Source: Akkermansiaceae bacterium (lineage in GTDB: Bacteria > Verrucomicrobiota > Verrucomicrobiia > Verrucomicrobiales > Akkermansiaceae). From it: 64,000 bases of DNA. The position numbers and the translations under genes were made by a program. Position 1 is the first letter of the stretch, and each line of letters opens with the position of its first letter. The notes under the pieces are model-generated. The model did not search any database. It was not told where the DNA came from and worked only from the letters and a program-made list of their open reading frames with translations. Location of the stretch: NCBI GenBank assembly GCA_019634595.1, contig JAHCBC010000004.1, positions 496,001 through 560,000 of the forward strand. The letters run 5' to 3'. Shown in pieces: positions 1-64,000 of this stretch.

Positions 1-1
1 C

Positions 2-355
2 TCATTGCCCGGGAGGCGTTCCGGACTCTTCTTCTGACGGCTGCCTGGTGGTTTCCGGAATAGCAGGAGCATTGTTTCCGTCCTTTGGTTTCCCCCTTGC
101 CGACATGAGTGCGACGACATCTCCGGTGATGTCATCCACTTTGGAAACCCGCCCAACCACCATCGGGAAGCCCCTTGCATCCGTGCCCTTCAGGTTGAGG
201 GCATAATCATAGCCGTTTTTCGCCGCCACCGCCGTCACCACTTTCGAACACTCCGTCCAGATCTCACTGATGATTTTCTTGGTGATCTCGTCCACCTGCT
301 GCTGGGATGCCTTCGAAAGGAGAGCCAATCTATCTTTCTCTTTGCTGTATTCATC
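2..355 (-). pseudogene. OmpH/Skp-like lipoprotein, C-terminal fragment (cut by insertion element)
   Basis: This is the 3' part of a gene whose 5' part lies at 3157-3603. Removing the 2802-bp element and one copy of the 8-bp target duplication joins the halves in frame (Leu-Ala-Asp-Glu | Tyr-Ser-Lys-Glu), giving about 263 residues. The fragment has the features of the OmpH/Skp family C-terminus: a long helix (QQQVDEITKKIISEIWTEC), then a short strand region with GYDYALNL, and a final Asp-Ile-Thr segment. Skp-like proteins are periplasmic chaperones for outer-membrane proteins. An internal TTG at 326-328 could start a short product, but no ribosome site supports this. The in-frame junction is seen; the chaperone role is family knowledge. 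Confidence 0.82.
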
Positions 356-374
356 GGTAGTGTCCTAATTTGAA
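348..374. repeat. Left end of insertion element: 8-bp target duplication plus 19-bp terminal inverted repeat
   Basis: TATTCATC (348-355) is the target duplication. GGTAGTGTCCTAATTTGAA (356-374) is the left terminal inverted repeat. It matches the right end exactly in reverse complement. The GGTAGTG start and 8-bp duplication agree with IS1-family behaviour. Confidence 0.95.
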
Positions 375-425
375 TTGGCCTTATTTCTCGACCCTTGGAC
401 GAAACCATCTCAAATCTGAGAGACT

Positions 426-725
426 ATGAGTGATCCTCTAACCCCTATGGCCATCCCGGACTATCAATCGGAAGAAAACTGGGAGGCTTTCATCCACTTG
501 TTTCCCTTCGAGGAACGCATCGCATCCCCTTCCTACGCGGAAGCCGCCGAGAACCTTAATAGATTCATGGAGTCGGCTAGGAAGACTGGTCTCAACGCCC
601 ACCGGGTGAAGGTGAATGCAGCGGACTGGAAGGCTTGGATCGACGCCAATAACTACCCTCAATCCCGAGAGACAGTTGGAATTTATGCATCCTACTGTCT
701 CGGAAAGGAAATTCTGGAGAGCTAA
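426..725 (+). CDS. Hypothetical protein, element passenger
   Basis: A 99-residue acidic protein starting MSDPLTPMAIPDYQ. It has no signal peptide or membrane segment, and I do not recognise the family. The C-terminal half reads as mixed helix with aromatic residues (WKAWIDANNYPQS, YASYCLGKEIL). The ATG lies about 50 bp inside the left inverted repeat, on the strand opposite the transposase. Being wholly inside the element, it is a passenger gene. A coding call is favoured by its complete length and sensible composition, but the opposite strand is also open here, so support is moderate. Confidence 0.55.
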   Translation: MSDPLTPMAIPDYQSEENWEAFIHLFPFEERIASPSYAEAAENLNRFMESARKTGLNAHRVKVNAADWKAWIDANNYPQSRETVGIYASYCLGKEILES

Positions 726-796
726 ATCCATAACGCATCCTCATATCATGATACGTTGATATGTCCAGCGGATAGTCCGATTCCCCTTCCAAACGT

Positions 797-941
797 GACC
801 GATTCCGCGTAGTGCATCGGTGTCCGCTTCAAGCGGGCCGAGGTGTGATGACCTCGCAAGAACAGCCCCACCGGAAGGTCGGGGAGGCCACGGTCATGAA
901 ATAGGTGCAAGCCGAAAGCCGGGGCAGTCGTGTTCTTGCGA
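797..941. other. Highly foldable non-coding segment inside the element
   Basis: The 264-bp gap between the two plus-strand passenger ORFs is dense in inverted repeats. CCGCT/AGCGG (824-828, 832-836) and CGAGGT/ACCTCG (839-844, 851-856) form small hairpins. TCGCAAGAACA (854-864) pairs with TGTTCTTGCGA (931-941), and GCCCC (865-869) pairs with GGGGC (921-925). This could be a structured RNA or a DNA recognition structure. I cannot assign it to a known class or fix the strand. Confidence 0.4.
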
Positions 942-989
942 CTCATCAACTCCCCGGCCACCTGGAGACGGTAACCACCATTCCAGAAA

Positions 990-1436
990 ATGCAGCCTCC
1001 CCCTCTTCCTATCCCCGTTGATTTCTTCTGCGTCTATTGCGGGACCGGACTCCGGATGCCCCGGAGATCACAGGATCCCGTCAGTGTCGATTGCCCTCAT
1101 TGCCAGCGGGAATTTGTCTTTGATTCCGCAAAGCATCCGATCCCTCACATGGAGCGAACCGCGCCGGTCTCTGACCTTGAGACGGATTTGAGAGACCCAG
1201 GATTCCGGAAATTCGTTCTCCAGCGGAGCAACCAACAAATCTGGTTTGGGGCCTTGGGAATCGTGGGAACCCTTGTTCTTGTCGGGATCATCGACGCCAT
1301 ATTCCAAATCGAGAACAGGTCGGTAAGCCGTGTGATGGCCGCCGGAGCGATGGGAGGGATCGTGTACGGTATCTACACCATCTTCATCGCCCTCAAATTG
1401 AGGGGGACTCTCAACGGAACGTCCCGGAAGCGATAG
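990..1436 (+). CDS. Zinc-ribbon protein with two membrane segments, element passenger
   Basis: A 148-residue protein. The N-terminus holds two CxxC knuckles, CVYC (about residue 14) and CPHC (about residue 35), the usual spacing of a small zinc ribbon. A linker of about 40 residues precedes two hydrophobic helices (about 85-107 and 115-137), so the ribbon is probably cytoplasmic and tethered to the membrane. The family is not recognised. It lies on the strand opposite the transposase and overlaps the 3' end of the convergent ORF 1411-1698 by 26 bp. The role is unknown. Confidence 0.6.
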   Translation: MQPPPLPIPVDFFCVYCGTGLRMPRRSQDPVSVDCPHCQREFVFDSAKHPIPHMERTAPVSDLETDLRDPGFRKFVLQRSNQQIWFGALGIVGTLVLVGIIDAIFQIENRSVSRVMAAGAMGGIVYGIYTIFIALKLRGTLNGTSRKR

Positions 1437-1698
1437 CCGCCCGGACCGCGTCCGACGGGTCATGGATGGGCGGGAGTTTCAGCACCGTGACGTATTGCGG
1501 CTCCTCGCCATTATCGAACCCCCATGCGAAAGCCTCGTCAGTCTGGGGGTGACCGGAAAGGGTGAAGGTCTCAATCTGGCCCTCAAACACTTTCCGGTCC
1601 CCGAAATACTCAGTCACTTGGCTTGATCCGGCATGGGAGCACCCGCACCCGAACGCCCTGGTGACGGTATCATGGAGTGCCTGGATATAGGGGTTCAT
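1411..1698 (-). CDS. Hypothetical protein translationally coupled to the transposase
   Basis: A 95-residue soluble protein starting MNPYIQALHDTVTRAFGCGC. Its ATG overlaps the transposase stop codon (ATGA at 1695-1698), so it is probably translated by coupling from the same message. Three cysteines occur near the N-terminus (CGCSHAGSS). No domain is recognised. The tight coupling suggests a role tied to the element, such as an accessory or regulatory factor, but this is inference. Confidence 0.62.
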   Translation of the reverse strand: MNPYIQALHDTVTRAFGCGCSHAGSSQVTEYFGDRKVFEGQIETFTLSGHPQTDEAFAWGFDNGEEPQYVTVLKLPPIHDPSDAVRAAIASGTFR

Positions 1699-2522
1699 CC
1701 GTCGATCCTTTCAATCAGGTCGGTGACTGTCCACTGCTGCTTTTCGAGTCCCGCCTGCATTGCAGGGGTGCAACGGAGGGTTCCATGGATACGGCAGAGA
1801 TTATAATAGGCGAAGTGCAGGGCAACCGCGGCATCGAAGTTCTCGCGCTTCTTGCTGAAAGCGTTGGTCAGGCGGGAGAGTCGGCGGCAGTGCATCCTCA
1901 TCGTATGGTTCTGTTTCTCCACGAATGAGGTGGAACACCGGCGCATGTCCGGATGCCCTGCCGCCGAGACTTTTTTAACCTTGAGTACGTCAGGCGGCGT
2001 GTACCTCCCGGCCCCGTAAAGGTCCGTATGGGTGAAGGTTTTGACAACCACGCCGTAGTCCACGTTGTCCCCGAAAGCCCGTTCGATGGCATCCGGATAG
2101 CTGGCAAGGGCGTCGGATGAGATCTGCGGCCGGTTGATCAGCCGAGATGCGAGGTCGTCCATGAAGGTCCGTGCATGATACTTGTCACGCTTCCCGGTAA
2201 GGAATGAAGGAATCAGTTTCGTGTCCGCATCCATGGCCACCCATACCCAGATGTCACCGGTCCCGGCCTTCCCTGTTTCCTTGGCGACGTCGTTCTTGGA
2301 ACCGATGAACCCCCACATTTCGTCCACCTGGACTTGGGGGATGGAAAGACCTCTCATCATGTCATCCATGATTGAGGCGCATCCTTGGCCGATCCTCACG
2401 CCAAGCCGCATGATCGTATCGCGGTGAACTGCGGTCATCCGCTCAATCGCCCGGATGCTGTTTCCTTCACAGAGCATGGCCACTGCGAAGATCTTCTTTT
2501 CGATGCTGAGATTGTTGCTCAT
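1695..2522 (-). CDS. IS1-family transposase (single-ORF type)
   Basis: A 275-residue transposase that cuts and joins the element ends. An N-terminal helix-turn-helix (about residues 15-45: SIRAIERMTAVHRDTIMRLG) precedes a DDE-type catalytic domain. Likely acidic residues are the Asp in QVDEMWGF, the Asp in SSDALASYPDA and the Glu in FVEKQNHTMR. The following RRLSRLTNAFSKKRENF is the IS1-type tail. Classical IS1 makes its transposase by frameshifting between insA and insB; here one uninterrupted frame encodes both parts. AAGGAAA precedes the ATG. The gene is complete, so the element may still be active. Confidence 0.92.
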   Translation of the reverse strand: MSNNLSIEKKIFAVAMLCEGNSIRAIERMTAVHRDTIMRLGVRIGQGCASIMDDMMRGLSIPQVQVDEMWGFIGSKNDVAKETGKAGTGDIWVWVAMDADTKLIPSFLTGKRDKYHARTFMDDLASRLINRPQISSDALASYPDAIERAFGDNVDYGVVVKTFTHTDLYGAGRYTPPDVLKVKKVSAAGHPDMRRCSTSFVEKQNHTMRMHCRRLSRLTNAFSKKRENFDAAVALHFAYYNLCRIHGTLRCTPAMQAGLEKQQWTVTDLIERIDG

Positions 2523-2568
2523 TTTCCTTGAGGTGTTGGGGGTTCAGGGGTATAGAGACAACGAAAGT

Positions 2569-2640
2569 GCACTGAGAGGGATTCGAACCCTCACCTCCTA
2601 GATGTCGATCCTGGGGAGACTACCATTATCGTATCAGTGC
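2569..2640 (-). tRNA. tRNA-like gene carried by the insertion element (predicted anticodon CGA)
   Basis: This 72-nt sequence has a perfect 7-bp acceptor stem (GCACTGA/TCAGTGC), a perfect 5-bp T stem (GAGGG/CCCTC) with TTCGAAT loop, TA at 8-9, and a D arm with GG and three of four pairs. The anticodon stem is weak (CCAGG/TCTAG, one C-A mismatch and one G-U). The loop ATCGACA places CGA at 34-36. CGA would read the serine codon UCG, but the variable arm is short, unlike tRNA-Ser. CCA is not encoded. The gene ends 46 bp before the transposase ATG on the same strand. Confidence 0.6.
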
Positions 2641-2701
2641 GTTTCGTTCCACCCGGTGAAGCCTGTCCGTCCAAAGATCAGCTTCACCGGGTGTTTCATT
2701 T

Positions 2702-3094
2702 TCAGGGGTTGGGTTTGAGAGAGTAGATGGAAGGCAGCCGCCCCACTCCACGTTGGGAGACGGTGATGCGGCCCTCCTTGGCCAGTCGGCTCAGGATGGC
2801 GCTGATGCTCACTTTGGGGATGGTGTTGTAGAGGCCCATGTTTTCGATTTCGTTGAAGACCTGCTCGGCGGTGAAGGCATCGTTCCCTTCCATCATGTCC
2901 ACCGTTTCTAAGACGGCTTCCACGTCGGAAGAGTTACCGGAAGGGCGGGCGGGGTGCTTCAGGAGATCCCGGAGTTTCTTGTAGGTCCGCTCCAGTTCGG
3001 ACAGGTGGGCTTTCTCGGCCTGAATCCGTTCCAGTTCTTTCTCCAGCTCGTCCAAATTCACAGACGAAAAGTGGCCGAAATCCGTGTGTTGCAC
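2702..3094 (-). CDS. Coiled-coil plus winged-helix-like protein, element passenger
   Basis: A 130-residue protein. Residues about 13-50 form a heptad-like helix rich in Glu and Lys (LDELEKELERIQAEKAHLSE). Residues about 70-125 resemble a small winged-helix domain: FTAEQVFNEIE, then a helix-rich segment with SISAILSRLAKEGRI, then a beta wing ending VGRLPSIYSLKP. It is probably a DNA-binding regulator dimerising through the N-terminal helix. It is the first gene inside the right end, upstream of the tRNA-like gene and transposase on the same strand, so it could control element transcription. No named family is recognised. Confidence 0.62.
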   Translation of the reverse strand: MQHTDFGHFSSVNLDELEKELERIQAEKAHLSELERTYKKLRDLLKHPARPSGNSSDVEAVLETVDMMEGNDAFTAEQVFNEIENMGLYNTIPKVSISAILSRLAKEGRITVSQRGVGRLPSIYSLKPNP

Positions 3095-3138
3095 AAGAAT
3101 TAATTCAACATTTGTATAAGACGTTGAAAATTCGGGGT

Positions 3139-3165
3139 TTCAAATTAGGACACTACCTATTCATC
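3139..3165. repeat. Right end of insertion element: 19-bp terminal inverted repeat plus target duplication
   Basis: TTCAAATTAGGACACTACC (3139-3157) is the exact reverse complement of the left terminal repeat. TATTCATC (3158-3165) repeats the sequence at 348-355. Confidence 0.95.
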
Positions 3166-3603
3166 CGCCAGTTTGACAATCTCGGATTTCTTGGCAACCA
3201 GTGTCGGCTCGATCGATTTATCCTTCGGAAGCTTCCCGACCAGGCCTTTCATCTCCTCTTGCAGGGCTTTGATCGCAGCCCCGCGCTTTTCGTTGGCGGC
3301 GGCGGCCTCATGCAGCCCCTTGTTCAGTTCGGCCGCACGGCTGTTGATGCGTTCCTGGAGCCGGTCTTTCGACCCATAGCTGTCGAACACCTCTTCCATA
3401 TCCACAAAGCAATACCTGGCACGGACCGGCTCCGGAGCCCGCACTTCTTGTTCCACCACAGGCGGCGCGGGTGCGGGTGGTGGCGCCGCGACCGCCACCA
3501 CAACGGGCTCCTCCGGCGCATCATGCCGGGTTGCGTTCCGATCTTCACATGACACAAAGAGCGGTGCCATAAGGATGGGGCAGATGAAATGGATATGTTT
3601 CAT
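3157..3603 (-). pseudogene. OmpH/Skp-like lipoprotein, N-terminal fragment
   Basis: This is the 5' part of the split gene (see 2-355). The start ATG at 3601-3603 overlaps the stop of the upstream membrane protein gene (ATGA), implying coupled translation. MKHIHFICPILMAPLFVSC is a lipoprotein signal ending in a plausible lipobox (Phe-Val-Ser-Cys). A Pro/Ala-rich linker (about 35-60) follows, then an OmpH-like strand (YCFVDMEEVFDSY) and a long charged helix (NSRAAELNKGLHEAAAANEK). The frame stops at TAG, whose last base comes from the element, leaving 148 residues and no C-terminal domain. The protein is expected to be non-functional. Confidence 0.85.
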
Positions 3604-4037
3604 AAACGGGCTTGTTTCCTGGAAAACCGGAATGGAATGATGGACAACAACAGGATGACAACCGTGGCTCCGCATAGAAGCCATCCATGGGGTGTGATTT
3701 TCATCACTTCCAACACCGATTTCCCCGCGAAATATTTCGAACTGGGCATGATGTGGTGCAACGTGTTGTAAACCGCATTATAGGCGCAAAGGGCGATGAC
3801 CCCGCACGACATACCGATCAGGAGCCTCGCAGGCAGGAAGAGAAATCTTCCGAATGCGAGGCAGACCACCGCGGAAATGGTGAAAATCTTATGAACGGCG
3901 GGAGCCGACTTGATGATGTCGTCCAGCGACATGCTGTTCATGGGCTTGGCCAGCCCTTTCTCCGCCAGATAGACGGAGGCGAGGAGCAATCCCGCGATCA
4001 AGGCTTGGTTCACCCAAAAGAATATCCCGCTTTTCAT
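3600..4037 (-). CDS. Small four-helix membrane protein of unknown function
   Basis: A 145-residue integral membrane protein. The ATG at 4035-4037 overlaps the stop of the upstream ABC-2 permease gene, and its stop overlaps the start of the OmpH-like lipoprotein gene, so the three were translated as a coupled set. Hydrophobic segments lie at about residues 6-26, 50-70, 75-95 and 118-138. A longer reading from 4160 is possible but runs through the permease gene and has a non-hydrophobic, arginine-rich leader. No family is recognised. The context suggests an envelope export or assembly unit that has decayed. Confidence 0.75.
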   Translation of the reverse strand: MKSGIFFWVNQALIAGLLLASVYLAEKGLAKPMNSMSLDDIIKSAPAVHKIFTISAVVCLAFGRFLFLPARLLIGMSCGVIALCAYNAVYNTLHHIMPSSKYFAGKSVLEVMKITPHGWLLCGATVVILLLSIIPFRFSRKQARL

Positions 4038-5713
4038 ACGCCACGTTGTTTGACCAAAGATGCCCACACCACCGCATAAGCGGCGGCGATCCACGCCAAA
4101 AGAACCATGATCGCGGAATGGGCCGGGGAGAGGTTCTCGAACAGCGTGCCTTTCACCCACACCACATCCCTTCGGTTATCGACGGTCTCGCTTTTCCCAC
4201 CGGAAAGCTTGGAGTCCACCTGCCGGTGCTGGCCGATCCTGTCATAGTGGACGATCAGATTCTGCCAGGAAATGTTGACGCTGGAGCTTTCGTAGAATCT
4301 CTCCGACTTTTTCTCAAGCTTCCCGTCGATCACCTCCTCCCATTCCACCGGCTTTCCGTAGCCTTTGTCGGAAGTCAGGAAAGTGGGGGTTTTGGTGCGG
4401 TTGGAGATCAAGGGCACCTTGCGCCCGAATACGTGTGAGACATCCACCAGACGCTGGCATGAGAAACTGGGGAACGCCAGAGCGGCATTCCGCACGTAGG
4501 GCGGCATATCCGGAATAGTGATCACATATCCGCCCAGAAGGATCTGCGGAATGAGGATGAGCGGCACCCACATCACCGCCTGGGTCGTGGTACGGACCAC
4601 CGAGGAAATCATCAACCCCATCGCAACGCCCACCACCGCCGCCAGACAGAAAGATCCGATCTTCAGCAGAAGGCTATTCACCAATACGAATGGGACGGGA
4701 ATTTCGGGAATCCACAATTTGGCTCCCGTTTGCGGGTCCCTGAGCTGATTTCCATCCGCTCCTTTCAATTCCTTCCGGCCGGACTGGAGGATATTTTCCT
4801 CGATCCTGAAATTCCGTGCGAGCCACCTGATCAACGGGTAGGCCGGCACATCATCCAAGGTGACCCTCTTCGCGGAAGCAGCGGTCTCCCCCGGATCGCC
4901 AACGGCGATGTCGTCATACCCGGACGTCGATCCCACGGCATCCAGCTTGCTGGGATCCATCCTTTGATAAGTCTCCCCATTGTCCGCAACCACCGCGCCC
5001 CCGCCCCCGCCGCTTTTGCTGTAAATGGCTCCAGGATGATAGCGCTCCACCAGTTCCTCGTCGAACGAACTGGCCAGCTCATGGGGGTGGATGAAGTTCG
5101 CCAAGGTTACGATGACACCGAACAGGATGACCGCCTGGACGACGGATATCCAGGATTGGAACGCGAACTTGCTCGATATGTAGGCATGCATGCCCAGGCC
5201 GCAAAGATGCTCACGCTTGAACACCGGGAGTTCACCCACCACTTGCTGGGCGCCATTGCTGCATCCGAACCACATCGCGGCGATGACACCCAGGAACATC
5301 CGGAAGCCTTCCTGGTCCGACACCGCGGCGACGATCACCCCGATCAAGACCGCCTGGGCCAGAAGGAATGCGATATTCCGTGGATCCGCCCGCACGATGG
5401 CCCACTGGCGGCACATCAAGGTCACGAATTGCCTGACAAAGCCCGTTTTCTGCACCTTCGGCACCGCCCGGTCCTCCCCGGTCCGGGATTCCTGGCCGAC
5501 CCATCCGCGCCTGATATTCGCGTAGTTGCGGAATGCCGTTTCCCACTCGGCCGCCGGAGTTTCCCCCTTCAGCACGATGGGATAGATTTTCTCCATGGGC
5601 ATGAGTTTGGGGGACCCCGCGCCCCCTTCAGGCGTGGGTGCGTATCCACCGACCCCTTCGCCATCCATTGACTCGTATTTGAGCCGGTTCGAAAAGAAGT
5701 CCCTGGCCTCCAT
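4034..5713 (-). pseudogene. ABC-2 type permease (ABCG-like), apparently missing its ATP-binding domain
   Basis: The 559-residue reading resembles the half of an ABCG-type transporter that follows the nucleotide-binding domain: a linker like the ABCG hinge (MEARDFFSNRLKYES), then an ABC-2 membrane domain with helices at about 135-155, 160-180, 205-230, 370-390, 400-425 and 530-550, and a long soluble loop after the third helix. Just upstream in the same frame the DNA still encodes remnants such as MKTVCLLSYHAP and FIFEGD, interrupted by TGA. No Walker A, signature or Walker B motif follows before tRNA-Tyr. I read it as a 5'-truncated remnant; a separate partner ATPase elsewhere is the alternative. 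Confidence 0.7.
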
Positions 5714-5813
5714 GGAGTCCCCCTCGAAGATGAATCAGGGTCCCGCCGTGTCCGCGGCTCCAAGCGGAGCATGATAGCTCAGCAAGCAGACGGTCTTCAT
5801 CAAACCGATACTG

Positions 5814-5852
5814 GAGAAAAGTGCACCGGAAATGCACCGCTGCACTTTTCTC
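5814..5852. repeat. 12-bp perfect inverted repeat at the truncation point of the ABC gene
   Basis: GAGAAAAGTGCA (5814-5825) and TGCACTTTTCTC (5841-5852) are exact inverted copies separated by 15 bp. They lie where recognisable ABC-transporter coding sequence ends. They may mark a rearrangement junction or form a terminator-like hairpin downstream of tRNA-Tyr. Confidence 0.6.
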
Positions 5853-5863
5853 GAAACGAACAA

Positions 5864-5883
5864 GGGGAGCCTTTCGGCTCCCC
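5864..5883 (-). terminator. Probable terminator of tRNA-Tyr
   Basis: GGGGAGCC and GGCTCCCC form an 8-bp GC-rich stem with a 4-nt loop, about 20 bp past the tRNA 3' end. On the minus strand it is followed by TTGTTCGTTT, a weak U-rich tract. Confidence 0.65.
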
Positions 5884-5902
5884 AAGTCATTGAGAAAGAA
5901 GA

Positions 5903-5988
5903 TGGTGGGCAGAGCTGGATTCGAACCAGCGTAGGCGTAAGCCAGCAGATTTACAGTCTGCCCCCTTTAGCCACTCGGGCATCTACCC
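5903..5988 (-). tRNA. tRNA-Tyr (GTA)
   Basis: An 86-nt type II tRNA with encoded CCA. The acceptor stem is GGGTAGA/TCTGCCC. The anticodon arm reads GCAGACTGTAAATCTGC with GTA in the loop. A long variable arm follows, and the T arm is GCTGG TTCGAAT CCAGC. The long variable arm and GTA anticodon identify tyrosine. Upstream on the same strand TTGTCA about 17 bp before CATACA could be its promoter. Confidence 0.97.
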
Positions 5989-6069
5989 ATCCCGCGTTGC
6001 GGGGCGCGATGTATGAGGAACGGGGGGGGCTTTGACAAGGGAAAATCGTCCTATTTCTCCAAAAAAACC

Positions 6070-7263
6070 TCATCGTTCCGTCACTGCGCCAATGACGCCC
6101 GCCATGGTGCGCGTCATCAGCCCCCGGAGCGGCGGAAGTGACTGGGAAACACGGAACATCGCCTGACGGAAAGGAGTGATCCATTCCATGTCCGATTGGA
6201 AAAACGGCGTCAGCCGGCGGGTGGCGAACTGGTAGTAGCGGATGGTTGGCCAGCGGCGGCGCTGGTACTCGCTGAGGGCATCGGCAAGAGGCTCGCGGGA
6301 GATGCAGTCCGCCAGGCAGGATGCGTCCGCCAGCGCCAGATTCACCCCCTGCCCCAGTTGCGGACTCATCGCATGGGCGGCATCCCCAAGGACGACGATC
6401 CTCCGGCCATACCAGCGGCGCATGCTCACGTCCCCATAGCGGGCGGTGGCGATCTGGCTCCAGTCGTGGATCTGGTCCAGCAGGACCGCCGCACGAGGAC
6501 AGAGCGCCCGGATGGGCCGTTTCCACTCCTCCAGCGGTTGGGAGCGCAGCTTCTCATCATCCCGGATGCGGATGCTCCAGAACAGGCTGACGAGCGGCTC
6601 GTCATGATCGAGATCACAGCCGGTGGCGAGGAAGCCGCCGAGCTGGCGGGTGCCTCTCACCACCTGGTAAAGTTCATTGGCAGGAAACACTCCGCAGTTC
6701 TCGCCGATGAACCAGTGGGCACCCCATGGATAGCCACGGTTGGTGCCACCGCCGCCAACAAGGTGGCGGAGGGAAGAGCGAGCGCCATCGGCAAGGACCA
6801 GCAGATCGAAGGGATCGCTGGCAGCGCCGTGGGAGAACGTGAGCCGCCAACCGTCGTGTTCCTCCTCCGCTGAGGTGATCGTGTGGCCCCACCGGACATC
6901 GACCCCGGCCCTTTCCATGGCCAGCATCAGGTGATGCAGCAACACGGGACGGTGAAGCCCGGCACCGAAGATTCCGTCCTCCATCTCGCGATAAAGCAGC
7001 TCAAGCAAGGTCGTGCCATCCGGGTTCACGATGTGGAGGGAGTCCACCTTCGCGGCTTTCGCTAGAACCGCCTCCGCGATGCCCAGCTCCTCCAGCACGG
7101 CCATGCCGGATGGCTGGAGCAGGAATCCGGCACCAACGGGGCGGCACTCCGGCGCACGTTCGTAAAGCGTCACCTGGTGACCTTGGCGGGCGAGCAGCGT
7201 GGCGGCAGCGGGACCGGCCGTGCCACAGCCCACCACCGCGATCCGCATGCGCTCGGTCTTCAT
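6070..7263 (-). CDS. FAD-dependent monooxygenase (UbiH/PHBH-fold family)
   Basis: A 397-residue flavoprotein. The N-terminal dinucleotide-binding motif is VVGCGTAGPAAATLLARQG with the ribose-binding Glu at the end of the second strand (LYER). LVLADGARSSLR matches the conserved DG motif of aromatic hydroxylases, and GDAAHAMSPQLGQGVNLAL is the second FAD-binding motif. Members hydroxylate aromatic or polyketide-like substrates using NAD(P)H and O2; the substrate here is unknown. It is the last gene of a minus-strand set, 3 bp after the CAAX-type protease gene. Confidence 0.9.
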   Translation of the reverse strand: MKTERMRIAVVGCGTAGPAAATLLARQGHQVTLYERAPECRPVGAGFLLQPSGMAVLEELGIAEAVLAKAAKVDSLHIVNPDGTTLLELLYREMEDGIFGAGLHRPVLLHHLMLAMERAGVDVRWGHTITSAEEEHDGWRLTFSHGAASDPFDLLVLADGARSSLRHLVGGGGTNRGYPWGAHWFIGENCGVFPANELYQVVRGTRQLGGFLATGCDLDHDEPLVSLFWSIRIRDDEKLRSQPLEEWKRPIRALCPRAAVLLDQIHDWSQIATARYGDVSMRRWYGRRIVVLGDAAHAMSPQLGQGVNLALADASCLADCISREPLADALSEYQRRRWPTIRYYQFATRRLTPFFQSDMEWITPFRQAMFRVSQSLPPLRGLMTRTMAGVIGAVTER

Positions 7264-7266
7264 ACG

Positions 7267-8034
7267 CTACCAGACGCCGTATTTCCCATAGGCCATCGCA
7301 TAGAGCCCCATCAGGAAATTCGCCACCGCGTGCATGATGACGCAGGCCCCGAGGCTCTTGCTCCACACGCAGAGGACATAGGTCAGGCTGCCGTAGATGA
7401 AGGCACCCGCATAGTCCACGGGTGCGTGGGCGAGCATGAACAGGACGGTGATGATGAGGTAGGATTTCCAGTGCGCCCGGCCGAAGGGCTGCTTCCAGTA
7501 GTTCCCCTCCCAGTCCATCACGAAGCGCATCAGGAAGCCCCGCCAGAAAATCTCCTCGACCAACGCGACGATCACCGCGGCGCGGATGAACCGCATGACC
7601 GTGGAGAACCAGAAGGCGGCGGGATTTTCGAAAATGCCGGGATCAAAGCCTTCCTTCCTCTCCGCCACTCCCAGCAGCTTCAGGACACCCTCCGTCTTTC
7701 CGGTGAGGCCCCAGTAGTCGTAGAGCGTGGTGGGCAGCAGCCAGAAGCCGATGCCGATGGCACCGAACACCGCTCCGATGAAGCCCCACTTCCACGACCA
7801 GTTGAAGGTGTAGCTGCGCCAGTAGCGGATGAGGAAAAAGCCCGTGGCCAGCACCTGGATGGGATAGACCAACTGCGCGGGGTCCCGCCGCCACCAAGGC
7901 GCGGCGGGATGTTTCCACTCCACCAATGCCCCTCCGAACTGGAGGAGCATCAGGAACCCCATGAACACGGCGAACGGGACGATATGCGCCCGGGCCAGCA
8001 CCTCGGGATCGTTGGCGGGCCGTGCGTCGTTCAT
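7267..8034 (-). CDS. CAAX prenyl protease-related membrane protein (CPBP family, PEP-CTERM type)
   Basis: A 255-residue integral membrane protein. It has the three conserved blocks of CPBP/ABI intramembrane proteases: EEIFWRG (about residue 178), FMLAH with its His (about residue 209) and HAVANF (about residue 236). Overall it resembles the CAAX-protease-related family found in genomes with PEP-CTERM/exosortase sorting; two PEP-CTERM proteins occur elsewhere in this window. It lies 8 bp after the aminotransferase and 3 bp before the monooxygenase, so the three are probably co-transcribed. Its substrate is unknown, and the PEP-CTERM link is from family knowledge. Confidence 0.82.
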   Translation of the reverse strand: MNDARPANDPEVLARAHIVPFAVFMGFLMLLQFGGALVEWKHPAAPWWRRDPAQLVYPIQVLATGFFLIRYWRSYTFNWSWKWGFIGAVFGAIGIGFWLLPTTLYDYWGLTGKTEGVLKLLGVAERKEGFDPGIFENPAAFWFSTVMRFIRAAVIVALVEEIFWRGFLMRFVMDWEGNYWKQPFGRAHWKSYLIITVLFMLAHAPVDYAGAFIYGSLTYVLCVWSKSLGACVIMHAVANFLMGLYAMAYGKYGVW

Positions 8035-8042
8035 GCCGGATC

Positions 8043-9209
8043 TCAGAGGCGGTTGACGAAGCGCTCGATCTTGTCCGTGGCGGTGCGGATGTCATCGAAC
8101 GCCGTCGCATAGCAACAGCGGAGAAATCCCTCACCCGACGGGCCGAAGGCACCACCGGGAACGGCCGCGACGTTCTCCTGTTCCAGAAGTTTGAACGCGA
8201 AATCCTTGCTGCTGAGGCCGGTTTTCCGGATGTCCGGGAAGACGTAGAACGCACCGCCGGGCGTGTGGCAGTCCAGGCCGATCTCGTTCAGCCTGCGGAC
8301 AAGGAAATCCCGCCGCTGATGGTAGCTGTTGCGCATCTCGATCATGGCGGGCGTGCCATTCTCCAGCGCCTCGATCGCGGCGTTCTGGCTCATGATGGGA
8401 GCGCAGAGCATGGAGTATTGGTGGATCTTCATCATCGCCTCGATGATGGGCTGCGGCGCGCAGGCATAGCCCAGGCGGAAGCCGGTCATGGCGAATGCCT
8501 TCGAGAAACCGTGGAGCAGGATGGTGCGCTCCTTCATGCCGGGCAGCGAAGCGATCGAAACGTGTTCCTCGCCGTCGTAGCGCAGCTCGCTGTAGATCTC
8601 ATCCGTCATGACGATGAGATCATGCTCGATGGCCAGCTTCGCGATGCCCTTGAGGTCCTCCAACGGAGCAACCGCACCGGTCGGATTGCACGGGAAATTG
8701 ATGAAGATGATGCGGGTCTTTGGCGTGATCGCCGCGGCCACGGCCTCCGGCTTCAGGGAGAACTCGTCCTCCTTGGTGGTCTGGACGGCAACGGTCTTGC
8801 CGTGGGCCATCACGATGCTCGGGCTGTAGGACACGTAGCACGGCTCGTGGATGATGACCTCATCCCCGGGGTTGAGGAGCGCACGCAGCGCGATGTCGAT
8901 CGCCTCCGAGACACCGACCGTCACCAAGACTTCCGTCGGAGCGTCATAGGAAACCTTGAAGAAGTTCTCCACATATTTCGAAATCGACTTCCGCAGGGAA
9001 AGGAGACCCAGGTTGGAGGTATAGGTCGTTTGTCCTTTTTCCAGCGAGTAGATGGCGGCTTCGCGGATGTGCCATGGAGTGACAAAGTCAGGCTCGCCCA
9101 CGCCGAGGGAGATGACCCCCTCGCGTCCCTGGACGAGTTCGAAGAAGTCGCGGATCCCGGAACGGGGGATGGATGCGACGTTTTGCGCGATTTTCGCTTG
9201 GTAATCCAT
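8043..9209 (-). CDS. PLP-dependent class I/II aminotransferase
   Basis: A 388-residue fold-type I aminotransferase. It has substrate-side Gly/Pro (SLGVGEPDF, about 35), the PLP-contacting NFPCNPTG (about 165), TDEIYSELRY (about 200) and the Schiff-base lysine in HGFSKAFAMTGFRLG (about 235). It resembles PatA/AspC-like enzymes that transaminate aspartate, aromatic or N-succinyl amino acids; specificity cannot be read from sequence alone. ATG at 9207-9209 is chosen because the protein begins there like its relatives; the longer reading adds Gly/His-rich sequence antisense to the neighbouring exporter gene. A promoter and palindrome lie just upstream. Confidence 0.9.
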   Translation of the reverse strand: MDYQAKIAQNVASIPRSGIRDFFELVQGREGVISLGVGEPDFVTPWHIREAAIYSLEKGQTTYTSNLGLLSLRKSISKYVENFFKVSYDAPTEVLVTVGVSEAIDIALRALLNPGDEVIIHEPCYVSYSPSIVMAHGKTVAVQTTKEDEFSLKPEAVAAAITPKTRIIFINFPCNPTGAVAPLEDLKGIAKLAIEHDLIVMTDEIYSELRYDGEEHVSIASLPGMKERTILLHGFSKAFAMTGFRLGYACAPQPIIEAMMKIHQYSMLCAPIMSQNAAIEALENGTPAMIEMRNSYHQRRDFLVRRLNEIGLDCHTPGGAFYVFPDIRKTGLSSKDFAFKLLEQENVAAVPGGAFGPSGEGFLRCCYATAFDDIRTATDKIERFVNRL

Positions 9210-9238
9210 TGGCAACTCCGCACTTCGGCGGGCGGGAG

Positions 9239-9292
9239 GTTCTACCCCACCCACCGCCAACGTCAATGCGGGGTTTGTACCGTATGGTACAA
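9239..9292 (-). promoter_or_regulatory. Promoter and palindromic operator-like site upstream of the aminotransferase
   Basis: On the minus strand TTGACG (9261-9266) lies 16 bp from TAGAAC (9239-9244), a plausible -35/-10 pair. Immediately upstream, TTGTACC (9275-9281) and GGTACAA (9286-9292) form a perfect 7-bp inverted repeat with a 4-bp spacer, the form of a dimeric regulator site. The regulator is unknown. Confidence 0.55.
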
Positions 9293-9313
9293 TTCCCGCA
9301 TTTCTTCCGCTGC

Positions 9314-9634
9314 TCAGGCCGGTGTGGAGATTTTCAGCCCCACGATGCCGATCAGGATCAGCGAGATGCTGACCACCCGGAACACACTCACCGGATCCCC
9401 CATCAGGATGATGCCCGCGATGACGGTGCCGACCATGCCGATGCCGGTCCAGATCGCGTAGGCCGTGCCCACCGGCAGCGTGCGCATGGCCAGCCCCAGC
9501 AGGCTGAGGCTGATGATGATGGCCAGGACCGTGAAAACACTCGGCCAGAGTTTGCTGAAGCCTTCGGTGTATTTCAGGCCCAGCGCCCAACCGACCTCAA
9601 ACAGGCCGGCGATGACAAGGATGATCCAATTCAT
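9314..9634 (-). CDS. sugE: Guanidinium exporter, SMR family (Gdx/SugE)
   Basis: A 106-residue four-helix small multidrug resistance protein that works as an antiparallel dimer and exchanges guanidinium for protons. The start [20 protein letters not shown] has the essential Glu in the first helix and follows the Gdx/SugE pattern, as do [20 protein letters not shown] and the ending GLKIST. EmrE-type multidrug members differ at these points. The call is strengthened by a guanidine-II riboswitch in its leader (9652-9699). The stop is followed by the operator and promoter of the aminotransferase. Confidence 0.94.
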
Positions 9635-9651
9635 ATTTCAACTAGGGGTTC

Positions 9652-9699
9652 CCAAGGTCGTCCCTGGCTGATGAGTTGGATGGGCGGGGTCGTCCCCGC
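9652..9699 (-). promoter_or_regulatory. Guanidine-II riboswitch (mini-ykkC)
   Basis: The leader of the Gdx gene contains two hairpins, each capped by ACGA. In transcript order they are GCGGGG-ACGA-CCCCGC (9699-9684) and CCAGGG-ACGA-CCTTGG (9667-9652), 16 nt apart. Paired hairpins with ACGR loops define the mini-ykkC motif, which binds guanidinium and exposes the ribosome site. The second hairpin ends 17 nt before the ATG. Gene and riboswitch assign each other. Confidence 0.9.
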
Positions 9700-9908
9700 T
9701 TCCGCCTTGCGGCGGCGGAAAAGTAGAGGATCACCACTGTATTTCAATCACTTATTCGCGATACTTTGCAAATCCGGCAGCCACCTTTGATCGGAGGCAG
9801 GAAGATTAAAGTGGAGGCAAAACGGCAGAAATGAACGGAAAAGCGATGCAACCGACGAAAGCGGCATGTGTATGGTGGGAAGACCGGCATCACTCCCGGG
9901 CCAACGTC

Positions 9909-11645
9909 ATGAATCCCTGCCGCCATTCCCCGACTCCGGCGAAACCCGGCCTCCTCCGTCCGCTGGCCGTCATTCTTGCCGTGCTGCTCCAGTGCCACCC
10001 ATCTGCCATGGCCCAGGCAGCGGATGGAGGGGAAAATCCATCCACCCGGGAACCGGCTCCGACCGATGTCACCGTCACCCTCGCACCGGGTGAAGGCACT
10101 GTCCTCTGCCTCGGAACGGATGCCGATTTCGCCGCCGTGAAACAAAGCTATTTCACGCCGGGTGCCGCGTCCGTGGAAACCAGCGCCCCACACGCGACCG
10201 TACGGCCCTACCGGTTGGACTACATGCCCATGGGATTCTATCTCGGCGACAAGGCGTTCCATGAGAGGAACGCCGCCGCCATGGGTCTGGATGTATGGAT
10301 CTACCTCGACCGGCTGCTCGACAAGCTGAAGGCCATGGGTGCGAACACGATCTACCTGCAGGGAGGAGCGCTCACGGCACCTGAACTGCCGAGATTCGTC
10401 CACGCGCGTGGCTTCAGGATCATCCTGCAGATGGACGATCTTTACTTCCGGGGAACGGACTATTTCAAAGGCAACGCGAAAGGACCGTGGACCCAGTTCG
10501 GCGGGCCGCGAGAATACTACGAAGGAAGCCTCAAACCGCGCCTGGAAGCCCATCTACCCCTGCTCGAAAAGGATCCCGCCATCTGGGCATGCAGTCCGGT
10601 GGAAGAACTGCCCGCGGACAGCGAACGGTTCTTCACACCATACAAGGAACTCATCCGGCGGCTCGCGCCGCGCCCCGTGCATTTCCAACTGGATAGCCAG
10701 CAAGCGACCGCCGCGCAGCTCTCTTCCAAACAAGCGCCCTACCCCGACCTTTTCGGTTTCGATCGTTATCCATGGTGGTCGCAGCCCGGGAACAACGGCG
10801 ACAAACATGGACTCTCCTTGTATCTGTGGACTCCACACTTCACCGCGCACTGGCTTTACGGAGCGCTGAAAACCTACGCGGACGATGTCCACCGGCTGTA
10901 TCAGGCGGACTCGCTCGCCGTTCTCCAAGGTCCCGCCACTTTCAGCTATTACAGCAAAGAGGACGGACAGCGGTTCGGCTGGAAGGAGGACGCCGCCTTC
11001 ATCCCGCCCACCGCACCCCAGATCCGCTGGTTCCCGGAACACGGCCTCTGGGGAGGCTGGAGTTCCCACCTCCCTCCCCCCGGCGCTGAAAGCCTGCAAA
11101 GCTGGCTCGGGATCTGTGCCGGGATGAAAGGCATCCTCATATGGGCCGCCGTGTTCGACAAACCCGAGGAGGTGCTGGCACGCGTCAGCGGATCGAAACC
11201 GGCCATCGCTCCGGAATTCCATTCACCCGTGGAAACATGGGAGAAATACGCGGGCATCCTTCCAACCGATCTGACCACGACACCGCAATCGGAGGAACTG
11301 GCTGCGGCCTGGAAGCGCATCAAGCCCTTGGAAAAACTCATCCTCGGTCTGCGCCCATCCGCCCAGGCTCACGTCGCACCGGGCAAGGATCCCAATCTCT
11401 TCATCAACTCCTTCACCGATGATGCCGGTCGACGTTTCGTCGTCGTGGTCAACGGCAGGATCGGCCAGTGGGACGGCAACAACCCGGCATGGCTCGACTA
11501 TCCGAACACCAGGCTTTCGGTTGGCGCGGATGGAAATCTCACGAACTACACGGCTCTCCGCGAGCCCCGCGAATGCAGCATCACGCTGACCAAGCCATGG
11601 AAGGCAGTGGATGTGCGCAAGCTGGTGGCGGAACCGACGGAATGA
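9909..11645 (+). CDS. Secreted protein of unknown function with a glycosidase-like barrel appearance
   Basis: A 578-residue exported protein. ATG 9909 is chosen because it is followed by a signal peptide (LLRPLAVILAVLLQCHPSAMAQA); upstream ATGs at 9831 and 9846 would bury it. The mature part has a segment YMPMGFYLGDKAF, a repeated pattern of strands and helices, and acidic/aromatic clusters (IILQMDDLYFRG, FGFDRYPWW, WACSPVEELP) typical of TIM-barrel glycosidases. A beta-rich C-terminal domain follows (FVVVVNGRIGQWDGN). I could not place it in a numbered glycoside hydrolase family, so the catalytic role is a guess. Confidence 0.7.
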   Translation: MNPCRHSPTPAKPGLLRPLAVILAVLLQCHPSAMAQAADGGENPSTREPAPTDVTVTLAPGEGTVLCLGTDADFAAVKQSYFTPGAASVETSAPHATVRPYRLDYMPMGFYLGDKAFHERNAAAMGLDVWIYLDRLLDKLKAMGANTIYLQGGALTAPELPRFVHARGFRIILQMDDLYFRGTDYFKGNAKGPWTQFGGPREYYEGSLKPRLEAHLPLLEKDPAIWACSPVEELPADSERFFTPYKELIRRLAPRPVHFQLDSQQATAAQLSSKQAPYPDLFGFDRYPWWSQPGNNGDKHGLSLYLWTPHFTAHWLYGALKTYADDVHRLYQADSLAVLQGPATFSYYSKEDGQRFGWKEDAAFIPPTAPQIRWFPEHGLWGGWSSHLPPPGAESLQSWLGICAGMKGILIWAAVFDKPEEVLARVSGSKPAIAPEFHSPVETWEKYAGILPTDLTTTPQSEELAAAWKRIKPLEKLILGLRPSAQAHVAPGKDPNLFINSFTDDAGRRFVVVVNGRIGQWDGNNPAWLDYPNTRLSVGADGNLTNYTALREPRECSITLTKPWKAVDVRKLVAEPTE

Positions 11646-11735
11646 GATCCGGGCTCCCGCCGTTGTTTCTTGAAGGATGTCCGCGGCTCCTCTATCACAG
11701 GATGACCGATAGACCACCATGCCCACCAAAAGCCC

Positions 11736-13049
11736 ATGCGGACAAAACTGAAATCCTTGGATTTCATCGCGTTGGTGGCAGGTTCGCTTGCGGTGTGGAT
11801 CGTCACCTCACACGTGACGGAACGCTTCATGGATGGTCAGGGCGGACGGGTGCTTGTCCGGGAACAGCAGCCACAGCCCGTCCCGAAAGTGGCGGATAGG
11901 CAGGCAACCGTTGAAAGATCCCCAGCACCACCGGCTACCCCATCCCCCACCCCGTCCGTGAACGCACGGAATTCCGATGAACTGCGGGAGGAGCTGGCAA
12001 AGCTGGCGGCTGGGACCCTGTGCGACAGAGCCGATGCCGAAGCTTCCCGGAAATGCGGACGGCAGTTCCTGATGGCGGCGAAGTCCGCGGGATTCCCTGA
12101 TGACGATATCGCGGCTTTCCTGATGGATGGGATGGCCGCGCGCGATCCGGAACTTGCCCTTTATCTCCTGGGAATGATCCAGCCTCCCGAGCCGCTGTGG
12201 CGATCACAGGACAAGATCCTGAAGGAAGCGGTGACAAAGGACCCGGTGGCCGCCATGCGGATGATCCTGGAGTTTCCGCCCGGATCGCGTTTCAGTTCCG
12301 CTCTCGGAACATTGGCCAGAAATCTGCCGAAGGATGCGGAACTGCCCGGGCGGGTTGCGGAGCTGTTGGCCATGCTCCCGGAAGGCAAGGAGCGGGAGAT
12401 GTTGATAAGGGGTATCTCGTTGGCGCTCGGTGATGGACTAAGATCCCGCCACCTCACGGAAGATTACCTCACGGGTGTCATGAAGGACAAACGGACGGGT
12501 ACCGGGCTGCGCCACGAAATCGCGTCCACGCTGTGGTCTCAGGGCGGTGAGAAACCCTCGCTGGAGAAAGCGCGGAGAATCATGGAAGAAGCGGGCGGCG
12601 AAATGGGATCGGGAGCAGGGCAAATGAGCCGGGATCTGCTGAGGCGGGATGTACCGGTGAAGGACCTTATGGACCTCGCGCGGAACGCGGATGAGGTGAC
12701 ATTCCAGGAGATGCTTCGCCCCCTTTTGGAATCGAAACGCATGACCTTCGAGGAGCTGCGGGATGCCGCCGTGCTGGCTGCGGCACAGACAGGCAGATAC
12801 AGTTGGAACCATGTCAGGGATGTCGCCAATGAAGCCGGTCGGCTGCCACCGGAGATGGATTCAGCCATGGCAGTTGCCATGCCAGCGGATAAGAGGGATG
12901 CCTATCGCTATGCCATGGTCAGCCGCGACCTGCTGAAGAGGGATTTCACCCGGGCGATGGCAAATGCGGAGAGTATGGAGGATCCCAAAAGGCGGGCGGA
13001 TACCGTCAGGGATGTCGCCAGGCAGATCGAAAACGCAAAAGGCAGATGA
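11736..13049 (+). CDS. Membrane-anchored helical protein of unknown function
   Basis: A 437-residue protein with one N-terminal membrane segment (FIALVAGSLAVWIVTSHV, about residues 10-28), a Pro/Ala/Thr-rich linker (about 45-75) and a long all-helical region. Short helix pairs recur with patterns such as DPELALYLL, DPVAAMRMI and RDLLKRD, suggesting an alpha-solenoid repeat. No enzymatic motif is seen. It lies 10 bp before a similarly built protein (13060-14379), so the two are likely one operon. It is probably an extracytoplasmic scaffold; function is unknown. Confidence 0.75.
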   Translation: MRTKLKSLDFIALVAGSLAVWIVTSHVTERFMDGQGGRVLVREQQPQPVPKVADRQATVERSPAPPATPSPTPSVNARNSDELREELAKLAAGTLCDRADAEASRKCGRQFLMAAKSAGFPDDDIAAFLMDGMAARDPELALYLLGMIQPPEPLWRSQDKILKEAVTKDPVAAMRMILEFPPGSRFSSALGTLARNLPKDAELPGRVAELLAMLPEGKEREMLIRGISLALGDGLRSRHLTEDYLTGVMKDKRTGTGLRHEIASTLWSQGGEKPSLEKARRIMEEAGGEMGSGAGQMSRDLLRRDVPVKDLMDLARNADEVTFQEMLRPLLESKRMTFEELRDAAVLAAAQTGRYSWNHVRDVANEAGRLPPEMDSAMAVAMPADKRDAYRYAMVSRDLLKRDFTRAMANAESMEDPKRRADTVRDVARQIENAKGR

Positions 13050-13059
13050 CCGACCACCG

Positions 13060-14379
13060 ATGAACAAACGCGCGGTCATCTATCCCTTGGTCTACTCCGT
13101 GGTGGCATTGGTCGCCTGTGCCGTCACCTGGTCCTCGCATGCCCCTCCCACCGCAGATGAGGTGGATACGGCAAAGAAGCCCCCCGCCACCCGCACGGAG
13201 CGGAAACGCGAAATGATGCGGAGCTTTTCCGCGGAGCGGCAGGCGGCGTTGTCCCGTCATCTGGAGAAGGGCACGGACTGGAGGGATCTGGTGGCCAAGA
13301 AAACCTTCGGAGAAGAAATGACGGAAGCCTTCCGCCGCGCCATGGCAGACGGCGACCACGCTGCAGCCTTGGTGATCGTGATGCAGGGAGACAAACGTGG
13401 CGAAGGACTGCGGGCCGTGTTCAGATCATGGGCACTTGCGGATCCCGCCGCGGCCTTGGACGCTCTGGTGAAACTGGAAGATCCACCGCCTCATAAATAC
13501 ACCGTGCAGCTTGCCGCCGCCCAAGGCTATTTCCACGGTCTGAACGCCGGCCCTCCCGGCACGCTGGAGGCCCATGTTCCCGAAACACTGCGGAAGATCC
13601 CCAATGGTCAGGTGGCGCAGGCGTTCTTCGACCTGACATGCGAGCACCTTCTCATCACCGGACGGGCGGACGGAGCGCGGCTGCTGGATTGGTGGAAGAG
13701 TTCGCGACAGGACATGAACCTGGGCGATGGAGTGACGTCGCTTGCCAAGGCGGTGGTGATCGCCCTGGAGCTGGAGAAGAAAGCGGAGATACAGCAGGGC
13801 GAACGGCTGGCAATCCATGCGGGAGTCTTCCGTGCCATTGAGTCGCTGCCGGAGGGAGATCGCTCCACCTCAGGCGTTTCGGATTGGCTGATCCACATGA
13901 CCGGCGGCATGGAGGACCGGCACACCAGCCTGGATGCCTACGAGACGCCAAAAAACCCGGTTTCCGTGGAGATCTACATGAAGGGGGCTGCCCAGAAGTT
14001 CGCGCCGGATCCGCCTGCAGAGATACTGTCCCTTATGGCCACAGCCAAGGATGATACGGATCGCGCGAAAGCGGATGGACTGTGGTCGGGATATGTCTCC
14101 CATCGCGCGAGACAGAGATCCACCCTCGATCTGATGATGGAGTTTTCCTCCTCTGACATACCGCCCCACAGACAGCAATCCGCCGCGAGGTCGATCGTGA
14201 ACAGCCGGATGAACGAAGACTCCATCCTCCTCACCACGCTGGTGAATGATCTGCCCGAGAATGCGCTGAAGGATGCATACCGTCTCCACATCGCTGATTG
14301 GCTCCAGCAGAACAGGCACAAGGAAGATGCGGAGATGTGGCGGAACAGCATCCGCGACAAGACGCTCCCGGGGAAATAG
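13060..14379 (+). CDS. Membrane-anchored helical protein of unknown function, partner of the preceding gene
   Basis: A 439-residue protein built like its neighbour: an N-terminal anchor (MNKRAVIYPLVYSVVALVAC), a linker and an all-helical body with repeat-like segments (GDHAAALVIVMQ, ADPAAALDALVKLED). ATG 13060 is chosen because it precedes the anchor and begins 10 bp after the upstream stop; an earlier start at 12964 would lie inside the upstream gene. The similar architecture suggests an old duplication, although sequence identity looks low. Function is unknown. Confidence 0.75.
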   Translation: MNKRAVIYPLVYSVVALVACAVTWSSHAPPTADEVDTAKKPPATRTERKREMMRSFSAERQAALSRHLEKGTDWRDLVAKKTFGEEMTEAFRRAMADGDHAAALVIVMQGDKRGEGLRAVFRSWALADPAAALDALVKLEDPPPHKYTVQLAAAQGYFHGLNAGPPGTLEAHVPETLRKIPNGQVAQAFFDLTCEHLLITGRADGARLLDWWKSSRQDMNLGDGVTSLAKAVVIALELEKKAEIQQGERLAIHAGVFRAIESLPEGDRSTSGVSDWLIHMTGGMEDRHTSLDAYETPKNPVSVEIYMKGAAQKFAPDPPAEILSLMATAKDDTDRAKADGLWSGYVSHRARQRSTLDLMMEFSSSDIPPHRQQSAARSIVNSRMNEDSILLTTLVNDLPENALKDAYRLHIADWLQQNRHKEDAEMWRNSIRDKTLPGK

Positions 14380-14442
14380 AGGCCATATTCAACCGGGAAC
14401 CGGACGATACCCCCCCTCCCTTTTCTCCGAAATCAGGATCAC

Positions 14443-14476
14443 AAAAAAACGGCGGCCCCGTTTCCGGAGCCGCCGT
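14443..14476 (-). terminator. Intrinsic terminator of enolase
   Basis: ACGGCGGC (14449-14456) and GCCGCCGT (14469-14476) form a GC-rich stem. On the minus strand it is followed by seven T residues (14443-14449 complement). It lies 44 bp after the eno stop. Confidence 0.9.
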
Positions 14477-14519
14477 TGTGAGATTCAGCGCAGAGGCCAA
14501 TGACCGCCGCGCGGGGCAA

Positions 14520-17691
<3,172 letters not shown>

Positions 17692-17955
17692 TCGCCAAGG
17701 ATGCGAACCCGTCTCATAAAACGCAAGGCATTCCCTGTGGAAATCTGGCCGCAATCCGCATCATGGCCGCCGGAATGCTTGGATACAGGCCGAACGCATG
17801 ACAGCGGGCAAAGCCGTCCCTTGTAAAATGGACGGTGCACAACCCCGTCAAACGGGATCGGCCTCCCCATGACCAAGGCAACCTGGCCAACCGGCGGCAG
17901 CCCCCTCAGGAAGACCGATCATCCTTCCGGCAAAACCCGGGGCGATGTCACCTGC
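17692..17955. other. Intergenic region without a recognisable gene
   Basis: This lies upstream of the GreA-domain gene and downstream of the PEP-CTERM gene, both on the minus strand. I see no convincing RNA gene, terminator with U-tract, or repeat. It presumably holds the promoter of the GreA-domain gene. Confidence 0.4.
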
Positions 17956-18696
17956 TCACCCCTCCGTCATTCTCCGGCGTAGAACCATGGAGCAGGCCAA
18001 CGCCAACGCACCCGCGCCAAAAGCCGAAGGCTCCGGGACTGCCTCGATCTGGAAGCGGTCGAAGCGGAGGGTTTCCGCGTTCGACTCCGTCAGCACGCCC
18101 GCGCCCACGAGAGTCCCGGCAGGCAGATCGGATACCGCCGCGCCACCAAGAACCAATGACGCCCCCGGCGCGAAAGTGAGCAAGCGCCACGCCGAAGCAG
18201 CGGTCGTGAAGGTGAAATTCTCCAGTTCACCGTTGGTGCCGAAGTTGCCCGACGTTCCAGCCGTCGCGCTGTTGCGGCCATACGTATCCGCCGTGGCGAA
18301 CCACTGCACCGATCCACCTACATCAATCCCGATCGCCATCCGTGAGAGATCGGTGGTCAGGTTGTTGTTCGAGCGGAATGAGATCGAGACCAGATCCGCC
18401 AGAAGGACCGGGGAGAACTCATCCGTCCATGCGATGCCAATGTCGCCGGAGGCCGTCCTCGCGCCGATGCCGGCCACACCACCTACGCCAGCACTATTGG
18501 TGACGATGTAGGGTGAGGTGGTCACCCCGCCGACGTCTTCAGCGGTGCCCCCGCGGTGCGCACGCCACTGGACGGAGGAGAAACTCTTCGGATTCGTGTC
18601 GAAGATGGGGTTGAAATCCTCCGTGTAGATCACAGCCGCCGGAGCGGAGGAGATCAAGACGGCGGAGAGGGTCAGGCAGAGGTTCCGGGTTTTCAT
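17956..18696 (-). CDS. PEP-CTERM sorted secreted protein
   Basis: A 246-residue exported protein. ATG 18696 begins a signal peptide (MKTRNLCLTLSAVLISSAPA). The C-terminus is a classical PEP-CTERM tail: VPEP, a hydrophobic helix (FGAGALALACSMVL) and basic RRR. Such tails are recognised by exosortase, which cuts and probably attaches the protein to surface polymer. The body is beta-rich and Asn/Thr-rich with no catalytic motif. Downstream of the FAD oxidoreductase on the same strand with a 49-bp gap, so possibly the same message. Confidence 0.85.
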   Translation of the reverse strand: MKTRNLCLTLSAVLISSAPAAVIYTEDFNPIFDTNPKSFSSVQWRAHRGGTAEDVGGVTTSPYIVTNSAGVGGVAGIGARTASGDIGIAWTDEFSPVLLADLVSISFRSNNNLTTDLSRMAIGIDVGGSVQWFATADTYGRNSATAGTSGNFGTNGELENFTFTTAASAWRLLTFAPGASLVLGGAAVSDLPAGTLVGAGVLTESNAETLRFDRFQIEAVPEPSAFGAGALALACSMVLRRRMTEG

Positions 18697-18745
18697 GGAT
18701 GGCGGGTTTTTCAAGTCGATGGTCATGGGTTTGCAGAAAATCGTT

Positions 18746-20173
18746 TCAGGCCTTCCTCACCTTCTTCTCCAGCACCTCCGCCACTTCCTTCCACTCCACT
18801 TCGTGGGGCAGGCGCTTGCTGGTGGCGGCGACCGCACCGGCAGCCCCCGCCGCCTCGCCCATGGCCACGGCATTTCCGGTGACACGGTAGCTGGCGTGGG
18901 CGATGAAGTCGCCGCTGATGCAGCGCCCCGCCATCATCAGGCCGTCCACATCCTTCGCGATCAGGGCGCGCAGCGGGATGTCGTAGGGCGTGAACTTCGT
19001 CACCCCTCCCCGCTCGATGGTCAGCTTGTCATTGTCCTCCTTGGTCTTCGCATGGATGTCCACACCGAAGGTCACGCGTGCCACCGCATCCTCATGCCGT
19101 GCGGCGTTCATGAGATCCTCCTTTTTCACCACGTAGCGGCCCTTGATGCGCTTGCCATCCCTGACGCCGATCTGCTCCGCCGTCGCCACCACCTGGAGGC
19201 CATCCCACACGCCACCCAGTTTCCGCAACGATCTGCTGATGTCGAAAATCTCCTTCCGCGCCCGCACCGTCGCCGCCGTCATCGCGTCCGCGTCATCCGG
19301 CCGGATGCCATACTCATGGTTCAGCATCAGCAGGACGATGTTATCCCGGATGTGGAAGATGGTGGGCATACCATAGGAAGGATCGATGCCCGCCTTCTGG
19401 ATGTCCGCCTTCAGGTTTTCAGTGGCCTTCACGTGCCAGTTCAGATCCCCTTCATAGAAGGAAACGTAGTCCCGCATTTTCGTTACATCCTTCACTGCGG
19501 CGATGGCGTTCATGGTGAGCGGCTGGCAGAGGCAGCGCGCGGACTCTTCCTTGCCCATCTGTCCCAGTTCCCAGTCGCAACCGGCCAGCGCGCCGAGAAC
19601 CCCATCCCCGGTGGCGTCGATGAAAACCGGCGCGCGCCAAGCCTCCCGCCCGGAAGCGGACTCGGTGACGATGGTGGTCAGCCGCCGCCCGTCCCGGTAC
19701 GCGGCCACCACCCGTGTCTGCAGGCGGAACTTCACCCCAGCCTCCGTGCACATGTCCTCCAGCAGGAGCTTCATCTCATCCGGCTCATAGACGAACACCT
19801 TCGGGCTGGTGCCGCGCCGCGCGTCCCGCTCGTCCAGCTTCATGCGGATCTCCTTGGTCAGGCCCGGTTTGTCGAAGTCGAAAATCCACGTCAGCAGTCC
19901 CGCCGTCCACACCCCGCCAAGGCAGCCATGGACGTCGAACAGCCGGACCTTTGCCCCCGATCTGGCGGCGGCGATGGCGGCGGATACCCCGGCTGGACCT
20001 GCACCGCACACGATCACATCCGCATCCTCCACCAGCTTCAGATCGCGCGGCGGCTCGCCGAAAATCCCTTTCGTCACCTTTGGAACCTCCTGCCCCAGCA
20101 GGGGGACGGTCATCGAGCCAGCCAAGGCGGCGTGGATGAACTTGCGGCGGGAAACGTCTGATGTGTTTTGCAT
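18746..20173 (-). CDS. Tat-exported FAD-dependent oxidoreductase (FAD_oxidored family)
   Basis: A 475-residue protein. SRRKFIHAALAGS at residues 8-20 is a twin-arginine signal, so it is exported folded with its cofactor. VIVCGAGPAGVSAAIAAARSG (about 53) is the FAD-binding Rossmann motif, with the following strand ending LFDVHGCLGG. APVFIDATGDGVLGALAG and the C-terminal LMMAGRCISGD block are typical of FAD_oxidored proteins common in Planctomycetes and Verrucomicrobia. The substrate is unknown. It is divergent from an AraC regulator with repeats in between, suggesting regulated catabolism. Confidence 0.88.
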   Translation of the reverse strand: MQNTSDVSRRKFIHAALAGSMTVPLLGQEVPKVTKGIFGEPPRDLKLVEDADVIVCGAGPAGVSAAIAAARSGAKVRLFDVHGCLGGVWTAGLLTWIFDFDKPGLTKEIRMKLDERDARRGTSPKVFVYEPDEMKLLLEDMCTEAGVKFRLQTRVVAAYRDGRRLTTIVTESASGREAWRAPVFIDATGDGVLGALAGCDWELGQMGKEESARCLCQPLTMNAIAAVKDVTKMRDYVSFYEGDLNWHVKATENLKADIQKAGIDPSYGMPTIFHIRDNIVLLMLNHEYGIRPDDADAMTAATVRARKEIFDISRSLRKLGGVWDGLQVVATAEQIGVRDGKRIKGRYVVKKEDLMNAARHEDAVARVTFGVDIHAKTKEDNDKLTIERGGVTKFTPYDIPLRALIAKDVDGLMMAGRCISGDFIAHASYRVTGNAVAMGEAAGAAGAVAATSKRLPHEVEWKEVAEVLEKKVRKA

Positions 20174-20250
20174 GGGTTCCAGGAAGGTAAATTTGACACC
20201 TGATGACAGGACAGGATTCCCACCCTATGCCATTCTTCCTTGATAAGGAG

Positions 20251-20288
20251 AAGAAACATGAAACATTCATAGCACAAAAGAAACATGA
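20251..20288. promoter_or_regulatory. Direct repeats between the divergent oxidoreductase and AraC genes
   Basis: AAGAAACATGA occurs at 20251-20261 and again at 20278-20288, 27 bp apart. The second copy overlaps the araC-type start codon. Direct repeats with a spacing of a few helical turns are typical AraC-family sites, so autoregulation is possible. Confidence 0.4.
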
Positions 20289-21145
20289 GAAGCCACGACC
20301 CCAGTTCCCGTTTCTCCCGTCTGATCGACCGTCTGCTGGCACGGGATCTCCCGTGCGGAGTGCACGCCGCAAACGAATCCGGAGCACCTCCCGGAAGCCA
20401 TGGCGTGCTCCCCTATCCCCGTTTCAGTCTCTGCCTTGCCGGCACAGCCCGTTATGATGTGTCCGCCGCCGGTGGCACCCGCGTGGTCACCCTTGCCCGG
20501 GGAGAAGCCATCGCGGCAGCACCTGGCTGCCTGATGGAGCCGCATCCGCAGTCACGGTATCTCGCGCTTGGCATCGTCTTCACTCCGGAGATGACGCGCT
20601 TCCTGCTGGCCCGGAAGGACCCGGGACAGCACCGGTTCCTGTTGGCCCATCATTCCACCGCCCTCCTGGACGAGGAAACCAGCCAGTTCTTCCGCGCACT
20701 GACCCGCCCTTCCTCCCGGACACCGGGTGATCCCTACCTGAGCAAGCTGCTGCAACTTCTGCTCATCAAGTCACGGGAAATGGTGGAGTCGGAGCAGCCC
20801 GTCCCCACCTCCCGCAAGGCATGGTTCACCTGGCAATCCGCCTGCCGGTTCATGCAGGAGAATTTCTCCCAGCCCATCGGCCGCCCGGAGGTGGCCGCCT
20901 TCCTGCACCTTCACCCTAACCACCTTTCCCGCCTCTTCACCCGCTTCAGCGGCTGCAGCTTCAACCAGCATCTCCTCGACATCCGGTTGCGCCACGCGAC
21001 GGAGATGCTGGCAGATCCCTCGATGAACATTGGAGACGTCGCACGGGCCAGCGGAATCCCGGACACCAACTACTTCATCCGCTGCTTCCGCAAGCGGACA
21101 GGGTTGCCTCCGGCACGCTACCGCTCCGCCGCAGATAAGCATTGA
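20285..21145 (+). CDS. AraC-family transcriptional regulator
   Basis: A 286-residue regulator. Residues about 25-130 form a cupin-like sensor domain (FSLCLAGTARYDV, ARGEAIAAAPGCLMEPHP). Two helix-turn-helix motifs lie near the C-terminus: PEVAAFLHLHPNHLSRLFTR (about 195) and IGDVARASGIPDTNYFIRCF (about 245), ending in FRKRTGLPPARYR. It is divergent from the Tat-exported oxidoreductase and 36 bp upstream of the PhyH dioxygenase gene, so it probably controls one or both. The inducer is unknown. Confidence 0.92.
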   Translation: MRSHDPSSRFSRLIDRLLARDLPCGVHAANESGAPPGSHGVLPYPRFSLCLAGTARYDVSAAGGTRVVTLARGEAIAAAPGCLMEPHPQSRYLALGIVFTPEMTRFLLARKDPGQHRFLLAHHSTALLDEETSQFFRALTRPSSRTPGDPYLSKLLQLLLIKSREMVESEQPVPTSRKAWFTWQSACRFMQENFSQPIGRPEVAAFLHLHPNHLSRLFTRFSGCSFNQHLLDIRLRHATEMLADPSMNIGDVARASGIPDTNYFIRCFRKRTGLPPARYRSAADKH

Positions 21146-21181
21146 GCCGGGACCGGACAACTCCCCATCCTTTCCCCATCC

Positions 21182-21838
21182 ATGGATCTCCAAAAGGAAG
21201 GCTACCGGATCATCCGTTCCGTGTTCACGCGGGAGGAGATCGAGCGATTCCGCGAGGAAGCGGACAGGATCGCCACCGCCGCAGGGTCCGCCTGCGTGAG
21301 ACATCTCCGGTCACATTCCGGCCTCTTCATCGGGCTTTCCCGGGATCAACGCCTGCTGCTCCAGCTACCGGGCGACTCCGTGGTCGCACGCAGCATCCTG
21401 TTCGACAAGACGCCTGGGGAGAACTGGCCGGTGGCATGGCACCAGGATCTCACCATCGCCCTCCGCAGGCAGGCGGATGTACCCGGCTACGGTCCATGGT
21501 CCGTCAAGGACGGGGCGCCTCACGTGCAACCTCCCGTCGATCTCCTGCGGAACATGGTTACCATCCGCATCCATCTGGATGATACCCCTGCGGACAATGG
21601 TGCGCTGGCCGTCATTCCCGGCAGCCATCTGCACGGACGGATCCCAGCGCATGACGTCGCAGCGCATGTCCGGGACCCCGTCATTTGCGAATGCCGACCG
21701 GGCGATGTCCTGCTGATGTCCCCGCTCATCCTGCATTCGTCGAAACGTGCGGTGATCCCACGCCGTCGCCGGATCGTCCATTTCGAGTACGCCCGGCGGG
21801 GAGACTTGGCGGGAAACCTGGAGTGGCTGGAATCCTGA
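21182..21838 (+). CDS. Phytanoyl-CoA dioxygenase (PhyH) family protein
   Basis: A 218-residue Fe(II)/2-oxoglutarate oxygenase. The metal site can be traced as His-x-Asp in WHQDLT (about residues 87-89) and the distal His in MSPLILHSS (about 182), followed by the 2-oxoglutarate-binding Arg in RRRRIVHFEY. PGSHLHGRI is the usual loop after the core strand. PhyH members hydroxylate lipids, amino acids or natural products. The gene follows the AraC regulator on the same strand, 36 bp apart, and converges on the FecR/LamG gene, ending 8 bp before it. Confidence 0.88.
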   Translation: MDLQKEGYRIIRSVFTREEIERFREEADRIATAAGSACVRHLRSHSGLFIGLSRDQRLLLQLPGDSVVARSILFDKTPGENWPVAWHQDLTIALRRQADVPGYGPWSVKDGAPHVQPPVDLLRNMVTIRIHLDDTPADNGALAVIPGSHLHGRIPAHDVAAHVRDPVICECRPGDVLLMSPLILHSSKRAVIPRRRRIVHFEYARRGDLAGNLEWLES

Positions 21839-21845
21839 AGCCCGG

Positions 21846-23420
21846 CTAGGGGGCCTCATGGCGCTCCATCAGGTGCTGGATTTCCTTCTGCACCAGTGCC
21901 CGGTCGAAAATGAACACCTCGTCCATCCCGCCTTTGAAGAAATTCCTCAACCCCGGTACCGGCACGCTGTGCCTGCCGAGGACCACACCGCTGTCCGCGC
22001 TCTTCACATTGGTATCCACCTGGAAGTCCTCGCGCCGGGAGATGGGTTCCAATTTCCCATCCACATAAAAGAGGACGTTACCCGGAACACCAGGCCTTCT
22101 TCCCGGACCCAGCACCACGGCGATGTGATGCCACTTTCCATCGCACAGATTCGTCGTTCCCACCACCCTGCCGCCATAGGTCCCGATCCGCAGCTTCCCC
22201 TTCGTGCCCTGGTTCGACCAATCGACCGCGATCTGCCACACGCCATACTCCGTCGCGCTGCCCCACGAAAGGATGCCCTGCCCCGCAGAGGAATCACCTT
22301 CCGGTAGTTTCACCCACAATGCCACCGTCCGTGGCAAAGCCCCCTCGACCCCGAGGTAGCCGGACTCCGCATAAGATCCCACGCCATCGAACGACAGGGC
22401 TTTTCCGCGGACGCCCTTGATCCACTTCGGCGGCGTGCCGATGCCGAAGCCGTATGTGTTGGAAACATCGCTCCGCAACTTCATGGCGGCGTCACTCCCC
22501 ATCGCCAGATAGCGACCGGAGTCCGCACCCGCCTCGCCCGCGCCTTCATCAAAGCTCCAGTGGACGTAACCACCCTCCTTTTCCGATTGGTCCGGAATCC
22601 GGGTGATGAACGCGCTCGCATCCGCAGTTCCCAAGCTCGTGCCGCCTTTCTCCACCTTCAGCGCGTCCCCCTCGAACAGGGAGATCGTCTTCCGGTTCGC
22701 CGCGTTCATCTTTACCATTCCCGTCAGCACGTGCACCTCGGTAGTCCCGTCACCGGAAGCCCGCATCCCGAACTCCGTCCCCAGATCGACCACTTTTCCT
22801 TCGCGGGTTTCCACGGTGAAGCCTCGCGCGGACGGCGGGCATTTCACCGCCAGCCTGCCAAGGTTCAGCTTCATGTCCATACGCCCCTTCAGCTCCACGT
22901 CGAACGGTCCCTCCAGGATCACCTTCGCGCCGTTGCTCAGACGCAGTTCCAGAAGTCCGGCAAGCGCTTTCAGCCGCTCTCCGCGTTTGACCTGTCCATC
23001 ACGGATGCCGCTTCCCGCCTCCCATACCAGCGACTCGGACCGCGCCAGCATCGCCACCGGTTCCAACAAGCCCTTCCCCCACCACGCTCCTGCCAGGGAC
23101 AGCAGGATCAGGGCCGCCCAAGCCAGCCATTTCCCCCGCTGCTCACGGCCCAATGCCCGCCCCACGCTGCCGATCACCCGCCAGCCATCTTCCCCCATCC
23201 CTTTCCCGGCACCCAGCCGCATCATCACTTCCCGCGCCGTCAGCTCCCCCGTCGGGTCCGTCAGCGCCGGAGCCAGCAGGCGGTCGATGCCCACCATGCC
23301 CACCGTGGCCTCCAGCACCTCCTCCGACTCCTGGCACATCGCCAGCAACGTCTCCCGCTCCCGCGCCGTGAGCGTTCCCTCCAGCAATCCCGCCACCAGC
23401 CTGTTCCATTCCGTATTCAT
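21846..23420 (-). CDS. FecR-domain membrane protein with C-terminal LamG-like domain
   Basis: A 524-residue protein. The N-terminal cytoplasmic part (about 1-95) resembles an anti-sigma region and contains LVAGLLEGTLTARERETLL. One membrane helix follows (KWLAWAALILLSLAGAWW), then a FecR-like periplasmic domain (GAKVILEGPFDVEL to DLGTEFGMRAS) and a concanavalin/LamG-like domain (about 285-520; HWSFDEGAGE, GKWHHIAVVL, GGMDEVFIFDRAL). ATG 23420 overlaps the stop of the sigma factor gene (ATGA), so the two are co-translated. The family is typical of Planctomycetes and Verrucomicrobia; it probably transmits an envelope signal to the sigma factor. Confidence 0.9.
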   Translation of the reverse strand: MNTEWNRLVAGLLEGTLTARERETLLAMCQESEEVLEATVGMVGIDRLLAPALTDPTGELTAREVMMRLGAGKGMGEDGWRVIGSVGRALGREQRGKWLAWAALILLSLAGAWWGKGLLEPVAMLARSESLVWEAGSGIRDGQVKRGERLKALAGLLELRLSNGAKVILEGPFDVELKGRMDMKLNLGRLAVKCPPSARGFTVETREGKVVDLGTEFGMRASGDGTTEVHVLTGMVKMNAANRKTISLFEGDALKVEKGGTSLGTADASAFITRIPDQSEKEGGYVHWSFDEGAGEAGADSGRYLAMGSDAAMKLRSDVSNTYGFGIGTPPKWIKGVRGKALSFDGVGSYAESGYLGVEGALPRTVALWVKLPEGDSSAGQGILSWGSATEYGVWQIAVDWSNQGTKGKLRIGTYGGRVVGTTNLCDGKWHHIAVVLGPGRRPGVPGNVLFYVDGKLEPISRREDFQVDTNVKSADSGVVLGRHSVPVPGLRNFFKGGMDEVFIFDRALVQKEIQHLMERHEAP

Positions 23421-23998
23421 GCCGTTTCCGATGGATGATCCAGAATTCCGAGTTTCCCCTTCACACAATCCCCCAAAACCATCCGCAAGCGGTGCAACTG
23501 CATCGAAACCGCCGATGCTTTCCTTCCCAATCTGCTGGAAAGCTCATCCAGCGACTCCCCTTCCTCATAACGCGCGCGCAGCAGGTTCCGCGCGGGATTT
23601 TCCAGCCGGTCCAGACACTCCACCAAGGCCTCCAGTGCTCCCCCCTCCCTCTCATCTTCACCCAATCTGGCCTCCAGCCCGGCGTCCAACAGCGCCTGGA
23701 GTTCCTCATGTGAGCCGATCAGTTCCGGTCGGTTCTTCCGCCGGAAGTTCGCCAGCAACTTCATTGCGATACCCCGGAGCCAAGGCTTGATCGGGCGTTC
23801 CGGATCACAATCCCCGATCCGCCGGAACGCGGTCATGAACACCTCCTGTGCCAAGTCTTCCGCATCATGGGAGTTCCGCAACCTCACCGCGAGGCACGCC
23901 CGCACATCCGCATGATGCCGCTGCACCAATATGGCGAACGCCCCCAGGTCGCACTTCTGCGCGGCCCGGATCAACTGAGGTTCATCGTTCGGCTCCAT
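23417..23998 (-). CDS. ECF-type RNA polymerase sigma factor
   Basis: A 193-residue sigma-70 family protein. Region 2 lies at about 17-82 (AFAILVQRHH, DAEDLAQEVFMTAFRR, PWLRGIAMKLL) and region 4 at about 122-180 (LDRLENPARNLLRARYEEG, LSSRLGRKASAVSMQLHRLR). ATG 23998 is chosen because it gives the usual MEPNDEPQLIRAAQ-type start; the longer reading adds a 38-residue segment unlike the family. It overlaps the FecR/LamG gene by 4 bp and likely works with it as a signalling pair. Its target promoters are not evident here. Confidence 0.93.
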   Translation of the reverse strand: MEPNDEPQLIRAAQKCDLGAFAILVQRHHADVRACLAVRLRNSHDAEDLAQEVFMTAFRRIGDCDPERPIKPWLRGIAMKLLANFRRKNRPELIGSHEELQALLDAGLEARLGEDEREGGALEALVECLDRLENPARNLLRARYEEGESLDELSSRLGRKASAVSMQLHRLRMVLGDCVKGKLGILDHPSETA

Positions 23999-24197
23999 CG
24001 GTTCTGTGAGGGCGGAGGGATCACCGCCCCATGGGTACTGTTTCCAACCCCGATGATCAGCACAAAAAAACACCGCTCCTCCGGAATACCGGAAATCCCC
24101 CCCTTTCTCCACATTTCATGTGCTGAAAAAGGTTCACGTAACAGTACCACCTTGAAAGGCGGTCTTCCGCTCCCCCGCCGCCATCCCCAAAACTCCC

Positions 24198-24989
24198 ATG
24201 AAACCCGTTCCCATCCCCTTCAAAGCCCACCTGCTCCCGCTCTTCTTCACGCTGTTCGCCCTCCCGACAGCCTCCGCCGCCGTGATCTACCAGCACAACT
24301 TCAGTGGCAGCCCGGGCAACACCCTCAACGGAGTGGCTCTCGACACCGCGAACGGCACCTTGGGAGGAACCGCCGGGGCCACATGGCTCGCCAATTCCGA
24401 TCGCTACTTTGCCGACGGAACGATCACCTCGACTGCCTCTTCAGCATCCACCTACGTCCCGTTTGCACCCGTCAGCGGCTACGAATACACCATCACCCTC
24501 AACGTCGATATCACCAGCGCCAGTTCCACCAACTGGGTCGCACTCAGCCTGTTCAACGGCACCCCGAACACCAACGGAGCATTCAATACCGTCTCCACCA
24601 CCTACGCCTCCATCGGACGGAGACACAGCACCGGCGGCGGCAGCAGCGGCACCGACCTCCTCCGCTGGCAGGGTCCCAGCAATGGAGGAACCAACCTGCA
24701 CATCGACGAACCCAAAACGGGTATCTGGAACATCTCCATCCTCCTGAACACCACGAACCCCGCCAACTGGACCTTCCAATGGCTCATGCAGGCCGATGAT
24801 ACCGAGCACCTCACCGGCTCCTACAATCTGGGCACCACCACCATCAGCCACATCATGATCAGCAACACCGTCAATGTCAGCGCGGATCTGTCCGGCTTCT
24901 CCGTCACCGCCGTCCCGGAACCCGGCCTCACCCTGCTGTCGTCCCTCGGCACCGGCCTGCTGGCGTTCCGCCGCGCCCGCCGGGGGTGA
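24198..24989 (+). CDS. PEP-CTERM sorted secreted protein
   Basis: A 263-residue exported protein. It has a signal peptide (LLPLFFTLFALPTASA), a beta-rich Ser/Thr/Asn-rich body, and a PEP-CTERM tail with VPEP, a hydrophobic stretch (LTLLSSLGTGLLAF) and a basic end (RRARRG). It starts 199 bp from the sigma factor gene on the opposite strand, so a shared regulatory region is possible. No enzyme motif is visible. It resembles the PEP-CTERM protein at 17956-18696 in size and layout rather than in detailed sequence. Confidence 0.86.
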   Translation: MKPVPIPFKAHLLPLFFTLFALPTASAAVIYQHNFSGSPGNTLNGVALDTANGTLGGTAGATWLANSDRYFADGTITSTASSASTYVPFAPVSGYEYTITLNVDITSASSTNWVALSLFNGTPNTNGAFNTVSTTYASIGRRHSTGGGSSGTDLLRWQGPSNGGTNLHIDEPKTGIWNISILLNTTNPANWTFQWLMQADDTEHLTGSYNLGTTTISHIMISNTVNVSADLSGFSVTAVPEPGLTLLSSLGTGLLAFRRARRG

Positions 24990-25048
24990 AATTCCCCGGA
25001 GAAAATCCCTGCCTTTCCCGATCGTCCGGATAACCTGACCAGAACCGC

Positions 25049-26032
25049 ATGCCTTTCCGAATCCATTTGCTGGTGATCGCCTCTCTGGTGGCCGCCATGC
25101 CGGCGTCGGCGGAGAAGTTCCGCTTCGAACGCCCGCTGATGGGCACGCGTTTCATGGTGGTCTGCCATGCCAATGACCGGGACACCGCCACGAAAGCCAC
25201 AGCCGCCGCTTTCCAAACCGCGGAGGAACTGAACGCCACCGCCTCCGACTACCTGCCGGAAAGCGAGCTCTCGATGCTTGCCACAAAACCCATCGGCAAA
25301 CCCATTCCCCTCTCACCATTGCTCTACGGATTGCTGGAGCATTCGCACCGCATGGCCGAAGCGACCGACGGTGCCTTCGACCCGACGCTGGGACCACTCA
25401 CCAGGCTCTGGCGTGAAACACGCGACGCCCGCCGCCTTCCCAATCCTGAAAAGTTGCAGTCCGCCCGCGACCGCACCGGCTGGCGGAACTTCACACTCGA
25501 TCCGGAATCACGGACCATCACGCTGCACCGGGAAAACATGGCCTTCGACCTGGGCGCTGTGGCCAAAGGCTACGTCGCTGACCTGATGCTGGAGGCTCTC
25601 GTGAAAAGAGGCATCCCCCAGGCGATGATTGTCGCAGGAGGAGAGGTCCGGCTGGGTGATCCCCCTCCGGGAAAGGAGGGCTGGCGGGTGGCCGTACAAA
25701 CCTTCGACCCCGCCCGTCCGGATGAAGTCGTCGTCCTCTCCAACGCCGCCGTTTCCACCTCCGGAGATCTGTATCAATCGGTGGAAATCGAAGGCATCCG
25801 TTACTCCCACATCCTGTCACCGGTCACCGGCCTGGGTCTGACGCGTCGCGTCGCGGCCATGGTGATCGCTGATGAGGCGAAACTCAGCGATCCGCTTTCC
25901 ACCGCAGCCTGCGTGCTCGGCCAGGACGCATCCGGGAAGCTCCGACAGTTTCCCGGCCTCCGTGAACTGAGCGTGAAGACTCCGCAGGAAACCCTCGCCC
26001 GCATCCACGGCAACAACCCTTCCACCCACTGA
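25049..26032 (+). CDS. apbE: FAD:protein FMN transferase (ApbE)
   Basis: A 327-residue exported enzyme that attaches FMN from FAD to threonine or serine of target proteins. It has a signal peptide (MPFRIHLLVIASLVAAMPASA) and the family blocks FERPLMGTRFMV, DGAFDPTLGPL, FDLGAVAKGYVAD, IVAGGEVRLG, AVSTSGDLYQ and HILSPVTGLG; the last ones form the FAD and Mg2+ sites. It is followed within 8 bp by a secreted FAD oxidoreductase and then a membrane DUF4405/DUF2271-like protein. That arrangement fits an extracytoplasmic flavin-based redox unit. Confidence 0.95.
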   Translation: MPFRIHLLVIASLVAAMPASAEKFRFERPLMGTRFMVVCHANDRDTATKATAAAFQTAEELNATASDYLPESELSMLATKPIGKPIPLSPLLYGLLEHSHRMAEATDGAFDPTLGPLTRLWRETRDARRLPNPEKLQSARDRTGWRNFTLDPESRTITLHRENMAFDLGAVAKGYVADLMLEALVKRGIPQAMIVAGGEVRLGDPPPGKEGWRVAVQTFDPARPDEVVVLSNAAVSTSGDLYQSVEIEGIRYSHILSPVTGLGLTRRVAAMVIADEAKLSDPLSTAACVLGQDASGKLRQFPGLRELSVKTPQETLARIHGNNPSTH

Positions 26033-26040
26033 ACCCATTT

Positions 26041-27300
26041 ATGAAAAACAATCGCAGAGCCTTCATCCAAAACACGCTTCTCGGTGCCACCGGCCTGGGA
26101 TTCGCCATCGCCTCCACCACCGAAGTCCGCGCGGCGGAGGTCGCCAATGCCGCCGCAGCCGATGTGACCGATGAGGTCGATGTGCTGGTCGTCGGCGGCG
26201 GCACGGGCGGAGTCATCGCCGCCATCCAGGCCGCACGGGCCGGTGCCAGCGTCCTGCTGGTGGAGCGGCACAGCCAACTCGGCGGGACCATGACCACGGG
26301 CGGCGTCGCCTTTCCGGGGCTGTTCGACGCCTGGGGCAAGCAGATCATCGCCGGCATCGGCTGGGAACTGGTGAAAGAAAGCGTCGAACTCGACCAAGGC
26401 ACGTTCCCTGATTTCGCCAAGGTGCCACAGCGCCATTGGCAGAACCAGATCCAGATCAACCAGTTCCTCTACGCCATCCTGGCGGAGGAGAAGTGCGAAC
26501 AAGCGGGCGTGAAGATCGCCTACTACGAATCCCCGCAGACGGTGACCAAGACGGATGGCGGCTGGGAAGTCGCCTGCGCGGGATTCGGCACCCGGCGGAA
26601 GGTGACGTGCAAGCAGATCATCGACTGCACGGGCGGAGCCGAGGTGGTGGGGCTGGCCGGATTCCCCCGCCAGCGGGAGGAGGAACGCCAGCCGGGATCC
26701 TATCTCTTCATGCTGGGCGCGCCCAATGAGCCGGGGCGCAAACAGACCCACCAGCTCTACGTCCACGGCGCGGACTCGACCAACTCCCGCACCGTGACGG
26801 AAGCGAACCTGACCGGACGCAAGTCCATCCTCGCCAAAGTGCGGAAGGACAGCAGCAAGCGCCTGATGCACATGCAGCCTGAAACCGGCTTCCGCGAAAG
26901 CTACCGCATCGAGGGCGAAACGGTGATCACCGTGAACGACTACCGCTCCGGCAAGAAGTTCGACGACGCGGTCAGCAATGCCTTTTACCCGGTCGATCTC
27001 CACACGAAGAAAGGCGTGAAGCCGGAACCGCTGAAGCCCGGCACGGTACCCACCGTCCCGCTGCGCGCCCTGATCCCCAAGGGCAGCCGCAACATCATCG
27101 TCGCGGGACGTTGCGTGAGCAGCGACCGCCTCGCCAACTCCGGCCTGCGGGTGCAGGCGACGTGCATGGGCATGGCGCAGGCCGCCGGTGCCGCCGCCGC
27201 GCTGGCCTCGAAGGCGGGAACCACCCCGCTGGAAGTACCGCTCAAGGAGATCCACGACTTGCTCCGCACCCACGGTGCCATTATCCCGGGGGATGTCTGA
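26041..27300 (+). CDS. Exported FAD-dependent oxidoreductase (FAD_oxidored family)
   Basis: A 419-residue flavoprotein. The N-terminus (NNRRAFIQNTLLGATGLGFA) is a twin-arginine-like signal. VLVVGGGTGGVIAAIQAARAG is the FAD-binding motif, followed by LLVERHSQLGGTMTTGG. The C-terminal block NIIVAGRCVSSDRLANSGLR is the family's second FAD contact. It shares its family with the protein at 18746-20173. It lies 8 bp after apbE and overlaps the next gene by 8 bp, so it is part of one operon. The substrate is unknown; electrons may pass to the neighbouring membrane protein. Confidence 0.88.
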   Translation: MKNNRRAFIQNTLLGATGLGFAIASTTEVRAAEVANAAAADVTDEVDVLVVGGGTGGVIAAIQAARAGASVLLVERHSQLGGTMTTGGVAFPGLFDAWGKQIIAGIGWELVKESVELDQGTFPDFAKVPQRHWQNQIQINQFLYAILAEEKCEQAGVKIAYYESPQTVTKTDGGWEVACAGFGTRRKVTCKQIIDCTGGAEVVGLAGFPRQREEERQPGSYLFMLGAPNEPGRKQTHQLYVHGADSTNSRTVTEANLTGRKSILAKVRKDSSKRLMHMQPETGFRESYRIEGETVITVNDYRSGKKFDDAVSNAFYPVDLHTKKGVKPEPLKPGTVPTVPLRALIPKGSRNIIVAGRCVSSDRLANSGLRVQATCMGMAQAAGAAAALASKAGTTPLEVPLKEIHDLLRTHGAIIPGDV

Positions 27301-28246
27301 AAGACGGCAACCAAAGCTGGGCACACTCCCGCGCCGGACGGTATCCCTGCTCACCGCGCTGACATTCCTTGTCCTTGCGGTGACGGGGATTGTCGCCTTC
27401 ATCCAGCCGTTCTCGATCGGCATCATCGGCCTGCATTCGCTGATGGGCTTCGTCTTCATCGGCCTGATCGTCCTCCACATCGCGAACAACAGCCGCCCGC
27501 TCGCCAGTTACCTGCGCAGCAAGGCGCTGTGGGGAACGGTCACCGTCACCGCCATCCTCACCTTCCTTTTCTGGTGGCAACCCGCCCCCGTAAGGGCGGT
27601 GCTCGGACTCAGCGGCAATCTCGGTCCGGCCATGGAACGCTTCGAGATGGACGCCGAAGGCATGATCTTCGACTACAGCCCGTCACCCGCCTACAAGATG
27701 CGGCTCAATGTGAAACCGGGTCCCACCTACAAGGCGGACAGCCCTCCACAGGTGGCGATCTGGCTGGAGAACCAGGGAGGCTTCCACATCAAGACCCTGC
27801 TCGCTCCCGGCTCCAAGGAAGAGACACCTTATTGGTCCTTCAAGCACGCGGGATGGGAGAAGGCACGGCGCGAGGCGGAAGCACTGGGCGAAGTCGATGC
27901 CGTATCCTCTCCCACTCCGAACGGATCGTTCGATCCCGCCGACTACATCCTCCCCGACTCCACGAAGGATTCCACGCCCTACAGCCTGGTCCTCGAAATC
28001 AACCAGCCCGGTGACGACCAGGCGTCGCTGGTCTATTCCGTCGAGATCGACAACAGCCTGCCCCGCACCTTCCAACTGCTGGAACTGCGCGGCTATCCCA
28101 AGCGCGAGGAAGATGATGAAAACGGCAAAGAAAAGTGGGGGCTGTATTACGTCGATGACTCCTTCACTTCCGCCCTCGATCTCATCGACAGCGCCCTGCT
28201 GACCCTCCAGCGCGAAGCACCGCAGACCGGAACTACCAAGGACTGA
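27293..28246 (+). CDS. Membrane protein with DUF4405-like and DUF2271-like regions
   Basis: A 317-residue protein. The first 90 residues form three membrane helices (VSLLTALTFLVLAVTGIVAF, GFVFIGLIVLHIANN, GTVTVTAILTFLFWW). Histidines in GLHSLMGF and VLHIANN are placed like the haem-type histidines of DUF4405 cytochrome-b-like proteins. The periplasmic remainder is beta-rich and resembles DUF2271 (PPQVAIWLENQGGFHIKTL). Both domains are known to occur beside ApbE. ATG 27293 overlaps the oxidoreductase stop. No clear FMN-attachment motif is visible. I infer a transmembrane electron-transfer role. Confidence 0.7.
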   Translation: MSERRQPKLGTLPRRTVSLLTALTFLVLAVTGIVAFIQPFSIGIIGLHSLMGFVFIGLIVLHIANNSRPLASYLRSKALWGTVTVTAILTFLFWWQPAPVRAVLGLSGNLGPAMERFEMDAEGMIFDYSPSPAYKMRLNVKPGPTYKADSPPQVAIWLENQGGFHIKTLLAPGSKEETPYWSFKHAGWEKARREAEALGEVDAVSSPTPNGSFDPADYILPDSTKDSTPYSLVLEINQPGDDQASLVYSVEIDNSLPRTFQLLELRGYPKREEDDENGKEKWGLYYVDDSFTSALDLIDSALLTLQREAPQTGTTKD

Positions 28247-28252
28247 AAGGTG

Positions 28253-29254
28253 TCACTCCGTGACCGGGATCATCAGATCCTCGATCACCGCCGCCAGCTC
28301 CACGGCGGCCATCTTTTCCACCAACCGGCTGTGGCGGCCATCCGCAGCGACTTCCCAGTGGTTGGTGCCGTCCGCGTCGATGCGCAGGACTCCCCGTTCG
28401 ACCGAGAAATATTTGTCACCCGGCCGGACCGCGGCCAGCACGGTCGTCTGGTCATAACTCGCCCTACCGCCCGGTTCGTAGCGGCTGGTCTTCCCCATCT
28501 CCTCCTTGTCCTGGGGGATGGACATCGCATAGGCATCCACCACCGGATTCCCTTTGATCTCCATCCGGATCATCCGATCGCCCGTCCTCACGTGGCGGCC
28601 CACCTCATATCCGGCGATGAGGATCTCCACCGGCCATTCGTTGAAGACCTCCCGCGCGCTCTCCGGATCGACGATGATGTTCGTCTCCTTTCCGGAGGGG
28701 AATTTCCCGGCCATCGAAACGAGGCGCTTCACTTTCTTCCGCACCAGTTCCTTTCCGTCCAGGGGGCTTGCGGCATCCGCCGGTGAGCGCAGCAGGTTCC
28801 TCAGGTTCGGGAAAAATCCGACGCTGACGATCACAACGGATTCATCTTCGGCGGAAGCGAGGGCCTTGCGATAGACCGCCACGGCATCCGGTGCGTTCTC
28901 CGACAAGGGAAGATTGATCGGGTAACGCTCCGGCAGCACATCGGTCCACTTCTCGCCCTTGTGCCAGGTGTCGATCCCCGGTCCCTTCCCTTTCAACGCG
29001 CCAATGGGGATGCCCTCGCGCTTGTAGGAACGGTTGATGATGCCGATGAGCCTCACTGCGTTCGGCAGGTGGTTGGATGCTCCGGCGGCGAGGATCTCGG
29101 CCTCTCCCAGATCCGCCAGACGGTTGAGGACCGCCAGCGCCCCCACATCATCGTAGTCCGGTCCCATGTCGGTATCGAAGATCACCGGCACCTTGGCGGC
29201 ACAGGGCAGCAAACCGGCACCCGCGAACGCCAACAGAAAAAGCATCATCCTCAT
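28253..29254 (-). CDS. Secreted nucleoside hydrolase-like protein (IUNH family)
   Basis: A 333-residue exported protein. It has a signal peptide (MRMMLFLLAFAGAGLLPCAA) and then VIFDTDMGPDYDDVGAL, the Asp cluster that binds Ca2+ and ribose in inosine-uridine nucleoside hydrolases. Later segments (VIVSVGFFPNLRNLL, EILIAGYEVG) follow the family fold. Extracellular placement suggests nucleoside scavenging, although divergent secreted members may act on other ribosides. It converges on the ApbE operon with only a 6-bp gap. Confidence 0.87.
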   Translation of the reverse strand: MRMMLFLLAFAGAGLLPCAAKVPVIFDTDMGPDYDDVGALAVLNRLADLGEAEILAAGASNHLPNAVRLIGIINRSYKREGIPIGALKGKGPGIDTWHKGEKWTDVLPERYPINLPLSENAPDAVAVYRKALASAEDESVVIVSVGFFPNLRNLLRSPADAASPLDGKELVRKKVKRLVSMAGKFPSGKETNIIVDPESAREVFNEWPVEILIAGYEVGRHVRTGDRMIRMEIKGNPVVDAYAMSIPQDKEEMGKTSRYEPGGRASYDQTTVLAAVRPGDKYFSVERGVLRIDADGTNHWEVAADGRHSRLVEKMAAVELAAVIEDLMIPVTE

Positions 29255-29308
29255 CCCGCTTATCTACCCTCCGGATAGGGATCTTCTCTCATCATCCCCA
29301 CCAAACGG

Positions 29309-29341
29309 AAAAACCGGCCGGGACATTCATCCCGGCCGGCC
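29309..29341 (-). terminator. Intrinsic terminator of ahcY
   Basis: CCGGCCGGGA (29314-29323) and TCCCGGCCGG (29330-29339) form a 10-bp stem with a 6-nt loop. On the minus strand it is followed by TTTTTCC. It begins 20 bp after the ahcY stop. Confidence 0.9.
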
Positions 29342-29361
29342 TTGTCAAAGCATGGAAGCTC

Positions 29362-30774
29362 TCAATAGCGGTAGTGGTCCGCCTTGTACGGGCCTTCCAC
29401 CGGCACGCTGATGTAGTCGGCCTGGGCCTGGGTCAGCTTGGTCAGCTTGGCACCGACCTTCTCCAGGTGGAGACGGGCGACTTCCTCGTCGAGGTGCTTG
29501 GAAAGCACCTTCACCTCGCCGGCCTTGTAGCTGTCCTTGTTCTTCCAGAGGTCGATCTGGGCGAGCGTCTGGTTGGTGAAGCTGTTGGACATCACGAAGC
29601 TCGGGTGGCCGGTGGCGCAGCCGAGGTTCACCAGGCGGCCTTCGGCCAGCATGTAGATGCTGTTGCCCGTCGGGAAGGTGTACTTGTCCACCTGTGGCTT
29701 GATGTTGTTGCGGACCACGCCGGCGGCGTTGTTGAGCTTGTCGATCTGGATCTCGTTGTCGAAGTGACCGATGTTACAGACGATGGCCTGGTCCTTCATC
29801 TTCTCCATGTGCTCCAGGCGGATGATGTCGAAGTTGCCGGTGGTGGTGACGTAGATGTCGCCCCAGCCGAGGGTGTCCTCGACGGTCAGGACGCGGAAGC
29901 CTTCCATGGCCGCCTGCAGCGCGCAGATCGGGTCCACTTCGGTCACGACGACCTGGGCACCCTGGCCGCGGAGGGCCTGGGCGCAGCCCTTGCCGACATC
30001 GCCATAGCCGCAGACCACGCCGACCTTGCCGGAGATCATCACGTCGGTGGCACGCTTGATGCCGTCCACCAGGGACTCACGGCAGCCGTAAAGGTTGTCG
30101 AACTTGGACTTGGTGACGGAGTCGTTCACGTTGATGGCAGGAACGAGCAGGGTGCCGGCCTTCGCCATCTGATAGAGGCGGTGGACGCCGGTGGTGGTCT
30201 CTTCGGAGACACCCTTCCAGTCCTTCACGATCGTCGCGAAGATACCCGGTTGCTCGGCGTGGATCTTCTTGAGCAGGTCCTTGATGACGGACTCCTCGTG
30301 GGAGCCGGACGGGGTGTTGACCCAGTCGGAGCCGTTCTCGAGTTCGTAACCCTTGTGGATGAGGAGGGTCGCGTCACCACCGTCATCGACGATGAGTTGC
30401 GGTCCGAGTCCGCCCGGGAACTGGAGGGCTTCCCAGGTACACCACCAGTATTCCTCCAGCGTCTCGCCCTTCCAGGCGTAGACCGGGATCTCGGCGGCGG
30501 CGATGGCCGCAGCGGCGTGGTCCTGGGTGGAGAAGATGTTGCAGGAAACCCAGCGCACATCGGCACCCAGCTCCACCAGCGTCTCGATGAGGACGGCGGT
30601 CTGGATGGTCATGTGCAGGGAGCCCATGACGCGGACGCCTTGCAGCGGCTTCTCAGGGCCGTACTTGGCGCGGGTGGCCATCAGGCCCGGCATTTCGTGC
30701 TCGGCGATTTCGATTTCCTTGCGGCCGAAGGCGGCGAGGGAGATGTCGGCGACCTTGTAGTCGGTGAAACTCAT
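29362..30774 (-). CDS. ahcY: Adenosylhomocysteinase (SAH hydrolase)
   Basis: A 470-residue enzyme that splits S-adenosylhomocysteine into adenosine and homocysteine, relieving product inhibition of methyltransferases. It has [13 protein letters not shown], the catalytic lysine region ([18 protein letters not shown]), the NAD-binding [18 protein letters not shown], and the conserved C-terminal KADHYRY. The length fits forms with the roughly 40-residue insert. It lies downstream of metK on the same strand with a 96-bp gap and has its own terminator, so the two may share a promoter while being separately tuned. Confidence 0.97.
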
Positions 30775-30870
30775 ATTAAAGGGGTGGTTGTCAGTGTTCA
30801 GTTTTCAGAAAGGCATGGATGCGGTCCGGGTTCCGGCTGGAAACCGGAGACCCGAACCTAGCAAGCTTCT

Positions 30871-32064
30871 TCAGCCGATGGCCTTCTTGAGCGCGGCGAC
30901 CTTGTCGGTCTGCTCCCAGGTGAGGTCGGCGTCGTCCTTGCCGAAGTGACCATAGTTGGTGGTCTTCGAGTAGATCGGACGGAGGAGCTTGAGCTGCTTC
31001 ACGATGTCGGCAGGCTTGAAGGAGAAGACTTTCAGGATGCCAGCGAGGATCTTCGCGTCATCGGTGGTGCCGGTGCCGAAGGTGTCCACGTGGACGCTCA
31101 CCGGCTCATGGTGGCCGATGGCATAGGCGAACTGGACCTCGCACTTGGTGGCGTAGCCTGCGGCCACGACGTTCTTGGCGACCCAGCGGCCCATGTAGGC
31201 GGCGGAGCGGTCCACCTTGGACGGATCCTTGCCGGAGAAAGCACCACCACCGTGGCGGCCCATGCCACCGTAGGTGTCCACGATGATCTTGCGGCCGGTG
31301 AGGCCACTGTCACCCTGGGGACCACCGACGACGAACTTGCCGGTCGGGTTGATGAGGTAGCTGGTGTCCTTGGTCAGCATACCCTTTGGCAGGACCTTCT
31401 TGATGATCTGCTCGATGCAGAATTTCTCGATCTCCGCATGGGAGGTGCCTTCCGCGTGCTGGGTGGAGATGACGACGTTGACGATGCGGGTCGGCTTGCC
31501 ATCGACATACTCGACGGAGACCTGGCTCTTCGCGTCCGGGCGCAGCCACTTCACCTTGCCGGTCTTGCGGATGCGGGTCAGCTCGCGGCCCAGGCGGTGG
31601 GCATACATGATGGGGGCGGGCATCAGCTCCGGGGTCTCCGCGCTGGCGTAGCCGAACATGATGCCCTGGTCACCGGCACCCTGTTCCGCGTGCTTCTTGC
31701 CTTCGGCCTTCTTCGCGTCCACGCCCTGGGCGATGTCCGGGGACTGGGTGGTCAGGTAGTTGTTGATGAAAATCTGGTCGGCGTGGAACACGTCGTCACC
31801 GTTGACGTAACCGATCCCGCGCACGGCGTCGCGGATGATCTTCTCCACGTTGATCACGGAGCCGATGGGCTTCTGGCCGATCTTGGGGATGGTGATCTCA
31901 CCACCCACGACAACGACATTGCTCTTCACGAAGGTCTCGCAAGCGACGCGGCTCTTCGGGTCCACCGCGAGGCAGGCGTCGAGGATGGCGTCCGAGATGG
32001 TGTCCGCAACTTTGTCTGGATGGCCTTCGCCGACGGATTCCGAGGAAAAGATATAGGTGCTCAT
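30871..32064 (-). CDS. metK: S-adenosylmethionine synthetase
   Basis: A 397-residue enzyme making SAM from methionine and ATP. The start [18 protein letters not shown] is standard; a longer reading from 32103 adds 13 residues over the regulatory palindrome and is less likely. Other motifs are [45 protein letters not shown] and KVDRSAAY. It heads the metK-ahcY pair and is divergent from an ArsR-methyltransferase fusion, with an operator-like palindrome in the shared upstream region. Confidence 0.97.
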
Positions 32065-32094
32065 TCGGTTCGGTATTTCTTGGATCGATTTTCG

Positions 32095-32120
32095 TATCGT
32101 CAAATCGTGATTCGTTGATA
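32095..32120. promoter_or_regulatory. Operator-like imperfect palindrome between metK and the ArsR-type gene
   Basis: The 26-bp site is centred at 32107/32108. TATC/GATA form the outer arms and AATC/GATT the inner arms, with nine of thirteen positions symmetric. ATCG also recurs three times nearby on the plus strand. It lies 31 bp upstream of metK and 14 bp upstream of the ArsR-type ATG, where one dimer could control both promoters. Confidence 0.5.
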
Positions 32121-32133
32121 TATAGCTTCACCC

Positions 32134-33054
32134 ATGCCGTCAACGCTGAAATCCCTGAAGCTCCTGGCCGATCCCACACGCCTGCGGATTCTGATGTTGC
32201 TGGAACAGGAAGCCCTCTCCGTGGCGGAACTCCAGGAGTTGCTGGGCATGGGGCAGAGCCGGATCTCCACCCAGCTTTCGCAAATGAAAACCGGCAGGCT
32301 GGTGAGCGACGAGCGCAGCGGGAAGAACAACATCTACTCCTGCACCGCCGGAGAGGATCTGATGAAAGTGGCGCGTGTCGCCGCCAGTGAGATCCCGGAG
32401 GTTTTCTCGGACCAGTCCGCCCTCCGCCACCTCCTGCGGAAGCGGAAGGACAAATCCCGCGCCTATTTCGATGAACTGGCCGGGCGCTTCGGGAAGGACT
32501 ACGTGCCGGGCCGCTCATGGAAGGCGCTTGCGGAGGCATTCATCAAGATCCTCAACTACAAGGTGGTGGCCGATCTGGGGGCGGGTGAAGGCACGCTCGC
32601 CCAGCTACTCGCCCAGCGGGCGGAAAAGGTCATCGCCGTGGATCTTTCGCCGAAAATGGTGGAGTTCGGCCAGCAACTCGCCGTCCAGCACGGACTTTCC
32701 AACCTGGAGTTCCGCGTCGGGGACATCGAGAACCCACCCATTGATGACGCGTCGCTCGACCTGGCCATCCTCAGCCAGGCCCTGCACCACGCCGAGCATC
32801 CGCAGACGGCGGTGAACGCCGCGTTCCGCATCCTGAAGCCCGGCGGCAGCCTCATCATCCTCGACCTGCTGCAACACAACTTCGACGAAGCGCGGGAGCT
32901 GTATGCCGACCGCTGGCTCGGCTTCGCCGAAAGTGACCTCGCTTCCATGATGGAGAAAGCCGGCTTCACCCGGATCGAGACGGTGGTAGCTGACCGGGAA
33001 ACGATGGCCCCGAAGTTCCAGACCCTGCTGGGCATCGGGGTCCGCGCCGATTGA
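32134..33054 (+). CDS. ArsR-type regulator fused to a SAM-dependent methyltransferase
   Basis: A 306-residue two-domain protein. Residues 1-75 or so are an ArsR winged helix (LADPTRLRILMLLEQ, ELQELLGMGQSRISTQLSQM). No ArsR metal-binding ELCVCDL motif is present. Residues about 140-300 are a class I methyltransferase (VADLGAGEGTLAQLLA for SAM binding, VIAVDLSPKMVEF, LDLAILSQALHH, LKPGGSLIILDL). It is divergent from metK-ahcY. A regulator able to bind SAM or SAH next to the genes that make SAM and remove SAH suggests feedback control of the SAM cycle; this is inference from context. Confidence 0.88.
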   Translation: MPSTLKSLKLLADPTRLRILMLLEQEALSVAELQELLGMGQSRISTQLSQMKTGRLVSDERSGKNNIYSCTAGEDLMKVARVAASEIPEVFSDQSALRHLLRKRKDKSRAYFDELAGRFGKDYVPGRSWKALAEAFIKILNYKVVADLGAGEGTLAQLLAQRAEKVIAVDLSPKMVEFGQQLAVQHGLSNLEFRVGDIENPPIDDASLDLAILSQALHHAEHPQTAVNAAFRILKPGGSLIILDLLQHNFDEARELYADRWLGFAESDLASMMEKAGFTRIETVVADRETMAPKFQTLLGIGVRAD

Positions 33055-33097
33055 AGCGGACGATTGCAAAACCGCGGCAAGGATGCACCTTCCCGCC

Positions 33098-33946
33098 ATG
33101 CGTGCGGATGTCCTGGGAGTCCTTTCCTTCTGTTTGATCGCGGTTGGCTGCACGCAGGCACCACCGCTCCCTGCCACCGGACCTGCCGGGGCCGCCCGGA
33201 CAGAGACAGTCCGCCCCCCTGCCAAGGCGGAGGAAGCCGCCGCCCCGACCGTTCCGGAACCCACCCGTTCTCCGGACCAGCCCACCAAGGTGACCCGTGC
33301 CACTCTCTCCGGGATCAGCTTTGAAGGCGTGGCATTCGACAGCCGTAACCACCGGCTTGTGGTGGTGGACCAGCCCTCCGGCCCGGGCAGCCGCTATCCG
33401 GACGCGCGGACGGCGGCGGCATCCCGGAATGGATTGGCGGGGTTCAACGCGGGCTTTTTCACTCCGGAGGGCACTCCCCTCGGGAAGCTGGTCGCAGCAG
33501 GAACTCCCGCGGGCGCATGGAACCGCTCCTCGCTCGGGAGCGGGGTGTTCCAGGAAGATTCATCCGGTATCATGAGCCTGACCCGGCGCAAGGGTGAGGC
33601 GACGGCTGGCCGGAGGGAACTTCTGCAGGCCGGGCCTTTGCTGGTGGAAAATGGCAGCACCGTATCCGGGCTGGATGCTTCGAAACCCGCCGTGCGCATG
33701 TTCATCGCCTGGGATGGCGGCAGCCGCTGGTGGATCGGCCGGAGTTCATCCTGCACGTTGGCCGGACTCGGCGCGGCCTTGCGTGGTGGCTCTCCTGCTT
33801 CCTGGCCGGTCCGCGTGGCGCTGAACCTCGATGGAGGCCGTTCCACCGACCTATGGGTTTCCGGCTCGGTTCCCGGAGGTCCCGCCAGCTTCCGCCCCTT
33901 GTGGAATCGGCCGGTGCGCAACTTCCTCGTCCTGGTGCCGCGCTGA
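33098..33946 (+). CDS. Lipoprotein with phosphodiester glycosidase (NAGPA-like) domain
   Basis: A 282-residue exported lipoprotein. The signal VLGVLSFCLIAVGC ends in a lipobox cysteine, followed by a Pro/Ala/Thr-rich linker. The catalytic-like domain (about 75-280) has the family blocks GFNAGFFTPEGTPLG, LLQAGPLLVENG and VALNLDGGRSTDLW. NAGPA-domain proteins cleave sugar phosphodiesters, in bacteria probably during cell-wall or exopolysaccharide turnover. ATG 33098 is chosen to start the signal; 33083 is also possible. It is followed by two further lipoprotein genes on the same strand. Confidence 0.82.
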   Translation: MRADVLGVLSFCLIAVGCTQAPPLPATGPAGAARTETVRPPAKAEEAAAPTVPEPTRSPDQPTKVTRATLSGISFEGVAFDSRNHRLVVVDQPSGPGSRYPDARTAAASRNGLAGFNAGFFTPEGTPLGKLVAAGTPAGAWNRSSLGSGVFQEDSSGIMSLTRRKGEATAGRRELLQAGPLLVENGSTVSGLDASKPAVRMFIAWDGGSRWWIGRSSSCTLAGLGAALRGGSPASWPVRVALNLDGGRSTDLWVSGSVPGGPASFRPLWNRPVRNFLVLVPR

Positions 33947-34026
33947 TGCCGGAAAATTTCTGCCAGTTCCGTTACAAAACGCAGGTATGGACAGCATGAG
34001 GCCATGTGTTATGGTCCCCTCCCTCT

Positions 34027-34377
34027 ATGAAAGCCATGTCCCCGGCGATCCTTGTGGCGGTGATCCTGCCGATCACGCTCACTTCCTGCGGCACGATGAA
34101 AGTCGTCAATGCCGCCAAGGAAAAGACATCCAGCGGTGTCACCGCCCTCGCGGATGCTTCCTGGGGCCGCCTGACCAAGCCAAAGGTGCAGGTCGTCGAG
34201 GTCCGGGAAAAGGATCTCAAGGATCTGCCCACCGGCCAGGAACAGGCGCTGGCTTTCGACAACCGCAGGAAGCGCAGCTTCTGGGGGCTTTTCAGCGGAC
34301 CAGTCGATTTCAAGGAACCAACCGGCCCGGTCAATGCCGGAGAACTGGACGGCAGCCTCCTGCCGCCCCTTGAATAA
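34027..34377 (+). CDS. Small lipoprotein of unknown function
   Basis: A 116-residue protein. ATG 34027 starts a lipoprotein signal (ILVAVILPITLTSC). The mature part is polar, with a short amphipathic helix (KVVNAAKEKTSSGVTALADA) and no recognised domain. It sits between the NAGPA-like lipoprotein and the D,D-carboxypeptidase on the same strand, which fits an envelope role, but nothing more specific can be said. Confidence 0.7.
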   Translation: MKAMSPAILVAVILPITLTSCGTMKVVNAAKEKTSSGVTALADASWGRLTKPKVQVVEVREKDLKDLPTGQEQALAFDNRRKRSFWGLFSGPVDFKEPTGPVNAGELDGSLLPPLE

Positions 34378-34435
34378 CCGCCATCCGGTGGTATTCGCGG
34401 CTTGAAGGCCCGGCCCTGATGGGAATCATCCCGGC

Positions 34436-35359
34436 ATGTCACGTTCGCTCTGCGTCCGCTTTTCCGCTCTGGCCTGCTTCGCGGCCTTCGTCACCTCCTG
34501 TGGAGGCAACCCGCCCCCGCCACTCAAACATCGGGAATTGGCTGGCGGCCCCGCCGTCCGCCAGAACGCTCCCGCCCCTGCACCCGGTCCGGTTCGGGTC
34601 GGTGCAATCCCCCTCACGCCACCACCGGCAGTCGTGGGGGAAAGTGCCATCGTCGTGGATGTCGAAAGCGGCCGCGTGCTCTACGCGAAGAACGCCGACC
34701 AGCGCCGCGCGGTGGCCAGCACCCAGAAAATCATCACCGCCCTTTGCGTCCTGGACGCGGGCAATCTCGACAAGCCGATCACCATCGTCGCCTCCGATGG
34801 TGCGTGTGAACCCACCAAGCTGGGCCTCAAGGCGGGCGAAACCTACACCCGCCGGGAATTGTTGAAGGTCCTGATGGTGAAGAGCGCCAATGACGTCGGC
34901 CGCGCCCTCGCCCGTGACGTGGCTGGAGGCCAGGAGGAATTCGCCGCGATGATGAACCGGAAGTGCGCCGCGCTGGGCATGCGGAATTCCCGTTTCAGGA
35001 ATCCGCACGGCCTCACCGAGCCCGACCAGTTCTCGACTGCCCGCGACATGGCCATCGCCGCCAGTGTCGCCTACCGCAGCCCCATCATCCGCTCCTTCGC
35101 CGCGACCAAGGCCTACACCTTCCGTTTCAATGACGGCAGAACCCGCCTGCTGGAGAACACGAACAAGGTTCTCAAGACCCTGCCCTACTGCGATGGCATG
35201 AAAACAGGAACCACGAATGCTTCCGGGCGTTGCCTGATTTCATCCGGTTCGCTCAATGGACGCTCCGTCATCGCCGTGGTGCTGAAGTCGAACACGCCCA
35301 ACATCTGGTCGGACTCCAGCAAGCTCCTCCGCTGGTCACTGGAACGCCCGGAGTCCTGA
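34436..35359 (+). CDS. D-alanyl-D-alanine carboxypeptidase (PBP5-like), lipoprotein form
   Basis: A 307-residue serine peptidase that trims the terminal D-Ala from peptidoglycan pentapeptides. All three active-site motifs are present: SxxK in VASTQKIIT (about residue 97), SxN in VKSANDVG (about 148) and KTG in MKTGTTNASGR (about 260). A lipobox (AFVTSC) and Pro-rich linker replace the usual C-terminal membrane anchor of PBP5, so it is probably tethered at the N-terminus. It begins 58 bp after the small lipoprotein gene and lies 27 bp before bioF. Confidence 0.92.
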   Translation: MSRSLCVRFSALACFAAFVTSCGGNPPPPLKHRELAGGPAVRQNAPAPAPGPVRVGAIPLTPPPAVVGESAIVVDVESGRVLYAKNADQRRAVASTQKIITALCVLDAGNLDKPITIVASDGACEPTKLGLKAGETYTRRELLKVLMVKSANDVGRALARDVAGGQEEFAAMMNRKCAALGMRNSRFRNPHGLTEPDQFSTARDMAIAASVAYRSPIIRSFAATKAYTFRFNDGRTRLLENTNKVLKTLPYCDGMKTGTTNASGRCLISSGSLNGRSVIAVVLKSNTPNIWSDSSKLLRWSLERPES

Positions 35360-35386
35360 GGACAGGATCACCCGCGGCCCATCGAC

Positions 35387-36535
35387 ATGCGCCAGCCCGA
35401 ACAAGCCCTCCGCGAGCTTGAGGCCGATGGACTTCTCCGCGGCCTGCGTCCGCTGGATTCAGCCCCGGGACCATCAGTCGTCAGGAACGGAAGGGAACTT
35501 TGGAACTTCGCGTCCAACGACTATCTGGGACTGTCCGGACATGAACGGATCAAGGATGCCTTTTGCGAGGGCATCGGCAGGTTCGGAGCGGGATCGACCG
35601 CATCCAGGCTGGTCTGCGGCACCCAGCCCCCGCACCTTTTGCTGGAGGAATCCCTGGCGGAGAAGAAGCGGACGGAGGCGGCGCTGACCTTTTCCTCCGG
35701 CTATGCGACCGCGCTCGGGACGATCCCGGTGATCGCCGGAAAGGATGACTTCATCCTCCTCGACAAGCTTTCCCACGCCTCCCTCGTCGATGCCTCACGG
35801 CTGTCCGGAGCCACCCTGCGGGTATTCCCCCACAATGACACAGGCAAGCTCTCACGGCTGCTGAACACCATCCGCGCCAAGTCCCCGGACGCCACCATCC
35901 TGGTGGTCACGGAATCCGTCTTCAGCATGGACGGGGATCTGTGTCCGCTGCGTGAAATCGTCGATCTCACGGAGGCCCACGGTGCGCTGCTTTTCCTCGA
36001 TGAAGCCCATGCCATCGGCGTGCTGGGCAACCATGGGATGGGACTGGCGGAGGAACTGGATCTGCAGGAGCGGATCGCCTTCCAGATGGGCACGCTGAGC
36101 AAGGCGGTGGGTCTCTCCGGAGGATACATCGCGGCGTCGCGGGCGTGGATCGACCTGTTCATCAACCGCGCACGTGCTTTCATTTTCTCCACCGCTCCCC
36201 CACCCGCCGTGGCACATGCGGCGAGGATGTCGCTTGAACTGATCGACTCTGCGGAAGGCACCGTGCTGAGGGAACGGTTGTTCTCGAACATCCGTCTGCT
36301 GGCCGACCATCCCTCCCCGGTGATCCCGCACATTTTCGGGGGAAACCATGAGACACTGGATGCCGCCGCTTCCCTGGAATCTTCCGGCTTCCTCGTCCCG
36401 GCGATCCGCTTCCCCACCGTCCCGCGTGGCACCGCCCGGCTGCGGGTCAGCATCTCCGCCAGCCACCCCCCGGCTGCCGTGACCGCGCTGGCCGCCGCCA
36501 TTTCCGCACTTGCAAATCCCTCAACCCGTTCCTAA
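35387..36535 (+). CDS. bioF: 8-amino-7-oxononanoate synthase-like PLP enzyme
   Basis: A 382-residue alpha-oxoamine synthase. Motifs are NFASNDYLGLSGH, GAGSTASRLVCG, LDKLSHASLVDASRLSGA, VTESVFSMDGD, LDEAHAIGVLG and the PLP lysine in MGTLSKAVGLSGGYI. BioF condenses pimeloyl-ACP with alanine in biotin synthesis. The related KBL and SPT enzymes share this fold, but the length and the short N-terminus fit BioF best. No other bio gene is adjacent; it sits between cell-envelope genes and a DUF1080 gene 12 bp downstream. Confidence 0.85.
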   Translation: MRQPEQALRELEADGLLRGLRPLDSAPGPSVVRNGRELWNFASNDYLGLSGHERIKDAFCEGIGRFGAGSTASRLVCGTQPPHLLLEESLAEKKRTEAALTFSSGYATALGTIPVIAGKDDFILLDKLSHASLVDASRLSGATLRVFPHNDTGKLSRLLNTIRAKSPDATILVVTESVFSMDGDLCPLREIVDLTEAHGALLFLDEAHAIGVLGNHGMGLAEELDLQERIAFQMGTLSKAVGLSGGYIAASRAWIDLFINRARAFIFSTAPPPAVAHAARMSLELIDSAEGTVLRERLFSNIRLLADHPSPVIPHIFGGNHETLDAAASLESSGFLVPAIRFPTVPRGTARLRVSISASHPPAAVTALAAAISALANPSTRS

Positions 36536-36547
36536 CTCCCCTCCGCC

Positions 36548-37225
36548 ATGCTGAAGAAACTCCTGCTCCTCGCCTGTCTCGTTCTGCCGCTCACCGCGGC
36601 GGAAGAAGGCTTCACCCCGCTCACCAACGGCAAGGACCTGACCGGCTGGAAAATCGTCGGCGGAACCGGCGAATACAAGGCCGCGGGCGACGAGATCATC
36701 GGCAGCGGGGAGAACGTGAAGGCGAACACCTTCCTCATCACGGAAAAGACCTACAAGAACTTCGACCTCCGCTTTGACATGAAGTTCGACAGCATCGCGG
36801 GCAACTCCGGCGTCATGATCCGCGGACTGCAGAAAGAGGGCGAAAACGGCCGCGTCTATGGCTACCAGTGCGAGCACGACAATGGCAAGGCCCGCTCCTG
36901 GACCGCCGGCCTGTTCGACGAGGCGCGCCGCGGCTGGCTGTTCCCCTACCGCAAGGGCAACGGCAAGAACGACACCGAGGAAGCGAAGGCCGCCCAGAAG
37001 GCCTTCACCGAACAGGGTCAGAAGCTTTTCAAGTGGGATGACTGGAACAGCATCCGCGTCCTCGCGGAAGGCAACCACATCCAGATCTGGCTCAACGGCG
37101 AACTCCGCGTGGACTTCAAGGATGAGGCTCCGGAATTCACCCCGGAAGGCTTCTTCGGCCTGCAGGTCCACTCCGGCAAGGCGACCAATGTCCGCTGGCG
37201 GAATCTCCGCGTGAAGGAACTGTGA
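36548..37225 (+). CDS. Secreted DUF1080 (3-keto-disaccharide hydrolase-like) protein
   Basis: A 225-residue exported protein with signal peptide (KKLLLLACLVLPLTAA). The domain starts GFTPLTNGKDLTGWKIVGG and ends with GLQVHSGKATNVRWRNLRVKEL, both standard for DUF1080, a concanavalin-like beta sandwich. Family members are abundant in Verrucomicrobia and Planctomycetes, and some hydrolyse 3-keto-glycosides made by extracellular glucose-1-dehydrogenase-type oxidation. It begins 12 bp after bioF; functional linkage to that gene is doubtful. Confidence 0.9.
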   Translation: MLKKLLLLACLVLPLTAAEEGFTPLTNGKDLTGWKIVGGTGEYKAAGDEIIGSGENVKANTFLITEKTYKNFDLRFDMKFDSIAGNSGVMIRGLQKEGENGRVYGYQCEHDNGKARSWTAGLFDEARRGWLFPYRKGNGKNDTEEAKAAQKAFTEQGQKLFKWDDWNSIRVLAEGNHIQIWLNGELRVDFKDEAPEFTPEGFFGLQVHSGKATNVRWRNLRVKEL

Positions 37226-37269
37226 GGTTCGTTTCCTGTTTCTGATTTCCTGCTCCCCACGTCCCTCGC

Positions 37270-38121
37270 ATGGCTGGCTTTTTCAAATCACTTCTCGGCA
37301 AGATCACCAACCGCGCCGAGATCGACTGGGATGATCTTGAGGCGGATCTCATCGCATCCGACCTCGGCATCCATCTAACGACCTTCATCATCGACGATCT
37401 CAAGGATCTCGGGCGGAAGGTTTCCGCGGAGGATGTGATCGAAGTGACCCGCCGCCATCTGGCGGACCGACTGCCACAGGATGTCGCGCCACCGGCACCA
37501 CGCCCGGACGGAAAGCCCTACGTCATCCTCGTTGTCGGGGTGAACGGCACCGGCAAGACCACCTCATCCGCGAAGCTGGGCCATTGGCTGACGAAACGCG
37601 GCCACTCCGTGGTGATGGCCGCCGCGGATACCTTCCGCGCCGCCGCCGTGGAGCAGCTCCAACGCTGGGGTGACCGGCTTCACATTCCCGTCATCAAGGG
37701 CAACCCGAACGCGGACCCATCGTCCGTCTGTTTCCACGCCCACCAGAAGGCCATCGCGGACAAGTCGGACTTCCTCATCTGCGATACCGCCGGACGGCTC
37801 CACACCCGCCACAACCTGATGGAGGAGCTGACGAAAATCCGCCGCACCATCGCCAAGCAGGATGAAACCGCGCCGCACCTGACCCTGCTGGTCGTGGATG
37901 CGACCACCGGCTCGAATGCGATGCAGCAGGCCAAGGAGTTCCACAAGGCATCCCCTCTCGACGGGCTGATCGTCACGAAACTGGACGGTTCCGGCAAAGG
38001 CGGCATCGCCATCACCATCTACGACCAACTCGATATTCCGCCCTGCTTTCTGGGAACCGGCGAGGAACCGGATGCGTTCGCCATTTTCGAGAGGGAGAAA
38101 TTCGTGAAGGAAGTGCTCTGA
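37270..38121 (+). CDS. ftsY: Signal recognition particle receptor FtsY
   Basis: A 283-residue SRP GTPase that docks ribosome-SRP complexes at the membrane. The N domain (about 1-75) precedes the G domain with GVNGTGKTTSSAKL (P-loop), DTFRAAAVEQL, DTAGRLHTRHNLM, TKLDGSGKGG and FLGTGEEPDAFAIF. There is no acidic A domain, as in many bacteria with short FtsY. In the P-loop Thr-Gly-Lys follows Asn-Gly as in other FtsY proteins. It ends 9 bp before the convergent rhomboid-like gene. Confidence 0.96.
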   Translation: MAGFFKSLLGKITNRAEIDWDDLEADLIASDLGIHLTTFIIDDLKDLGRKVSAEDVIEVTRRHLADRLPQDVAPPAPRPDGKPYVILVVGVNGTGKTTSSAKLGHWLTKRGHSVVMAAADTFRAAAVEQLQRWGDRLHIPVIKGNPNADPSSVCFHAHQKAIADKSDFLICDTAGRLHTRHNLMEELTKIRRTIAKQDETAPHLTLLVVDATTGSNAMQQAKEFHKASPLDGLIVTKLDGSGKGGIAITIYDQLDIPPCFLGTGEEPDAFAIFEREKFVKEVL

Positions 38122-38130
38122 TTCCCCCCG

Positions 38131-38916
38131 TCAATCCGGCAGGTGGTCGCCGCAATACTCGTGGCCGTCGGTTCCGACGCGGAACTCCAGCTTGGGGTCG
38201 GAGATTTCCGTCCGTCCACAGGTGGTGCAGGCATGGAAGGCCTCTTCCTTCGGGAGTTTCTTCTCATTGAACGACCGGCGGCGCTGGACGGACTGCATGA
38301 CCCTCGCCTGCCCCCGCAGGGCAGGAATGCCGGTCCACAGCAGGTAGTTGAGGTGTCCCAGCAGGAAAAGCGGGAACAACCGGTAGTCCGCCAGCAGGGT
38401 CAGCACCAGGAATCCTACCTGGATCATCGCCAGGAACCGGACCTGCACCGGCAGGATGAAGAACATCAGGAACTCCACCTTCGGGAACAGGGTGGCAAAT
38501 GCGAGGAACGCTGTTCCGTAAAGAAGGAAGCCGCTGCCGGAAAACGCGACCGGTGAGATGAAATTCCCCAGCAGGAGGAACAGCCAGCCTGCATACATGA
38601 ACATGGAAGTCCGGAACACGCCCCATGCCCCCTCAAGCGCATCGCTCAGCATGAAGGCGATCCTGACCATGAAGAAGAAAAACAGCAGGCCGATCGGGCC
38701 GATCCCGGACATTCCGGAAGAGGAGAACAGGAAAGTCAGCACCCGCCATACCTCACCCGCCAGGATCTTTTCCCGGTCGAACTCGAGCAACATGCCGATA
38801 TCCTTGCGGAAAAGCTGCAAACCGAAGACCAGGGCATGGAACAAGGCATAAAACCGGAACAACCCCGGGAAAGCCAGCCACCCCATTTTCCGCTCCATCT
38901 GATCGAGAAATCGCAT
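38131..38916 (-). CDS. Rhomboid-like membrane protein with C-terminal zinc-binding motif
   Basis: A 261-residue protein with about six membrane helices. GEVWRVLTFLF near residue 55 and the spacing of helices are rhomboid-like. A possible relic of the catalytic pair is seen in FSGSGFLLYG and LLGHLNYLLWTG, but the canonical GxSG motif is not intact, so proteolysis is doubtful. The C-terminal 45 residues are soluble and carry CTTCGRTE and HEYCGDH, a likely zinc-binding pair of knuckles. It is convergent with ftsY and divergent from gcvT. Function is unknown. Confidence 0.72.
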   Translation of the reverse strand: MRFLDQMERKMGWLAFPGLFRFYALFHALVFGLQLFRKDIGMLLEFDREKILAGEVWRVLTFLFSSSGMSGIGPIGLLFFFFMVRIAFMLSDALEGAWGVFRTSMFMYAGWLFLLLGNFISPVAFSGSGFLLYGTAFLAFATLFPKVEFLMFFILPVQVRFLAMIQVGFLVLTLLADYRLFPLFLLGHLNYLLWTGIPALRGQARVMQSVQRRRSFNEKKLPKEEAFHACTTCGRTEISDPKLEFRVGTDGHEYCGDHLPD

Positions 38917-38981
38917 CGCAGGAGATCATCCACCCTCCCGCCCGGTTGACAAGCCCTCCGGTCCTGACCATCCTTCCGCGC

Positions 38982-40070
38982 GTGACCGAAGAAGACCTGA
39001 AACGCACGCCGCTGGAAGCCAACCACGAAGCTCTCGGCGCCCGCATGGTCCCATTCGGCGGGTGGTATATGCCGGTGCAATACACCTCCATCCTCAGCGA
39101 ACACGCCGCCGTGCGTGAAAAGGCCGGCATTTTCGACATCTCCCACATGGGCCAGTTCATCGTCGGTGGCCCGGGAGCCTCCGCCTGGCTCCAGAAGATG
39201 CTGACGAACAACATCAGCGCACTGGAGATCGGCCAGGGACAATACACCCTCATGCTGAACGAACAGGGCGGCGTGATCGACGACCTCATCGTCTATCGCA
39301 CGGGTGAGAATGAATTCTTCCTGGTGGTGAACGCCTCGATGATCGACGAGGACTACGAATGGTTCATCCGCTTCCAACCGGCGGATGCCGCCATCCGCAA
39401 CGAAAGCGGCTTCTGGGCCGGTCTGGCGATCCAAGGCCCGCTGTCCCAGGAGGCCTATGCGAAGGTGCTGCCGGGTGAACCGCTGCCAGGCCGGAATGGC
39501 ATCCACCGCACGGACAACAATCTGGTCATCTGCCGGACCGGCTACACCGGTGAGGATGGCTTCGAGTTTTTCTGCCCTGCCGCGGAGGCGGGCGAATGGT
39601 GGGACAAGTTCATCGCCGCCGGGGTGGTGCCATGTGGCCTCGGCTCGCGTGACACGCTGCGCCTGGAGATGGGCTATCCCCTCAACGGCAACGATCTTTC
39701 CCCCACCCGCACGCCCTTAGAGGCCGGCCTGGGATTTTTCGTGGACCTGACGAAGGACTTCACCGGCCGGGACGTCCTCGCCGCGCAGAAGGAAGCCGGT
39801 CCGGCGCACAAGCTGGTGGGCATCCGTTATCTGGAAAAGGGCGCCCCGCCCCGCGCACACTACCCGGTCACCGCGCAGGATGGCATCGTCATCGGCGAAC
39901 TGGCGAGCGGCGCGCTTTCCCCGAGCCTGATGACCGGGATCGGCATGGCCTACCTGCCCGTGGAACACACCAAGCCTGGCACGCTCCTCAACATCGACAT
40001 CCGTGGCCGCCTCACTCCTGCGAAGGTGGTGAAGAAACCGTTCTACAAGCCCGTAAAGTCCTCTTCCTGA
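38982..40070 (+). CDS. gcvT: Glycine cleavage system T protein (aminomethyltransferase)
   Basis: A 362-residue enzyme taking the aminomethyl group from lipoylated H protein to tetrahydrofolate with release of ammonia. It has LKRTPLEANHEALGARMVPFGGW, FDISHMGQF, the catalytic Asp region SRDTLRLEMGYPLNG and TPLEAGLGFFV. GTG 38982 is preferred because it gives the usual N-terminus; a TTG at 38946 would add 12 residues but coincides with a TTGACA -35-like box. First gene of gcvT-gcvH-gcvP. Confidence 0.95.
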   Translation: MTEEDLKRTPLEANHEALGARMVPFGGWYMPVQYTSILSEHAAVREKAGIFDISHMGQFIVGGPGASAWLQKMLTNNISALEIGQGQYTLMLNEQGGVIDDLIVYRTGENEFFLVVNASMIDEDYEWFIRFQPADAAIRNESGFWAGLAIQGPLSQEAYAKVLPGEPLPGRNGIHRTDNNLVICRTGYTGEDGFEFFCPAAEAGEWWDKFIAAGVVPCGLGSRDTLRLEMGYPLNGNDLSPTRTPLEAGLGFFVDLTKDFTGRDVLAAQKEAGPAHKLVGIRYLEKGAPPRAHYPVTAQDGIVIGELASGALSPSLMTGIGMAYLPVEHTKPGTLLNIDIRGRLTPAKVVKKPFYKPVKSSS

Positions 40071-40103
40071 TTTCCTGAAATTCCATCATCCATACCTAAC
40101 TCC

Positions 40104-40481
40104 ATGAGCATCCCAGCCGATCTCCGTTTCAGCACTTCCCACGAGTGGGTCCGCCTCGAAGGTGACATCGCCACCGTAGGCATCTCCGACCACGCCCAGG
40201 AGGAACTCACCGACGTCGTCTTCGTCGAACTGCCCATCATCGGCCGCAATGTGGATGGCGGGGACCCTACCGCCGTTGTGGAATCCGTGAAAGCGGCCAG
40301 CGACATCTACGCTCCCGTGGCCGGTGAGATCATCGAGGCCAACGGCGACGTCGAGTCCGACCCGTCCCTGGTGAACACCGACCCGTATGGCAAGGGCTGG
40401 ATCTTCAAGCTGAAGGTGAAAAACCCGGCTGAAGTCGAGTCCATGCTGACTCCCGAGGCCTACGCCTCCCATATTTCCTGA
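40104..40481 (+). CDS. gcvH: Glycine cleavage system H protein
   Basis: A 125-residue lipoyl carrier that shuttles the aminomethyl intermediate between P, T and L proteins. The lipoylated lysine is Lys63 in [41 protein letters not shown] is split by normal family spacing, and the length is typical. It lies 33 bp after gcvT. A terminator-like hairpin separates it from gcvP and could allow more H protein than P protein to be made. Confidence 0.97.
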
Positions 40482-40511
40482 TCTCCATTCCCACCGTCTC
40501 CGCAAGGGACC

Positions 40512-40540
40512 GCGAGCCTCCGGGCTCGCTCTTTTCTTTT
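40512..40540 (+). terminator. Terminator-like hairpin between gcvH and gcvP
   Basis: GCGAGCC (40512-40518) and GGCTCGC (40523-40529) form a 7-bp stem with a 4-nt loop, followed by TCTTTTCTTTT. It lies inside the gcv operon, 31 bp after gcvH, so it may act as a partial terminator. Confidence 0.7.
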
Positions 40541-40566
40541 CCGCCTCATCCGCCCATCCCCATTCC

Positions 40567-43377
40567 ATGCGCTCCGACTTCCGCTCCCGTCACCTCGGCC
40601 CCATCGGTCCCGACCGTGAGGAAATGCTCCGCGATACCGGCTTCACCACGCTCAACGCGCTGATCGATGCAGCCGTACCGGCTGGCATCCGCATGGACGA
40701 TTCGCTGAACCTGCCCGCTGCGAAGTCCGAACAGGAAGCGCTGGCGTGGCTGAAGTCGATCATGGGCCGCAACAAGGTACTGAAGTCCTACATCGGCCAA
40801 GGCTACCACAACACCCACGTTCCCGGCGTCATCCAGCGGAACATTCTGGAAAACCCAGGCTGGTACACCGCCTACACCCCCTATCAGGCGGAGATCGCGC
40901 AGGGCCGCCTGGAGGCGCTGCTGAATTTCCAGACGATGATCACGGACCTGACCGGTCTGGATGTGGCGAATGCCTCGCTGCTGGATGAAGGCACTGCCGT
41001 CGCGGAGGCGATGACGCTCGCACTGGCCCACAAACCGAAGGGCACCGCGATCTGGATTTCCGACCGGGTCCATCCGCAGACGCTGGACGTCGTCATCACC
41101 CGCGCCGAGCCGCTGGGCATCAAGGTCATCACCGGCGACTGGCAGTCGGCCCAGATGGAGGAAGGGGTCTTCGCCGCCGTGGTGCAGTATCCGGACACCC
41201 GTGGCCGCATCGATGACTTCGCCACATTCTGTGAAAAGAACACCAAGGCGGGCATCTACAACATCGTCGCCGCGGATCTGCTGGCCCTCACCCTCCTCAA
41301 GGCTCCCGGCGAATTCGGCGCGGACATCTGCGTCGGCTCCTCCCAGCGCTTCGGCGTGCCGCTCGGCTTCGGCGGTCCGCACGCCGGTTTCATGGCCTGC
41401 AAGGACGCGCTGAAACGCAAGATGCCCGGCCGCCTGATCGGTGTTTCCGTGGACTCCCGCGGCAAGCCGGGCTTCCGCCTTTCCCTCCAGACACGCGAGC
41501 AACACATCCGCCGCGACAAGGCCACCTCCAACATCTGCACCGCCCAGGTGCTGCTGGCCGTGATGGCATCCATGTATGCCGTCTATCACGGTCCGGAAGG
41601 TCTGAAGCACATCGCCCGCTCCGTCCATTCCCGCACCGCAACGCTGAAAGCCACCCTCGCCGCGGCGGGCGTGGCCGTGGAGGATGGTGCCTTCTTTGAC
41701 ACCGTGGTCGCCAAGGTCGCCGACGCGAAAACCGTTGCTTCCGCGCTGGTGGAAAAAGGCATCAACCTGCGTGTCATCGACAGCCAGCACCTTGGCATTT
41801 CCTTCGATGAAACGACCACCGCCGAAGAGGTGACCACCATCGCCGGAGCATTCGGCGCGAAGAGTTCCGCCAGCTCCGACAGCAGTTCCGCATGGCCCGC
41901 CGCCCTCAGCCGCGGCAGCGCGTTCCTCACCCAGAAGGCGTTCAACAGCTACCACTCCGAAACGGAGATGCTGCGCTACCTGAAGCGCCTGGAGTCGAAG
42001 GACCTCGCGCTGAACGAGTCCATGATCGCGCTCGGCTCCTGCACGATGAAGCTCAACGCCACCTCCGAGATGATGCCGCTGAGCTGGCCGGAGGTTTCCT
42101 CGATCCACCCCTTCGTCCCCGCCGACCAGAGCCAAGGTTACCGCGAGATGCTTTCCCTGCTGGAGAAATGGCTGGCCGAGGTTACCGGCTTCGCCGCCGT
42201 CTCCCTCCAGCCGAACGCCGGCTCCCAGGGCGAATATGCCGGCCTGCTGGCGATCCGCAACTACCACCTCTCCCGTGGTGACACCCACCGCAACATCTGC
42301 CTGATCCCCGTCTCCGCGCACGGCACCAACCCGGCCTCCGCCGTGATGGCGGGCATGAAGGTCATCGGCGTGAAATGCGACGAGAAGGGCAACATCGACG
42401 TGGACGACCTGATCGCCCGGACCGAGGAGCACCGGGAAAACCTTTCCTGCCTGATGGTGACCTATCCATCCACCCACGGGGTGTTCGAGGAAACCATCCG
42501 CACCATCTGTGATGTGATCCATGACGCGGGCGGCCAGGTCTATATGGACGGCGCGAACATGAACGCGCAGGTGGGCCTCACCTCCCCCGGCCTGATCGGT
42601 GCGGATGTCTGCCACCTGAACCTGCACAAGACCTTCTGCATCCCCCACGGTGGCGGCGGTCCCGGCGTCGGCCCCATCGGGGTGGCGGAGCAACTCGTTC
42701 CCTTCCTGCCCGGCCACGCCGAACTGGAGAACAAGGCCGGTGCCGTGTGTTCCGCACCATGGGGCAGCGCTTCCATCAACACCATCTCCTGGATGTATGT
42801 CGCCATGATGGGACCCGCCGGTCTGCGCGAAGCCACCGAGGTCGCCATCCTCAACGCGAACTACGTTGCCAAGAAGCTGGCCCCCTTCTACCCGGTCCTC
42901 TACACCGGCAACCAGGGACTGGTCGCCCATGAATGCATCATCGACGTGCGCCAGCTCTCCGACCAGAGCGGCGTGACCGTGGAGGATGTGGCGAAGCGTC
43001 TGATGGACTACGGTTTTCACGCCCCCACGATGAGCTGGCCGGTGACCGGCACGCTGATGATCGAACCGACGGAATCCGAGGCGAAGACCGAACTGGACCG
43101 CTTCTGCGACGCGATGATCTCCATCCACGGTGAAATCAGCGCGATCATCCGCGGCGAGGCGGATGCGAACGACAACCCGCTGAAACGCGCACCGCACACC
43201 GCGGATGTGGTCTGTGGCGACGATTGGGGGCGTACCTATCCCCGTGAGCAGGCAGCCTTCCCACTGCCCTATCTGCGCCAGCACAAGTTCTGGCCGAGCG
43301 TCGGACGCATCGACAACGTCCACGGCGACCGGAACCTGGTCTGCACGTGCGACTCGGTGGAGGCCTACGCGGAATGA
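40567..43377 (+). CDS. gcvP: Glycine dehydrogenase (decarboxylating), P protein
   Basis: A 936-residue PLP enzyme that decarboxylates glycine and loads the aminomethyl group on H protein. It is the fused two-half form. The N-terminal half contains RHLGPIG and [18 protein letters not shown]; the C-terminal half holds the PLP lysine in [20 protein letters not shown], with GSCTMKLNA and [17 protein letters not shown]. The large antisense reading (40546-43422) is a codon-bias shadow. The L protein gene (lpd) is not nearby. Confidence 0.98.
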
Positions 43378-43406
43378 TCCGGTCATCCGACCGGCTTTCT
43401 TGCCCC

Positions 43407-43898
43407 ATGAGCGAATCCCCACCCATCGACTGGAGCCAATGGGTTCCGGGTATCCACGCGACCCTGATGTTCATCGTCAGGGATGGGCGGATCCTTCTGA
43501 TCGAAAAGAAGCGCGGACATGGAGCCGGGAAGATCAACGGGCCGGGAGGCAAGATCGATCCCGGTGAAACGCCGCTGGAATCCGTGATCCGGGAGACGCA
43601 GGAAGAACTGCTCATCACGCCATCGGATCCGGTGGAGCTGGGTGAGCTGCATTTCCACATGTCGGACATGCCGCACATCATCTGCCACGTCTATCGTGCG
43701 GAGGATTTCACCGGCACGCCTACGGAAACGGACGAGGCGGTGCCGGTCTGGTTCCCGTTCGCGGACATCCCCTATGACCGGATGTGGGAGGATGACCGCC
43801 ACTGGCTCCCGCTTCTGCTGGAGAACAAGCGCTTCGAGGGGAAATTCTCCTTCGACGGCGACCGGATGCTGTCGCGCCAGGTCGTGGCGAAGGGCTGA
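43407..43898 (+). CDS. Nudix hydrolase, MTH1/MutT-like
   Basis: A 163-residue Nudix enzyme. The Nudix box is GGKIDPGETPLESVIRETQE followed by ELLI, matching Gx5Ex7REUxEE, though the usual final Gly is Leu. Ile-Asn-Gly-Pro-Gly-Gly before the box and the W-rich tail (WFPFADIPYDRMWEDDRHW) resemble 8-oxo-dGTP diphosphatases of the MTH1 type, which sanitise oxidised nucleotides. ATG 43407 is chosen for its fit to family length. It follows gcvP by 29 bp and may be co-transcribed. Confidence 0.9.
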   Translation: MSESPPIDWSQWVPGIHATLMFIVRDGRILLIEKKRGHGAGKINGPGGKIDPGETPLESVIRETQEELLITPSDPVELGELHFHMSDMPHIICHVYRAEDFTGTPTETDEAVPVWFPFADIPYDRMWEDDRHWLPLLLENKRFEGKFSFDGDRMLSRQVVAKG

Positions 43899-44027
43899 CA
43901 GGGCTCAACCCGCGCCGGAGACGATCTTTTTCCCGCCCGAAGTCAGAATCTAACAATCTGTAAAATAAACACTTACAGTATTCTCGAAAAAATCTCCCAA
44001 AAATCGAAAGAAGAATTCCGGAGTGTG

Positions 44028-44124
44028 GGTATATTCCCATGTCGCAAGACAAGGCGGCCCGTGTGAGATACTTTCTGGTTAAGGGTTTTTCCAGATTGGT
44101 GATCAGGCGGGCCGCTTTCCTTTT
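44028..44124 (+). ncRNA. Structured RNA/terminator element, copy 1
   Basis: This is nearly identical to 46447-46545. The outer stem pairs GCGGCCCGT (44054-44062) with GCGGGCCGC (44107-44115). An inner hairpin pairs TCTGG (44074-44078) with CCAGA (44091-44095) around a 12-nt loop. TTTCCTTTT follows the outer stem. The two copies differ by a compensatory pair in the inner hairpin (T-A here, C-G in copy 2) and a U-G to C-G change in the outer stem. The class is not recognised. An ORF starting MSQDKAARVRYFLV overlaps and is an alternative explanation. Confidence 0.7.
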
Positions 44125-44165
44125 GCCCGGAGGGGTCGTTTTACCTCCGCACGATGCGGCCGTGC

Positions 44166-44373
44166 ATTCCGAAGGGGACTAAATTTTAGATTGCGGTCCC
44201 CGCTCCGGAATCTAACATGAATTTTGTTCATGACTCCAACGCAGTCCGCAATCAAACCCAGCAAGGCCCGTCAGGCGACGGTGCCGGTGCAAGGTTGGTG
44301 CGGTCACCGGATGGCGGCATTCCGGGGGTAACGGACAGCCTCTCTAATGGGAAACACTTCCCGAGGCTGTTCC
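44166..44373 (+). promoter_or_regulatory. Multi-hairpin leader upstream of the Rnk-like gene and gdhA
   Basis: The 550-bp gap after the Nudix gene holds no gene but is strongly structured. Hairpins are: ATTCCG/CGGAAT enclosing GGGGAC/GTCCCC (44166-44211); CATGAA/TTCATG (44216-44232); GGC-CCGTC/GACGG-GCC (44265-44285); CCGGTG/CACCGG (44284-44310); and GGACAGCCTC/GAGGCTGTTCC with an inner GGGAA/TTCCC (44333-44373). The loop of the first (GATTGCGG, 44189-44196) is complementary to CCGCAATC (44246-44253), a possible pseudoknot. It could be a riboswitch or leader controlling glutamate dehydrogenase; class unknown. Confidence 0.5.
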
Positions 44374-44448
44374 GAAAACCCCAACTCCTGACGGAATCCA
44401 ACCGCAGTTCCTTCCACGTACCGGAAGGGACCCATCCAATCTATTACC

Positions 44449-46247
<1,799 letters not shown>

Positions 46248-46290
46248 CTTCCCCGCCCCTTTTGTCGGTGAACGGTTGCCTGACAAGAAG

Positions 46291-46328
46291 CATGCCCGGT
46301 TCCGCAACGGAGCCGGGCATGTGATTTT
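46291..46328 (+). terminator. Intrinsic terminator of gdhA
   Basis: CATGCCCGG (46291-46299) pairs with CCGGGCATG (46313-46321), extended by inner TCCG/CGGA pairs, followed by TGATTTT. It starts 43 bp after the gdhA stop. Confidence 0.88.
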
Positions 46329-46446
46329 CCACGGTGGACATTCTCCAAAAAATTTGGATTTCAATCACTTGCAAAAACCCAACACAACCCATCAGGCGAG
46401 CGTGCGAAATTTTTCGCGATCTTTGTAAGATGGAGTCGCTCCGACA

Positions 46447-46545
46447 GGTATCTCTCCATGTCGCAAGACAAGGCGGCCCGCGTGAGATACTTCCTGGTTT
46501 TGGGTTTTTCCAGGATGGTGATCAGGCGGGCCGCTTTTTTTGTTT
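46447..46545 (+). ncRNA. Structured RNA/terminator element, copy 2
   Basis: This is the second copy of the element at 44028-44124. The outer stem pairs GCGGCCCGC (46473-46481) with GCGGGCCGC (46526-46534), followed by seven T. The inner hairpin pairs CCTGG (46493-46497) with CCAGG (46510-46514). The shared core runs from GGTAT through CCATGTCGCAAGACAAGG. It lies after the gdhA terminator, so it is probably transcribed from its own promoter or is a dispersed element. Confidence 0.7.
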
Positions 46546-46547
46546 TG

Positions 46548-46651
46548 GTAGCGAAGCTTGTGAAAGCTTCGGTTGTGGCGATGCCGGATGAAGGAAACGG
46601 CCCGGGATCTTTACGGACATCCTCCGCCGAAGGTCTCACGACCTTCGCTAC
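46548..46651. repeat. REP doublet (REPIN/BIME-like)
   Basis: Two 25-bp units face each other: 46548-46572 on the plus strand and 46627-46651 on the minus strand. Each starts with GTAG and folds into its own 7-bp hairpin with GTGA loop: GAAGCTT-GTGA-AAGCTTC and GAAGGTC-GTGA-GACCTTC. The stem differs between units but pairing is kept. The GTAG head plus hairpin is the hallmark of REP sequences moved by RAYT transposases. No RAYT gene is in the window. Confidence 0.8.
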
Positions 46652-46656
46652 GCGAA

Positions 46657-46694
46657 CAAAAACGCCCGGTCCCTTTCGGAAACCGGACGTTTTT
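46657..46694 (-). terminator. Terminator of the rpsM-rpsK-rpsD operon (probably bidirectional)
   Basis: ACGCCCGGT (46662-46670) and ACCGGACGT (46682-46690) pair with one mismatch. Runs of A precede and runs of T follow on the plus strand, so it can work in both directions. It lies 26 bp after the rpsD stop on the minus strand. Confidence 0.85.
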
Positions 46695-46719
46695 GGAAAA
46701 CAACTGTTCCTTGCGGAGA

Positions 46720-47331
46720 TCAGCGGGAGTAAAGCTCGACGATGAGCTGCTCGTTGACGAGCGGATCGATGTCGGAGCGCTCCGGGACGCGGGCGATCAC
46801 AGCTTCAAGCTTGTCCTTGTCAACCGTGAGCCAGTCAGCGATCGGGGCAGCTTGGGTGAGATCGACCATGCGGGTCGCGAGTTGCTGGGAGGATGGCTTG
46901 GCAGCCACCTTCACCACGTCGCCCGGCTTCACCTGATAGCTCGGGATGTCAACGCTGCGGCCGTTCACGAGGACGTGGCCGTGGTTGACGAGCTGGCGGG
47001 CTGCCTGGCGGGTGTTCGCGAAACCGGAACGGTAGATGACGTTGTCGAGACGGAGCTCGAGGAGCTGCAAGAGGATGACACCCGTAACGCCGCGGCGGCG
47101 GGCTGCTTCCTCATAGTAACCACGGAATTGCTTCTCGAGGACACCGTATTGGAAACGGAGCTTCTGCTTCTCGCCGAGTGCGACGGAGTATTCGCTCTTC
47201 TTTTTCCGGCCGGCGCGGACGCCGTGTTGACCCGGTGGGAAATTGCGGCGCTCGACTGCTTTGGACGGGCCGAAGAGGGAGACGCCGAAACGGCGGCTGA
47301 TCTTCGCGCGTGGACCTGTGTAACGTGCCAT
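46720..47331 (-). CDS. rpsD: 30S ribosomal protein S4
   Basis: A 203-residue primary 16S rRNA-binding protein. It begins MARYTGPRAKISRRFGVSLF and has RRNFPPGQHG, KQKLRFQYGVLEKQFRGYY, and the S4 RNA-binding domain with LDNVIYRSGFANTRQAARQL and VNGRSVDIPSYQVKPGD. There are no cysteine zinc ligands at the N-terminus, so it is a zinc-free type. It is the last gene of the short S13-S11-S4 operon; rpoA and rplQ, which usually follow, are absent. Confidence 0.98.
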   Translation of the reverse strand: MARYTGPRAKISRRFGVSLFGPSKAVERRNFPPGQHGVRAGRKKKSEYSVALGEKQKLRFQYGVLEKQFRGYYEEAARRRGVTGVILLQLLELRLDNVIYRSGFANTRQAARQLVNHGHVLVNGRSVDIPSYQVKPGDVVKVAAKPSSQQLATRMVDLTQAAPIADWLTVDKDKLEAVIARVPERSDIDPLVNEQLIVELYSR

Positions 47332-47356
47332 GTTCTGGAATTTCTAAAGTTGGGGA

Positions 47357-47908
47357 TTAGACGCGGCGCGCTTTCTTCGGACGGCAGCCGTTGTGCGGGA
47401 TCGGGGTGACGTCGCGGATGGAGAGGATCTCAAGACCCAGACCCTGGACGGCACGGACGGCGGACTCACGGCCGGAACCCGGACCTTTGACACGCACATC
47501 CACTTCCTTGAGGCCGTGGCCCATCGCCTGGCGGCAGGCGTCCTGCGACACGACCTGCGCTGCATAAGCGGTGGATTTACGGGAACCCTTGAAGCCCATC
47601 TTGCCGGCGCTCGACCAACCGATCGAGTTGCCGTTCACGTCGGTGACGCTGACGATGGTGTTGTTGAAGGTGGCAGTCACGTGGACGATGCCGCGAAGAA
47701 CGTTCTTCGAGCCCTTGGCCTTGTGAATTTTGATTTCTTCCTCACCTCCGCCGATCTCGGCGAAGATGTCGCGTTTCGCTTCCTTTTTGGGAGCGCCTTC
47801 GACCGCGGGTGCCGCAGCCTCAGGGGCGGGGGTAGGGGCGGGTGCTGGAGCTGCTGTCGGCTCAACCGCTGGCTTCACAGCGGCTTCTGGTTTCGTTTCT
47901 TCGGACAT
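47357..47908 (-). CDS. rpsK: 30S ribosomal protein S11 with an N-terminal extension
   Basis: A 183-residue protein; ordinary S11 is about 128. The S11 core (from about residue 62, [26 protein letters not shown] in two parts, to [12 protein letters not shown]) is complete, including [14 protein letters not shown] and [11 protein letters not shown]. The first 60 residues are rich in Ala, Pro and Glu ([19 protein letters not shown]), likely disordered. ATG 47908 follows rpsM by 18 bp. The extension may interact with other factors; its role is unknown. Confidence 0.97.
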
Positions 47909-47926
47909 GAGTCTATGATCAAAAAA

Positions 47927-48295
47927 TTACTTCTTAACGCCGACCGTCTTCTTCTTGCCCTTGCGGGTGCGGGCGTTGGTGCGGGTGCGCTGGCCACGGA
48001 CCGGAAGGCCGCGCTTGTGGCGGATGCCGCGGTAGCAGTTGATGGAGGTCAGGCGCTTGAGCTGCGACTGGCGCTCACGGCGCAGGTCACCTTCGACGAG
48101 GACTTGCTCCGCCTGGATCACCTGGGCGATGCGGACAAGCTGGTCCTCGGTCAGTTGGCCGGTCCGGATGTTCGGATCGATGCCAGCGTGATCAAGAATC
48201 TTCGCAGCGGTCGGGCGACCAATGCCGAAAATATACGGCAACGAGGCTTCGATGCGCTTCTCGTTGGGAATTTCAATACCTAGGATACGTGCCAT
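47927..48295 (-). CDS. rpsM: 30S ribosomal protein S13
   Basis: A 122-residue protein of the 30S head that contacts tRNA and the 50S subunit. It starts [22 protein letters not shown] in family register, has [11 protein letters not shown] and the RNA-binding [27 protein letters not shown] region in its standard place. It is the first gene of the operon; its promoter lies in the 235-bp region shared with the divergent MoxR gene. Confidence 0.98.
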
Positions 48296-48530
48296 GTTAA
48301 GCGGGATTTCGCAGTGACCGCAGGGTACGCCGGAACGCTCCGGGTTTCCGCGGGGGCGGCTGATTTAGCAGACGAACCCGGTCTGGCAAGTGGGAAATGG
48401 AAAATTTCGGCGATTACTTCGGATTTCTTAAAGGAATCCCCCTCCCTTCCAAGGTTGCTGTCTGGGACGGTCCCTTCTGGACAATCCATTGTGCTCCCTT
48501 AGTTTGGCACGGTCAGCCTCGTTCTATTTC

Positions 48531-49549
<1,019 letters not shown>

Positions 49550-49550
<1 letters not shown>

Positions 49551-50000
49551 AGAATCCAGATTCAAGAACCCAGAATCAAGAAAGAGGCCCTTTTTCACCA
49601 TGAATCACAATTTTGAAAATCTGGAGGTTTGGAAACGTGGATGCAGGTTGGCGATCAACGTCTGTGTCGCGTCCCACAAGTCCCGTGAATTTGCCCTGCG
49701 AGATCAGATCCATCGTTCGGCCATTTCCATTCCTTCAAATATTGCCGAAGGCTCGGAGCGATCCTCAGAAGCAGACTTTTCCCGATTTCTCAGCTATAGC
49801 AAAGGTTCGTGCGGGGAACTCCGTACCCAACTCATGATCCACAGGGAAGTGCAGGGAACTGAAAATCGAACCTTTCAGCAATACCGACATGATGATCGAG
49901 GAAACACGGGAAATTTCCCGGATGCTGAGCGGACTCATAGGCCATTTGAAGCCTCCCACACCGCTGCATCTGGATTCTTGATTCTTGTCTCTTGATTCTC
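49550..50000. repeat. Inverted repeats bounding the first S23-gene module
   Basis: AAGAATCCAGAT (49550-49561) and ATCTGGATTCTT (49968-49979) are exact inverted copies. AGAATCAAGAA (49572-49582) pairs with TTCTTGATTCT (49975-49985) and also nearly with TCTTGATTCT (49990-49999). The left arm begins on the last base of the MoxR stop codon; the right arm ends 6 bp before the DUF58 GTG. The module would fold into a stem with the S23 ORF in its loop. Confidence 0.75.
49600..49981 (+). pseudogene. Four-helix-bundle (S23 / 23S rRNA intervening-sequence-type) protein, frameshifted
   Basis: The first 80 residues or so match the S23 family: FENLEVWKRGCRLAINV, FALRDQIHRSAISIPSNIAE, SEADFSRFLSYSKGSCGELRTQ. 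After about residue 84 the reading frame departs from the family. The neighbouring frame continues as expected (MMIEETREISRMLSGLIGHL) to TGA at 49979-49981. One extra base in GTGCAGGGAACTG near 49850-49860 explains this. As it stands, the frame gives 131 residues with an unrelated tail. S23 proteins form pentameric helical bundles of unknown function. Confidence 0.82.
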
Positions 50001-50005
50001 ACGAA

Positions 50006-50899
50006 GTGAAATACGACTTCCTCGACAACACGCTGCTTTCCCGTCTCGGCTCACTGCCGATCGAGACGCGCGTGCCGATGATGGGCAACGTGGCGGGAAA
50101 GCACCGCTCGCCGCACCGGGGATCGTCGGTCGAGTTCGCGGAATACCGCAAGTATGTGCCGGGAGACGATACCCGGCGACTGGACTGGAAGGCCTACGCG
50201 CGTTCCGACCGGTATTACATCAAGGAGTTCGAGGCGGACACGAACTTGCGGGCCTACTTCGTGGTGGATGCCTCCGGTTCGATGAAGTTTTCCGGCGAAG
50301 CAGGGCCGAAGGTCCAGTATGCGAGGAAAATCGCGGCGTCGCTCGCCTACCTGCTGGTCAATCAAGGCGATGCTGCCGGTCTTTCCATCTGCACGGACAA
50401 GCTGCACCTGGAAGTACCGCCCAGCCGCCGCCCTGCCCATCTGGAGCGTCTTTTCCAGACGCTGTCATCTTTGGAGCCTTCCGGTGAAACGGGCCTCATC
50501 GGCGCGCTGCACACCATCGCGGAAAAGATCGGCCAACGTGCCTTCGTCGTCATCCTTTCCGACCTGTTCACGGATCCGGAGGCGTTCGGCGATGCCCTCC
50601 AGCATCTGCGCTACCGCAAGCATGACATCTCCGTGTTCCACCTGATGGATCCTCTGGAGATCGGTTTCAATTTCGACAGTCCCCGCCGCTTCGTGGACCT
50701 GGAGGATGGCACCGCCCTGGTCGCGGAACCGAATCTCATCGCCGACGAATACAAAACCGCCCTCCGCGATTTCCTCTCCGCAGTCCGGGCCAAGTGCCAT
50801 GATGCGAACGCGGATTATCAATTGGTGACAACGGACACGCCATTGGAGCCGTTGTTGAGGGAGTTCCTCACCGCGCGCATCGTGCGTTCGAAGCACTAA
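50006..50899 (+). CDS. DUF58 domain protein (MoxR partner)
   Basis: A 297-residue protein of the DUF58 family. It has RGSSVEFAEYRKYVPGDD, RRLDWKAYARSDRYYIKEFE and a VWA-like metal site (VVDASGSMKF) followed by VILSDLFTDPEAF. The GTG at 50006 gives the usual MKYDFLDNTLLSRL start; the TTG at 49985 lies in the repeat arm of the S23 module. DUF58 proteins work with MoxR ATPases in envelope or stress functions. Its last two codons and stop (AAG CAC TAA) form the outer end of the second module's left arm. Confidence 0.93.
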   Translation: MKYDFLDNTLLSRLGSLPIETRVPMMGNVAGKHRSPHRGSSVEFAEYRKYVPGDDTRRLDWKAYARSDRYYIKEFEADTNLRAYFVVDASGSMKFSGEAGPKVQYARKIAASLAYLLVNQGDAAGLSICTDKLHLEVPPSRRPAHLERLFQTLSSLEPSGETGLIGALHTIAEKIGQRAFVVILSDLFTDPEAFGDALQHLRYRKHDISVFHLMDPLEIGFNFDSPRRFVDLEDGTALVAEPNLIADEYKTALRDFLSAVRAKCHDANADYQLVTTDTPLEPLLREFLTARIVRSKH

Positions 50900-51347
50900 A
50901 TCTTAAGCACCAAATTCGAAACGAGGAGATGGCCGATGGAGCGGAATATGATCTGGAGGAACGCACGTTCCAGTTCGCGCTCTCCATCCGGCGTTGCATC
51001 GCAGGGAGGAAATGGAACCGGGAGCAATGGACCGATGTCGATCAATTGCTCCGGTCTTCAGGTTCGGTTGCAGCCAACTACATCGAGGCAAATAATGCCG
51101 TCTCGAAACCTGACTTTCTCCTCAGAATCCGGATCTCGAAGAAAGAGGCCAGTGAAACCCGCTTATGGCTAAGACTCTTGGGAGAAACCTCCTCCGACGA
51201 CACTCTGAAACAAACGTTACGCCAGCTCTACCGGGAATCCGACGAATTGTCCCGAATCCTGGCGACCATCCTCAGAAATTCTCAAAAATAGCCGCCGTTT
51301 CTTGCACCCTTCTTCGTTTCGGATTTGGTGCTTAAGATTTAGTGCTT
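50891..51347. repeat. 37-bp inverted repeats bounding the second S23-gene module
   Basis: The left arm is 50891-50927 and the right arm 51311-51347. The arms match at 35 of 37 positions in reverse complement. In RNA the two differences become U-G and G-U pairs, so a 37-bp helix is uninterrupted, extended by a further G-U at 50928/51310. The S23 ORF occupies the loop. The left arm covers the DUF58 stop codon; the right arm ends 7 bp before the BatA start. Confidence 0.92.
50929..51291 (+). CDS. Four-helix-bundle protein (S23 / intervening-sequence family)
   Basis: A 120-residue helical protein. GSVAANYIEANNAVSKPDF, RISKKEASETRLWLRLLGE and ESDELSRILATILRN are the conserved helices of the S23 family first found inside 23S rRNA intervening sequences. 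It is preceded by a good ribosome site (GAGGAG, partly in the repeat arm). It is intact, unlike the copy at 49600-49981, and only distantly similar to it, so the two modules are separate arrivals rather than a recent local duplication. The biochemical function of this family is not established. Confidence 0.9.
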   Translation: MADGAEYDLEERTFQFALSIRRCIAGRKWNREQWTDVDQLLRSSGSVAANYIEANNAVSKPDFLLRIRISKKEASETRLWLRLLGETSSDDTLKQTLRQLYRESDELSRILATILRNSQK

Positions 51348-51354
51348 AATACCC

Positions 51355-53346
51355 GTGCTTTTCCTCTCTCCACTGCTTCTCTGGTTCCTCGCCGCGGCCG
51401 CGATTCCGATCGCGATCCACCTGCTGAACCGCCGCCGCCACAAGACGATCCAGTGGGCGGCGATGCAGTTCCTGCTGAAAGCGACGCGGGAAAGCCGGGG
51501 CAAGAAGAAGCTGCGGCACATCCTGATCCTCACCTGCCGGGCGCTGGGCATCGCGGCACTGGCCATGGCGGCGGCACGGCCGATCGCTTCCAGCCTGATG
51601 GGCTGGGGCGGCGGCACGGTGAACACGGTGGTATTGGTGCTCGACCGCTCGGCTTCGATGGAGTCCAGGCCCGGTGATGGACTCTCACCGCGCCGCCAGC
51701 TTGTGCTCGAGCAGGTGCGCGGCGCGCTGAAGGACATCGGCTCTCCGCGGCTTGTGTTGATCGACTCCGCCAGCGGCAGGCCGCAGGACGTTCCCTCGTC
51801 GGATGTGCTGCCGGAACTCTCGTCCACCGCAGCCACGGACAGCGCGGCGGATTTCCCCTCGTTGCTGGCCAGCGCGGCGGAGTTTCTCTCGGAAACACCG
51901 GGGCGTTCCGAGATCTGGCTGGCGTCCGACCTCCAGTCGTCCAACTGGAAGGCGGACGACGAACGCTGGGCGGCTGCCCGGGCGAGCATCGCCAGCCTCC
52001 CGCAAAAGCCGGCCATCCGGGTGATTTCCCTCTCCGGCTCCACTTCCTCGAACAATGCCCTCCGCCTGCTGGGTTCACGCCGCACGGGAAATGAACTCAT
52101 CCTGGATCTGGAGGTCCTGCGCCCGGAGAATGCACGGGGTACTGCGAACATCCCGCTGACCACCCATCTCGATGGCAGCGGCACCACGGAGACCCTCACC
52201 ATCCCCGGCCAGGCTTTCCGTTTCCAGAAACGCATCGTCCTGCCACCTGACAGCAGCACCGGCCATGGCCACCTTTCGATCCCGGGTGACGGCAACCCGC
52301 GGGACAACGTGGCGTTCTTCGCCTACGGCCCGTCGCGCCCGGTGAAGTCCCTCGTGGTGGGTACTCCCGGAGAAGCGGCGGACTATCTGCTGCTGGCCGC
52401 CGCGCCTCCCGGATTCGGCAGCCAGTCCGCCGGGTTCATCCCGCCCGCGCAAGCCGCGGCGATCTCCACGAATGATCTGGCGGCCATCCTGTGGGCGGCT
52501 CCCTTTCCCACCGGCTCCACCGCGGAGTGGCTCAACCGGTTTCTCACCTCCGGCGGGCAGGTGCTTTTCCTCCCACCCGGCGAGGCATCGTCCGCACCGT
52601 TCCTCGACCTGAAATGGTCGCAACCCACCGAGGCGGAACGCGGAAAATTCCTCATCCTCCGGGACTGGAACCATACGGATGGTCCGCTGCGCGATGGCAT
52701 CGACGGAACCCCGATCCCCGCCGAGCGGCTGAAGGCCATCCGCAGGCAGATCCCGCTCGGCGACGCCGCACCGCTGGCGAAATGGGAGGATGGCGAACCA
52801 TTTCTCTCCCGCCAGGTGGTGGACCGTGGCACGGCGTGGTTCCTCGGTTCGACTCCGGACTACACGTGGTCAAACCTGGGGGACGCGGATGTGCTGCTGC
52901 CAGTGGTCCAGCGCATCGTCACCGCAGGGGCGGATCGTTTTGATGCTTCCTATCTCGGGACGGTGGGCGGTGATGAATCGCGGACGCTGGCCGGGGAGGC
53001 CCGGACCCGGCTGGACCACCATGGCGAGCCGGATCCCGCGAATGCGGCGTATGAGGCAGGGGTCCACCGTCTCGGTTCGCGGCTTCTGGCCATCAACCGC
53101 CCGCTTTCCGAGGACGAGCCGGAAATGCTCACCCGCGAGCAACTCGACGCCGCCCTGGACGGGACCGGCTACACCCTGCTCGACCAGGCGGGCCAAGCGA
53201 GGGAGGCGGACCTTTCCCGGGATCTGTGGCGGCCATTCCTCATCGCCGTGATCTTTTTCCTCATTTCGGAAGCGATCCTGTCGCTGCCCAAGAAGCAACC
53301 GGTTTCCCCGCTGCCGTCCGGTGCGACGAAATCCACTCCAGTCTGA
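51355..53346 (+). CDS. BatA-type membrane protein with VWA-like domain
   Basis: A 663-residue protein. It opens with the BatA N-terminal membrane pair: FLSPLLLWFLAAAAIPIAIH, then LLNRRRHKTIQWAAMQFLL, then ILILTCRALGIAALAMAAAR. A VWA domain follows (VVLVLDRSASMES, SEIWLASDLQSSNW). The remainder is a periplasmic region, ending with a membrane helix (FLIAVIFFLISEAILSL). The GTG start at 51355 is immediately after the S23 module. Bat proteins with MoxR and DUF58 are linked to envelope stress tolerance; the mechanism is not known. Confidence 0.9.
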   Translation: MLFLSPLLLWFLAAAAIPIAIHLLNRRRHKTIQWAAMQFLLKATRESRGKKKLRHILILTCRALGIAALAMAAARPIASSLMGWGGGTVNTVVLVLDRSASMESRPGDGLSPRRQLVLEQVRGALKDIGSPRLVLIDSASGRPQDVPSSDVLPELSSTAATDSAADFPSLLASAAEFLSETPGRSEIWLASDLQSSNWKADDERWAAARASIASLPQKPAIRVISLSGSTSSNNALRLLGSRRTGNELILDLEVLRPENARGTANIPLTTHLDGSGTTETLTIPGQAFRFQKRIVLPPDSSTGHGHLSIPGDGNPRDNVAFFAYGPSRPVKSLVVGTPGEAADYLLLAAAPPGFGSQSAGFIPPAQAAAISTNDLAAILWAAPFPTGSTAEWLNRFLTSGGQVLFLPPGEASSAPFLDLKWSQPTEAERGKFLILRDWNHTDGPLRDGIDGTPIPAERLKAIRRQIPLGDAAPLAKWEDGEPFLSRQVVDRGTAWFLGSTPDYTWSNLGDADVLLPVVQRIVTAGADRFDASYLGTVGGDESRTLAGEARTRLDHHGEPDPANAAYEAGVHRLGSRLLAINRPLSEDEPEMLTREQLDAALDGTGYTLLDQAGQAREADLSRDLWRPFLIAVIFFLISEAILSLPKKQPVSPLPSGATKSTPV

Positions 53347-53349
53347 TCC

Positions 53350-55554
53350 TTGCTCCACCTTTCTCCAACCCCTGTCACCCTCACCCTCGGGATCATCACG
53401 TTGATCGTGGTGGCGGTGCTGTGTGTCGTTTCGTTCCGGCGGAGTCCCCATCCCCGCCGCACCTTCCTTCTGGAGACGCTCCGTTTCATGATCGCGGCCG
53501 TCATCGTGGTGTTGCTGTGGCAACCGGAATGGCGGGTCACCCTCAACCCGGACGCGAAGCCCGCAATCGCCATCCTGTGGGACGATTCCAAGTCGATGAC
53601 CACCATCGATGCCACCCTTCCCGCTTCGCTGTCACCGAACAACGAAGTGGTTTCCCGGGAGGAACTGGTGAAGAGGACGCTGGCGTCGGATCTGTGGAAG
53701 CCGCTCGCATCGGACGGGCGGAATGAGATCATCACACTCCCATTCGCCACTCCGCCGGAGGACACCAGTGTCCTGGCCGGCACCGACCTGGAGACGCCCC
53801 TCTCCGACCTCCTGGAGAAGCAAAACAATCTCCGGGCGGTGGTGATGCTCAGCGACGGAGACTATAATACGGGGCAACCTCCGGTCGCCGCCGCCCAGAA
53901 GATGCGCCTGCGGGGGGTGCCACTTTTCCCCATCCCCGTGGGGAGCCAGACGCGCCTGCCGGACCTGGATCTGCTGGCGGTGACAGCACCGTCCTATGGC
54001 ATCGTGGGGGAGAACGTGCAGATCCCGTTCACCTTCCGGTCGTCACTGGACCGGCCCGTGCGGACGCTGGTCCGGTTGAGGGATGATTCCGGGAGGGAAA
54101 GGACCAAGGACATCCTCATCGCGCCGAATGCCGAGACCTACGAATCCATCCTTTGGCGGTTGGAGAAAGAGGGTTCTTCCACCCTGGAGCTGAGCATCCC
54201 CGTTGCGGACGGCGAGCTGGTGCCCACCAACAACAGCAGGAAGTTCACCATTTCCGGAAAGCCGGAGAAGATCCGTGTGCTGGTGATCGAGACCCTGCCC
54301 CGCTGGGAGTTCCGCTTCCTGCGCAACGCGCTTTCACGGGATCCCGGCGTGGAGCTTTCCTGCCTGCTGCTGCACCCGCAGCTCGGCCCGGCGGCGGGAC
54401 TCCACTACATCGACAAGTTTCCGGAAAAGATCGAGGATCTGGCGAAGTTCGATGTGATCTTCCTCGGTGATGTCGGTGTGGCGGCGGACCAGCTCACCGC
54501 CGCGCAGTGCACCCTCATGCGCGGGCTGGTGGAGAACCAGGCCTCCGGCATCGTGTTCCTGCCCGGCCCGCAGGGGAACCAGTTCACCCTGCTCGACACG
54601 GATCTTTCCGATCTCCTCCCGGTCACGCTGGATGAGGCGGCGAAGCAGGGTGTGCCGGAGGGAATCGCATCCCCGCTGAACCTGACCACGGAGGGGCGTT
54701 CTTCCCTGCTCACCATGCTGGGCAGCACGGAGGAGGAAAACCCGGCGATCTGGAGGCAGCTTCCCGGCTTCTTCTGGCATGCGCCCGTCATCAAGGCGAA
54801 GGGCGGCACGGAGGTGCTGGCCGTGCATGGCAACCGGCGGGGGAAATTCGGCCCCATCCCGCTCATGGTCACGAAGACGGCGGGCAGCGGCAAGGTGCTG
54901 TTCATGGGCATCGATTCCGCATGGCGCTGGCGGCGCGGTGTGGAGGATCTCTATCACTACCGCTTCTGGGGCCAGGTCGCGCGGTGGATGTCCTACCAGC
55001 GCAACATGGCGGCGGGCCAGAGGGTGCGGATGTTCTTCCACCCGGAAAGGCCGGAACCCGGCGCCACGGTCACGCTCAACGCGAATGCCTTCGACCCGAA
55101 CGGCGCGCCTCTCAAAGAAGGCACCGTCTCCATCGACATCACCGCGCCGGACGGACGGACGGAACGGACGGAACTGCAGAAGAATGACTCCGCATGGGGA
55201 GCCTTCAGCGGACGTTTCAAAGTCACCCTGCCCGGCGAATGGAAACTGCGGGCCACCGCTGGCGGTGCGGAGGACAAGCCGGTGGAAACGGTGATCCTCG
55301 CACAGGGCACCGAGATCGAGAAAACAGGACAGCCTGCACGACCGGAGGTACTGGAGGAGATGGCCAGGATTTCGCGTGGCCGGGTGATCCAGCCGGACCA
55401 GCTTCCGGATCTCATCAAGGAGATCACCGCCCTGCCGGAACCCCGTCCTCTGGAAAGGCGGATGCCCCTGCTGTCCCACTGGGCCACGTTGGCGGCCATC
55501 ATCATCCTGCTCGGCATCTTCTGGACCGGACGCAAATTTAACGGAGCGTTCTGA
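53350..55554 (+). CDS. Membrane VWA/glutamine amidotransferase-like protein of the Bat operon
   Basis: A 734-residue protein with two N-terminal membrane helices (about 8-27 and 42-60), a VWA-like segment (AIAILWDDSKSMTT, VVMLSDGDYNTG), an Ig-like region, a class I glutamine-amidotransferase-like region (VLVIETLPRWEFRFL, DVIFLGDVGVAAD, GKVLFMGIDSAWRWRR) lacking the catalytic Cys-His-Glu set, and a C-terminal helix (LAAIIILLGIFWTG). A TTG start 3 bp after the BatA stop is the only reasonable start. Such proteins close MoxR/DUF58/BatA operons in Verrucomicrobia and Planctomycetes. Confidence 0.85.
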   Translation: MLHLSPTPVTLTLGIITLIVVAVLCVVSFRRSPHPRRTFLLETLRFMIAAVIVVLLWQPEWRVTLNPDAKPAIAILWDDSKSMTTIDATLPASLSPNNEVVSREELVKRTLASDLWKPLASDGRNEIITLPFATPPEDTSVLAGTDLETPLSDLLEKQNNLRAVVMLSDGDYNTGQPPVAAAQKMRLRGVPLFPIPVGSQTRLPDLDLLAVTAPSYGIVGENVQIPFTFRSSLDRPVRTLVRLRDDSGRERTKDILIAPNAETYESILWRLEKEGSSTLELSIPVADGELVPTNNSRKFTISGKPEKIRVLVIETLPRWEFRFLRNALSRDPGVELSCLLLHPQLGPAAGLHYIDKFPEKIEDLAKFDVIFLGDVGVAADQLTAAQCTLMRGLVENQASGIVFLPGPQGNQFTLLDTDLSDLLPVTLDEAAKQGVPEGIASPLNLTTEGRSSLLTMLGSTEEENPAIWRQLPGFFWHAPVIKAKGGTEVLAVHGNRRGKFGPIPLMVTKTAGSGKVLFMGIDSAWRWRRGVEDLYHYRFWGQVARWMSYQRNMAAGQRVRMFFHPERPEPGATVTLNANAFDPNGAPLKEGTVSIDITAPDGRTERTELQKNDSAWGAFSGRFKVTLPGEWKLRATAGGAEDKPVETVILAQGTEIEKTGQPARPEVLEEMARISRGRVIQPDQLPDLIKEITALPEPRPLERRMPLLSHWATLAAIIILLGIFWTGRKFNGAF

Positions 55555-55611
55555 CCGTTTTGCGTCATCTTCCGACATTGCATCCGGAAGTGTCTTTCCT
55601 AGGATGGCGGG

Positions 55612-57693
55612 ATGCGTCCCAATGGCATTCTCCTACCGTTGCTCCTTGCAGGGGCCGGGTTCGTGTCTCTCGCCGCTCCGGAAACGCCCGCTCCACCGGA
55701 CTCTTTCGGCCGCCAGCTCGAGGCGGAGGTTCTGAAGATCGAACGGCGTGCAGCGGAGGAAATACCGGACAAGGAAGCGTGGCTGGCCGGGCAGAAGGAA
55801 TCCCGCCGTCAGTTGGCGGAGATGCTGGGGCTCGACCCCATGCCACCAAAGGGCGATCTGCACGCGACGAAAACGGGTGAGTTCGAACATGAGGGCATCG
55901 TGGTGGAGAACCTCCACTACCAGTCGTCACCGGGCCTCTATGTGACGGCGAATTTCTACCGCCCGAAGGAGGTCACCGGACCACTGCCGACCGTCCTCTA
56001 CCTCTGCGGCCACTCGGACAAGATCAAGGACAAGATCAGCTACGGCAACAAAACCGGCTACGAACACCATGGGGTGTGGTACGCCAAGAACGGCTTCACC
56101 TGCCTGATCATCGACACCGTCCAGCTCGGGGAGATCCGGGGTGCCCACCATGGCACCCACAGGATGGACCGCTGGGACTGGATCTCCCGTGGCTACACGC
56201 CTGCCGGGGTGGAGGCATGGGCGGGCATCCGTGGCATCGACTATTTGCTGACGCGGCCCGAGGTGGATGCGAAAAAGATCGGCGTGACCGGTCGCAGCGG
56301 CGGCGGAGCCTATTCGTGGTGGGTGGCCGCCCTCGATGAGCGGGTGGCCTGCGCCGCCCCCACCGCCGGCATCACCACGCTGCGTGACCATGTGGTGCAC
56401 AAATGCGTCTATGGACACTGCGACTGCATGTTCATGGTGAACGGCTACCAATGGGACTACGACCGTGTGGCTTCCCTCTTCGCCCCCCGCCCCCTGCTGA
56501 TCGCCAACACGGACAAGGATTCCATTTTTCCCGTGGATGGCGTGTTCGACATCTTCCGCAAGACACGGACGGTGTATGGGATGCTCGGTGCTGAAAAGAA
56601 TCTCGGCCTGCACATAGCGGAAGGCCCCCATGCGGATCTGCAACCGCTCAACACGGGGGAGTTCCACTGGATGCTGCGACACCTGAAAGGTGAACCCGCG
56701 ATGGCCACCTACGACGGAGCCGCAGTGAAATCCATTCCCATGGAAAAGCTGCGGGTGTTCGACAAGCTGCCGGAAGACCAGAAAAACACGACCATCGATG
56801 AATCGTTCGTGCCGCTGGCAAAAGCACCCGCCGCGGGGAATTGGGAGACAGCCAAGCCCGACCTGATGAAAGCGCTGCGCGGGAAGGTCTTTGCGAGTTG
56901 GCCGGAAACCGGAGCACCTTTCATGGAACCTGCGGGCATGATCCTTGCCAGCGGAGTCACCGCGGAAAAATACACGCTCCGACCCATGGGGAAGGGAACT
57001 GAACCGGCACTCGATCTCTATCTATTGGTCATGATGCTGCCGGACGGGCCAGCGGAGCGGAAACACATCGTGCTCAACGTCCTCGACGACGCGGGATGGA
57101 AGGCATTTGAAGGGGAATATGGCCCGGTGTTCCCTTCGTTGTTTCCCGGCAGGGAGAATGACACCGCCAAGCTCGCGGCGATGGAAGAGTTGATCGGCTC
57201 CGGAGTTCCTCTGGCATTCCTTTGTCCGCGTGGGGAAGGCCCCCACCGGAAGATCGGGACGGAAAAAGACCAGACCCAGCTCCGCAGGAGCTTTTATCTC
57301 ACCGGAGCGACGCTGGAGTCCTGGCAGGTATGGGACATCCGCGCGGCCGTGAACCGGCTGCGTTCATTGCCGGAATTCGGAGATTCGTCGGTTCTGATCG
57401 ATGCTTCCGGTGCCCAAGCGGTGAATGCGATCCATGCCTCATTGTTCGAGCCGGCTGTGAACTATCTCGATCTCCGGAACGTCCCTTCATCCCATCTGGA
57501 CAAAGCGGCACCGGCCTATCTGAACGTATTGAAGCACCTGGACGTCCCGACTGCGGCCGCAATGGCCGCCGGTGATCGTGATGTGAAGATCCGCACCGCC
57601 GATCCCGACGGATGGAAGGGAGCTGCGGCGTTGATTGGAACTGGAGCGGACAGGAAGCACCGCTTCGAGATACTTCCGCTTTCGGAACAGTGA
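55612..57693 (+). CDS. Secreted alpha/beta hydrolase (acetyl xylan esterase-like)
   Basis: A 693-residue exported protein with signal peptide (ILLPLLLAGAGFVSLAA). The esterase domain (about 100-370) has the nucleophile elbow GVTGRSGGGAYSW (Ser about 228), an Asp candidate in ANTDKDSIFPVDGVFD and a His in EGPHADL. VLYLCGHSDK forms the oxyanion strand. The C-terminal 300 residues form a second, degenerate hydrolase-like domain. It resembles carbohydrate esterases that deacetylate or de-esterify plant polysaccharides; the exact substrate is unknown. It begins 57 bp after the Bat operon. Confidence 0.8.
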   Translation: MRPNGILLPLLLAGAGFVSLAAPETPAPPDSFGRQLEAEVLKIERRAAEEIPDKEAWLAGQKESRRQLAEMLGLDPMPPKGDLHATKTGEFEHEGIVVENLHYQSSPGLYVTANFYRPKEVTGPLPTVLYLCGHSDKIKDKISYGNKTGYEHHGVWYAKNGFTCLIIDTVQLGEIRGAHHGTHRMDRWDWISRGYTPAGVEAWAGIRGIDYLLTRPEVDAKKIGVTGRSGGGAYSWWVAALDERVACAAPTAGITTLRDHVVHKCVYGHCDCMFMVNGYQWDYDRVASLFAPRPLLIANTDKDSIFPVDGVFDIFRKTRTVYGMLGAEKNLGLHIAEGPHADLQPLNTGEFHWMLRHLKGEPAMATYDGAAVKSIPMEKLRVFDKLPEDQKNTTIDESFVPLAKAPAAGNWETAKPDLMKALRGKVFASWPETGAPFMEPAGMILASGVTAEKYTLRPMGKGTEPALDLYLLVMMLPDGPAERKHIVLNVLDDAGWKAFEGEYGPVFPSLFPGRENDTAKLAAMEELIGSGVPLAFLCPRGEGPHRKIGTEKDQTQLRRSFYLTGATLESWQVWDIRAAVNRLRSLPEFGDSSVLIDASGAQAVNAIHASLFEPAVNYLDLRNVPSSHLDKAAPAYLNVLKHLDVPTAAAMAAGDRDVKIRTADPDGWKGAAALIGTGADRKHRFEILPLSEQ

Positions 57694-57716
57694 TCACCCG
57701 CTTTCCGTGGACCGTT

Positions 57717-58277
57717 TCAGGGAGTCACAGAAGGTGCCAAGGAAACCGCAACTTTCACCACTTGCGTTCCCGCGATGAGGTCGTGCAGACAGCGGCGATC
57801 CTTCCTGAAGACCAGCAATACGTTGAACAGCGAGTACAGTCCTCCGACAACGGGCATCAGCCCGATCAGTTGGAAGGACGCATAGCGTTTGAAAACCAGA
57901 TCGATGATGGTGGGCTGTTCGCCTTTCATAGTGACGATCCGTGTTTTCATCACCTTCTTGCCCCAGGTCTGCCCGTTCTGTTTCAGAGGAACATATTGGA
58001 CAGCCATGATCAGCACGAATGCCACCAGACCAACGGCAATGCTTATTGCCGGCCCCACTTTTACCAAATTCCCGGCACTGCCTATGTCGCCAAGGGCGAA
58101 CAGAACATTCCAAATCGGGATTGATAGAAGAAGTCCCACCCATCCTATCAATCCGTCAATCAAAGCGCCCGCAAAACGCTCACCCAAGGTGGCGAGGACG
58201 AGAGGAGATCCCTCGCCCGGCACGGTGACGGGAGTGGGATCGATGGCAGGGGTGGCGTAGGGGTTCACGAAAGTCAT
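57717..58277 (-). CDS. RDD family membrane protein
   Basis: A 186-residue protein with three to four membrane helices. The family's Arg/Asp pattern is seen in LGERFAGALIDGLIGWVG, and later conserved parts are GQTWGKKVMKTRIV and DRRCLHDLIAGTQVV. RDD proteins are mostly uncharacterised; a few act as cation antiporters. A Pro-rich cytoplasmic N-terminus of about 35 residues precedes the first helix. It is convergent with the esterase gene and divergent from the exonuclease gene. Confidence 0.87.
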   Translation of the reverse strand: MTFVNPYATPAIDPTPVTVPGEGSPLVLATLGERFAGALIDGLIGWVGLLLSIPIWNVLFALGDIGSAGNLVKVGPAISIAVGLVAFVLIMAVQYVPLKQNGQTWGKKVMKTRIVTMKGEQPTIIDLVFKRYASFQLIGLMPVVGGLYSLFNVLLVFRKDRRCLHDLIAGTQVVKVAVSLAPSVTP

Positions 58278-58368
58278 CTCACCCGATCCCTAACATACAT
58301 CACCCCTCTCCCTCCCATCAATTTGTCCTGTTCCGCAGTCCGTGTCGCGGCCATCATTCCCCGCCTTC

Positions 58369-58971
58369 ATGCTGATCCGCGATCTGACATTCACCGCAAT
58401 CGACTTTGAATCCGCAGGGACCGCCCGCGGGCAGACGGACGCGCCGATCCAGATCGGCATCGCTTCATGGTCCTTGGCCGCGGATCACCATGACCCTTTC
58501 GTCTCGTATCTGCACACGGACCAACCGATCCACTGGTCCGCCCAAAAAGTCCACGGCATCACACCCGGGCATCTGGCGGACGCCCCCAGCCTGCTCTCGC
58601 TCTGGCCGGAGCTGAAGTCCCGGCTCGGCGGCGCGGTCGTGGTCGCGCACTCGAAAGGCACGGAAAAGAGATTCCTCCGCACCTTCCCCGGGCATGGTTT
58701 CGGGCCGTGGATCGACACCCTCCACCTCGCTCGTGCGGCCTGGCCGGAACTGGCGAAACATTCCCTCGGTGACCTCTGTGATGCACTGGGCGTCACCAGC
58801 ACGATCCAGCCGTTGGTGCCGGGAAAGAACTGGCATGACGCGCTGTTCGATGCGGTGGCATCGCTGGCCGTACTTTCCCAACTCATCCGCCTCCACGATC
58901 TGGCGGAGCATCCGGTGGAGGCCCTGCTGCATCCTGACACCTCCCGCTGGCACCGATCCCGGCGTGGATGA
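58369..58971 (+). CDS. DnaQ-like 3'-5' exonuclease (DEDDh family)
   Basis: A 200-residue exonuclease domain protein. DFESAG (about residue 11) supplies the first acidic pair. IHWSAQKVHGITPGHL is the typical exo loop. VVVAHSKGTEKRFL is exo II, with Ser-Lys replacing the usual Asn and Glu in place of the common Asp. WHDALFDAVASL is exo III with its His and Asp. ATG 58369 gives the usual short N-terminus. It may act in DNA repair or as a proofreading-like nuclease; the altered exo II residues lower certainty of activity. Confidence 0.85.
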   Translation: MLIRDLTFTAIDFESAGTARGQTDAPIQIGIASWSLAADHHDPFVSYLHTDQPIHWSAQKVHGITPGHLADAPSLLSLWPELKSRLGGAVVVAHSKGTEKRFLRTFPGHGFGPWIDTLHLARAAWPELAKHSLGDLCDALGVTSTIQPLVPGKNWHDALFDAVASLAVLSQLIRLHDLAEHPVEALLHPDTSRWHRSRRG

Positions 58972-59034
58972 CACCTTTCGTTCCCGCCGAAACGTCTTTG
59001 CCTACCGCGCATCCGCCGTTAGAGTTGCCCGCCC

Positions 59035-59475
59035 ATGACACAATCACCCCGGCGCACCAGCGGCTCCGTCGCAATGGACGACTACCTCGAGCAGATCCTC
59101 CATCTGATCGAGGAAAAGGGATACGCCCGCGCCGTGGATGTCTCGAAAAACCTCGGCATCTCCCAGGCCAGCGTCACCAACATGCTGCAGCGGCTGGATG
59201 CGGAGGGACTGGTCAAGCATGAGAAATACCGCGGCACCGTCCTCACGGAGGAAGGCCTCCGGATCGCCAGAGCGATCGTCGAGCGGCATGAGACGCTCAC
59301 CCGCTTCCTGCGGCTGTTCGGCATCGATGAGGAGACCATCTACCACGATGTGGAGGGCATGGAGCATCACGTTTCCCGGCCCACGCTAAACGTCATCCGC
59401 GCGCTCGCGGAGACACTGGAGCAGGAACCCGAGCTCCTGAAGCGCATCTCGAAGAAATGTGGCGGCGGAAAATGA
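59035..59475 (+). CDS. mntR: Manganese-responsive regulator MntR (DtxR family)
   Basis: A 146-residue metalloregulator. The N-terminal winged helix (YLEQILHLIEEKGYARAVDV, ISQASVTNMLQRLDAEGLV) and the dimerisation/metal domain (HETLTRFLRLFGID, YHDVEGMEHHVS) closely follow Bacillus MntR. Metal ligand candidates are the Asp near residue 16 (MDDYLEQ), the Glu and His of the EGMEHH helix, and His in ERHETL. It represses Mn uptake genes when Mn2+ is high. No Mn transporter is in this window, and a GNAT gene starts 4 bp downstream. Confidence 0.93.
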   Translation: MTQSPRRTSGSVAMDDYLEQILHLIEEKGYARAVDVSKNLGISQASVTNMLQRLDAEGLVKHEKYRGTVLTEEGLRIARAIVERHETLTRFLRLFGIDEETIYHDVEGMEHHVSRPTLNVIRALAETLEQEPELLKRISKKCGGGK

Positions 59476-59479
59476 AGCG

Positions 59480-59974
59480 ATGATCATCCGTCGCTTGATG
59501 CCTGGCGAAGGAGATCTTTACCGGGAGGTGAGGCTGCGTTCCCTGCTGGACTCACCGGAAGCGTTCGCCACCACCCACGAAGCCGCATCGCAAAGGGATG
59601 CCGCGAGCTGGGCCGCACAGGCGGATGCGTCCGCGACCGGCGGGGACCGCGCGACTTTCATCGTCATCGGAGAATCGCCTCTCGGCCTGGCCGCCATTTA
59701 TCGGGACGCCGATCCTTCTCCCGAAGGCGAGCTGCTGCAGGTATGGATCTCACCGGAACTCCGGGGCAGCGACACCGCCCTACGCCTGATGGAAGTTGCC
59801 TGGAACTGGGCGATGGAAAATGGCTTCAGTCGGATCCGCGCCGAAGTGAAGTCCGACAATGTGAGGGCGCTGCGCTTTTACGAGAAGTGTGGGTTTCATC
59901 AAACGGAGGAAAGACCGTGCGCCGATGACAGCGTGATGCTGATCAAGCCGGTCCGGACATCCGCCGCTTCCTGA
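59480..59974 (+). CDS. GNAT-family N-acetyltransferase
   Basis: A 164-residue acetyltransferase. Core elements are IIRRLMPGEGDLYREVRLRS, LLQVWISPELRGSDTALRLM (acetyl-CoA-binding strand and loop) and VRALRFYEKCGFHQTEER. The start at 59480 (ATG ATC ATC) is chosen because it gives the usual MIIRRL N-terminus and follows the mntR stop by 4 bp. The acceptor is unknown. Its 3' end overlaps the convergent AraC gene by 32 bp. Confidence 0.88.
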   Translation: MIIRRLMPGEGDLYREVRLRSLLDSPEAFATTHEAASQRDAASWAAQADASATGGDRATFIVIGESPLGLAAIYRDADPSPEGELLQVWISPELRGSDTALRLMEVAWNWAMENGFSRIRAEVKSDNVRALRFYEKCGFHQTEERPCADDSVMLIKPVRTSAAS

Positions 59975-60854
59975 ACTCCCTGGGGCTGCATCCCTTTTCA
60001 CGGCGGAACAGCCGGTTGAAAAACGAGATCTCCCCGAAGCCGCAGTTCAGTGCGATCTCCGTGATGGATTTCTCTGTCTCCATGAGTTCCGCACAGGCCG
60101 CCTGGAGCCGCAGCTTGATCACGAACGCGCTCATGGTCCGGCCGGCGTGTTCCTTGAACTGGCGGGCGAAGGTCGGACGGCTCATACCGGTGAGTTTCAG
60201 GAGGTCCCCGATCCGGATCTCCTCTCGGAAATGGCCGACCATGTATCGGACAGCGGCCGCTATCGCCGGTTGGTGCCTTGAACCTGTTCCGGCGAAGGAG
60301 CGCGACGAAAGGATGTCCCGATCCTTCTTCGGCATGTCCGCGAGAGCTGTGAACAGTTCGATCAATCTGGAAAGACGCTCTCCGGCTTTCATGCGGCCCA
60401 TATCTTCCAGCAAGGTGGCCACGCGGGCGGCGGTGCGCCCCTTCAGGCGGAACCCCCTTTCCGCCTCTCCGAACACCTTGCGGACAGCGGAGAGTTCGGC
60501 GAATTCCCAGATGGGGTGGGCCGTGGGGAAATGCCACTGGATGGAGACTCCGGCATTTCCTCCGGGTGCATGCCAGTAGTGGGGCAGATTGCTTCCCAAC
60601 AGAACCAAGTCCCCGGCATCGAATTCACCAATGTGATCCCCAACGAACCGGGTTCCCTTTCCTTTTGTGAAAAGGGTGAGTTCCATCTCCACATGGTGGT
60701 GCCAGTGTACCCCCTCTCCTCCGATCCGCTTTTTCGTTCCATCCGGCTGCACGGAATCCACCTCCCGCAGATTCCTGGTCCAGCAGATGGCACGGAATGC
60801 CTGCCCGTCAGGAGGGTCGATGGTTTCACGGAGGCCTTTCACCGGCACTTTCAT
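59943..60854 (-). CDS. AraC-family regulator, probably of sugar use
   Basis: A 303-residue regulator. A cupin sensor (VHWHHHVEMELTLFTKGKG, FDAGDLVLLGSNLPHYWH) is followed by paired helix-turn-helix motifs (IGDLLKLTGMSRPTFARQFK and SITEIALNCGFGEISFFNRLF). ATG 60854 is chosen because AAAGGAG lies 4-5 nt before it; an in-frame ATG at 60869 is also possible. It is divergent from the xylose isomerase gene, with 104 bp between the starts, so it is a likely local activator. Confidence 0.88.
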   Translation of the reverse strand: MKVPVKGLRETIDPPDGQAFRAICWTRNLREVDSVQPDGTKKRIGGEGVHWHHHVEMELTLFTKGKGTRFVGDHIGEFDAGDLVLLGSNLPHYWHAPGGNAGVSIQWHFPTAHPIWEFAELSAVRKVFGEAERGFRLKGRTAARVATLLEDMGRMKAGERLSRLIELFTALADMPKKDRDILSSRSFAGTGSRHQPAIAAAVRYMVGHFREEIRIGDLLKLTGMSRPTFARQFKEHAGRTMSAFVIKLRLQAACAELMETEKSITEIALNCGFGEISFFNRLFRREKGCSPREFRKRRMSGPA

Positions 60855-60958
60855 CGCACTCCTTTTCATAAATCCCAATCCTTTTTGAGACAATCATCCC
60901 ATAAATTGAGCGAGCGCACGTAGAAGCCGCACCACTTCCGTGCATGATGGGTCCAACT

Positions 60959-61990
60959 ATGAGCACGCAAACCCAATACCGGTTCTCCTTTGGTCCATGG
61001 AACATCAGCGAAGGTGGCGATCCCTTCGGCCCGGACTCCCGCCCCGCGTTCCCCCATGAGGAAAAGTTCGCGCTCTACCGCCCGCTGGGTTTCGAGGGCG
61101 TGCAGTTCCACGATGACGATGTGGTTCCGGGGATCGATGGCCTCAGCGCGGCGCAGATCTCCTCGAAGGCCGCCGAGGTGAAGGCGATGCTGGACAACCA
61201 GGGCCTGACCCCGGAGTTCGTCGCGCCCCGCCTGTGGTTCGCGGATGAGACGGTGGACGGTGGCTATACCTCCAACAGTGCCTCCGACCGGGCCTATGCC
61301 TGGGATCGCACGAAGAAGACCATCGACATCGCGAATGCCATCGGCTCGAAGGCGATCGTCCTGTGGCTGGCCCGGGAAGGCACCTACATCCGCGAGGCGA
61401 AGGACGCGAAGCTGGCCTACCAGCGCATCCTTGAGACGATCAACAACGTGCTGGAATACGACAAGGACATCGAGATCTGGATCGAGCCGAAGCCGAATGA
61501 ACCGACCGACCAGGCGTATGTTCCGACCATCGGCCACGCCATCGCGCTTTCCTATGCCTCCACCGACCACAGGCGGGTGAAGGGCCTCATCGAGAGCGCC
61601 CACGCCATGCTCGCCGGGCTGGATGCCAGTGATGAAATGGCCTTCGCGCTCGCCCATGACAAGCTGGGCAGCGTCCACCTCAACGACCAGAACGGCCTGA
61701 AGTATGACCAGGACAAGAATTTCGGTTCCGCCAACCTCCGCGCCGCCTTCAACCAGGTGCGGGTGCTGGAGGAGTCCGGCTATGACGCGTTCATCGGTCT
61801 CGATGTGAAGGCCATCCGCACGCAGAAGGGCAACCCGGTCACCGACCATCTGAAAAACTCACGGGAAATCTTCCTTCATCTGGTCGGCAAATACCGGTCG
61901 ATGGATCAGGGTCTGGTCCAGCAGTTCCGGGATGCGCGGGACTACGAGGCGCTGGAACTTTACATTATCCGCCATCTGCTGGGCATCTGA
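60959..61990 (+). CDS. xylA: Xylose isomerase (class I-like TIM barrel)
   Basis: A 343-residue isomerase of the short Actinoplanes/Streptomyces-like class. It has FGPWNISEGGDPFGP, VQFHDDDVVPG with the catalytic His, the metal-binding IWIEPKPNEPTDQ, GSVHLNDQNGLKYDQD and the terminal HLLGI. It interconverts xylose and xylulose (also glucose and fructose). ATG 60959 gives the family N-terminus (MSTQTQYRFSFG). It is divergent from an AraC regulator; no xylulokinase is nearby, so the pathway is completed elsewhere. Confidence 0.92.
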   Translation: MSTQTQYRFSFGPWNISEGGDPFGPDSRPAFPHEEKFALYRPLGFEGVQFHDDDVVPGIDGLSAAQISSKAAEVKAMLDNQGLTPEFVAPRLWFADETVDGGYTSNSASDRAYAWDRTKKTIDIANAIGSKAIVLWLAREGTYIREAKDAKLAYQRILETINNVLEYDKDIEIWIEPKPNEPTDQAYVPTIGHAIALSYASTDHRRVKGLIESAHAMLAGLDASDEMAFALAHDKLGSVHLNDQNGLKYDQDKNFGSANLRAAFNQVRVLEESGYDAFIGLDVKAIRTQKGNPVTDHLKNSREIFLHLVGKYRSMDQGLVQQFRDARDYEALELYIIRHLLGI

Positions 61991-62085
61991 TTCCCTGTTG
62001 GCCGGTGGTCCGGATGGAACGCATGTTTTCGATCCATTTCGTCCGCAAATCGATCCGGCCTGCGGTTATCCTTCCAACCTCCAGG

Positions 62086-62113
62086 GGGAATCCCGATATT
62101 CGGGGATATTCCC
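62086..62113 (+). promoter_or_regulatory. Hairpin in the leader of the aldolase gene
   Basis: GGGAAT/ATTCCC and CCCGA/TCGGG stack into an 11-bp interrupted hairpin ending 21 bp before the aldolase ATG. There is no U-tract, so it is more likely a translational or regulatory element than a terminator. Confidence 0.45.
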
Positions 62114-62134
62114 GGAACGACTCCTCTCCTCTCC

Positions 62135-62968
62135 ATGAAATCCTACCGTCTCAACCGTCTTTTCAATCCGAAGTCGAACCGCTGTTTCGACGTCGCCGTG
62201 GACCACGGTTTCTTCAACCAACCCGGCTTCCTCCAGGGCATCGAGGACATCCGCAAGGCCATCGAAATCCTGGTCGATGCGAACCCGGACGCGATCCAGC
62301 TCACGCTGGGCCAGGCACGCCATCTCCAGTCCATCCCCGGAAAGCAGAAGCCGGCGCTGGTGCTGCGCACGGACGTGGCGAACGTCTATGGCAAGGAACT
62401 GCTCTCCACCAGCTTCAGCCTGATGATCGAGGAAACGATGCTGCAGGCGGTCCGCAATGACGCCGCCTGTGTGTGCGTGAACCTCTTCCAGATCCCCGGC
62501 GCGCCGGAAGTGCACAAGCAGTGCGTGGAAAACATCCTCCGGCTGAAGCCACAGGCGGACTACTACGGCATGCCGATGATGGTTGAGCCGTTGGTGTTCC
62601 AGCCGAACGAAATCGGCGGAGGCTATATGGTCGATGGGGATCTGACGAAGATCACCCACCTCGTCCGGCAGGCGGTGGAACTGGGAGCGGATGTCATCAA
62701 AGCGGATCCCACCTCCGACGCATCCGAATATCACAAGGTCATCGAGGCCGCGGGCGGAATCCCGGTGCTGGTCCGTGGCGGTGGCCGGGTGAGCGACCGT
62801 GAAATCCTCGAACGCACCCACGTGCTGATGCAGCAGGGAGCCAGCGGCATCGTCTATGGCCGGAACGTGATCCAGCACCCGAATCCGAAAGGCATCGTCG
62901 CGGCGCTGATGGCGCTCGTGCATGATGATGCGGATGTGGACGCGGCGGAGAAACTGATCGCCGGATGA
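62135..62968 (+). CDS. Class I aldolase of the DhnA/LsrF type
   Basis: A 277-residue TIM-barrel aldolase. FDVAVDHGFF resembles the DhnA/FbaB start, AVELGADVIKADPTSDAS contains the probable Schiff-base lysine, and PVLVRGGGRVSDREIL plus GASGIVYGRNVIQH form the phosphate-binding end. Relatives include archaeal-type fructose-bisphosphate aldolase and LsrF, so the substrate is a phosphorylated ketose or similar. It follows xylA on the same strand after 144 bp. Confidence 0.87.
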   Translation: MKSYRLNRLFNPKSNRCFDVAVDHGFFNQPGFLQGIEDIRKAIEILVDANPDAIQLTLGQARHLQSIPGKQKPALVLRTDVANVYGKELLSTSFSLMIEETMLQAVRNDAACVCVNLFQIPGAPEVHKQCVENILRLKPQADYYGMPMMVEPLVFQPNEIGGGYMVDGDLTKITHLVRQAVELGADVIKADPTSDASEYHKVIEAAGGIPVLVRGGGRVSDREILERTHVLMQQGASGIVYGRNVIQHPNPKGIVAALMALVHDDADVDAAEKLIAG

Positions 62969-62991
62969 CTTCCGCGGGAACGGAGCTTTTC

Positions 62992-63086
62992 AACCACTGA
63001 TTCAACGGATTAAACAGATTACACTGATTTCCAGAGAATGATCCGGAGGCTCTTTCCGAATCCGTAAATCCGTGTAATCCGTGGTT
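62992..63086. repeat. Imperfect inverted repeat of GGATT-type units
   Basis: 62992-63011 and 63067-63086 are inverted copies at 17 of 20 positions. Each arm has repeated units like ACGGATTA or ACTGATTT, and a third unit lies at 63012-63030. It looks like a dispersed intergenic repeat that folds as a hairpin between the aldolase and the oxidase gene. Confidence 0.65.
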
Positions 63087-63125
63087 TCAGATAGTCCCTC
63101 CACATTCTGGATCAGCCGATCTCCC

Positions 63126-64000
63126 ATGCACCCGCTCGCCAGACAACTCGCCGCCATCACGGGGGAAGGGAACGTCCTCACGAAAACCGAGGACCTGATC
63201 CCCTATGGCTTCGACGGCACGGCGGCGCTGAAAGGCGGCGCGGGGGTCGTGGTCTTTCCGCAGGATACGGAACAGGTCGCGGCGTGCGTGAAACTGGCGG
63301 CGGAGGCGGGCGTTCCCATCGTGACCCGTGGGTCGGGTACCGGCCTGAGCGGCGGCAGCGTCCCCTCCCCGGACGCCATCGTGCTGTGCACGGTGAACAT
63401 GGACCGCATCCTGGGGGTCGATCCGAAGAACCTCACGCTCCGCGCCCAGCCCGGTGCCATCACCCAGAAGATCGATGAGGCGGCGGCGGCGCACGGGCTT
63501 TTCTATCCTCCTGATCCGGGGTCGATGAAGATCAGCACCATCGGCGGCAATGTGGCGGAGAACTCCGGCGGGCTGCGCGGCCTGAAATACGGGGTGACCC
63601 GTGACTATGTGATGGGGCTGGAAATCGTGCTGCCCTCCGGGGAGATCGTCCGGCTCGGCAACGCGTGTGTCAAAGACGTGGCGGGCTACTCCCTCAAGGA
63701 TCTTTTCATCGGCTCCGAAGGCACGCTCGGCATCATCACGGAGGTCCTGCTGAAGCTGCTCCCCCGCCCCGCCGCGCGGCGGACGATGCTGGCCACCTAT
63801 GAACGGATGGAGGATGCGGCTGAAACCGTGTCCGCCATCATCGCGGAGAAGATCATCCCCTGCACGCTGGAGTTCCTGGACCGGATGACGATCCGCTGTG
63901 TGGAGGACTATGCGAAGATCGGCCTTCCGCTCGATTGCGAGGCGCTCCTGCTGATGGAAACGGACGGCCATCCCGCCGCGGTGGAGGACGAGGCCGCGCA
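63126..64000 (+). CDS. FAD-linked oxidase, GlcD-like (glycolate/lactate oxidase), truncated by the window end
   Basis: The first 291 residues are present. The PCMH-type FAD domain is clear: YGFDGTAALKGGAGVVVFPQ, VPIVTRGSGTGLSGGS, FYPPDPGSMKISTIGGNVAE, NSGGLRGLKYGVTRDYV and DLFIGSEGTLGIITEVLLK. These match GlcD and D-lactate dehydrogenase subunits that oxidise 2-hydroxy acids and pass electrons to quinone or partner subunits. The frame is open to the last base. The start MHPLARQLAAI is preceded by an intergenic repeat. The genes that follow, possibly glcE/glcF, lie outside. Confidence 0.93.
   Translation, partial: MHPLARQLAAITGEGNVLTKTEDLIPYGFDGTAALKGGAGVVVFPQDTEQVAACVKLAAEAGVPIVTRGSGTGLSGGSVPSPDAIVLCTVNMDRILGVDPKNLTLRAQPGAITQKIDEAAAAHGLFYPPDPGSMKISTIGGNVAENSGGLRGLKYGVTRDYVMGLEIVLPSGEIVRLGNACVKDVAGYSLKDLFIGSEGTLGIITEVLLKLLPRPAARRTMLATYERMEDAAETVSAIIAEKIIPCTLEFLDRMTIRCVEDYAKIGLPLDCEALLLMETDGHPAAVEDEAA

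Follow-up and report, generated by a model that had tools for sequence, protein, structure and literature searches.

An S23 gene enclosed in a hairpin at an operon junction suggests a widespread relative of rRNA intervening sequences

Between the DUF58 and BatA-like genes of an Akkermansiaceae bacterium, a small gene of the S23 family is enclosed by two long inverted-repeat arms, and most of the ~175 S23 genes examined sit inside inverted repeats that consist of tandem ~7-nt units, the sequence of which differs among elements. This organisation suggests that the hairpin and its S23 gene form a module which is a widespread, overlooked relative of the intervening sequences (IVSs) of ribosomal RNA. 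IVSs have so far been treated as an rRNA oddity; S23 or 'four helix bundle protein' genes, of no known function, occur widely among bacterial genomes. The explanation regarded here as probable, with moderate confidence, is that of an IVS-type element living in mRNA, not in rRNA. As for its role, a selfish module, or one near-neutral to the operon, is most likely, rather than an operon regulator.

The element between DUF58 and BatA

The window, i.e. the whole stretch of 64,000 nucleotides that was analysed, contains a run of genes with two S23 elements. The features, numbered on the window, are as follows:

48489-49550, plus strand: MoxR-type AAA ATPase gene, the first of the run
49551-49581, plus strand: left arm of the second element, beginning at the base following the MoxR stop codon
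49600-49960 (end approximate), plus strand: second S23 gene, of a different subfamily (PF05635, E 1.2e-26, residues 6-96)
49969-49999, plus strand: right arm of the second element, just 5' of the DUF58 start
50006-50899, plus strand: upstream DUF58 gene (listed ORF from a TTG at 49985; the GTG at 50006 is suggested by relatives)
50891-50927, plus strand: left arm, with heptamer-like units AAGCACT/AAATCTT/AAGCACC/AAATTCG/AAACG, degenerate in this DUF58-BatA copy
50929-51291, plus strand: S23 / four-helix-bundle gene of 120 aa (PF05635, TIGR02436)
51311-51347, plus strand: right arm, the reverse complement of the left arm at 35/37 positions
51355-53346, plus strand: downstream BatA-like gene, with a GTG start

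The arms of the DUF58-BatA element are 37 nt each and lie 383 nt apart, the two positions that are not Watson-Crick being T/G and G/T on the plus strand. An earlier note on this DNA had described arms of 37 bp matching at 35 positions with both exceptions of the G-U type, and the same arms were recovered here around the S23 gene; its comparison with IVS stem-loops carrying S23, placed in an operon, likewise agrees with the arms, the S23 ORF and the DUF58 and BatA flanks. It had also placed the module exactly between the DUF58 stop and the BatA start, which holds for the junction but not for the borders: the outer 9 nt of the left arm (AAGCACTAA) are the final two DUF58 codons plus the stop (50897-50899), and the right arm ends ~7 nt before the BatA GTG at 51355. 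A Shine-Dalgarno-like GAGGAG for S23 lies at the inner end of the left arm. The arms might appeal as copies of host flank, for the AAGCAC at the DUF58 end is complementary to the GTGCTT at the BatA start and the left arm holds the DUF58 stop; such an origin was not clearly seen at MoxR-DUF58 or at other junctions, and is not claimed.

Among the inverted repeats found in 464 kb (the window together with 400 kb from the nearest relative), the DUF58-BatA element ranks third by strength; the two that outscore it are short-spaced and of REP type, and the remaining ones scoring at least 30 all have spacers below 150 nt and are mostly REP-type palindromes. Folded as RNA, the element gives z = -6.9 (sense strand) and -6.7 (opposite strand) relative to shuffled sequences. 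Long inverted repeats necessarily fold far better than shuffles, and because z is nearly equal on both strands, folding alone cannot single out one of them. An Rfam search at the element and a search for PADLOC defence families both gave zero matches, and a strict-threshold scan for tandem arrays over the 464 kb returned zero arrays, because the heptamer units are degenerate.

The S23 ORF matches PF05635 (E 3.6e-13, 50.1 bits with a cut-off of 33.8) and TIGR02436 (70.3 bits, cut-off 24). Modelled by AlphaFold2 from an alignment, the protein has four helices (pLDDT 94.7), and the best solved match of the model is the S23-family protein 2RLD (TM 0.77; sequence E 1.7e-27 with a profile), a five-chain assembly; the fold search also gives Avd and a DGR reverse-transcriptase complex (4DWL, 8UB7), weakly (E ~0.04, TM ~0.6-0.7). 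The dN/dS of S23 is 0.06-0.11 for the DUF58-BatA copy against its orthologues at the same junction, 0.04-0.11 across same-junction copies, and 0.016 in another orthologous pair; S23 is under strong purifying selection.

The second S23 element (49551-49999) lies one gene upstream, between MoxR and DUF58, and its heptamer arms are unlike those at DUF58-BatA. Its S23 gene carries a 2-nt deletion with a frameshift in the last third, whereas the orthologues in relatives are intact. Inverted repeats at comparable spacing surround each of the six S23 genes in the genome, the sequence of each pair being different. One arm family (TTTTCAGTGTTCAGTTTTCAG) is also scattered over the genome in ~17 solo copies, of which 11 lie within a larger repeat beside a REP-like palindrome. 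Such a solo heptamer arm (gtcagtgttcagttttcag), without an S23 gene, is found at 30785-30812 of the window, between two minus-strand genes.

Distribution, address and evolution of S23 elements

Two collections were compared: a family set, with the S23 genes from 60 genomes of the family Akkermansiaceae (Verrucomicrobia), and a wide set of 80 named loci from many phyla (Verrucomicrobia, Bacteroidota, Planctomycetes, Clostridia, Chloroflexi, Cyanobacteria, Nitrospirae, Acidobacteria, candidate phyla and others). The association of S23 with inverted repeats, on which the earlier note had staked its reading, extends well beyond the present locus: most S23 genes elsewhere have them and stand at operon junctions, in sense orientation. 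In the family set, the flanking repeat is stronger than in 95% of 351 control ORFs for 82 of 108 S23 genes. A cross-pair null, in which upstream flanks are paired with the downstream flanks of other S23 genes and which is conservative because arm families are shared, was exceeded at the 99% level by 49/98 genes of the family set and at the 95% level by 61/75 of the wide set.

A period of seven runs through these arms. Matches at lag 7/14/21 amount to 0.56/0.53/0.45 in the left and 0.60/0.57/0.49 in the right arms of the family set, vs 0.29 when shuffled, and to 0.67/0.65/0.59 in the wide set; seven is the best period in 74 of 90 left arms of the family set. Units of 7/14 nt are also seen in the orthologous copies at the DUF58-BatA junction. 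The units vary from element to element, and on the S23 strand the left arm is poor in C (10-14% in both sets). Stop codons in all three frames were considered as the cause of the 7-nt unit, and rejected, many units being without a stop. At one locus (L160), several tandem units resembling the right arm (TTCAATCTTCCCTCTACCCTTTAGAATTTCGTGCTTAAACC...) follow S23.

The address of the elements is constrained. Both neighbours are co-directional with S23 in 84 of the 87 callable cases of the family set (single-side agreement being 91/92 upstream and 87/90 downstream), while the figures for ordinary genes in these genomes are 70% for neighbours and 158/323 (49%) for triples, so that the excess over gene triples has p ~1e-22. 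The bias is present, but weaker, in the wide set (38/49 with both neighbours); here the control from the family genomes was used in place of a first wide-set control (79% same strand), which may count windows inside one gene. For 59 of 75 elements of the family set, the upstream stop ends no more than 15 nt away from where the left arm begins, with a median of -2 nt. In three orthologous copies at an ABC-transporter junction (L161, L163 and L164) the helix starts at the stop codon and reaches the first base of the following ATG. A 23S motif was absent from every S23 locus examined.

As for the arms, covariation was assessed at two junctions, in tests that rest on few sequences: at the ABC-transporter junction, where pairing persists although the arms vary among species, 7 of 38 pairs are changed on both sides (0.27 vs 0.12 shuffled; 0/500 shuffles), and at DUF58-BatA (G000, G111, G126 and G092) 5 of 34 are (6/500 shuffles). 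Either selection for pairing or the templating of one arm by the other could explain such changes.

The earlier note had proposed a comparison with strains lacking the module; close relatives are indeed without the element at the same junctions. The MoxR-DUF58 and DUF58-BatA junctions occur among relatives in filled, empty and remnant forms; both are occupied in several genera, and DUF58-BatA looks like an insertion hot spot. In G036, a genome whose DUF58 is 97% identical, the MoxR-DUF58 junction has kept nothing but a remnant of the right arm; a further site has the two arms with the S23 ORF missing, and yet another is cleanly empty. The backbone of the DUF58 tree is without resolution, junctions of the G036 and G106 type being either pre-insertion or post-deletion states.

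Some further features of these genomes were recorded. Two loci at DUF58-BatA (L147 and L157) hold remnants of nested or tandem S23 elements, in which the left arm is duplicated and a broken first S23 start lies in between. Four others at that junction (L128, L130, L134 and L138, from G066, G062, G119 and G083) carry a different insert, which starts MKTVTAN..AKQQLGQVLDSA and is Phd-antitoxin-like by eye. REP/REPIN-like palindromes (GTAAGGAGGGAGGACACTCCTGTCC) with spacers of 60-140 nt are numerous in G036 (L237-L256).

Explanations at the level of RNA and of DNA

In the explanation preferred here, a stem-loop of ~0.45 kb with an S23 gene and no visible promoter of its own sits in sense at the stop/start junction of operon genes; a sigma-70 scan of the region gave no promoter-like site, which is weak evidence. 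The host operon would transcribe the module as part of itself, since the element is sense-oriented exactly at such a junction. Within the polycistronic mRNA the arms would pair into a ~37-bp duplex that takes in the Shine-Dalgarno-like region of S23 and has the S23 message in its loop. If rRNA IVSs are a guide, this duplex is probably cut by RNase III, a predicted cut that would free the S23 piece and leave the DUF58 and BatA messages on separate RNAs. The S23 protein, of which the solved relative 2RLD forms a five-chain assembly and the fold matches Avd, probably binds the nucleic acid of the element and aids its maintenance or spread.

One argument for this explanation has to be abandoned. 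Selection on pairing in the sense RNA should favour G-U, and from the two G-U pairs the earlier note had concluded that selection acts at the RNA level. Across the arms, G-U and A-C mismatches are equally common, without wobble excess on the sense strand (113:154 in 91 elements of the family set, 90:90 in 64 of the wide set); the argument falls because the 155 elements show no G-U excess, although its absence does not exclude a role of the RNA.

Arms without a wobble signature would also suit a hairpin that acts as DNA, S23 (being Avd-like) or a host factor recognising a cruciform or single-strand hairpin whatever its sequence; the element would then home or transpose to, or be copied at, stop-codon hairpins, and its orientation would reflect the need for operon expression. 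The weak match of the S23 model to Avd and the DGR reverse-transcriptase complex points the same way, as do the solo copies of one arm family scattered through the genome. In the BPP-1 DGR, moreover, homing depends on a hairpin/cruciform that lies at the stop codon of the gene just preceding avd, and it is the structure that is required, whatever the sequence (PMC3240598). The arms at stop codons considered here, conserved in structure and free in sequence, are strikingly similar. The likeness to DGR Avd comprises the four-helix-bundle fold (at a weak score) and a hairpin at the upstream stop with structure prevailing over sequence, but the present hairpin encloses the gene and a linked reverse transcriptase is absent. 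RVT_1 is absent from some element-bearing genomes, G036, G092 and G006 being carriers without a reverse transcriptase domain, and in the source genome it occurs on other contigs or far away (nearest at C4:259640, ~290 kb). Because several carriers lack that domain, membership of the S23 element in the DGRs is not supported by the genomes at hand; spread dependent on a reverse transcriptase from within the genome was rejected on the same ground. For sense-only insertion within operons an RNA-level cause is the simpler account, and arm sequences vary among elements, unlike those of ordinary terminal repeats. On balance, action as DNA is considered rather unlikely, though it is the main rival of the preferred explanation.

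A host-serving regulator, with S23 and helix domesticated to set the ratio of upstream to downstream protein, could be argued from the low dN/dS of S23 (0.04-0.11) and from the occupation of both MoxR-DUF58-BatA junctions in several genera; a function for the host would likewise agree with purifying selection and with long vertical inheritance at one junction. The same junctions are nevertheless empty in close relatives, the MoxR-DUF58 copy is frameshifted in the source genome and lost in G036, and S23 elements occupy many unrelated junctions. Because the module is dispensable and so widely placed, a dedicated regulator becomes less likely, and is held to be quite improbable; nor is the module likely to have a processing role dedicated to the MoxR-DUF58-BatA operon, given that close relatives lack the element and many unrelated junctions carry it. 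Intergenic DNA often holds inverted repeats, so an ordinary intrinsic terminator, an attenuator or a chance repeat around an unrelated small gene might come to mind. Yet the spacer is of ~380 nt with a gene inside, terminator calling gave none at either arm of the DUF58-BatA element, where a T-run is absent, the cross-pair and control-ORF nulls are exceeded, and the arms covary, all of which makes this last idea barely credible.

Known relatives and implications

The IVS-type element in mRNA, as preferred above, has its closest counterpart in the 23S rRNA IVS of Coxiella burnetii, which is 428-444 nt long, has a 28-bp stem and holds an S23 ORF behind tandem heptamers (GACAGAT), is excised by RNase III, and in which S23 is decaying (PMC4990558). 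Elements of both kinds share an S23-family ORF in the loop, a length of ~430-460 nt, a terminal stem of ~28-37 bp, a patchy occurrence, and tandem heptamers on the 5' side, seen here as a set-wide lag-7 periodicity that is degenerate at DUF58-BatA. The present element differs in lying between protein genes of an operon, outside 16S and 23S rRNA, and in its strongly conserved S23, in contrast to the decaying one of Coxiella; RNase III excision, demonstrated in Coxiella, is a prediction for the element described here. REPIN/MITE-type elements are similar in being short, palindromic and dispersed, some with solo arms, but S23 elements have variable arms, carry the S23 ORF and keep a strict sense orientation in operons. 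A full-text search, conducted mostly outside subscription journals, found S23 hairpin elements at operon junctions undescribed.

S23 genes hereby gain a common anatomy and a strict address, namely the stop/start junctions of operons on the sense strand; their arms evolve jointly without a fixed sequence, and close relatives offer natural empty, filled and remnant sites. Thanks to these features, the function of S23 and the spread of IVSs become directly testable. If the preferred explanation is true, many operon transcripts bear a built-in double-stranded cutting site. A more far-reaching proposal, offered tentatively as possible but short of probable, is that of a pan-bacterial class of mobile elements, in which an S23 gene in a heptamer-built hairpin would install itself at the stop codons of operon genes, with arms staying complementary while their sequence turns over freely and an S23 oligomer reading hairpin structure over sequence. 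To this class rRNA IVSs, the solo heptamer repeats of many genomes and perhaps DGR Avd would belong as branches or relics.

S23 elements are also a possible source of unexplained intergenic heptamer repeats. The TAACTGA heptanucleotide repeats, reported from several phyla as intergenic direct repeats upstream of start codons and without a link to S23 (PMC4679880), resemble S23 arms in their 7-nt tandem units, intergenic position upstream of start codons and presence in several phyla, but differ in being direct repeats by description, with neither paired arms nor S23 genes; that the two are linked is only a suggestion. Along the same line, several of the cyanobacterial S23 genes (L205, L228, L230, L232 and L234) have heptamer arms, e.g. 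TCAGTAATCAGTGATCAG in Microcystis (L228), and these arms resemble the known short tandem heptamer repeats of cyanobacteria, a common origin being possible.
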